DNA of 32,367 bases from contig JAJYJH010000022.1 in NCBI GenBank assembly GCA_021789695.1, positions 1-32,367 of the forward strand, read 5' to 3'. Source of the DNA: a bacterium. Its GTDB lineage: Bacteria; Elusimicrobiota; Elusimicrobia; Elusimicrobiales; UBA9959. The notes beneath the pieces were generated by a model, which was not told where the DNA came from, did not search any database, and saw only the letters and a list, made by a program, of their open reading frames with translations. Position numbers and translations under genes: made by a program. Shown here in pieces: positions 1 through 32,367 of the stretch (positions within the stretch are counted from its first letter, which is position 1; every line of letters begins with the position of its first letter).

Positions 1-46
1 AAGAGAACCCGGTAGCGAAGACGCCTTGAACGGAGGGATGACGTAG
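1..46 (+). CDS. possible 3' end of an upstream gene (partial)
   Basis: One frame is open from base 2 and ends at the TAG at 44-46, giving the short tail REPGSEDALNGGMT. It could be the end of a gene that starts before the window, but 14 codons are too few to show coding. No family is recognised. Confidence 0.2.
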   Translation, partial: REPGSEDALNGGMT

Positions 47-190
47 AGGATTTTTAAACAAAAAGAACCACACAACTGTGGGAGGGAGCCTTTTTTTTCT
101 TGAAAAAGGACCTTTAATGAGCGACACCCCCTTGACGGGGTGGTCTGCTAGACTATTGGCGGGAGTTATCTTTCGGGGGGGGGGTGGCTT
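47..190. other. intergenic leader of radC with a poly-G tract
   Basis: A weak 5-bp hairpin (68-72 with 77-81) is followed 9 bases later by eight T residues (91-98). This may terminate the upstream unit, but the spacing is poor. A TTGACG at 132-137 resembles a -35 box, with only a poor -10 (TATTGG at 154-159). Ten consecutive G residues (175-184) lie six bases before the radC ATG, where the ribosome binding site should be. Confidence 0.3.
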
Positions 191-865
191 ATGAGAGGGG
201 CGGGTACCATACAGGACATGCCGCGGGTGGAGCGCCCGCGCGAGAAGCTGATGCGCTACGGCCCTGACAAGCTGGCCGACGAGGAACTACTGGCCGTAAT
301 ACTGCGCACCGGGGCCAGGGGCAGGAACGTGCTGGACCTGGCGGGGGACCTTCTGAGCAGGTTCGGAAGGGCGGAGATAGCCAAGGCCGGCTTTGCGGAG
401 CTGAAAGGCGCGCCAGGGCTGGGGCCGGCCAGAGCCTGCGAAATAGCCGCCGTCTTCGAGCTGGGGCGCCGTTACCTGAACGGCAAGAGGCTCGGCATCT
501 TCCTTAAGCCGCGCGACATCTGGGAGGAACTGCGCGATATCCGGGAGCAGAAGAAGGAGCATTTCGTCGTGTTTTTCCTGGACACACGCAACCAGGAGAT
601 AAAGCGAGACATAGTCTCCATAGGGACTCTGAACTACAACCTGGTGCATCCGAGGGAGGTCTTCGAGCCGGCGGTCAAGAACCTGGCGGCCAGCGTCATT
701 GTGGCTCACAACCATCCGTCCGGCTGCCTAGAGCCTTCGGACGAGGACCTGAGCCTCACCAAGCGTCTGGTCCAGGCCGGAAAGCTGCTCGGAATAGAAC
801 TGCTGGACCACGTGATAGTGACGCGGGAGGGCTTTATGAGCTTCAAGCAGAAAGGGCTGCTGTAA
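191..865 (+). CDS. radC: RadC/MPN-domain protein (JAMM metalloprotease fold)
   Basis: This 224-residue protein has the full RadC layout and normal length. The N-terminal region has the RPREKLMRYG and ELLAVILRTG signatures. A helix-hairpin-helix (GAPGLGPARACEIAA) sits at about residues 73-87. The C-terminal MPN/JAMM domain carries the zinc motif HNHPSG, with His173, His175 and Asp186 in the expected H-x-H-x10-D spacing. RadC is widely annotated as a DNA repair protein, but its biochemical role is unresolved and the original repair link has been disputed. The ATG at 191 gives the conserved N-terminus and follows a run of ten G residues that may act as the ribosome binding site. It is a single-gene unit upstream of tex. 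Confidence 0.95.
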   Translation: MRGAGTIQDMPRVERPREKLMRYGPDKLADEELLAVILRTGARGRNVLDLAGDLLSRFGRAEIAKAGFAELKGAPGLGPARACEIAAVFELGRRYLNGKRLGIFLKPRDIWEELRDIREQKKEHFVVFFLDTRNQEIKRDIVSIGTLNYNLVHPREVFEPAVKNLAASVIVAHNHPSGCLEPSDEDLSLTKRLVQAGKLLGIELLDHVIVTREGFMSFKQKGLL

Positions 866-974
866 TAAAAGGAAGCCCGGCCGCCCTGGTACTTTAGCGC
901 CACGACGGACGGTTGGCCCGGCGGGGCGGGTATTTTATATCCTGTTACAAAGAATTTGACTCCGGAGGACGTGA

Positions 975-3278
<2,304 letters not shown>

Positions 3279-3294
3279 GCGGCCCGGGCCCGGG

Positions 3295-3326
3295 AAAAAG
3301 CCGGCGCGGCAAGGCGCCGGCTTTAT
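3295..3326 (+). terminator. rho-independent terminator after tex
   Basis: A perfect 8-bp stem (GCCGGCGC at 3300-3307 with GCGCCGGC at 3314-3321) encloses a 6-base loop. A5 precedes it and TTTATT follows, so it could work on both strands. Confidence 0.8.
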
Positions 3327-3361
3327 TAACAGTTGATTTCCCATTTAAGTGAATAAAGACC

Positions 3362-3391
3362 AAAGGGCCTATACGCAGGTGGGCCTTTTTT
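3362..3391 (+). terminator. second terminator-like hairpin after tex
   Basis: AAAGGGCC (3362-3369) can pair with GGCCTTTT (about 3382-3389), one pair being G-T, around a 12-base loop. The 3' arm runs into six T residues. It appears to back up the first hairpin and insulate the exported-protein cluster. Confidence 0.5.
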
Positions 3392-3470
3392 GTGGCCCGG
3401 CTTTCCCTTGTCGGCACTTCCAAAAACTTCGCGCGCGGCTTAAACTATAACCAGCAAGGGAAAAAACTTT

Positions 3471-4742
3471 ATGAAAAAGTTCATGCTCACCTTCATAGCG
3501 GCAGCGGGGCTGGTTTCGGCGGCGGCCGCCGGGGACTTTGATCTGCAGGCAATAAAAGCCTCCGACCTGCAGGCCTCCGGCAGCGGCCTGCAAGCCGCGC
3601 CGGTCCCGGTGCAGCCCCGGCTGCTGGACATGGCCAGGTCTCCCAATATGCCAGCCCCGGTGCTGGACATGACCGTGAAGCTCCCTTTCAGGGCTCTCAG
3701 CGAGCGAGTGGCCAGCCTGCCGCAGGTGAAGATGCGGGCCATAGACCCTTCCGCCCCGATACTCTTCCGCCAGGGCGACCACATAGCTTTCAGCAACGTC
3801 AGCGTTAACTACAACGGCATGATCGTCGACCCGACCATCCTGATAAAGCCATTCTTCGAGGGCAGGAACAGGCTGGCCATAAAGGTTATGAAGGTGGAGG
3901 CTGACATAGAGATGGGCCCTCGGGCCCCTTTCGCCCAGCCGTTGGATAAGGACGCCTTGATGCAGATGGTGATGGGCAACCTCACCAAGGGCATGCTGCA
4001 GTCCATGGACGAGGCTTTCGCAAAGAACAGGGTGCAACTGCGGGCCAGCGACGTTCTCTCCTTTATCTACGACCGCAAGAGCTGGACCCTCCACGCGGCG
4101 GTCAATCCCGGCTTCGTGGCGCCGCTGCTGCCGGGCCTGATAACCGACGTCTCACTCTCCAACTTCACCTTCGACGACCAGGGTTTTGCCCTCAGCGTGC
4201 AGACCGGATCCGCCGAGTCCGTCGCCAAGGTGCCCGGGTGCAACCTGGCCGTCTCGGACGGCCTGCTGGACAACTTCGTAGGCCAGTTCGCTAAGAACAC
4301 CGACTTCCAACTGCACCCCGCCGGCCACGAGGGAGGCTTAAAGTTCAGCGCCGACGGCAGCGTGGAACTGGCCGGCAGGATTTACGCCCGCAGCGTCTTC
4401 CTGAAGCCCAACGTCTATTTCCGGGCCCGCATGATCCCCCAGCTGGTCGGCCCCAACACTCTGAAGGTGCGCGTGGAGCGCGTGGACGTGGACCAGGCCT
4501 ATGGCATAGGCGTGCCCGGTTTCATCAATAACTGGATACAGGGCAAGGTGGTCAGTTCCGTGATAGCCACCCTCACTACCAACCCGGCGCTGGCCAAAGT
4601 GATGACGGCCCGCAAGCTGGACGACCACACCGTGCAGATAACGCTGAAAAACAGCGCCTTCCTGCCCTCTTTCGCCAACGGCGCCGTCATAGACAACCTG
4701 AAGATAGGCAACGGCCTGATGTACCTGGGCTTCAAGCTCTGA
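3471..4742 (+). CDS. exported protein of unknown function, two-domain paralogue
   Basis: I do not recognise a named family. The 423-residue product begins with a signal peptide (MKKFMLTFIAAAGLVSAAAA, cleavage after about residue 20), so it is probably periplasmic or outer-membrane associated. Residues ~55-230 align along their length with the protein encoded just downstream: shared patterns include LPFRAL/VPFKLI, KPFFEGRNRLAIKV/KPYLEGRDRLAVRI and YDRKSWTLHA/YDKAAWTLHG. Residues ~235-423 form a second beta-rich region (GRIYARSVFLKPNVYFRARM) absent from the paralogue. Alternating beta strands and long amphipathic helices might suit a lipid-binding TULIP-type fold, which is only a guess. A possible -10 (TATAAC, 3446-3451) and AAGGG (3456-3460) precede the ATG. 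The next gene starts 22 bases later. Confidence 0.8.
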   Translation: MKKFMLTFIAAAGLVSAAAAGDFDLQAIKASDLQASGSGLQAAPVPVQPRLLDMARSPNMPAPVLDMTVKLPFRALSERVASLPQVKMRAIDPSAPILFRQGDHIAFSNVSVNYNGMIVDPTILIKPFFEGRNRLAIKVMKVEADIEMGPRAPFAQPLDKDALMQMVMGNLTKGMLQSMDEAFAKNRVQLRASDVLSFIYDRKSWTLHAAVNPGFVAPLLPGLITDVSLSNFTFDDQGFALSVQTGSAESVAKVPGCNLAVSDGLLDNFVGQFAKNTDFQLHPAGHEGGLKFSADGSVELAGRIYARSVFLKPNVYFRARMIPQLVGPNTLKVRVERVDVDQAYGIGVPGFINNWIQGKVVSSVIATLTTNPALAKVMTARKLDDHTVQITLKNSAFLPSFANGAVIDNLKIGNGLMYLGFKL

Positions 4743-4764
4743 CAGGGGATGACCGGGAGAACTT

Positions 4765-5505
4765 ATGAAGAACATGACCTTTAAAATAATAGCCCTGGCC
4801 GCGGTCCTCTCCTGCGGCACCGCTTACGCCTCCGATTTCGGCCTGGAAGGGCTTAGCGCTTCGGACATAGGCGCCCAGACTCAGGGCTTCAGGGCCCCGG
4901 CTCCCAAGCCGCCCGCGGACGACGGCGGCCTGATAGGGATGGATATCAACATCCGCGTGCCGTTCAAACTGATAAAGAACGCGGTGCTCAAGATGGCGGC
5001 CTCGGACAAGAGCCTGTCCGTGCTGGACGCCGCCGCGCCTGTAGCCGGCAAGGCCGGGGATTTCCTCAAAGTGGGCAATATACAGGTGAACGCCGGCGGC
5101 ATAATGGTGGCCCCGGTCCTCACGCTCAAACCCTACCTCGAAGGGCGCGACAGGCTGGCCGTCCGGATACAGCGCGTGCAGATACACGCCTCGATGCAGC
5201 CCGACGTGCGCTCCGCCGGCCTCCCGCAGCTCAGCCAGGAGGACGTGATGGCCCTGGTCATGGACACCGTGATAAAGAGCGTTTACTCGGCGTTGGACGC
5301 TCAGCTCAGAGCCAAGCGCCTGCCGCTCAGGGCTCAGGACGTGGTGACGCTGCGCTACGACAAGGCGGCTTGGACGCTGCACGGGACCGTTTCCTCGAAG
5401 ATAATGCACCGGTTCATTCCCGGCGGGCTGGTGGGCGATATGCACCTGACCGGCTTCTCCTTCACCGACACCGGTCTGGCGCTGAGGATACAGACTGCCG
5501 ATTAA
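4765..5505 (+). CDS. exported protein of unknown function, single-domain paralogue
   Basis: The 246-residue product has a signal peptide ending around TAYA (residues 1-22). The mature start (SDFGLEGLSASDIGAQ) resembles that of the upstream protein (GDFDLQAIKASDLQAS). The rest aligns with residues ~55-230 of that protein and then stops, so the pair reads as a tandem duplication in which one copy gained or lost a C-terminal domain. GGGAGAACTT precedes the ATG. No catalytic motif is visible. The spacing suggests co-transcription with both neighbours. Confidence 0.8.
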   Translation: MKNMTFKIIALAAVLSCGTAYASDFGLEGLSASDIGAQTQGFRAPAPKPPADDGGLIGMDINIRVPFKLIKNAVLKMAASDKSLSVLDAAAPVAGKAGDFLKVGNIQVNAGGIMVAPVLTLKPYLEGRDRLAVRIQRVQIHASMQPDVRSAGLPQLSQEDVMALVMDTVIKSVYSALDAQLRAKRLPLRAQDVVTLRYDKAAWTLHGTVSSKIMHRFIPGGLVGDMHLTGFSFTDTGLALRIQTAD

Positions 5506-5553
5506 GGTTTTTGCGGGGTTCCATTACGGCCCCGCGGTTTCAGGAGGGCATGA

Positions 5554-6501
5554 ATGAATAAGCTCGGTGTTTGCGCCGCGGCGGCGTTGCTGTTCTCCGC
5601 GGGCCTCGCGGGCGCGGAAGTGAACTTCGACGGAGGGCAGGCCGCGGCCGCCTCCCTGCTGGACGAACTGAAGGGGTTCAATCCGCCGCATCCCGGCCAG
5701 CCAGTGCACCCCGGCCCCGTAGGCCCGGTGCATCCAGTACATCCTCCGCAGCCGGGTCCTCAGCCCGGACCTTGGCACCCGTATCCCGTGCCGCCACCTC
5801 CGGGGCCCCACCCTTATCCAGGCCCGCAGCCAGGTCCCTGGTATCCTCATCCGGTGCCGCCTCAGCCCTATCCGGGCTGTCACAGCCCTTCCGTAGTGAT
5901 CAAGGACGGCGGTTCTATATACAGCGACGGCGATATGCTGGGTTCCGACGCGGTGGACTATCAGGCCAGCTGCACCGGCGAGGTGGCCTGGAAGGACAGC
6001 TACGGCTATCTGCACAAGGGCGCGGCGCAGCTGGGCGGCGACGTGAGCGATTACAAAATAGCCATGTACACCGGCAACGTGGCCTGGACCAATACCTATG
6101 GCGGCCTGTTTAAGGACGCCAGCCGCCTGGGGGACGGGCCGCAGAACTACCAGGTCCTGGACTACACCGGCGACGTGATCTGGACCGACGGTTACGGCTA
6201 TCTTTACAAAAATGACGTGCGTCTCGGGCAGTCCCCGCAGAGTTATAAGACCGCCTCTTTTACCGGCGACGTGGTCTGGGCGGACAACTACGGCGACCTC
6301 TATAAGAACGACGTCAAGCTCTTCTCCGGAGTTAAGGACTACCAGGTGGCCGGCCGCACCGGAGATGTGGCCTGGACGGATAGTTACGGCGATCTCTACA
6401 AGAACGGGCAGAAGGTGGCCAGCGACCAGTCCGGCTATTCCATGGACGAGTTCGGCAAGCTGGTCTGGACGGACGGCTCCGGCGACCAGCACGTGTCTTG
6501 A
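5554..6501 (+). CDS. exported repeat protein with Pro/His-rich linker
   Basis: This 315-residue protein has a signal peptide (to about residue 21, GLAGA), a short spacer, then a Pro/Gly/His-rich linker (~45-110) built of PGPQPGPW-like units. The C-terminal half holds about five and a half repeats of ~31 residues with the core YTGDVAWTDSYGDLYKNDV; the last is truncated. Regular aromatic/Gly positions suggest a beta-propeller or WG-like repeat surface, probably for binding rather than catalysis. AGGAGGG (5542-5548) favours the ATG at 5554; an ATG at 5550 is too close and hits a stop after three codons. It lies 48 bases after the paralogue pair and is followed by a strong terminator, so the three exported genes likely form one operon. 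Confidence 0.8.
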   Translation: MNKLGVCAAAALLFSAGLAGAEVNFDGGQAAAASLLDELKGFNPPHPGQPVHPGPVGPVHPVHPPQPGPQPGPWHPYPVPPPPGPHPYPGPQPGPWYPHPVPPQPYPGCHSPSVVIKDGGSIYSDGDMLGSDAVDYQASCTGEVAWKDSYGYLHKGAAQLGGDVSDYKIAMYTGNVAWTNTYGGLFKDASRLGDGPQNYQVLDYTGDVIWTDGYGYLYKNDVRLGQSPQSYKTASFTGDVVWADNYGDLYKNDVKLFSGVKDYQVAGRTGDVAWTDSYGDLYKNGQKVASDQSGYSMDEFGKLVWTDGSGDQHVS

Positions 6502-6516
6502 GCCGGCGGCGGAATT

Positions 6517-6551
6517 AAGAAAGCGCGGCCTGCGGGGGCCGCGTTTTCTTT
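6517..6551 (+). terminator. rho-independent terminator
   Basis: A 7-bp GC stem (CGCGGCC 6524-6530 with GGCCGCG 6537-6543) has a 6-base loop. AAGAAAG precedes it and TTTTCTTT follows, so the stem can extend through A-T pairs. It closes the exported-protein operon. Confidence 0.85.
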
Positions 6552-6592
6552 GTGCGCCCTGGTCACGGCCTCCGGCCGCGGCGGTGTAGGCG

Positions 6593-6810
6593 ATGGCGGA
6601 AAGGCTGGCAGGCGAGATGAAGGCGGGCTCCCGCGACAAGGCCGCGTTCTGGATAGACCTCGAGATGGAGAAGGGCGAGCCTAAGCATAAGGCCTCCGTC
6701 GAGTTCTACGCGCTGCACGGCGAAGACGGCAAGTACCTCGGCTGCTGGAGTTCACTCAGGGCGTGCAGGCCATAAGGGAACCGCAGGGGCAGAAGCGGCT
6801 GATGGACTGA
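6593..6810 (+). pseudogene. remnant of a DUF438/PAS-type protein, frameshifted
   Basis: The frame from 6593 reads MAERLAGEMKAGSRDKAAFW followed by a YALHGEDGKYLGC segment, as in the C-terminal PAS-like part of DUF438 proteins. It then runs into a premature stop at 6773-6775. Shifting frame at about 6745 restores the family ending LEFTQGVQAIREPQGQKRLM up to the TGA at 6808, so a single-base loss explains the break. There is no ribosome binding site, and an in-frame TAG lies just upstream (6587-6589). Only about 70 residues of a protein normally several hundred long remain, directly after a terminator. I infer a decayed 3' fragment; a sequencing error could explain the frameshift but not the missing N-terminus. 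Confidence 0.65.
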
Positions 6811-6822
6811 GGCCCTGCGCGC

Positions 6823-7467
6823 TTACGAAGGGTTGTTATACAAGCCCGGCCAGATGGGGGCCAGAGAGCGTACGAAGGAGTCAGTTATGCCCGACATCGC
6901 GGATTGCACGTCTATGCCCTCGTAGGACATGGAGGCAGACCACAGCACGGTTCCGGTCTTGACGTCCACCATGCGCGACAGCATCGAAACATTGGCCGTG
7001 GTGCTGAGCAGCTGGGAGTTGGGGATGCCCATCACCGAGCCTTCGGAGTAGACGGAGCCGCCGCCCACCTGCGTCACGGTGGTCGGCTGGAATATCGATT
7101 TGCCGCCGGCCTGGGTGACCAGGTACGAGGTCTGCGGCGTGCTTTCTGACACGGTCCCGACGAAAAGCGCGTCCACGCCTAGCAGCTTGCCAAGTTTTTG
7201 CGCGGTGGCCGGGTCGAAGGAGCCCGAATTGGAGAGAGACTGTTCCCTCATCACGTCGGCCAGGCGCTGGCGCTCTACGACGTCGGCGCCGCGGGCCACC
7301 AGGCTCTGCGTCATCAGATCGGCGGCCAGGTCGCCCTGCGGACCATTAAACGAAAGCACGGCGACGCGCTTTATGGCCGCGAAGTCCGCGCGCGGGTTCA
7401 CCGCCACGTTCGGCGTGACGCAGGCGGAAAGAAGCAGCAGGGCCGGTATCAGGGATAGCTTTTTCAT
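6823..7467 (-). CDS. CsgG-like lipoprotein
   Basis: The 214-residue product starts with a lipoprotein signal (MKKLSLIPALLLLSACVTP); LSAC is a good lipobox, so the mature protein would be lipid-anchored at Cys16. The body has the CsgG/HfaB-type opening: IKRVAVLSFNG, then LMTQSLVARGADVVERQRL, then LGKLLGVDALFVGTVSE. CsgG forms an outer-membrane secretion channel in curli systems; shorter relatives are common lipoproteins of unknown role. No curli subunit genes are present, so a secretion role is not supported. The start codon overlaps the stop of the TPR gene upstream (ATGA, 7464-7467), which indicates translational coupling. Confidence 0.8.
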   Translation of the reverse strand: MKKLSLIPALLLLSACVTPNVAVNPRADFAAIKRVAVLSFNGPQGDLAADLMTQSLVARGADVVERQRLADVMREQSLSNSGSFDPATAQKLGKLLGVDALFVGTVSESTPQTSYLVTQAGGKSIFQPTTVTQVGGGSVYSEGSVMGIPNSQLLSTTANVSMLSRMVDVKTGTVLWSASMSYEGIDVQSAMSGITDSFVRSLAPIWPGLYNNPS

Positions 7468-7877
7468 TGTTTCAGGTTGTTGAGGTGCTTGATGGCGGTC
7501 TCGCGCATATGATCGTTCGGCGCGTTGTCCAGGCAGGCCTTCCAGGCGGCCACGGCCTGCGGCTTGAGACCTTTTTTCTCATAGATCAGGCCGAGCATAT
7601 AGTGGATTATGGGTTCCTTAGGTTCCAGCCTGGCCGCGCTCTCGAAGGCTTTTTGCGCGTCGTCTATCCTGTGCAGGCGAGTATAAACGAACCCCAGTTT
7701 CTCGTAAAGCTCCCCGTTGCCTGGCTGGAGAACCAGCGCCTGCTCCAAGTCTAGCGCGGTCTTGGCCAGTTCCGCCGGGGTCTGAGACTTTATTTCGGCG
7801 GCAGAAGGGATTTTATTTGCCTGGGCCATGGCCGGCAGCGAGCAGCACAGCAGGACCGCAGATAAAAAGTATTTCAT
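7464..7877 (-). CDS. exported TPR-repeat protein
   Basis: This 137-residue protein has a signal peptide (to about residue 19, LPAMA) and roughly two to three tetratricopeptide repeats (ELYEKLGFVYTRLHRIDDAQ and IIHYMLGLIYEKKGLKPQAV). TPR repeats mediate protein-protein contacts, so a periplasmic adaptor role is likely. A GGAGGT (minus strand, just upstream) supports the ATG at 7877. It is the first gene of a two-gene operon with the CsgG-like lipoprotein and diverges from the glyoxalase gene. Confidence 0.85.
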   Translation of the reverse strand: MKYFLSAVLLCCSLPAMAQANKIPSAAEIKSQTPAELAKTALDLEQALVLQPGNGELYEKLGFVYTRLHRIDDAQKAFESAARLEPKEPIIHYMLGLIYEKKGLKPQAVAAWKACLDNAPNDHMRETAIKHLNNLKQ

Positions 7878-7947
7878 AATGACCTCCGCATCACAAGAGC
7901 ATATAAAATACTGTGGCTTTTGGGTAGTCTGTACCGGCCCCTGGATT

Positions 7948-7956
7948 TGATAAGAT
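7948..7956 (+). promoter_or_regulatory. extended -10 promoter candidate for the glyoxalase gene
   Basis: TGATAAGAT fits the TGn-TATAAT extended -10 pattern (TAAGAT, 4 of 6). It lies 33 bases before the ATG at 7990. No -35 box is visible. Confidence 0.4.
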
Positions 7957-7989
7957 TTATTCCGGGCTCACCGCGCCCCAGGAGGAACC

Positions 7990-8361
7990 ATGAAATTCAC
8001 TTTCTCTCACAATAACCTGAACGTGCTGGACCTGGAGAAGAGCCTGAAGTTCTACAAAGAGGCGCTGGGCCTCTCCGAGGCCCGCCGCAAGGAGGGGCCT
8101 GACGGCAGCTTCGTGCTGGTCTTCCTAGGCGACGGCACGACCCCGCATCGCCTGGAACTCACTTGGTTGCGCGACAGGAAGAAGAAGTACGACCTGGGAG
8201 ACAACGAGATACACCTGGCCTTCAACGCGGACGACTACGCCGCTGCCCGCGAGCTGCACCGCAAGATGGGCTGTATCTGCTACGAGAACGACGCCATGGG
8301 GATATATTTCATAGAGGACCCGGACGGCTACTGGCTGGAGATACTGCCGGAGAAAAGATGA
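7990..8361 (+). CDS. gloA: glyoxalase I family (VOC) lyase
   Basis: The 123-residue protein has the two beta-alpha-beta-beta-beta modules of the VOC superfamily and the length of lactoylglutathione lyase. Candidate metal ligands sit in the N-terminal His (FSHNNLNVLDLEKSLKFY), HRLELT, NEIHLAF and the C-terminal YWLEIL. The last segment (YFIEDPDGYWLEI) is typical of glyoxalase I, which converts the methylglyoxal-thiol hemithioacetal to an S-lactoyl thiol in the cytoplasm. Which thiol this organism uses is unknown. AGGAGG lies just before the ATG. The stop overlaps the start of the next small gene (ATGA). Confidence 0.85.
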   Translation: MKFTFSHNNLNVLDLEKSLKFYKEALGLSEARRKEGPDGSFVLVFLGDGTTPHRLELTWLRDRKKKYDLGDNEIHLAFNADDYAAARELHRKMGCICYENDAMGIYFIEDPDGYWLEILPEKR

Positions 8362-8501
8362 AACCGGACAGGCCGGGCCCGGCTGGCGCCAGACCGGAGA
8401 TAAGCGGCCGGAGCGCGGATTTTGTCCTGCTGGCTAGGCTGGGCGCCGTCTTAACAGCGCTGCTGAGCGCGGCGTACCTTTACTTCTTCGCCAGGCGCTG
8501 A
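8358..8501 (+). CDS. small single-span membrane protein
   Basis: This 47-codon frame starts within the glyoxalase stop (ATGA, 8358-8361) and ends 7 bases before dinB. It encodes a polar N-terminus (MKPDRPGPAGARPEISGRSA) and one hydrophobic segment (VLLARLGAVLTALLSAAYLY) capped by FFARR, as expected for one inner-membrane helix with a positive inside end. No family is recognised. The tight fit between two clear genes is the main evidence that it is real. Confidence 0.55.
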   Translation: MKPDRPGPAGARPEISGRSADFVLLARLGAVLTALLSAAYLYFFARR

Positions 8502-8508
8502 GGCTCTC

Positions 8509-9687
8509 ATGCAAGTCCCTGAACGGCGCATAGCGCACGTGGACATGGACGCATTCTTCGCGGCCGTGGAGCAGCGCGACGATCCGGCGCTAAAGGGGAA
8601 GCCGGTGATAGTGGGCGCCGACCCCAGGGGCGGCCGCGGCCGAGGGGTGGTTTCCACCTGCTCCTACGAAGCCCGCGGGTTCGGCGTGCGCTCGGCCATG
8701 CCTATCTCCGAGGCCTGGCGCCGCTGCCCGAAGGGCGTCTACCTGCGTCCCGATTTCCGCAAATATTCTGCCGTCTCGGAGCGGGTACAGGGTATCTTCG
8801 GGGAGTTTACGCCGGATATAGAGCGGGTCAGCATAGACGAGGCCTTCCTGGACATCACGCGCAGCGCGCACCTCTTCGGAGGTCCGCTGGAGACCTGCCG
8901 CCGCCTTAAGGAGCGGGTCAGGGAAGAAACGGCCCTCACCTGCTCTGTGGGGCTGGCCCCGACCAAGATGGCCGCCAAGATAGCCTCCGACCTGAAAAAG
9001 CCGGACGGCCTGGTGGAGGTCCGCGAGACTGGTCTGCGCTCTTTCCTGGCGCCGCTGGACATCTCGCGGCTGTGGGGCCTGGGGTCTAAGACGGCGGAGG
9101 TGCTGCGCGGCCGCGGCATAAACACCATAGGGGAGCTGGCTGCGGCCGAGGCGGAGTTGCTGCGCGGCCTGGGCGCCCGCGGCGTTGAACTGAAGCGGCT
9201 GGCGCTGGGGGAGGACCCCCGTGAGGTGACGCCCGAGTCCGAGGCCAAGTCCGTCAGCAACGAGATAACTTTCGAGCGCGACACTTCGGACGCACGCGAG
9301 ATACGGGAGTCACTGGTGGCCCTGGCCGACAAGGTCTCCTCCAGGCTTAGGGGGGACGGCTTCAAGGGGCGTACGGTTACGTTGAAGATAAGGCTGGAGG
9401 GCTTCGAAACTTATACCCGCGCCAGGACTCTGCCGTTCTCCACCAACTACACGGACGTGATCTCAAGGGAGATTTTGGCCCTGTGCGCAGCCTTCGACAG
9501 GAGGCGGAGAAAGGTCCGGCTGCTCGGGGTGAAGGTGTCCGGCCTGATTCCGGCGGGGGAGAGGGAGAGCCTCTTCGAGGATGAGGAGGACGCCAGGCGG
9601 GAAAAGGCGCACCGGGCCATAGAGGAGATCAGGGAGAAGTTCGGCCGCTCGGCCATCTACCGGGCCGGCGGAAAGAAGGATATCTGA
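8509..9687 (+). CDS. dinB: DNA polymerase IV (Y family)
   Basis: The 392-residue product has the Y-family palm motifs HVDMDAFFAAVE (Asp12) and SIDEAFLD (near residues 108-115), the finger signature CSYEARGFGVRSAMP, a helix-hairpin-helix thumb region (ISRLWGLGSKTAEVLRGRG) and a little-finger domain with SVSNEITF. It would carry out error-prone translesion synthesis in the cytoplasm. The normal length and intact catalytic acidic residues argue for a working enzyme. The C-terminus lacks an obvious QLxLF-type clamp motif, though GERESLFEDEE might serve. It converges on the TetR gene, which ends only 3 bases away. Confidence 0.95.
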   Translation: MQVPERRIAHVDMDAFFAAVEQRDDPALKGKPVIVGADPRGGRGRGVVSTCSYEARGFGVRSAMPISEAWRRCPKGVYLRPDFRKYSAVSERVQGIFGEFTPDIERVSIDEAFLDITRSAHLFGGPLETCRRLKERVREETALTCSVGLAPTKMAAKIASDLKKPDGLVEVRETGLRSFLAPLDISRLWGLGSKTAEVLRGRGINTIGELAAAEAELLRGLGARGVELKRLALGEDPREVTPESEAKSVSNEITFERDTSDAREIRESLVALADKVSSRLRGDGFKGRTVTLKIRLEGFETYTRARTLPFSTNYTDVISREILALCAAFDRRRRKVRLLGVKVSGLIPAGERESLFEDEEDARREKAHRAIEEIREKFGRSAIYRAGGKKDI

Positions 9688-9690
9688 GGG

Positions 9691-10344
9691 TTATTTCCCC
9701 GGGGGTGGCAGCAGGGAGTCCCCGGAGGAGTCGGTCCACCCGGTCAGGGTGTGAAGGTAGTTCTTCCACTTGGTTTCCAGCGAGGGCACGGTGACGGCGC
9801 CTTCCGGCGCGGACGCCGCGTAAAGCATGGCTCCGAAGAGCGTGTCCTGCAGCGTCTCGGCCACGGCGGCTGGCTCGCCCTTGAGCGTGAACGCCTTTTC
9901 CCTTACCCCGGCCAGCAGGTGCTCCACCAGCCTTTCCCGTCCCTTGTCTATCATGCCGGTGAAGAGCTTCGAGAAATCTTTCCCGCGCCCGGCCAGGTAG
10001 TAGAGCAATATCAGCACCTGCGCGTCCTGGCGGCGCGCGCGCAGCGCCCACAGCACGTTGCCGAGGCAGTGCTTGAGAAGCCTGCGGCCGGCCCCGTCCT
10101 CCGGACGCATCAGCGCGGCCACCGTCTCGTGGTTGTGGCCGATGATCTCGCGCACCATGTCGGCGAAGAGCGAGTTCTTGTCCGGGAAGTGGTACATCAC
10201 CGCCGACTGGCTCAGCCCGATGTCGTCGGCTATCATCTGGAAACTCGCTTCCGCGAAGCCGTGCCTGGCGGCAAGCTTTATGGCGGACAGGATGATCCTG
10301 CCGCGCGTTTTCTCTCCCTTGGAGGTTTCCGGCCTCGATTTCAT
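9691..10344 (-). CDS. TetR-family transcriptional regulator
   Basis: The 217-residue protein begins with a standard TetR DNA-binding domain: RGRIILSAIKLAARHGFAEA, then the helix-turn-helix IADDIGLSQSAVMYHFPDKN at about residues 40-60. The C-terminal ligand domain is variable and gives no ligand clue. No Shine-Dalgarno is visible before the ATG at 10344, so the start may be leaderless or slightly wrong. The gene diverges from an exported protein and a thioesterase. A perfect palindrome at 10444-10460 in the shared region is the best operator candidate. Confidence 0.9.
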   Translation of the reverse strand: MKSRPETSKGEKTRGRIILSAIKLAARHGFAEASFQMIADDIGLSQSAVMYHFPDKNSLFADMVREIIGHNHETVAALMRPEDGAGRRLLKHCLGNVLWALRARRQDAQVLILLYYLAGRGKDFSKLFTGMIDKGRERLVEHLLAGVREKAFTLKGEPAAVAETLQDTLFGAMLYAASAPEGAVTVPSLETKWKNYLHTLTGWTDSSGDSLLPPPGK

Positions 10345-10378
10345 CGTTACGATTCTACATAATTAGGCGCCGCAGGGC

Positions 10379-10415
10379 CTATGGGGCCGGGCCCAGGCGT
10401 GGCGTGGGCCCATAG
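10379..10415. repeat. nested inverted repeats in the TetR divergent region
   Basis: CTATGGG (10379-10385) is the reverse complement of CCCATAG (10409-10415). Inside it, GGGCCCA (10389-10395) pairs with TGGGCCC (10405-10411) around a 9-base loop. The two pairings compete. There is no T tract, so this is not a simple terminator. Confidence 0.5.
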
Positions 10416-10419
10416 ACCC

Positions 10420-10448
10420 ATGACGGGGAGGGGGCGCCGACATACAAT
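10420..10448 (+). promoter_or_regulatory. promoter candidate for the exported protein and thioesterase
   Basis: ATGACG (10420-10425, 4 of 6 to TTGACA) and TACAAT (10443-10448, 5 of 6 to TATAAT) are separated by exactly 17 bases. The -10 box overlaps the palindrome at 10444-10460. Confidence 0.55.
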
Positions 10449-10460
10449 GTATTACATTGT
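10444..10460. promoter_or_regulatory. perfect palindrome, likely TetR operator
   Basis: ACAATGTA-T-TACATTGT is a perfect 8-1-8 inverted repeat with AT-rich arms in a GC-rich setting. It covers the -10 box and likely start site of the rightward promoter. TetR-family operators commonly look like this and lie in the divergent region, so repression by the adjacent regulator is a reasonable inference. Confidence 0.6.
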
Positions 10461-10497
10461 TTTATCGGAGTCATGCTCGGCCCGGAGGCCCCGGATA

Positions 10498-10956
10498 ATG
10501 AGAACAATAACGGTTGCGGTCCTGTCGTTCTTCCTCTGTCTGGCGCCTGTCCGCGCCAGATCGACCCCTGCCGGCGGCGGGCCGGCGGCGGGGGGGTATC
10601 CGGACCCTGCGCTGGAGGATTTCGTCGAGACCGCCTACGGCTACCTGAACCCGGCAAACAGACCTCCGTCCGACCTTCGGGACGCGCCGGCGCCGGAAGC
10701 CTTTGCCGGGGAAGCCCGCCGGAATGGCGGCTATGTCTACGTAAGGCTTACTGTCCTGGCTTTACGGCGCGCTGCGGTGCTGAAGAAACTCCTGGAGCTG
10801 GACGGATTCGTGCTTCAAGGAGAGCGGCTGCACGGCAAAAGCCGGGGCGGCGAGGTCGTCCTTCTCGGCTGGCTGAGGGTCTCCTCGCTGGATTCGGCCA
10901 GGGCCGTTCCGGGCGTGCTCCTGGTAAGGACTGGTACCGGCAGGACGCCTTTATAA
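10498..10956 (+). CDS. small exported protein of unknown function
   Basis: Taken from the ATG at 10498, which has GGAGG at 10484-10488, the product is 152 residues with a signal peptide (MRTITVAVLSFFLCLAPVRA). The frame is open further upstream to 10381, but that start would lie above the predicted promoter. The mature part has a Gly/Ala/Pro-rich start and a compact region (YVYVRLTVLALRRAAVLKKL) followed by VLQGERL and VVLLGWLRVSSLD. No family is recognised. It is the first gene downstream of the TetR-controlled promoter candidate and lies 20 bases before the thioesterase. Confidence 0.65.
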   Translation: MRTITVAVLSFFLCLAPVRARSTPAGGGPAAGGYPDPALEDFVETAYGYLNPANRPPSDLRDAPAPEAFAGEARRNGGYVYVRLTVLALRRAAVLKKLLELDGFVLQGERLHGKSRGGEVVLLGWLRVSSLDSARAVPGVLLVRTGTGRTPL

Positions 10957-10976
10957 GCCGCGTTAATTTTAATACC

Positions 10977-11405
10977 ATGACAACTATGCCCATCTCCAGG
11001 ACATTCGAGTACGAGCATAAGGTGAAACCGGAAGAGATAGACGGGCTCGGCCACGTGAATAACCAGGTCTACCTGGACTGGTTCATGGAGGCAGCCTCGC
11101 GTCATTCAGCGGCGGCCGGCTGGGATATAGAGCGCCTGCTGGTCTTTGGCGAGGGCTGGGTGGTGAGGCGCCACGAGATAGACTATCTGCTGCCCGTGCT
11201 GCCCGGGGACGCCGTCAGGCTGCGGACCTGGGTGGAGACCGCGGAAAAGGCCTCCTCCGAGCGCCGCTACGAGGTGGTGCGCCTCTCCGACGGCAGGACG
11301 GCTTGCCGCGGTCTGACGGTCTGGGTATGGATAAACTATAAGACCGGCAGGCCCGTCCGCATACCATCCGAGGTGGTGAAGGCCTTCGCGGATTGGGCGC
11401 CTTAA
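10977..11405 (+). CDS. hotdog-fold acyl-CoA thioesterase (4HBT family)
   Basis: The 142-residue product matches the 4HBT/FatA-like thioesterase pattern: YEHKVKPEEIDGLGHVNNQV, then YLDWFMEAASRHSAA in the long central helix, and VRLRTWVETAEKASSERRYEV in the beta sheet. GLGHVNN occupies the active-site position. Such enzymes hydrolyse acyl-CoA or acyl-ACP; the substrate cannot be read from sequence. The frame is open upstream to 10473, but that extension is the wrong frame of the exported-protein gene; the ATG at 10977 gives the normal family length. No good ribosome binding site is visible, so translation may depend on the upstream gene. A strong terminator follows. Confidence 0.85.
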   Translation: MTTMPISRTFEYEHKVKPEEIDGLGHVNNQVYLDWFMEAASRHSAAAGWDIERLLVFGEGWVVRRHEIDYLLPVLPGDAVRLRTWVETAEKASSERRYEVVRLSDGRTACRGLTVWVWINYKTGRPVRIPSEVVKAFADWAP

Positions 11406-11430
11406 GGGTCTCCCCGGGGCCATTCCCCGG

Positions 11431-11460
11431 CCGCCGGCATCCCCGGCGGTCTTTTTTTTT
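11431..11460 (+). terminator. rho-independent terminator
   Basis: CCGCCGG (11431-11437) pairs with CCGGCGG (11443-11449) around a 5-base loop and is followed by nine T residues (11452-11460). Confidence 0.9.
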
Positions 11461-11502
11461 AAAGGCGCCGCCTTTTGCAACTTTTGTGACTTTTACAATT
11501 AT

Positions 11503-11531
11503 TTGACTTTAGCTTTTCCGTTTGTTAAACT
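11503..11531 (+). promoter_or_regulatory. sigma-70-type promoter for the response regulator gene
   Basis: TTGACT (11503-11508, 5 of 6) and TAAACT (11526-11531, 4 of 6) have a 17-base spacer. The region upstream is AT-rich. It implies a leader of about 120 bases, in which GGTCCGTG (11583-11590) can pair with CGCGGACC (11601-11608). Confidence 0.7.
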
Positions 11532-11657
11532 GGAGGCACTAGGGGTTCGGGTTCACTTACATCTAAGTCCGGCGGGATCCGCGGTCCGTGTGCATCGGGG
11601 CGCGGACCATGCAGTTCCCTCCTCGCGCGGCCTGACCCTTGGCGGCTGGAGGTTTAT

Positions 11658-12308
11658 ATGTCGCTTAAAGTTATCATAGCTGACGATCACGCCATGGTGC
11701 GTGAAGGGATAAAGGCCCTGCTGGAAAAACGCGGCAGGGAGATGGAGGTGGCCGGCGAAGCTGCGGACGGACGGGAGCTTCTCGAACTGGCGCGCAGGAC
11801 TCCGGCCGACGTATACGTCATCGACGTGGGTATGCCGCACCTTAACGGGTTGGAGGCTGCCTCCAGGCTGCTGCGCCGGAACAGCGGCGCCAGGATCGTG
11901 TGTCTGGGCATGGAGTGCGACAGGGAAGCGGTACGCAAGGCGGTTATAGCCGGAGTGCGGGCCTACGTGCTGAAGGAGAACACCGCGGCGGAACTGATGA
12001 AGGCCATATACGCGGTGGCGCGCGGCGGCTCCTATTTCAGCTCGCAGGTCTCAGCCCTGGTCCCGGTCGGTCCAGCCGCCGGCGGCGCTCCGGAACTTCC
12101 CGACCAGGCAGGACGCCTTACCTCTAAGGAGAGGGAGATAATACAGCTCATCGCGGAGGGGCTGGCCGACAAGGAGATCTCCCGAAGACTAAGTATTTCC
12201 CGCAACACCGTGCACGCGCACCGCAACAACATATCCAGGAAGCTGGATATACACAAGCAGACCGACCTGGTGCGCTTCGCGATAAGGGAAAAGATAGCCG
12301 CGGTCTGA
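11658..12308 (+). CDS. NarL/FixJ-type response regulator with LuxR helix-turn-helix
   Basis: The 216-residue protein has a receiver domain (residues 1-~120) with the acidic pocket Asp9/Asp10 and phosphoacceptor Asp56 in VYVIDVGMPHLNG, and Lys106 in AYVLKENTAAEL. The C-terminal LuxR domain (~150-212) reads LTSKEREIIQLIAEGLADKE then SISRNTVHAHRNNISRKLDI. It should be a DNA-binding transcription regulator. The conserved Ser/Thr switch residue after beta-4 is Gly84 (RIVCLGMEC), which may weaken or alter phosphorylation-dependent activation. No histidine kinase lies nearby. GGAGG (11648-11652) precedes the ATG by 5 bases. The gene has its own promoter. Confidence 0.92.
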   Translation: MSLKVIIADDHAMVREGIKALLEKRGREMEVAGEAADGRELLELARRTPADVYVIDVGMPHLNGLEAASRLLRRNSGARIVCLGMECDREAVRKAVIAGVRAYVLKENTAAELMKAIYAVARGGSYFSSQVSALVPVGPAAGGAPELPDQAGRLTSKEREIIQLIAEGLADKEISRRLSISRNTVHAHRNNISRKLDIHKQTDLVRFAIREKIAAV

Positions 12309-12423
12309 GAGCGCGCCGGCGCCGGGAACTGTTGACGGCATTTTAGGCGAGCAAATAGCCCGTTCCGGCGATTCAACCGTGCGGGGCGAATTTATAGATC
12401 CTGGTTATGGGGGATAGGGTTAG

Positions 12424-12529
12424 TTGGGCGGTCTGCCGTAGGCATCCCGCCGCGCTTCCGGAGAAAAAGGGGAAGCGCTCGGGGGGCGCCGGCGGCGCGG
12501 AAACGGGGTTTACGGCAGACCGCTGCCAA
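12424..12529. repeat. branched inverted-repeat element (possible structured RNA or MITE)
   Basis: A perfect 13-bp inverted repeat (GCGGTCTGCCGTA at 12428-12440; TACGGCAGACCGC at 12511-12523) encloses 70 bases. These contain two further hairpins: GCGCTTCC/GGAAGCGC (12452-12459 with 12471-12478, 11-base loop) and GCGCC/GGCGC (12486-12490 with 12494-12498, 3-base loop). TTGG (12424-12427) and CCAA (12526-12529) can extend the outer stem past a 2-base bulge. Folded, it would be a three-way junction of about 105 bases. There is no T tract, so it is not an ordinary terminator. It matches no RNA family I recognise. Confidence 0.6.
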
Positions 12530-12603
12530 CAGTTAAAGCCGAAAAAATGCTGGCCGTGTGCGGGCTTGTTCTCTGCCGGGCCTGCAGCGGGGCGAGGGGG
12601 GGT

Positions 12604-12696
12604 ATGCTGAGGGAAGAGGCCGGGAAGATAACAAACTTCTATGAGAGGGAATTCGCCGCCCTGAAGGATCACTGTAGAGCCGGGGGCGGGGCGTGA
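12604..12696 (+). CDS. tiny coupled ORF upstream of the GvpO-like gene
   Basis: A 30-codon frame starts at ATG 12604 after a purine-rich GAGGGGGG and encodes MLREEAGKITNFYEREFAAL followed by KDHCRAGGGA, a likely amphipathic helix. Its TGA overlaps the GTG start of the next gene (GTGA, 12693-12696). The same frame is open upstream to an ATG at 12547, which would add 19 residues rich in Cys; the Shine-Dalgarno favours 12604. No family is recognised. The coupling is the main support. Confidence 0.4.
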   Translation: MLREEAGKITNFYEREFAALKDHCRAGGGA

Positions 12697-12914
12697 CGCG
12701 CGTGATCGAAGCGGCCAAGGACGGACTGTCCGGGCGCACCGGGTTCTTGGCGCCGCGGGTGGTAAGCGTGAAACTGGAGGACGGGCTTTACCACGTCATT
12801 CTTGACGTGCTGGAGCCCGAGGGGGGCCTGCTGCGCACCTACGACGTGGTCGTGGACTCCTCGGGGGACGTGCACGGTTACGCGCCCCTGGCAAGCGGCC
12901 CCGTTTCCGAATGA
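12693..12914 (+). CDS. small GvpO-like protein
   Basis: The 73-residue product, with a GTG start overlapping the previous stop, reads like the conserved core of the gas-vesicle-associated GvpO family: VIEAAKDGLSGRTGF, then VVSVKLEDGLYHVILDVLE, then LLRTYDVVVDSSGDVHGY. No other gas vesicle gene is in the window, so a buoyancy role is not supported. A PepSY-like fold is the main alternative. Its last 37 bases overlap the end of the convergent aminotransferase gene. Confidence 0.5.
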   Translation: MTRVIEAAKDGLSGRTGFLAPRVVSVKLEDGLYHVILDVLEPEGGLLRTYDVVVDSSGDVHGYAPLASGPVSE

Positions 12915-14047
12915 AAACGCAGCTGGCCTGGCCCAAGTGCCCTGAGGCCTTTCATCAGGCGGTCTATGTCGGCTTCGTTGTTGTAAAAATGCAGGGAGAC
13001 CCTTATCCCGCCGCCGCGGGCGGCCGTCATTATGCCCATCCGCTCCAGCCTGGCCACAGCTTTGGCCGGGTCCTTGGCCTTGATTATCGTTATCCCCGAG
13101 CGGCAGTCCCCGCCGCGGGGGGTGGCGATGCCGGCCCCAAGCTCGGCTAGTCTTTTTTCAAGGTAGGAATCCAGCTCCAGGATGCGCTCCTGTATGTTCC
13201 CCACTCCGAGGCCGCGCAGCAGCCTGGCCGCGGCCCCAAGCGCGAAGATGGGAGCGAAGTGCGCGCAACCGCCCTCCAACGCCGAGGCCGATTTCTTGAG
13301 GGCGGTGGCTCGGTTGTCCATTTCCTCCGGCGCCGGGACCGAGCGCCAGCCCGCCTGAGGGAACTTGACCCTGCCGAGCCATTTGCGCGAGGCATAAAGA
13401 CCGGCGGCCCCGTAGCCGGCCATTGTCCATTTGAAGCAGGAAAAGACCATGAAATCTGCGCCGGACCTGTGGACGTCCACCGGCATGGCGCCAAGAGCCT
13501 GGGTGGAGTTGAGCACGAATATGAGGCCCTTCCTCCGGCAGAGCCGGCCCAGGGCCTCCAGGTCCTGCCTGAAGCCTGTGCGGTACTGCACGTAGCTGGA
13601 GACCAGTATTTTGGTCCCCGGCCGTATGGACCTCTCTATGGCCTCTATCGGGTAGCGGCCGTCCATGGGCTCCGCGAACGCCACCTTGTAGCCCAGGTTT
13701 AGCCAGGGCATAGTGGAGGAGGGAAACTCGTCGCGCATTGCGAGTACTCCGCCGTGCCCTTTCAGCGCGCCGGCCACCAGGCTCATGCCGTGCGAAGTGT
13801 TAATGGTAAAGGCCGTTTCTTCCGGAGCCGCTCCTATCAACCCGGCCAGTTCGGCGCGGGACTCCTCCATCCGCTTGAGCCATTTCTCCCAGTAGGCGTC
13901 CCCGTGCTCCAGGGCTTCCCTGTAATAGGCCGCCCCGGCCTCCGCCACAGGTACGGCGAGCGGGGCTCCGCCCGCCGCGTTCAGGAAGGTGTATTTTTTC
14001 AGGGCCGGGAACAGTTCCCGCGCCGCTTTCCAGTCCGGTTTCCTCAT
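12878..14047 (-). CDS. class V aminotransferase (PLP-dependent)
   Basis: The 389-residue product has the fold-type I layout of the cysteine desulfurase / isopenicillin N epimerase group: N-terminal YTFLNAAGGAPLAVPVAEA, INTSHGMSLVAGAL near the cofactor phosphate, ILVSSYVQYRTGFRQDLEAL, and the Schiff-base lysine in FMVFSCFKWTMAGYGAAGLY. The C-terminal domain ends with GIRVSLHFYNNEADIDRLM. The family spans desulfurases, lyases and epimerases, and no substrate can be assigned; there is no clear catalytic cysteine loop of NifS type. The frame stays open far upstream across htpX, but homology starts at MRKPDWKAARELFPAL. The nearest strong Shine-Dalgarno (AGGAG) is ~19 bases upstream, so the exact start is uncertain. 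It diverges from htpX. Confidence 0.88.
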   Translation of the reverse strand: MRKPDWKAARELFPALKKYTFLNAAGGAPLAVPVAEAGAAYYREALEHGDAYWEKWLKRMEESRAELAGLIGAAPEETAFTINTSHGMSLVAGALKGHGGVLAMRDEFPSSTMPWLNLGYKVAFAEPMDGRYPIEAIERSIRPGTKILVSSYVQYRTGFRQDLEALGRLCRRKGLIFVLNSTQALGAMPVDVHRSGADFMVFSCFKWTMAGYGAAGLYASRKWLGRVKFPQAGWRSVPAPEEMDNRATALKKSASALEGGCAHFAPIFALGAAARLLRGLGVGNIQERILELDSYLEKRLAELGAGIATPRGGDCRSGITIIKAKDPAKAVARLERMGIMTAARGGGIRVSLHFYNNEADIDRLMKGLRALGPGQLRFHSETGPLARGA

Positions 14048-14083
14048 GTCCGGTATGATAGCAAAAACTCCTGCCTGACTATT

Positions 14084-14092
14084 TGGTAAAAT
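14084..14092 (+). promoter_or_regulatory. extended -10 promoter candidate for htpX
   Basis: TGGTAAAAT fits TGn-TATAAT with 5 of 6 in the hexamer. It lies 21 bases before the htpX ATG. No -35 box is seen. Confidence 0.5.
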
Positions 14093-14113
14093 ATAGGGAG
14101 TAATGGAGGTCCT

Positions 14114-15001
14114 ATGGCTCTCGCAAAACGCGTCGGCATCTTCCTCGGTGTAAACCTGCTCATCCTGCTCACGCTGTCCGTGACGCTGAACTTTCTGGGC
14201 ATCGGCGGTTATTTCAGCTCGCGCGGTATAGACTATCACGCCTTGGTGCTGTTCTGCCTCGTCTGGGGCATGGGCGGCGCCTTCATCTCGCTGGGGCTTT
14301 CCCGCGTAATAGCCAAGTGGACCATGGGCGTGAAGGTCATAGATCCGGCCACCACCGATCCCGCTCTTTCCGAGCTGGTCAATGTCGTGCATTCGCTGGC
14401 CTCCGCGGCTGGTCTGCCGAAGATGCCGGAGGTGGGCTACTACCCCAGTCCGGAGATAAACGCTTTCGCCACCGGCCCGACCAAGAGCCGCGCGCTGGTG
14501 GCCGTCTCGGCGGGCCTGCTGCAGACCATGGACAGGGAGCAGCTGGAGGGAGTGTTGGGGCACGAGATTACCCATATAGCCAACGGCGACATGGTGACTA
14601 TGACGCTGATACAGGGCGTGATAAACGCGCTGGTGATGTTTCTGGCGCGCGTTATAGCCTTCTTCCTGGCCAACAGGGGGAACGACGGCGAGCGTTCGTC
14701 GGCCCCCAGCTACATAGTAATCTTTCTGCTGGAGATATTCCTCAGCTTCCTCGGCATGATAGCGGTGGCCGCCTTCTCGCGCTGGCGCGAGTACAGGGCG
14801 GACGCCGGCGGCGCGCGACTGGCCGGGCGCGAGAAAATGATAAACGCGCTGGAAGCGCTGCGCCGCAACGTGGAAGAGGCCGACCTGACGCACAAGGCCT
14901 CGCTGTCCACGCTGAAGATCTCGGGAGGGCGCAAGTTCTCGCTGTTCGCCACGCACCCGCCGCTGGAGGACCGCATAGCGCGCCTTAAGGCCGGAGCCTG
15001 A
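14114..15001 (+). CDS. htpX: HtpX-type membrane zinc metalloprotease (M48)
   Basis: The 295-residue protein has two N-terminal membrane helices (about residues 9-30 and 43-63), the zinc motif HEITH (His150, Glu151, His154) and the third ligand Glu226 in WREYRADAGGA. Two further hydrophobic segments (about 165-187 and 199-222) lie between them. The active site would face the cytoplasm. HtpX degrades misfolded membrane proteins under envelope stress. GGAGGT lies 5 bases before the ATG. A strong hairpin terminator follows, so it is a single-gene unit. Confidence 0.95.
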   Translation: MALAKRVGIFLGVNLLILLTLSVTLNFLGIGGYFSSRGIDYHALVLFCLVWGMGGAFISLGLSRVIAKWTMGVKVIDPATTDPALSELVNVVHSLASAAGLPKMPEVGYYPSPEINAFATGPTKSRALVAVSAGLLQTMDREQLEGVLGHEITHIANGDMVTMTLIQGVINALVMFLARVIAFFLANRGNDGERSSAPSYIVIFLLEIFLSFLGMIAVAAFSRWREYRADAGGARLAGREKMINALEALRRNVEEADLTHKASLSTLKISGGRKFSLFATHPPLEDRIARLKAGA

Positions 15002-15023
15002 AGGCCGCACGCAGCGGAGAGAC

Positions 15024-15051
15024 GCCGCCCCTTCGCGGGGCGGCTTTTTTT
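15024..15051 (+). terminator. rho-independent terminator after htpX
   Basis: GCCGCCCC (15024-15031) pairs with GGGGCGGC (15037-15044) around a TTCGC loop and is followed by seven T residues. Confidence 0.92.
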
Positions 15052-15072
15052 CGGCCGCCGCACGGGAGAAGT

Positions 15073-15081
15073 TGGTATAAT
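15073..15081 (+). promoter_or_regulatory. extended -10 promoter for the SRAP gene
   Basis: TGGTATAAT is a perfect extended -10 element. It lies 18 bases before the ATG at 15100, giving a very short leader that still contains AGGGGA. Confidence 0.7.
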
Positions 15082-15099
15082 CACAGGTAGGGGAAAGAT

Positions 15100-15822
15100 A
15101 TGTGCGGCAGATATTCGCAGACCTTCGACCTGGCCGAGCTGGTCAAGCGTTTCGGGCTAAAGCAACCGCCATTCAACGCCAGGCCTTCCTATAATATCGC
15201 TCCCGGAGCTATGGCGCCGGTGGTCTGCGCCGGCGGGCTGAGGCTGATGAAATGGGGCTTTGTCCCGGCCTGGTCGTCAGGCGGCGGGGGGGTCCTGTCG
15301 CTCTTTTCCGCCGGCAACACACTGGAGCGGAAGTTCTCCGACGAGACCGCTCCGGACACTGCTATCCCCCAGCCCCGCGAAGGCTTCATCAACGCGCGAG
15401 CCGAGGGGATAGCCTCCCGCCCCGCCTTCAGGTCGGCCTTCTACAGGACGCGCTGCATAGTGCCCGCCGACGGCTTCTACGAGTGGCAGACCTCGGCCGG
15501 CGTAAAATCCCCCTACAGGTTCGCGCTGCGCTCCGGCGGCCTGTTCGGAATGGCGGGCGTCTACGAGGAGAGAAGTTCCACTTTCGCCGTCATCACCACG
15601 GCGGCGAGCGCGCTGGTGCGTACGGTGCATCACCGGATGCCGGTGATACTGGAGCAGCGCCACGAGTCCATGTGGCTGGACCCTAAGTTCAGGGACAGCG
15701 AGACGCTGCTCCCATTGCTGCGCGCCTACGACTCCGGCCTGATGCGCGGCTATCGCGTCTCGGACGTGGTTAACGCCCCGTCCAACGATTCGCCGGCCTG
15801 CGTCGAACCGCTTAGGGAATGA
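15100..15822 (+). CDS. yedK: SRAP-domain protein (YedK/HMCES type)
   Basis: The 240-residue protein starts MCGRY, so after Met removal Cys2 becomes the N-terminal catalytic residue that cross-links abasic sites in single-stranded DNA. Other family motifs are present: YNIAPG, FINARAEG, RCIVPADGFYEWQ and VHHRMPVIL (active-site His). HMCES/YedK shields abasic sites by a DNA-protein cross-link, a cytoplasmic genome-protection role. It has its own extended -10 promoter. The GC hairpin just after its stop (15826-15840) lacks a T tract. Confidence 0.95.
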   Translation: MCGRYSQTFDLAELVKRFGLKQPPFNARPSYNIAPGAMAPVVCAGGLRLMKWGFVPAWSSGGGGVLSLFSAGNTLERKFSDETAPDTAIPQPREGFINARAEGIASRPAFRSAFYRTRCIVPADGFYEWQTSAGVKSPYRFALRSGGLFGMAGVYEERSSTFAVITTAASALVRTVHHRMPVILEQRHESMWLDPKFRDSETLLPLLRAYDSGLMRGYRVSDVVNAPSNDSPACVEPLRE

Positions 15823-16161
15823 GGCGCGGCCGCGGGCCGCTGCAATCCGGCCTTTTCAGCCGATTCATCGCTTTCTGTAGACCCGGCGGCTTTTGCCCTA
15901 CCGAGGGCCAGGGCGGCGCCGCCTGCGAACTGCTCTTTTTGCTTTTCGGTTGAAGGGCCTGAAAAGCCGGCAGAACGGCGCAGGCTGCCATGGCCTTGAG
16001 CAGGTCTCCGGCTGGGAACAGCGCAACGCCCAAGCGGAAGGTCTCGGCCGGCAGGATAAAAAAGCCTACAGTATCAGCGGCGTCCGCACGAAGGTCCCCA
16101 TGACCTCGGCCGAGGGGGGGGAAGAGCGCGTCAAGCGCCTTCAGATCTTGCCGGCAGCGTT
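15823..16161. other. gene-poor interval with nested inverted repeats
   Basis: No convincing gene is seen on either strand. Open frames exist on both strands but resemble no family and have no ribosome binding site. GCGGCC/GGCCGC (15826-15840) is a compact hairpin. GCCTGCG (15921-15927) pairs with CGCAGGC (15979-15985), enclosing GCTTTTC/GAAAAGC (15941-15947 with 15961-15967). CCTCGGCCGAGG (16104-16115) is a perfect palindrome running into eight G residues. One of these may end the minus-strand pantothenate operon, but none has a classic T tract. Confidence 0.4.
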
Positions 16162-16554
16162 TCAGAGGAGAGTCGCTTCTGGGCCGGTGGCTACTACAAT
16201 CTCGTCGTGGCCGGTGCCGCCCGGGGCGCTTTTCTTCATGCAGACCACGGCCGGCCTGTGGCCGCGGCACTCTTCTTCGGAGTACTGCGCGTAGGAGACG
16301 ATAATCAGCAGGTCGCCCTTCTGGACCAGGCGGGCCGCGGCGCCGTTGACGCCGATGACGCCCTTGTCCCCGTAGAGCACGTAAGTGGAGAAACGCGCCC
16401 CGTTGTTAACGTCGTAGATATCCACCTTCTCGTGCTCGAGCAGGTCAGCCTTGCGGCAAAGCGCCCGGTCTATCGTGATGGAACCGTTGTAGTCTATGTC
16501 GGTCTGCGTCACCGGCACCCGGTGCAGCTTGGATTTCATCAGCGTTCTGGTCAT
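16162..16554 (-). CDS. panD: aspartate 1-decarboxylase
   Basis: The 130-residue proenzyme carries the self-processing site DYNGSITID, with cleavage between Gly24 and Ser25 giving the pyruvoyl group. KSKLHRVPVT, GVNGAAARLVQKGDLLIIVSY and the C-terminal tail are typical. It makes beta-alanine from aspartate for pantothenate synthesis. The start overlaps the coaX stop (16551-16554, ATGA). It is the last gene of the operon. Unlike many proteobacterial panD genes it ends the operon rather than lying beside panC. Confidence 0.96.
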   Translation of the reverse strand: MTRTLMKSKLHRVPVTQTDIDYNGSITIDRALCRKADLLEHEKVDIYDVNNGARFSTYVLYGDKGVIGVNGAAARLVQKGDLLIIVSYAQYSEEECRGHRPAVVCMKKSAPGGTGHDEIVVATGPEATLL

Positions 16555-17330
16555 TTCTTTGCCCTCTCCTTGTTCATGCGCGCCGCCATGGCCGTGCCAT
16601 GCAGCACCAGGTCAGGGACGATGTGGTCGAAGAGACCGGCGTCCCCGAACAGCTTGGAGAAACCGCCGGTGCCTATGACTAGCGCGTCCCCGCTGAAATA
16701 CCCCTTTTTTATCCTGGCGGCTATGCCCTCTATGGCCAGCAGGTTGGAATGGTAGAGGCCGGACTGGATGGAGTCCACCGTGGTCTTGCCCACGAGTTCA
16801 TGGGGCCTTACTATCTCGACGCGCGGCAGTTTGGCCGTGCGGGAGGCGAGCGCCTCCATCGAGATGCGCAGCCCCGGCATTATCAGTCCGCCGAGGTATT
16901 CTTTTTTCGCGGTGACCGCGCAGAACGTGGTGGCGGTGCCCAGGTCCACGATGACCAGATTCCTTTCCGGGAACATGGCGCCCGCCGCTATGGAATTGGC
17001 TATGCGGTCAGCCCCGACCTCCTGAGGGTTCTTGTACTTGATGTTGAGTCCCGTCCTGGCGCCGCCCTGCAGCAGGAACGGCTCGATGCCGAAGTACTTG
17101 GCGGACATCTGGTGCAGGGTGTAGAGGAGGTCCGGCACCACGGAACAGATTGCGACGTCGTCTATAGCTCGGCGGTCTATGTCGTTCTCGCGCAGGGCGT
17201 TTCTGAAGAAGGTGCCGAACTCGTCGGAGGTGGCGCTGCGGGAGGTGGCGCGGAACCTGGCTACGAGCTTCTCCTCCCTGAAGACACCGGCGAAGATCTG
17301 AGTGTTGCCCACGTCCAATGCTAGCAGCAT
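16551..17330 (-). CDS. coaX: type III pantothenate kinase
   Basis: The 259-residue protein has the ASKHA-fold motifs of CoaX: LALDVGNTQIFAGVF at the N-terminus (Asp6), GADRIANSIAA (substrate site) and VIVDLGTATTFCAVTAKKEY. It phosphorylates pantothenate to 4'-phosphopantothenate. CoaX enzymes typically need a monovalent cation and are not feedback-inhibited by CoA. It overlaps coaB upstream by 10 bases and panD downstream by 4. Confidence 0.96.
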   Translation of the reverse strand: MLLALDVGNTQIFAGVFREEKLVARFRATSRSATSDEFGTFFRNALRENDIDRRAIDDVAICSVVPDLLYTLHQMSAKYFGIEPFLLQGGARTGLNIKYKNPQEVGADRIANSIAAGAMFPERNLVIVDLGTATTFCAVTAKKEYLGGLIMPGLRISMEALASRTAKLPRVEIVRPHELVGKTTVDSIQSGLYHSNLLAIEGIAARIKKGYFSGDALVIGTGGFSKLFGDAGLFDHIVPDLVLHGTAMAARMNKERAKK

Positions 17331-18157
17331 ATTGCCTCCCTGGAACCCGTGCCCGCGCCGCCGCGTGAACGGGCTTTTAAAACACGTTCGGCCGCACCGT
17401 GGCCTCGCTCAAAATTCGCCCGCCGCGCTAGGCAAGCTGCGGGCTCAACGACGGTTTTGCGTTCCTGTCCCCGCGCCGCCACGTCCAAGGTCCCGATGAA
17501 TTCTGGTATCAAGTCAAAAAGTTTTTCGGCTAGTTCCTCCGGGCCCTCGCAGTCGAAGATACGGCGGCCGGAGCGGTAGATGTGGAAAGGATGGGTCTTC
17601 TTCATCTCGCGGGTGTCGTTGTGGACGACGAGGTCGGCGGAGGCGAGGGCGCGGACCTTCCTGAGCGCCTGCGCTTTGCCCGCGCCGGCGGTGAGCTTGA
17701 AAGCTATAAGGAGCGGCGCTGGGTGGCTGCCTGCCGCGGCGTAGGACTTTATGCGGTCTAATATCTTGAAGTTGCGGCGCAGGATCACGCGCAGCTCGCC
17801 CGCGGCGGAGGAGATCTTCGCGGAGCGCCCGGGGCGGTATTTCCTGGCGCCGGCCTCTATCAGGACCGGGGAATAGTCGCTGACCGCGGCAAGGTGGATG
17901 ACGGCGTCGAAACGCTCGGCCTTCAGCGCCGTCCTCAGCGCGGCGTCCAGGTCGGAGAAGGATTCGTAGTTCCTGACGCGGATGCCCCTGCCCGAAGGGC
18001 GCTCCGCCGCGGCGGAGCGCAGGCAGAGGACGGAGCAGGTGCGCGCGGCCAAAAGTTCAGCCAGGACGCGGCCGGTACGGCCGGTGCTTGTGTTGGTGAC
18101 GACGCGGGCGGCGTCTATATGCTCCCGCGTGCCGCCCGAGGTAATCAGCACCTTCAT
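17321..18157 (-). CDS. coaB: phosphopantothenate-cysteine ligase, stand-alone, with an extra tail
   Basis: Taken from the ATG at 18157, which overlaps the coaC stop (ATGA), the product is 278 residues. It has the CoaB motifs VLITSGGTREHID, VTNTSTGRTG, VIHLAAVSDY, LLIAFKLTAG and ADLVVHND. The enzyme joins phosphopantothenate and cysteine, using CTP in most bacteria. In many bacteria CoaB and CoaC are one fused protein, but here they are separate genes in the order coaC-coaB. The conserved domain ends near residue 220 (AEKLFDLIPEFIG). The last ~50 residues are Arg/Ala-rich and unlike the family; they are encoded by repeat copy A (17379-17460). Confidence 0.92.
   Translation of the reverse strand: MKVLITSGGTREHIDAARVVTNTSTGRTGRVLAELLAARTCSVLCLRSAAAERPSGRGIRVRNYESFSDLDAALRTALKAERFDAVIHLAAVSDYSPVLIEAGARKYRPGRSAKISSAAGELRVILRRNFKILDRIKSYAAAGSHPAPLLIAFKLTAGAGKAQALRKVRALASADLVVHNDTREMKKTHPFHIYRSGRRIFDCEGPEELAEKLFDLIPEFIGTLDVAARGQERKTVVEPAACLARRANFERGHGAAERVLKARSRGGAGTGSREAICC
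17379..17460 (-). repeat. short dispersed repeat, copy A, inside the 3' end of coaB
   Basis: Read on the minus strand, these 82 bases align without gaps to plus-strand 20316-20397, with about 61 identical positions by hand count. Shared blocks include GCAAAACCGTCGT, GCTTGC, GCGCGGC, GAGCGAGG, ACGGTG and GTTTT. The copy contains an imperfect stem (CCCGC/GCGGG). GGAACG (17466-17461 on minus) immediately precedes it. It encodes roughly residues 233-260 of CoaB, past the conserved domain. Confidence 0.7.
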
Positions 18158-18682
18158 AAGGCTTTCTCTATCTCCTTGCAGATGGCCTCCGGCTCCAGTA
18201 GGCGGCCTTCGCCTGTGTCGCCGCAGGCCTGGTAGCCCCTGGCGGGGCCCAGCAGCTTCACTCCCCAGCCCTGCAGCGTCTTCACCGAGCGTTTGGTCGC
18301 GGGGTGCGCCCACATACTGGCGTTCATCGCCGGGGCTATAAGATATGGCTTATTGAAGCCGCAGGCGAGGAAGATGGTGGAAATGTAGTCGTCGGCTATG
18401 CCGGCGGCGAACTTGTTGATGATGTTGGCGGTAGCCGGACAGACGATGGCCAGGTCCATCCACTTGGTAAGATTGATGTGCTCCAGCGCCGAGCGATCCT
18501 CGAAGGTGTCGGTATAAACGGCGCGACGGGTCAGGCCTTCCAGCGTGGACTTTCCTATGAACTTCAGGGCGTTCTGCGAGCAGACGGTCTTCACGTCGTG
18601 CCCTTCCTGCACCAGGCGGGAGACTACGTTGCACGCCTTGTAGCAGGCTATGGAGCCTGTCAACTGGAAGAGTATGTTGCTT

Positions 18683-18696
<14 letters not shown>
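18154..18696 (-). CDS. coaC: phosphopantothenoylcysteine decarboxylase, stand-alone
   Basis: The 180-residue flavoprotein has the HFCD-family motifs: ILFQLTGSIACYKA at the N-terminus, catalytic His73 in ALEHINLTKWMDL, the PAMNASMW motif (Asn125) and the lid ACGDTGEGRL with Cys158. It decarboxylates phosphopantothenoylcysteine to 4'-phosphopantetheine using FMN. It overlaps panC upstream by 14 bases and coaB downstream by 4, so translation of the three is coupled. Confidence 0.95.
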
Positions 18697-19440
<744 letters not shown>

Positions 19441-19444
<4 letters not shown>

Positions 19445-20271
19445 GGCCGCTCCTCCTCCGCCAGCGCGTAAGGCCTGGCGTCCGGCCTTCCGTGACCCGA
19501 AGGCTCGGGCGGGAAGGCTCCGCCTTTGACCTCTGAATCGAAGGCGTCCAGCGCCTCTTTCACCAGGCGCCGGCCGTCCAGATATTTTTTTACGAACGAA
19601 GGCGGCTGGCCGTAGAGGCCGAGCATATCCTGCATGACCAGCACCTGCCCGTCGGTGCTGGGCCCGGCACCGATGCCGATTACTGGTATGCTCAGCGAGC
19701 GGGTTACGCGCTCGGCCAGCTCCCCGGGCACGCACTCCAGCACCAGCGCGAAGCAGCCGAGCTTCTCTAGCTCCAGCGCCTGGGCCGCGAGTTTCTCCGC
19801 CGAGGCCTTGTCCCTGCCCTGGGTGCGGTAGCCGCCGAGCCGGTTGAGCGCCTGCGGCGTCAGTCCGAGGTGGCCCATCACCGGGATGTCGGAGGTTATA
19901 ACGTGAGAGATAATGTCCGCGTGACCGTCCAGGCCCTCTATCTTTACCGCCTGCGCGCCGGCGCGGGCGAGCTTTTCCACGGTTTCCATGGCGGAGGCCA
20001 GGCCCTTGCGCGTGGCGAAAAATGGTATGTCCGTCACCAGCAATTTGTCCTTCACGGCGCGGGCCACGGCGGCCGTGTGCAGGGCCATCAGGTCCGGGGT
20101 CGCGGCTATGGTGGACGGATGGCCGTGCATGACCATGGCCAGGCTGTCGCCTACGAGCACGCAGTCGGCGGCCGACTCGGCGGCTACGGAGGCTAGCGTA
20201 TAGTCGTAGGCCGTGATCATGGAGATCCTGGGCCCGGGCTTCCTGTAATTGTAGAAGTCGGTTATTTTCAT
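19441..20271 (-). CDS. panB: 3-methyl-2-oxobutanoate hydroxymethyltransferase
   Basis: From the ATG at 20271 the product is 276 residues, the normal length. It has MITAYDYTLASVAAES, LVGDSLAMVMHG (metal ligand Asp42), DIPFF (Asp81), KIEG (Glu112), VMGHLGLTPQ, LECVPGELA (catalytic Glu) and GIGAGPSTDGQVLVMQDMLG. It transfers a hydroxymethyl group from methylene-tetrahydrofolate to ketoisovalerate, the first committed step to pantothenate. Both ends overlap the neighbouring genes by 4 bases (ATGA). Confidence 0.97.
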
Positions 20272-21107
20272 GATATGTCCTTTGCGACCCCAGGAGCGGG
20301 CGCGGGAACGGATAAGCAAAACCGTCGTCTAACCTGCCGCTTGCGTCGCGCGGCAGGGGAGTACCGAGCGAGGGAACGGTGTTCCAGAGCGCGTTTTGCG
20401 TTCCGGTCATGTGAGCGCTTCTGGAATGGCGTATAAGCTTTGGCAAAAGCAGAGTAAATTTTTGCGTAGGGGCCGTCGCCCAGAGCTGAAATATCCGAGT
20501 TGACGGTAGCCTCGTCGCCGCGGGCAATTGGGCCGGTGAGGGCGGAATCGGGGGAAGAGGCAAAGTTATCCAGGGAAGCCTGGAAGTAACGCACGGCTTC
20601 CTCGCGCGTTACGCCGAACTGCGCCAGGCCGGAGAGCGCCTTTTGCCACAGCATCACCGGCATGTTCGCCCCCAGCGCGCAGAGGGCGTGGTAAAGTTGT
20701 TTTTGCTCCCTGCTCACGCGCAGTATGGGGTTGGAGAATTCCGGGACCAGCTTTTTCAGGGATACGCCGGGTTCCAGAACGAAGGGGATAGCCTGATACT
20801 CCGCGAGCGTCAGCTCGCGGGGCGAGAGCGGCCTGAACGGGTGCATGGCGTAGGCGCCTTTCAAGGAGAGGCTGCCGGAGAAATGTATGAGCCTCTTTGC
20901 CCGCAGGAAAGGGTTGGCGGCTATGAACGGCTGTATAGCCGCGTCGCTCAGCAGGAGGAAAACAGCGGGACAGGACGCGAAGACCTCCCCGGGGCTGAGC
21001 CCGGAGCGCCTGTCCCATACCTTATAAGGGATCTTGAGGAGCCGGAAATAGGCCTGTAGATGCGCCGAAGCGCGGCCGGCGCCGGCTATGCCGTAGGGTC
21101 TTCTCAT
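20268..21107 (-). CDS. panG: Rossmann/DUF2520 protein, probable PanG-type ketopantoate reductase
   Basis: The 279-residue protein starts with a dinucleotide-binding motif (YGIAGAGRASAHLQAY) and has the DUF2520 layout, with LIHFSGSLSLKGAYAMHPFR and a helical C-terminal half (LGANMPVMLWQKALSGL). No panE or ilvC is present in the window. As first gene of the operon, directly coupled to panB, it most likely supplies the missing reduction of ketopantoate to pantoate, the role I recall for PanG. That is inference from family and context. Residues after ~233 form an Arg-rich tail (ALEHRSLARYSPAARRKRQV) encoded by repeat copy B (20316-20397). An extended -10 promoter lies upstream. Confidence 0.75.
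   Translation of the reverse strand: MRRPYGIAGAGRASAHLQAYFRLLKIPYKVWDRRSGLSPGEVFASCPAVFLLLSDAAIQPFIAANPFLRAKRLIHFSGSLSLKGAYAMHPFRPLSPRELTLAEYQAIPFVLEPGVSLKKLVPEFSNPILRVSREQKQLYHALCALGANMPVMLWQKALSGLAQFGVTREEAVRYFQASLDNFASSPDSALTGPIARGDEATVNSDISALGDGPYAKIYSAFAKAYTPFQKRSHDRNAKRALEHRSLARYSPAARRKRQVRRRFCLSVPAPAPGVAKDIS
20316..20397 (+). repeat. short dispersed repeat, copy B, inside the 3' end of the panG-like gene
   Basis: This is the inverted partner of minus-strand 17460-17379. It contains a perfect 8-bp stem (CCTGCCGC 20333-20340 with GCGGCAGG 20350-20357). The flanks suggest terminal inverted repeats: GGAACG (20305-20310), then GATAAG, then CAAAAC on the left, and GTTTTGCGTTCC (20393-20404) on the right. 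The panG-like gene reads it in antisense, giving an Arg-rich tail. Confidence 0.7.
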
Positions 21108-21149
21108 AACTTGGGTACCTGTCCTTCAGGGATCAAGTCCGCTTCCGTC

Positions 21150-21158
21150 ATTATAGCA
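21150..21158 (-). promoter_or_regulatory. extended -10 promoter for the pantothenate/CoA operon
   Basis: On the minus strand this reads TGCTATAAT, a perfect extended -10 element, 42 bases upstream of the panG-like ATG. No -35 box is visible at the usual distance. Confidence 0.65.
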
Positions 21159-21206
21159 AAACAGGCTTCAGCCGCACGTCAGCCCATGTGGGGGGTATGG
21201 ATTTTG

Positions 21207-21212
21207 TAAAAT
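21207..21212 (+). promoter_or_regulatory. -10 box candidate for the LTA-synthase-like gene
   Basis: TAAAAT (5 of 6) lies 7 bases before the ATG at 21220, so the transcript would be nearly leaderless. The gene also lacks a clear Shine-Dalgarno. Confidence 0.35.
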
Positions 21213-21219
21213 AGTAGAC

Positions 21220-23139
21220 ATGACAAAGGACCGCCGCGGGCTTTTCCTCAACTTCCTGTTTCTCTTCCTCGGCTTCTCGCTGCTGACGCGGTTGACGCTG
21301 CTTGTGCTGGCCTGGCCGCACATGGACCCGGGCTTCTGGAATCACGCCTGGACCATAGTCAAGATGCTGCTGGCCGGCGTGTTCTACGACTGTGTCGCCT
21401 TCTCCTACGGCGCCGCCGCCCTGGCGTTTTACCTCTTGCTGCTGCCGGAGAGGATATACTCTCACAGCTGGCACAGGCCGGTGATGTACGCACTGTTCTT
21501 CGCCACGTCCGTGCTGCTGGCCTTCAATCTGGTGGCGGAATACTACTTTTACCTCGAGTTCGGCGTCCGGTACAACTTCATCGCCGTGGACTACTTGGTC
21601 TATACCAAGGAGGTGGTGGGCAACATCACCGAGTCCTACAATCTGCCGGTGGTGCTGCCGTCCGTGGTAGTGGCCGGCGCGGCCGCGCTGTGGCTTTTCG
21701 GCAAGCGGCTGTCGCTGTGCTTCGCCGAGAAGCTCTCCTTCGCCCGCAGGCTGGCCTGGGGCCTTCCCGTCCTGCTGCTGCCGTTGCTGTTCTACTTCAC
21801 CGTGGACAGCCGCCTTGCGCAGGTTTCGGATAACAACTACTGCAATGAAGTGGCGATGAACGGCTTCTACTCGCTCTGGTCCGCCTTCTTCGCTAACGAG
21901 CTGTCCTATAACAGGTTCTATAAAACCATAGACGACGCGCAGGTCTTCAGGATCCTGCGCGCGGACCTGGCCCAGCCCGGCGTGAAGTTCCTCGATGACG
22001 GAATGGACATCACGCGCACGGTCGCGGCTCGCCGCCCGCTGCGCAAACTCAACGTCGTCCTGGTGGTCGGCGAGAGCCTCAGTGCCGAGTACCTGGACGC
22101 CTTCGGCGCCTCGCACGGCAAGGGGGACCTGCCGACGCTCAACGCGCTGCGCGACAAGTCTCTTTTCTTCAACCGTTTTTACGCCAGCGGCACGCGCACC
22201 GTGCGCGGCCTGGAGGCTATCACTCTCTCCATACCGCCGCTGCCGGGCGAGTCCATCATCAAGCGCCCTGACAACGGGGATTTCTACTCCTGGGGCTCGG
22301 TGATGCGCGGGCTGGGCTACGAAACGCGCTTCATCTACGGAGGGTTCGGCTATTTCGATAACATGAACGAGTTCTTCTCGGCCAACGGCTACGATATCGT
22401 GGACCGCTCCGACTTCTCCAGCAACGAGGTCACCTTCGCCAACATCTGGGGCGTCTGCGACGAGGACCTGTTCATGAAGACCGTGCAGGTGGCCGATAAG
22501 GACTACAAGTCCGGCAAGCCGTTCTTCTACACGATAATGACCACGTCCAACCACCGGCCGTTCACCTACCCGGAGGGGAAGATAGATATTTCGCCTAAAG
22601 GCAAGACCCGCACCGGCGCGCTGAAGTACGCCGACTACTCCATAAGCCGCCTGCTGGCTGAGGCGCGCAAACGGCCCTGGTTCAAGGATACGGTCTTCAT
22701 CTTCACGGCGGACCATTGCGCCAACTCAGCCGGCCGCACCGATCTGCCGATCTACCACTACCACATTCCGCTCATCATCTACTCGCCGGGCAACGTCAAG
22801 CCGCGTTTGGTCAACACGCTGACCGCGCAGATGGACATGGGGCCTACGGTGCTTGGCCTGCTGGGCGTGCCATACACCAGCCGTTTCTTCGGCCGCGACA
22901 TCCTGGACGGCAAGCCGGCCGGCCGGGCCATGCTCTCCACCTACGAGAAGCTGGGCTTCCTGACCGACGACAAGCTGGCCGTGCTCTCCCCTCAGAAGTA
23001 CCTGGCCACCTACGAATGGAGCGACGACGGCTTCAAGAGGGCCCCCGATTCCGGCGACACGGCGTTCGGAGACGAAGCCGTCTCTTTCTATCAGGGCGCC
23101 AACTACATCTACAAGCACCGTTTGGACAGGATGAAATGA
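21220..23139 (+). CDS. LTA-synthase/OpgB-like membrane phosphotransferase (sulfatase fold)
   Basis: The 639-residue protein has five likely N-terminal membrane helices (within residues 8-190) and a large extracytoplasmic sulfatase-fold domain. Visible motifs are LNVVLVVGESLSAEYLDAFG (metal site), GTRTVRGLEAITLSIPP (nucleophile Thr near residue 327), TTSNHRPFTYP and FIFTADHCANS (metal ligands). Enzymes of this group move phosphoglycerol or phosphoethanolamine from lipids to glycans or lipids outside the membrane (LtaS, OpgB, BcsG). Substrate cannot be read from sequence. The stop overlaps the start of the TPR/beta-barrel gene (ATGA, 23136-23139), which points to a joint role at the cell surface. 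Confidence 0.9.
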   Translation: MTKDRRGLFLNFLFLFLGFSLLTRLTLLVLAWPHMDPGFWNHAWTIVKMLLAGVFYDCVAFSYGAAALAFYLLLLPERIYSHSWHRPVMYALFFATSVLLAFNLVAEYYFYLEFGVRYNFIAVDYLVYTKEVVGNITESYNLPVVLPSVVVAGAAALWLFGKRLSLCFAEKLSFARRLAWGLPVLLLPLLFYFTVDSRLAQVSDNNYCNEVAMNGFYSLWSAFFANELSYNRFYKTIDDAQVFRILRADLAQPGVKFLDDGMDITRTVAARRPLRKLNVVLVVGESLSAEYLDAFGASHGKGDLPTLNALRDKSLFFNRFYASGTRTVRGLEAITLSIPPLPGESIIKRPDNGDFYSWGSVMRGLGYETRFIYGGFGYFDNMNEFFSANGYDIVDRSDFSSNEVTFANIWGVCDEDLFMKTVQVADKDYKSGKPFFYTIMTTSNHRPFTYPEGKIDISPKGKTRTGALKYADYSISRLLAEARKRPWFKDTVFIFTADHCANSAGRTDLPIYHYHIPLIIYSPGNVKPRLVNTLTAQMDMGPTVLGLLGVPYTSRFFGRDILDGKPAGRAMLSTYEKLGFLTDDKLAVLSPQKYLATYEWSDDGFKRAPDSGDTAFGDEAVSFYQGANYIYKHRLDRMK

Positions 23140-24770
23140 GACGGCGGCCGTTAAGCGGTCTAGGGGCCTTGACGGCCGGACTCCTCCTCTACCTGTTCTT
23201 TGCGGGCGCGCCCGCCGAGGCCGAGCCCGGGGTCTCGTCAGGCGCGGCGCAGGACTCCTCCGTGCCCGGCGCGCCGGCCTCGTACGATTACGGCATGGAG
23301 TTGCGCCGGAGGGGGGACAATGCCGGCGCCAAAGCGGTATTCCTGAAGTTGCTGGAGAAGGACCCGTCCAGCACGGGGGCCCTGGAGGGACTTTCTCTGT
23401 CCTGCCTGTCGCTGGGGCAGTACAGGGAAGCCCGTGGGTATCTAAAGCGCTGGAACTCGCTTTCACCGCGCAGCAAGTACGCGCTTAGTCTTCTTCTCGA
23501 AGCGCAGGACCGGCTCAGGGACGAGGAGGGGGCGCTCAATACCTACCGCGAGCTGGCTGCCTGCGCTTCCGTAGACTGCTCGGTCAAGGAGGGGCTGGAT
23601 TCCTACATGGAAAAGCTGCGCGGAGGGATCTTCCCCTACGGCAAGTCCTACAGGACGCGTTCCATGGAGGACCTGGATACGTCCAGCCCGCAGCGCATCC
23701 TTTACGAGGGGAGTTCCGCCGGCGCGTCTTTTCGGGAGCCGCTCAAGCCTGGCCTGGACCTTATCGGGGGGGCTGAGCTGGCGGAAGAAGCCCAGCGCAA
23801 CGAAACCGACCCCGGTCATGAGTTCTCCTACTACGATATCCTGGACCAGACCTATTCCGCCGGGTTGTCCGGTCGCCCGGACAGGGACTTCAATTGGGAG
23901 GCGGAGTACGGCCAGTCCGAGCTTTACGACCTTAAGGGCTCGGCGGTCGGCCACAGGCTGTTCAGCAACGTCCGCCTCTCCGGCCAGTTCTACTCCGGAG
24001 ATTCCAGGTTGAACCTTTCCCTGACCCGCTCTCCCAGGTACCTGCGCGGCTACGATTCTTCGGGGGCTTATTTCAGGCTGTTGGGGGAGAATTCGGCTAA
24101 GGCGGAGGGCGAGTTCAGCCGCTGGGACTGGGACTGGCTGGCCAGGGCCGGGCTAGTCAACACTTCGGACGGCAGCAACAGGCCATCGTGGGCGGTGAGC
24201 GGCGCGAGGGAGCTGGATAGCGACGTGCTGCAGGCCGGCTACTATCACGGCCAGCAGCAGTTCTACAACGGCTCCGCCGACAGGAAGCTGAGATACGTCG
24301 ATACTGACGACCTCGTCCTGAGCTTCAGGCGCTACGTTAATGAGAGGTACCGGGCCGCGGTTTCATACGGCTATACCTCCTATTCCGATTCCAACGCGCA
24401 GGGTCACCTGGAGGGGGAGCTGACCGGCTGGCTGCCGTGGCAGAGGAACCTCTATGGAACCTACAGGTATTCCAGGCAGGATTTCCGGGACGCCTACGGC
24501 GGCTACTATTCGTTAGATACGCGCGCCCACTGGCTGGGCGTTTACTGGCGCGCCTGCGGCGGCCGGGACTGGTCGGCCTCGGCGGGTTACGAGCGCGGCT
24601 TCGTCTACGACCGCGTCCGGCACAGCTACGAGGGCAACAACTATCTCGCCGGCCTGGACTGGTACTCCGGCTCGCGCGCCTCCGTCCGCCTCAGCGCGGG
24701 AGAGAGCGATACTACCGTCGGCGACAAGTCCTACTCCGTCGGGCTGAAGGCCAGGTACAGTTTCCGTTGA
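23136..24770 (+). CDS. exported TPR plus outer-membrane beta-barrel protein
   Basis: From the ATG at 23136, coupled to the previous gene, the product is 544 residues. Order: signal peptide (LSGLGALTAGLLLYLFFAGA, cleaved near residue 30), TPR-like repeats at about 50-160 (YDYGMELRRRGDNAGAKAVF, ALEGLSLSCLSLGQYREARG), then from ~235 a long series of alternating aromatic beta strands ending in YSVGLKARYSFR. This TPR-then-barrel plan is that of polysaccharide exporters such as BcsC, PgaA and PelB, and of YaiO. The frame is open upstream into the LTA-synthase gene, but that part is out-of-frame shadow. The convergent glycosyltransferase gene ends 19 bases downstream. Confidence 0.8.
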   Translation: MRRRPLSGLGALTAGLLLYLFFAGAPAEAEPGVSSGAAQDSSVPGAPASYDYGMELRRRGDNAGAKAVFLKLLEKDPSSTGALEGLSLSCLSLGQYREARGYLKRWNSLSPRSKYALSLLLEAQDRLRDEEGALNTYRELAACASVDCSVKEGLDSYMEKLRGGIFPYGKSYRTRSMEDLDTSSPQRILYEGSSAGASFREPLKPGLDLIGGAELAEEAQRNETDPGHEFSYYDILDQTYSAGLSGRPDRDFNWEAEYGQSELYDLKGSAVGHRLFSNVRLSGQFYSGDSRLNLSLTRSPRYLRGYDSSGAYFRLLGENSAKAEGEFSRWDWDWLARAGLVNTSDGSNRPSWAVSGARELDSDVLQAGYYHGQQQFYNGSADRKLRYVDTDDLVLSFRRYVNERYRAAVSYGYTSYSDSNAQGHLEGELTGWLPWQRNLYGTYRYSRQDFRDAYGGYYSLDTRAHWLGVYWRACGGRDWSASAGYERGFVYDRVRHSYEGNNYLAGLDWYSGSRASVRLSAGESDTTVGDKSYSVGLKARYSFR

Positions 24771-24789
24771 GGCTTCCCCGCATCCCCGG

Positions 24790-26196
24790 TTATTTGGAAG
24801 GCCCCATCGTGCGCCTGTCCTGCTGGCCCCAGTCGCGCTTGCGGAAGGTGAGCGTGGCCTTGAGGCGTTCCAGCAGCATCAGTTGCCTGTAGCCGAAGAA
24901 TTCCAGCGCGCCGAGGAGGCAGAGCCTCAGGATGTCGGAGTTCCGCTTGTAGCGCCTGAAATTATAGATATCAAGGAAGACGGCCCCGATGTTTATCGAG
25001 ATGCCCCACAGGACGGCCATCAGCAGCAGGACGAAGGACCTGGCGCTCAGCATGCCGAGGAAGTAGAGGGCTGGTATCGCCAGGTAGCCGAAGAGCTCTA
25101 TCAGCGGGCCGAAGAGCTCTACGAACACGAAATAAGAGACGCCGGCCAGGCTGGTCTCTCCGTATTTAGGGTTGAGGACCATGGCGCGGTTGAAAAGCAG
25201 CGCGTCTATCATGCCGCGGTGCCAGCGGTTGCGCTGGCGCAGCAGCATCCTCAGCGTGAAGGGCGCCTGAGTCCAGCAGACCGGGTCCGGCACGAAGAGG
25301 ATCCTGTAGGGGATCCCTTTCTCGTGGCAGTGGCGGTGCAGCCGCATAACCAGATCCATGTCCTCGCCGACCGTCCTGCGGTAGCCGCCCACGGCTATCA
25401 CCACGTCCTTGCGGAACACGCCGAAGGCGCCGGAGATTATCAGCAGGCTGTTCAACGCGTTCCAGCCGGTCCTGCCGGAGAGAAAGGAGCGGGTGTATTC
25501 CAGCACCTGCATGGCCTCCAGCGTAGTCGAGGGCAAGGCTATCTCGGTAACAGCCCCGCCCTCCACCCTGCAGCCGTTCAGAATGCGGATTATCCCGCCG
25601 GTGGCTATCAGCGAATCGTCCTCGAGGAACAGCTTGGAGGACTTCAGCAACGCGTCGGGCTCCAGCAGGGAATCCGCGTCTATGGAACAGAAGATCGGGT
25701 AGGAGGAAACGTTGACGCCGGCGTTGATGGCGTCGGCCTTGCCGCCGTTGAGCTTGTCCACCACTATCAGGTCCGGATATTCGGTGGAGCGGTAGACGGC
25801 CTGGATCTCCTCGTGCTGGACCTGGAGCCTCACCGGCTTGATGGAAGACTTCAGACCGAACTCCTCCCTGAGCACGGCCAGCGTGCCGTCTTCGGAACCG
25901 TCGTTGACGACTATAACCTCGAACTCGGGGTAATGCAGGTTCAGCAGGGCCCTGACGCTCTGCGCGATGACGGCGGCCTCGTTGTGCGCCGGCACGATCA
26001 CCGAGACCGGCTTGTAATAGAACTCGCCGGCCAGCTGGCGGCGCGCCGTCCTGGAAGTGCTCAGGTAGGCGTGCTTCACTATGTCTCGCAGGGCCAGGAC
26101 TATCAGCATCGTATAGACGCTGTTTACCGCCAGGAAATAGAGGAGGACGGCGTACTGGGATAACTGCACCGCGAAACGCAGCAGGGGGCCGCTCAT
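24790..26196 (-). CDS. processive-type family 2 glycosyltransferase
   Basis: The 468-residue membrane enzyme has an N-terminal helix pair (about 12-40), a GT-A domain and a C-terminal cluster of three or four membrane helices (~345-440). Catalytic motifs are complete: Asp99 in VVNDGSEDG, Asp173 and Asp175 in CSIDADSLLE, Glu278-Asp279 in TVGEDMD, and Gln321-Arg-Asn-Arg-Trp325. D,D,D,QxxRW is the signature of cellulose, hyaluronan and poly-GlcNAc synthases. It should make a polymer from a UDP- or GDP-sugar and thread it through the inner membrane. There is no PilZ domain, so direct c-di-GMP control as in BcsA is not expected. Its start overlaps the HEAT gene stop (26193-26196, ATGA). Confidence 0.9.
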   Translation of the reverse strand: MSGPLLRFAVQLSQYAVLLYFLAVNSVYTMLIVLALRDIVKHAYLSTSRTARRQLAGEFYYKPVSVIVPAHNEAAVIAQSVRALLNLHYPEFEVIVVNDGSEDGTLAVLREEFGLKSSIKPVRLQVQHEEIQAVYRSTEYPDLIVVDKLNGGKADAINAGVNVSSYPIFCSIDADSLLEPDALLKSSKLFLEDDSLIATGGIIRILNGCRVEGGAVTEIALPSTTLEAMQVLEYTRSFLSGRTGWNALNSLLIISGAFGVFRKDVVIAVGGYRRTVGEDMDLVMRLHRHCHEKGIPYRILFVPDPVCWTQAPFTLRMLLRQRNRWHRGMIDALLFNRAMVLNPKYGETSLAGVSYFVFVELFGPLIELFGYLAIPALYFLGMLSARSFVLLLMAVLWGISINIGAVFLDIYNFRRYKRNSDILRLCLLGALEFFGYRQLMLLERLKATLTFRKRDWGQQDRRTMGPSK

Positions 26197-27281
26197 CGCC
26201 CCTCCTGCGTCAGGGCGTAGGCGGCCGTTTCGGCGGCGAAGCGGTCGGGGGAGGCCGTCTCTTCCTTCAAGACCGCAGTCCCCTTGTCGCCCGAGCGCCG
26301 TAAGGCCATGGCCGCCGCCATGCGCACGTGGTAGTTGGGGTCGCGCAGCATTGGGCGGATCTCGGGCCGCAGGTCGGCGCAGCAGGCGTCCGAGTTATTG
26401 AGCGCCGTCATGCGTACGCGCCAGTCCGGGTGCTTCAGCGCGGCTGGGATGAAAGCGAAGTCGCCTATCCTGGCCAGGGCCTTCAGGGCGGCGATGAGTA
26501 TCTCCGGCTCCTCCGGGTTGTTCAGGTAGTAGTCATGGAGGATCGCGCGGCCTTCTCCGCACGAGGCGTCGTAGCAGGCCGTGAGCATATCCCTTTTGAT
26601 CAGGACCGGGACAAAGCCGTCGCTCATAACCTCGCGCATGAAGGCGCCGAAGTCTCCCGCCGCGTCCCTGTCCTTTAGCGCCCTGACCGCGTTGTAGAAT
26701 ATGTCCTCGGTGTACTTGGCCGTCAGGTAGGGGAGAGCGGAGAGAGCCGCGACTATCTCCAGGATATCCCCTTTGCCTCTGGCCAGGAAGCTAAGCCCGT
26801 AGATGACGCGGTATTTCACCTCGTTCACCGTCTCGAGGTGCAGCGCCGACCGGAGGAACTCCCTGTTGGAGGGAAGGCGGAACGAGGAGAGGATGTCTAT
26901 GGCGCTGGCGCGCTTGTACCAGGTCCGGTGCCTGGCCAGGCGGCGGTAATAGGCAGCTATGCCGAGCTGGTCTACCAAGCGGACGGCCTTGGCCGCGATC
27001 TCCCCTTCGAAGCTGTCCAGAACGCTGGCTATGGCTTCGCTGTAAGCAGAGAACTCTTCGTTATCGGAAGGCTTCGGCAGCAGCTCCTCGGGGGCCGTCG
27101 CCGTTATTATGGCCGTGGAGGCCAGCCTCTTCAGCTCCGTCCTGCGCTTTTCGGAAAGCTCGACCTTCCGCTTGTTGTAGAAAAGGAAGAAAACTTCCGC
27201 GACGTTGAAGGCCGCAAGGAACAGTACCCCGTAAAAGACGTATTTGTAGAAATCAGGGGATTGGGTCAGGAGATCCGGCAT
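26193..27281 (-). CDS. membrane-anchored HEAT-repeat protein
   Basis: The 362-residue product has one N-terminal membrane helix (about residues 12-32, YKYVFYGVLFLAAFNVAEVF), a charged coiled segment (KRKVELSEKRRTELKRL), then helical HEAT-type repeats to the C-terminus. The clearest are ILIAALKALARIGDFAFIPA, HPDWRVRMTALNNSDACC and DPNYHVRMAAAMALRRSGD. HEAT solenoids are scaffolds with no enzymatic role. Placed between a receiver protein and a GT2 with tight coupling, it probably links signal input to the synthase. The catalytic part would face the cytoplasm if the N-terminus is outside. Confidence 0.82.
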   Translation of the reverse strand: MPDLLTQSPDFYKYVFYGVLFLAAFNVAEVFFLFYNKRKVELSEKRRTELKRLASTAIITATAPEELLPKPSDNEEFSAYSEAIASVLDSFEGEIAAKAVRLVDQLGIAAYYRRLARHRTWYKRASAIDILSSFRLPSNREFLRSALHLETVNEVKYRVIYGLSFLARGKGDILEIVAALSALPYLTAKYTEDIFYNAVRALKDRDAAGDFGAFMREVMSDGFVPVLIKRDMLTACYDASCGEGRAILHDYYLNNPEEPEILIAALKALARIGDFAFIPAALKHPDWRVRMTALNNSDACCADLRPEIRPMLRDPNYHVRMAAAMALRRSGDKGTAVLKEETASPDRFAAETAAYALTQEGR

Positions 27282-27287
27282 CCGTGA

Positions 27288-27662
27288 CTAGCTTTTCCGG
27301 CCCTGCAGGAACTTGTCTATCCTGAGCTTAAGGTGCTCGACGTTAACAGGTTTGGTGATGTATTCCTCTATGCCTAGCTCGTAGCCCTTGTGGATGTTGC
27401 CCTCCTGCTTAAGCGAGGTCAGCATGAAGATGGGAGTGCCCCTTGTCTCGGGCTTTTCCTTCAGCTTCTTGGCGACGTCGAAGCCTGACATCTTCGGCAT
27501 GTTTACGTCCAGCAGTATCAGGTCCGGGGCGAGGGAGGCCGCTTTTTCTACGCCCTCCGGCCCGTCCATCGCGCTCTCAACCGTGTAGCCCGCCCTACCC
27601 AGGTAGGCCCTGCAGATCAGGTGCATGGTTTCGTCGTCGTCAACGATAAGTATCTTGGGCAT
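27288..27662 (-). CDS. stand-alone receiver protein (CheY-like)
   Basis: The 124-residue protein is a bare receiver domain: acidic pocket in ILIVDDDETM (Asp8-Asp10), phosphoacceptor Asp52 in LILLDVNMPKMSG, switch Thr82 in FMLTSL and Lys104 in YITKP. All key residues are present, so it should be phosphorylated normally. There is no output domain, so it must act by binding a partner. It lies 6 bases upstream of the HEAT gene and is the first gene of the receiver-HEAT-GT2 operon. Confidence 0.93.
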   Translation of the reverse strand: MPKILIVDDDETMHLICRAYLGRAGYTVESAMDGPEGVEKAASLAPDLILLDVNMPKMSGFDVAKKLKEKPETRGTPIFMLTSLKQEGNIHKGYELGIEEYITKPVNVEHLKLRIDKFLQGRKS

Positions 27663-27710
27663 ATGCCGCGGTCCAGCCCGGCCCCCGCGCTGAGGCCGGG
27701 CGAACCGTCC

Positions 27711-28427
27711 TTATTCCGTGAGCGAGGCGCTCTTTATGTAGTCCAGTTTCGGGAAGTCGGCCTTCAGGTAGGCGTTACCCTGCATCTGGACGCGGCCCTG
27801 CTCCGGGCCGTCCCCTGAAGGGGCGCCCTCACCGTAGCCGGAGTAGAGGCTGTCCACCACGTTCATCCCGTCCACCACCTTGCCGAAGGGGGAAAACCCC
27901 ATTCCGTCCAGCTGGGAGTTATTCCCGAAGTTGATGAAGAACTGGGTAGTGCGGGTGTTGGGACCGGCCATCGCGTAGGAGATGTAACCGCGCTCGTTGG
28001 ACTCCTTGACCGGGTCGTCCTGTATGCGGGCGGGGCGCCATGCCGCGGCTATCGCGGGGTCTCCGCTGATGCCGAACTGGGCCATGAAGCCGGAGATAAC
28101 GCGGAAGAAGGCCACGTCGGTGAAGAAACCGGCCTTGACCAGGTTGTAGAACCTGTCGGCGCCCAGAGGCGCCCAGTCGCGGTGCACCTCCACCGTGAAA
28201 TCGCCCTTGGTGGTGGCGAACTTCACGGTGAATATTCCGGGCGCCTTGGCCGCGGCCTTAGAGGGGTCTTTAAGTATTTCCATGTCCGGTGTCATCTCCT
28301 TATAGTTCCCCGCCGCCGGCGCCGCCGCCGGCCGCGAAGGTGTCGTTTCGGCCGTTTCCGGGGCTTTCGCCGAGCAGGAAACCGCGAGTAAAACTGCAGA
28401 AAACAATACAAAATGACGGGCGTTCAT
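27711..28427 (-). CDS. exported cyclophilin-type peptidyl-prolyl isomerase
   Basis: From the ATG at 28427 (AGGAGG 10 bases upstream) the product is 238 residues. The signal region HFVLFSAVLLAVSCSAKA has a cysteine where a lipobox could lie (AVSC), so it is probably a lipoprotein, although Leu is not at -3. An Ala/Pro-rich spacer leads to the cyclophilin domain from about residue 65: FATTKGDFTVEVHRDWAP, FYNLVKAGFFTDVAFFRVI, GFMAQFGISGDP, TTQFFINFGNNSQLDGMGFSPFGKV. It would speed proline isomerisation during folding of envelope proteins. The frame is open further upstream, but that extension lacks a signal peptide and ribosome binding site. Confidence 0.9.
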   Translation of the reverse strand: MNARHFVLFSAVLLAVSCSAKAPETAETTPSRPAAAPAAGNYKEMTPDMEILKDPSKAAAKAPGIFTVKFATTKGDFTVEVHRDWAPLGADRFYNLVKAGFFTDVAFFRVISGFMAQFGISGDPAIAAAWRPARIQDDPVKESNERGYISYAMAGPNTRTTQFFINFGNNSQLDGMGFSPFGKVVDGMNVVDSLYSGYGEGAPSGDGPEQGRVQMQGNAYLKADFPKLDYIKSASLTE

Positions 28428-28470
28428 AGACAAGGAACCTCCTGGAAGCAGGTAAAGCAGAAAGCAAAAT

Positions 28471-28478
28471 ATTATAAT
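28471..28478. promoter_or_regulatory. symmetric AT-rich -10 element between divergent genes
   Basis: ATTATAAT reads TATAAT on plus (28473-28478) and on minus (28476-28471). The minus copy lies 44 bases before the cyclophilin ATG. No -35 boxes are clear. Confidence 0.4.
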
Positions 28479-28503
28479 AAATAGCCCGCCAACAGAGGAA
28501 ATT

Positions 28504-28560
28504 ATGGAGTTCAAGATAAGTGCCGCCCATATCGGGGACGGCAAGTACCCACTCCGCTGA
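28504..28560 (+). CDS. possible 18-codon leader peptide upstream of rubrerythrin
   Basis: GAGGAAATT precedes an ATG that opens the frame MEFKISAAHIGDGKYPLR, ending at TGA 28558-28560. Spacing to the ribosome binding site is good, but so short a frame can occur by chance. It lies upstream of the TATAAT at 28574 and so may not share the rubrerythrin transcript. Confidence 0.2.
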   Translation: MEFKISAAHIGDGKYPLR

Positions 28561-28573
28561 GCCCGGGAAATTG

Positions 28574-28579
28574 TATAAT
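28574..28579 (+). promoter_or_regulatory. -10 box for the rubrerythrin gene
   Basis: A perfect TATAAT lies 39 bases before the ATG. No convincing -35 is seen at 16-18 bases upstream. Confidence 0.5.
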
Positions 28580-28618
28580 GGCCGCGTAGGGGATATTGTT
28601 ACGGGTTAGGGAGGTGTT

Positions 28619-29248
28619 ATGAAACTCAGCAAACTGATACTCTCCGCCGTTGCCGCCGCGCTGCTGTCCGCCGCCGCCGGTGAGCCCGGGGCGAAAGCCG
28701 CCGCCAAGCCGGAGGCGACTACGCTGGAGAACCTGCAGACCGCCTATGGCGGCGAATCCAACGCGAAGGCCCGCTATGAGGCCTTCGCCGCCAAGGCCGA
28801 GGCCGAGGGTTACCTGGGCGTGGCGAGCCTGTTCAGGGCCGCCGCGCTCTCCGAAAGCGTACACGCGGCCAGGCACGCCAAGGCGATAGAGACCATGGGC
28901 GCCGTCCCTAAGGCTGACGTCAAGGCGCCCGATGTTAAGAGCACGAAGGAGAACCTGGAGGCTGCGCTGAAGGGCGAGAACTATGAACGCCTGAAGATGT
29001 ACCCGGCTTTCCTGAAGAAGGCCATGGCCGACAAGGTCCAGCTGGCCGTGTACAGCTTCAAGGGTGCGCTGGCTTCCGAGAAGATGCACGCCAGGTTCTA
29101 CGCTATGGCGCTGAAGAACCTGAATAACTGGAAGGCCAGGCACAGGTTCATAGTTTGCCAGAACTGCGGCTACACCACGGACGACCTTAAACTCAAGGTC
29201 TGCCCGGTTTGTTCGAAGCCGCGCGCTCAGTTCACGGAAGTCTGGTAG
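28619..29248 (+). CDS. exported rubrerythrin
   Basis: The 209-residue protein has a signal peptide (MKLSKLILSAVAAALLSAAA) followed by a ferritin-like four-helix domain (LQTAYGGESNAKARYEAFAA, ALSESVHAARHAKA, ALASEKMHARFYAMA) with the Glu/His residues of a di-iron site, and a C-terminal rubredoxin-like domain with two cysteine pairs (CQNCGY and CPVCSK). Rubrerythrin reduces hydrogen peroxide with electrons arriving through the rubredoxin iron. Most rubrerythrins are cytoplasmic, so the signal peptide is unusual; the Tat-type RR motif is absent, implying Sec export and metal loading outside. GGAGGT lies 5 bases before the ATG. The flavocytochrome gene follows after 27 bases. Confidence 0.9.
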   Translation: MKLSKLILSAVAAALLSAAAGEPGAKAAAKPEATTLENLQTAYGGESNAKARYEAFAAKAEAEGYLGVASLFRAAALSESVHAARHAKAIETMGAVPKADVKAPDVKSTKENLEAALKGENYERLKMYPAFLKKAMADKVQLAVYSFKGALASEKMHARFYAMALKNLNNWKARHRFIVCQNCGYTTDDLKLKVCPVCSKPRAQFTEVW

Positions 29249-29275
29249 AGGACTGACCGGGCGCCCTTACATTTT

Positions 29276-30607
29276 ATGAAGAGAATTATACTCGCGGTCT
29301 TCCCGGCGCTGGCACTGACCGCGCTCTGTCTCTGGTACTACGACAACAGCACCGCCCCGGCCGGCAGTTTCTTCGTGGACGAGGCCGGCTTGCTGATGGC
29401 CTTCGGCCGTCTGGCCGGAATAGTCGGGGCGCTGGGCGTCATGGGCCAGTTGCTGCTGGTCTCGCGCGCCGGCTGGCTTGAGCCGCTCTTCGGCCTGGAC
29501 CGCCTTACGCGCCTTCACCACGCCGCGGGCATTCTTATCCCGCTGGCCCTGCTGGTCCACCCGCCGCTGGTGGTCTGGTCCCACGCGCTGCAGGACGGCA
29601 ACCGCTTTATGGCGCAGTACCTCGCCGTGCTGAAATGGGACGATATACCTCCGGCCGCGGCAGGGGAACTGCTGATAATCACCGCCGTGCTACTGTCCCT
29701 GCCCTTCGCTCGCCGGCGCCTCGGCTATGAGACCTGGCACACCGTCCATCTGGCCTCCTACCTCGGCCTCGCGATGGTGATCGGGCATCAACTGCATTAC
29801 GGAGGCGACCTGAACGCAGAGCAGGCGTGGTTCGCCTGGACGTGGTACGCGCTGCTGGCCTTCACCGCGGCCAACCTGCTCTGGTACAGGCTGCTGAGGC
29901 AACTGCTGCTCTACAGACGGCACGGCTTCCGCGTGGACCGCACCTTCATGGAGAGCCCCGACGTGATGTCCATTTATGTCAAAGGTACCGGGCTGGATGG
30001 CTTCATGGCGGAGCCGGGCCAGTTCGCGCTGCTGCGTTTTTGGGCGCCTGGCTTGAAGCTGGAGGCCCATCCGTTCTCGTTCTCCCGGGCTCCCGACGGT
30101 GAGGAGTTGCGCTTCAGCGTGAAACGTTCCGGGGATTTTACCGCGAGGCTGCATGCAGGACTGAAACCGGGGACGCCGGTGATAATCGACGGTCCTTACG
30201 GAGTGTTCACCGCGGCGCGCCTGAGCTCTGGTAAGGCGCTGCTCGTCGCTGGCGGGATAGGGATAACGCCGCTGAGGGCAATCCTTGAGAGGCTGTCCGC
30301 CTCCGGCACGGACGCGGTGCTGGTCTTCTCCAACAGGAGTCGGAAGGACATGGTTTTTGCCGGCGAGCTGGCGGAGCTGGAGAAGAAAGGCGGCCTGAGG
30401 ACCGTTCACGTCCTCAGCGAGGACAGGGACTGGGCCGGGGAGAAAGGGCGGGTGGACGCCGCCATGCTGCGCCGCCTGGTGCCGGACTTGGCAGAGCGCG
30501 ATGCCTTCCTGTGCGGGCCGCCGCCGATGATGGCCGCTCTGGACGCGGGGCTGCGCTCTCTGGGAATAGCCGGAGAGAGGATCCATTACGAGAGGTTCTC
30601 GTTCTGA
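29276..30607 (+). CDS. ferric-reductase-type transmembrane flavocytochrome
   Basis: The 443-residue protein has about six membrane helices in residues 1-215, forming a ferric-reductase domain with likely haem ligands (LHHAAGILIPLALLVHPP, TWHTVHLASYLGLAMVIGHQ). A cytoplasmic reductase half follows: HPFSFS (FAD site), VIIDGPYGVFT, LLVAGGIGITPLRAI and FLCGPPPMM (NAD(P)H site), ending in HYERFSF. There is no 2Fe-2S domain. It should pass electrons from cytoplasmic NAD(P)H across the inner membrane to an acceptor in the periplasm. Adjacent exported rubrerythrin and MsrA suggest peroxide detoxification or repair; ferric iron is the other obvious acceptor. Confidence 0.88.
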   Translation: MKRIILAVFPALALTALCLWYYDNSTAPAGSFFVDEAGLLMAFGRLAGIVGALGVMGQLLLVSRAGWLEPLFGLDRLTRLHHAAGILIPLALLVHPPLVVWSHALQDGNRFMAQYLAVLKWDDIPPAAAGELLIITAVLLSLPFARRRLGYETWHTVHLASYLGLAMVIGHQLHYGGDLNAEQAWFAWTWYALLAFTAANLLWYRLLRQLLLYRRHGFRVDRTFMESPDVMSIYVKGTGLDGFMAEPGQFALLRFWAPGLKLEAHPFSFSRAPDGEELRFSVKRSGDFTARLHAGLKPGTPVIIDGPYGVFTAARLSSGKALLVAGGIGITPLRAILERLSASGTDAVLVFSNRSRKDMVFAGELAELEKKGGLRTVHVLSEDRDWAGEKGRVDAAMLRRLVPDLAERDAFLCGPPPMMAALDAGLRSLGIAGERIHYERFSF

Positions 30608-30642
30608 AGCCGCGCCTCGCAGCGGCCGGAGGAGGGAGCACG

Positions 30643-31137
30643 ATGGGCGAAACCAGGGCCGAGACCGCCGTTCTCGCCGGAGGCTGCTTCTGGGGTATGC
30701 AAGAAATACTGCGCGACCTTCCCGGGGTGCTCAGGACAACGGTGGGTTATACCGGCGGGAATACGGAGCATCCTGTCTATGAGCAGGTGAAGACAGGGAC
30801 TACCGGTCACGCCGAGAGTGTCGAGATAGTTTTCGACCCGGAGAGAATCTCCTACGGGGTAATCCTAGACCTGTTCTTTCGTATGCATGATCCCACCACG
30901 CCCGGCCGCCAGGGCAACGACGTCGGTTCGCAATACCGCTCTGCCGTCTTCTATCACGGCGAAGAGCAGAGGAAGGCGGCCGAGGCCGCCGTCAGGCGCG
31001 CGCGGGATTCAGGCCTCTGGAAAAGACCTTTAGCAACGGAGATAGTGCCGGCCGGGAAGTTCTGGACCGCTGAGGAATATCATCAGGATTACCTTAAGAA
31101 GCACCCGGGCGGCTATACTTGCCATTATGTACGCTAG
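30643..31137 (+). CDS. msrA: peptide methionine sulfoxide reductase A
   Basis: From the ATG at 30643, preceded by GGAGGAGGGAG, the product is 164 residues. It has the catalytic GCFWG (Cys15), VGYTGG, GTTGHAESVEIVFDP, LFFRMHDPTTPGRQGNDVGSQYRS, EEYHQDYL and a C-terminal YTCHYVR with a possible resolving cysteine. There is no signal peptide, so it acts in the cytoplasm on S-oxidised methionine. The frame is open upstream into the flavocytochrome gene but the ribosome binding site fixes the start. It is the third gene of a likely oxidative-stress operon. Confidence 0.95.
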   Translation: MGETRAETAVLAGGCFWGMQEILRDLPGVLRTTVGYTGGNTEHPVYEQVKTGTTGHAESVEIVFDPERISYGVILDLFFRMHDPTTPGRQGNDVGSQYRSAVFYHGEEQRKAAEAAVRRARDSGLWKRPLATEIVPAGKFWTAEEYHQDYLKKHPGGYTCHYVR

Positions 31138-31158
31138 CGGCTGTGTGGCAGGAAAGCA

Positions 31159-31346
31159 AAGGACGCCGAAGTCCCAGTCGTTGTCCTGAACGACGACAAT
31201 ACTTTCCTGAAGACCGTGCGGCGGACGCTGTCCGGGACCTGTTCCCTCGCCGCTTTCCGCTCCTCGTCCGAGTTCCGCCGCACGGCATGGTAGCGATTAC
31301 CGGGGCGGCCACCATGGCCAACGCTATGAGAGTCACAAAGGCCGGT
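31159..31346 (+). pseudogene. degenerate FixJ-type receiver remnant
   Basis: Directly after msrA, one frame reads KDAEVPVVVLNDDNTFLKTV then RRTLSGTCSLAAFRSSSEF before a TAG at 31291. A second frame, starting about 31263, continues with MVAITGAATMANAMRVTKAG. These match the first ~37 residues and the beta-4/alpha-4 part (VVxITGxxDxxxAVRAMKAG) of FixJ/NtrC-type receiver domains. About 35-40 codons between them, including the phosphoacceptor Asp, are missing. There is no start codon, and sequence after the second fragment is unrecognisable. It is a decayed gene, not a functional regulator. Confidence 0.6.
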
Positions 31347-31786
31347 CCGCGGCTTCGCTATGACGGGGGGGTGAGCGCCGTCTCGCCCTTTACCACTTCC
31401 ACGCGGTGCCACGGGCCTAAAACTACGCCAATGCAGACCTTTTGTCCAGACGACTTGGGATAAGGACACGTAAACCCAGGGACCTATGGAGCTCTAGGGA
31501 ACCTTTGTCACGGTAAAAACCGTGGTGAGTTTACTATCTTGGCAGGCATAACTGAAGACAGCCTCTTTTTTAATTTCTGTAGTGAGATTGGGAATAGCCA
31601 AATAATGTGCCTATCGGCAGAACGCGGGAAACTATTGGGTTGGGTATACTGTCAGCCATGGCTTCAATATCCTGCGGCGGAGAAGTTCGATAAGACACAC
31701 TTACTTCCCAGTAATTCAATGCAGGGTCCGGGCTTGATGCGCACGAATAAATCATCATTATTTTGGCTCCGACGGGAACTGTGTAA
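31347..31786. other. unassigned, lower-GC interval before the IS30 fragment
   Basis: Base composition drops visibly from about 31480 on. CACGGT/ACCGTG (31509-31514 with 31519-31524) forms a small hairpin with an AAAA loop. Open frames of 84 codons (31539-31793, plus) and 87 codons (31570-31833, minus) overlap each other, have no ribosome binding site and match no family. The minus frame has more protein-like composition in its C-terminal part (ALNYWEVSVSYRTSPPQDIE), so a decayed foreign gene there is possible. Confidence 0.35.
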
Positions 31787-32155
31787 CAACTGAAGTCAAA
31801 GAGCAGCGACGGCTTTAGAAAAGCGATAAACAAGCGTCTTTGCCGCTATCCCGAGCATATGCTCAGGACCATGACCTACGACAACGGCAGCGAGAACGCG
31901 CAGCACGAAGAAGTTAACGCCAAGTTGGGCATGAGGTCCTACTTCTGCGCGCCGTACCACAGCTGGGAAAAAGGTTCGGTCGAAAACGCCATCGGCCTTG
32001 TGCGGATCTTTTTTCCTAAAGGCACCGACTTCGCCACAGTAACCAAAGATCAGGTAAAACGAGCAGAAGATCTGCTAAACACGCGGCCGCGGAAATGCCT
32101 GGACTACAGGACCCCGGTCGAAGTTTTTAAACAGGGTGTTGCACTTCGCGGTTGA
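31787..32155 (+). mobile_element. IS30-family transposase, 5'-truncated
   Basis: The frame is open from 31787 and encodes the last ~120 residues of an IS30 transposase: AINKRLCRYPEHMLRTMTYD-NGSE, NAQHEEVNAKLGMRSYFCAP, YHSWEKGSVENAIGLVRIFF, PKGTDF and LLNTRPRKCLDYRTPVEVF. The second catalytic Asp (TYDNG) and the Glu (SVEN) are present. The N-terminal helix-turn-helix and first catalytic Asp are missing, since the family is usually 320-380 residues. An in-frame TAA lies just upstream at 31784-31786. The copy cannot be active on its own. Confidence 0.88.
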
Positions 32156-32162
32156 ATCCGGC
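32134..32162 (+). repeat. probable right terminal inverted repeat of the IS30 element
   Basis: The sequence GGTGTTGCACTTCGCGGTTG begins at 32135 within the transposase end and runs a few bases past its stop. IS30-family right ends usually start at this position and carry a GTTGCA-like core. The matching left end is not in the window, so exact borders are inferred. Confidence 0.4.
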
Positions 32163-32327
32163 GGCGGGAAAAAAATAAATTTAAAATTTAATTTTCCGGC
32201 GGAGAAACTGCGGGAGCTAAACGCTCAAGCGGACTTAAATTCTGCCAAATTTCTCGGGAGAAAAATTTGGCGGGACTGTCAGGATGAAATTAAGACCTAC
32301 TTTGCGCAACATCCTGAGGTCATCTAA
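32163..32327 (+). pseudogene. possible 3' fragment of a gene interrupted by the IS element
   Basis: An AT-rich frame continuous with the IS end reads FNFPAEKLRELNAQADLNSA then KFLGRKIWRDCQDEIKTYFA-QHPEVI to a TAA at 32325-32327. It looks like a coherent protein C-terminus but no family is recognised, and its only upstream start (GTG 32136) lies within the IS. GCCAAATTT/AAATTTGGC (32244-32252 with 32263-32271) makes a perfect 9-bp hairpin inside it, which argues against ordinary coding. Confidence 0.3.
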
Positions 32328-32330
32328 TAA

Positions 32331-32362
32331 ATACCGCCAGCAAGCCGTATAAGCTGCGGTAT
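32331..32362. repeat. imperfect inverted repeat at the window end
   Basis: ATACCGCCAGC (32331-32341) pairs with GCTGCGGTAT (32353-32362) apart from one bulged C, around an 11-base loop. No T tract follows before the window ends, so a terminator cannot be claimed. Confidence 0.45.
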
Positions 32363-32367
32363 GGGGA

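Follow-up and report, generated by a model that had tools for sequence, protein, structure and literature searches.

Genes and layout of the locus

The window, which is the whole 32,367-nucleotide stretch of DNA analysed here, originates from an Elusimicrobiota MAG. All five genes that the earlier note had placed at 21220-27662 were found there, arranged in two convergent units whose ends lie 19 bp from each other. The features are as follows:

21220-23139, forward strand: LTA1, LTA-synthase-like, 639 aa; shares 4 bp with the barrel gene; a resident neighbour, outside the cassette count
23136-24770, forward strand: BAR, predicted TPR plus beta-barrel outer-membrane exporter, 544 aa
24790-26196, reverse strand: GT2, processive-type membrane glycosyltransferase without PilZ, 468 aa
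26193-27281, reverse strand: HEAT, membrane-anchored HEAT-repeat protein, proposed GT2 partner (HEAT_2, E=1e-15)
27288-27662, reverse strand: REC, bare CheY-like receiver, first cassette gene, 124 aa (Response_reg, E=4e-28)
27663-27710, reverse strand: PPIase-REC junction, 48 bp, holding an inverted repeat rich in GC and no T run

ATGA overlaps join LTA1 to the barrel gene and HEAT to GT2, and REC and HEAT are spaced by 6 bp. The true start of BAR is the ATG at 23136, the mechanical open reading frame from 22716 being too long. A promoter scan of 20.9-28.8 kb returned no signal above chance.

GT2 combines transmembrane segments with the motifs NDGS(98), DADS(173), GEDMD(277) and QRNRW(321). 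This D,D,D,QRNRW pattern, already read from the sequence in the earlier note, is conserved throughout the GT2 clade described below and is that of a synthase-dependent polysaccharide enzyme, with processivity as a prediction. The absence of a PilZ domain also held up, as a Pfam search of GT2 gave no PilZ match. REC carries the intact phosphorylation site of a two-component receiver, with the acidic pair D9/D10, D52, T82 and K104 all present. HEAT has one transmembrane helix (14-37), and its AlphaFold2 model (pLDDT 88.6) shows a long helix (11-60) followed by a HEAT solenoid; a fold search with the solenoid returned generic ARM/HEAT proteins only and no functional relative. HEAT also has a conserved motif near its C-terminus (W287-V289-R290, D314, R320, D346). 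BAR, with a signal peptide, TPR and a C-terminus ending in ARYSFR, has the composition of the TPR plus outer-membrane barrel exporters of diderms, and export is predicted for it. Its AlphaFold model, which is weak (pLDDT 67.7), consists of seven helices followed by about 19 strands. The BAR family alignment holds 16 members.

One cassette with a HEAT-GT2 core

HEAT and GT2 are present in the identical 17 of 101 related genomes, and the barrel gene in the same 17 plus two more, G021 and G029, the G029 locus being cut by a contig end. REC adjoins HEAT in all 17 Elusimicrobiota carriers. The cassette forms a block between PPIase and LTA1, two genes that are adjacent in cassette-less relatives (L069, L070, L075, L076), where a terminator with a GC stem and a T run lies between them. 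Comparison of genomes thus shows REC, HEAT, GT2 and the barrel gene to be one cassette, and the two operons, whose separation in other genomes would have counted against the earlier proposal, travel as one unit as far as these four genes are concerned.

GT2 falls within a separate clade (29 members tested, support 100/99) that spans eight phyla, including haloarchaea. A HEAT gene, recognised via Pfam, record annotation or a HEAT profile for which 12-13 of the distant loci lie outside the training set, stands directly upstream of 25 of the 26 distant clade GT2s, vs 0 of 7 control GT2s. The window's GT2, with its own HEAT gene directly upstream, is a member of this HEAT-linked clade. The plasmid search with the Stenotrophomonas HEAT protein as query gave no match; the GT2 search gave results. 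At the level of gene neighbourhoods, the comparison shows HEAT plus GT2 to be the cassette core across phyla and domains. Open-literature searches for HEAT with GT2 and a receiver or YaiO, with most subscription journals outside their coverage, found no description, and this HEAT-plus-synthase core of many bacteria and salt-loving archaea is apparently undescribed.

The barrel gene follows the envelope type: it is present at 14 of 16 diderm loci and at 0 of 10 monoderm loci (p=1e-5). This distribution is expected of an outer-membrane exporter and strengthens the earlier reading of the barrel as one. The same comparison shows the barrel to be an outer-membrane-specific addition to the HEAT and GT2 core. 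Glycosidase-like genes also occur at many loci (TIM: 10yv_A, E=5e-18). In Halosolutus, the genes after GT2 are glmS and one for a sugar nucleotidyltransferase.

A proposed secretion mechanism and its alternatives

We consider it probable, at roughly 0.78, that the locus encodes a synthase-dependent polysaccharide secretion cassette in which HEAT is the partner of the synthase. GT2 would polymerise a nucleotide sugar and pass the chain across the inner membrane, and the TPR/barrel protein would carry it over the outer membrane. HEAT would be a dedicated partner subunit of GT2, anchored by its single N-terminal helix, with the solenoid probably cytoplasmic. The most likely docking site of the bare receiver is the HEAT solenoid, from which the phosphorylated receiver would gate or localise the synthase. 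We infer here the processivity of GT2 and the identity of the polymer, as well as the physical contacts between the parts and the direction of the receiver effect.

A signal path from REC through HEAT to GT2 is plausible on the strength of gene order; gating of the synthase by the receiver through HEAT has, in our estimate, somewhat less than an even chance. Beyond the Elusimicrobiota, a bare receiver lies within two genes of HEAT at 14 of 26 distant loci, three haloarchaea among these. In Chloroflexota and two haloarchaea it directly precedes HEAT; in the third haloarchaeon a single small gene separates the two. The phosphorylation residues are intact in the receivers of haloarchaea, Chloroflexota and Alphaproteobacteria, and histidine kinase or Hpt genes also occur at the Mesorhizobium, Devosia, Emticicia and Haloarcula loci. 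The Bacteroidota receivers are degenerate, having lost K104 and sometimes D52 too, and no REC was found near HEAT at the Stenotrophomonas, Treponema, Legionella, Deinococcus and Bacillota loci. Absence at these loci together with degeneration in Bacteroidota means that phosphorylation is not a general requirement.

These same observations favour a rival reading, in which HEAT helps only to assemble or localise the synthase, while the receiver either has a different target, such as motility, or is a scaffold of the pseudo-receiver type. Roughly half of the distant loci lack REC, and monoderms without REC keep HEAT (L040, L043, L045, L048, L050, L058). However, the position of intact receivers in all Elusimicrobiota carriers, Chloroflexota and haloarchaea, directly 5' of HEAT or, in one haloarchaeon, a small gene away, argues against it, and we regard this reading as a serious competitor, if with only about one chance in three.

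Instead of a free polysaccharide for secretion, GT2 could make a wall polymer or a glycolipid anchored in the membrane, which would suit the occurrence of the core in monoderms and archaea. We find this unlikely, given that diderm loci carry a barrel with TPR and that many loci have the glycosidase-like genes seen in other secretion systems.

Synthase-dependent systems usually possess a co-polymerase or regulatory subunit linked to c-di-GMP. Pfam and NCBIfam searches of the cassette found no such subunit (PilZ, BcsB or PgaD), HEAT and REC being there instead, and the cassette has no GGDEF gene. The host genome does contain six GGDEF and two PilZ matches, which would allow c-di-GMP control via another protein, by analogy with Listeria Pss, which is controlled through the separate receptor PssE (PMC4125290). 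Against this stands the presence of REC-HEAT-GT2 in haloarchaea, given the reported lack of response regulators with GGDEF/EAL outputs among archaea (PMC5847659), and such control appears improbable.

Equally improbable is the five-part system of the earlier note, in which LTA1 would add a phospho-group to the polymer, as BcsG does for cellulose; the grouping of REC, HEAT, GT2 and barrel in that proposal is supported, and the inclusion of LTA1 is not. LTA1 has five predicted transmembrane helices, a Pfam Sulfatase match (E=1e-41) and the motifs VGES(283), GTRTVRG(324), ADH(497) and YHYHIP(512), so that its metal and nucleophile motifs seem intact. Its closest solved protein is the uncharacterised VP1736 (PDB 3lxq, E=4e-73), and its scores fall below the NCBIfam cut-offs for LtaS (52.8 vs 970) and phosphoglycerol transferase I (62.9 vs 572). 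Besides the ATGA overlap in the window, LTA1 adjoins the barrel gene in several relatives. However, it occurs in 9 of 17 carriers vs 20 of 42 non-carriers of the family (Fisher p=0.78), and it sits beside PPIase where the cassette is missing. We therefore rejected it as a cassette gene; on this distribution, LTA1 is a resident, long-standing neighbour that the cassette would not need. The LTA-like enzyme that does belong to the cassette, in Elusimicrobiota, Stenotrophomonas and Emticicia, is another one, LTA2. It is the candidate decorating enzyme in relatives and is absent from the window's genome, where a search for it matched LTA1 only. Substitution of LTA1 for a lost LTA2 showed no pattern, with a close LTA1 in four of the ten LTA2-less carriers and not in the other six.

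Control by c-di-GMP is the rule among the best-studied synthase-dependent systems, namely cellulose, alginate, Pel, PNAG and Listeria Pss. We tentatively extend the secretion reading to a class of bacterial and archaeal synthases, a step we hold to be somewhat less secure than receiver gating itself. In this class, the synthase would always require a membrane HEAT protein as its second subunit, and synthesis would be switched on, without c-di-GMP, when a single-domain receiver in its phosphorylated state binds HEAT; barrels, phosphotransferases and glycosidases would be lineage-specific additions. If true, two-component signalling would act directly, at the post-translational level, on polymer secretion, and one core would reach haloarchaea and Gram-positives. 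The proposal offers a function for many genes annotated merely as HEAT repeat protein, response regulator or YaiO family, and its simple rule, a barrel only with an outer membrane, provides a test of the export role.

Comparison with known systems

The cassette resembles Pga/Ica (PgaA-PgaC-PgaD) in its processive-type GT2 and in a TPR plus barrel exporter made as one chain, but it has no deacetylase or PgaD and carries the HEAT partner and receiver instead. PgaC_IcaA is the best NCBIfam match of GT2, yet at 122.5 bits it lies far under the equivalog cut-off of 422, which rules out this identity. With Bcs (BcsA-BcsC-BcsG), the cassette shares a GT2 with D,D,D,QxxRW, and a Foldseek search with the BAR model gave BcsC as the best match (9b8a, TM 0.26), the PgaA barrel (4y25) ranking seventh. 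The LTA2-type enzyme of relatives recalls BcsG. In contrast to Bcs, the cassette lacks PilZ and BcsB, and the window's LTA1 is unlinked to it; GT2 was rejected as a BcsA cellulose synthase by the missing PilZ domain and the CelA score (44.7 vs 699 bits). The model scores thus rule out filing the cassette as Pga or Bcs.

Barrels of distant cassettes belong to the YaiO family (TIGR04390, E down to 5e-50), whereas none of the 16 window-type barrels matches TIGR04390 or PF19413, so the window's BAR was rejected as a YaiO protein. Listeria Pss (PssA-E) likewise has a synthase-type GT2 that makes a secreted polymer, but its partner is the c-di-GMP receptor PssE, and in our tree the Pss GT2 falls outside the HEAT-linked clade. 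Finally, an archaeal survey describes REC fused to a BcsA-like GT2 in Methanobacteriaceae (PF13641, MTH_548; PMC5847659). These fusions tie a receiver physically to a BcsA-like GT2 as a single chain, with no HEAT reported, and their GT2 may belong to another clade.

Composition and setting of the cassette

All five genes that the earlier note assigned to one polysaccharide system are present in the source genome, an Elusimicrobiota MAG (2.4 Mb, 96% complete as judged partly from its relatives):

27288-27662, reverse strand, bare receiver protein (REC)
26193-27281, reverse strand, membrane HEAT-repeat protein (HEAT)
24790-26196, reverse strand, glycosyltransferase (GT2)
23136-24770, forward strand, TPR plus beta-barrel protein (barrel)
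21220-23139, forward strand, LTA-synthase-like protein (LTA1)

REC and HEAT are spaced by 6 bp and the HEAT and GT2 genes overlap at an ATGA; likewise, the barrel gene, its start corrected to the ATG at 23136, shares an ATGA with the stop of LTA1. Across 101 related genomes, full-length HEAT and a close GT2 were found in an identical set of 17, with REC immediately 5' of HEAT in every one, while the barrel occurred in these 17 plus G021 and G029. The LTA2 match (a second LTA-synthase-like gene, see below) in G029 starts at contig base 5, so the expected HEAT-GT2 part would fall past the contig end. The proposed linkage of the receiver/HEAT/GT2 operon with the barrel therefore holds in relatives, and the four genes form one cassette.

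LTA1, whose nearest structure is 3lxq (uncharacterised VP1736, E=4e-73), proved to be a neighbour of the cassette instead of the system part proposed earlier. A close copy (at least 54% identity) is present in 9 of the 17 carriers and in 20 of the 42 family members that lack the cassette (Fisher p=0.78). In a locus without the cassette (L069), the order FNR-rubrerythrin-PPIase-LTA1-DUF2520-panB-panC-coaC-coaX is unbroken, and the PPIase gene, which adjoins the REC end in the window, adjoins LTA1 also in L070, L075 and L076, placing the cassette inside the PPIase-LTA1 gap. In cassette-less genomes this gap carries a GC-stem/T-run terminator; none is present at the PPIase-REC junction of the window, so REC-HEAT-GT2 may be transcribed by read-through from the PPIase gene.

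Elsewhere in the window, CoaC and CoaB are separate overlapping ORFs (17321-18696) as against the usual fused CoaBC, a split that may be genuine or a MAG frameshift. Near the right end, the ORF at 31859-32155 resembles, by eye, the C-terminal part of an IS30-type transposase.

Additional genes in relatives

In several relatives, up to three additional genes (MEM, LTA2, TIM) lie between GT2 and the barrel. The window has none there, and no copy of LTA2 or TIM was found elsewhere in the host genome, the sole LTA2 match being LTA1 itself. MEM (L020:8407-9510 and relatives), a membrane protein adjoining GT2 in many Elusimicrobiota, bears a phosphatase-like HCYLGKDR (CX5R) loop; its target could be a lipid or a component of the receiver pathway. 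LTA2 (L020:9967-12390, L036:9784-12162, L057:8637-10601) is distinct from LTA1; its copies in the Elusimicrobiota, Stenotrophomonas and Emticicia cassettes share 35-58% identity and all retain the motifs GRTF and GDHRLPEIP. TIM (L020:12390-13316, L036:12162-13088, L037:5765-6652) is glycosidase-like and conserves an LDxEPH motif; it had no match in Pfam or NCBIfam, and its closest solved chain is 10yv_A (E=5e-18).

GT2 clade, HEAT and receiver

A genome-contig scan with the window GT2 as query, together with a plasmid scan, supplied the 26 distant loci examined. The plasmid scan returned 14 records at 32-44% identity and the rest at ~30% or less, from which seven GT2 loci were taken as controls. 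A HEAT-type protein is encoded directly upstream of GT2 in 25 of the 26 distant loci, versus a HEAT gene near 0 of 7 controls; the remaining locus (L039) has a similar-sized membrane protein there, without a detectable HEAT match. In a tree, 29 clade members split from the controls with support of 100/99, partly by construction, as controls were picked for lower similarity. Members of the clade come from Elusimicrobiota, Pseudomonadota, Bacteroidota, Spirochaetota, Chloroflexota, Deinococcota, Bacillota and haloarchaea, and its invariant GT2 positions include D99, D173, D175, E278-D279 and Q321-R322-R324-W325.

The predicted HEAT structure, of high confidence (pLDDT 88.6), is a single long N-terminal helix followed by a HEAT solenoid. 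Its one hydrophobic stretch (residues 14-37) precedes basic residues, which by the positive-inside rule suggests a cytoplasmic solenoid. The C-terminal end is best conserved across phyla (W287, V289-R290, D314, R320, D346).

In 14 of the 26 distant loci, REC is no more than two genes away from HEAT. Several loci also contain kinase or Hpt genes. The receivers of Elusimicrobiota, Chloroflexota, haloarchaea and Alphaproteobacteria retain their phosphorylation residues. Bacteroidota cassette receivers (L041, L042, L044, L046, L057) have lost the conserved lysine, and some also lack the acidic pair or the phospho-accepting aspartate, which points to pseudo-receivers. Published REC-GT2 fusions of Methanobacteriaceae (PMC5847659) make a REC-GT2 link plausible, and a signal may pass from REC through HEAT to GT2. 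The ORF at 11658-12308 (216 aa), which has no relation to the cassette, gives a weak receiver-domain match (~23 bits to REC).

Barrel, possible product and known systems

The barrel was modelled at pLDDT 67.7, with seven TPR-type helices and ~19 strands. In Foldseek, BcsC (9b8a) was the top match and the PgaA barrel (4y25) came seventh, at low global TM-scores and with other barrels, e.g., BtuB, matching too; distant cassettes contain YaiO-type barrels. Of the 16 diderm loci, 14 have a barrel, and of the 10 monoderm loci, none (p=1e-5); the loci lack phylogenetic independence, and 6 of the 14 had served to train the profile. Among diderm loci, the L059 barrel is frameshift-split and that of L060 is weak. 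This diderm-only distribution is the pattern predicted for an outer-membrane exporter, in support of the exporter role proposed earlier.

As a hint at the product, PgaC/IcaA is the best family model for the window GT2. Downstream of the Halosolutus GT2 lie a sugar nucleotidyltransferase gene and glmS, which would suit an amino-sugar polymer. The haloarchaeal plasmid cassette at L051:5938-10544 is RR-HEAT-GT2 followed by a sugar nucleotidyltransferase and glmS, a hint at UDP-GlcNAc as donor. The neighbours of GT2 in Legionella are genes for a nucleotide-sugar dehydrogenase and epimerases, a further hint.

No description of the HEAT, GT2 and receiver combination was found in the open-access papers searched. 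Synthase-dependent secretion is already known; a HEAT partner with a receiver would be a novel form of it.
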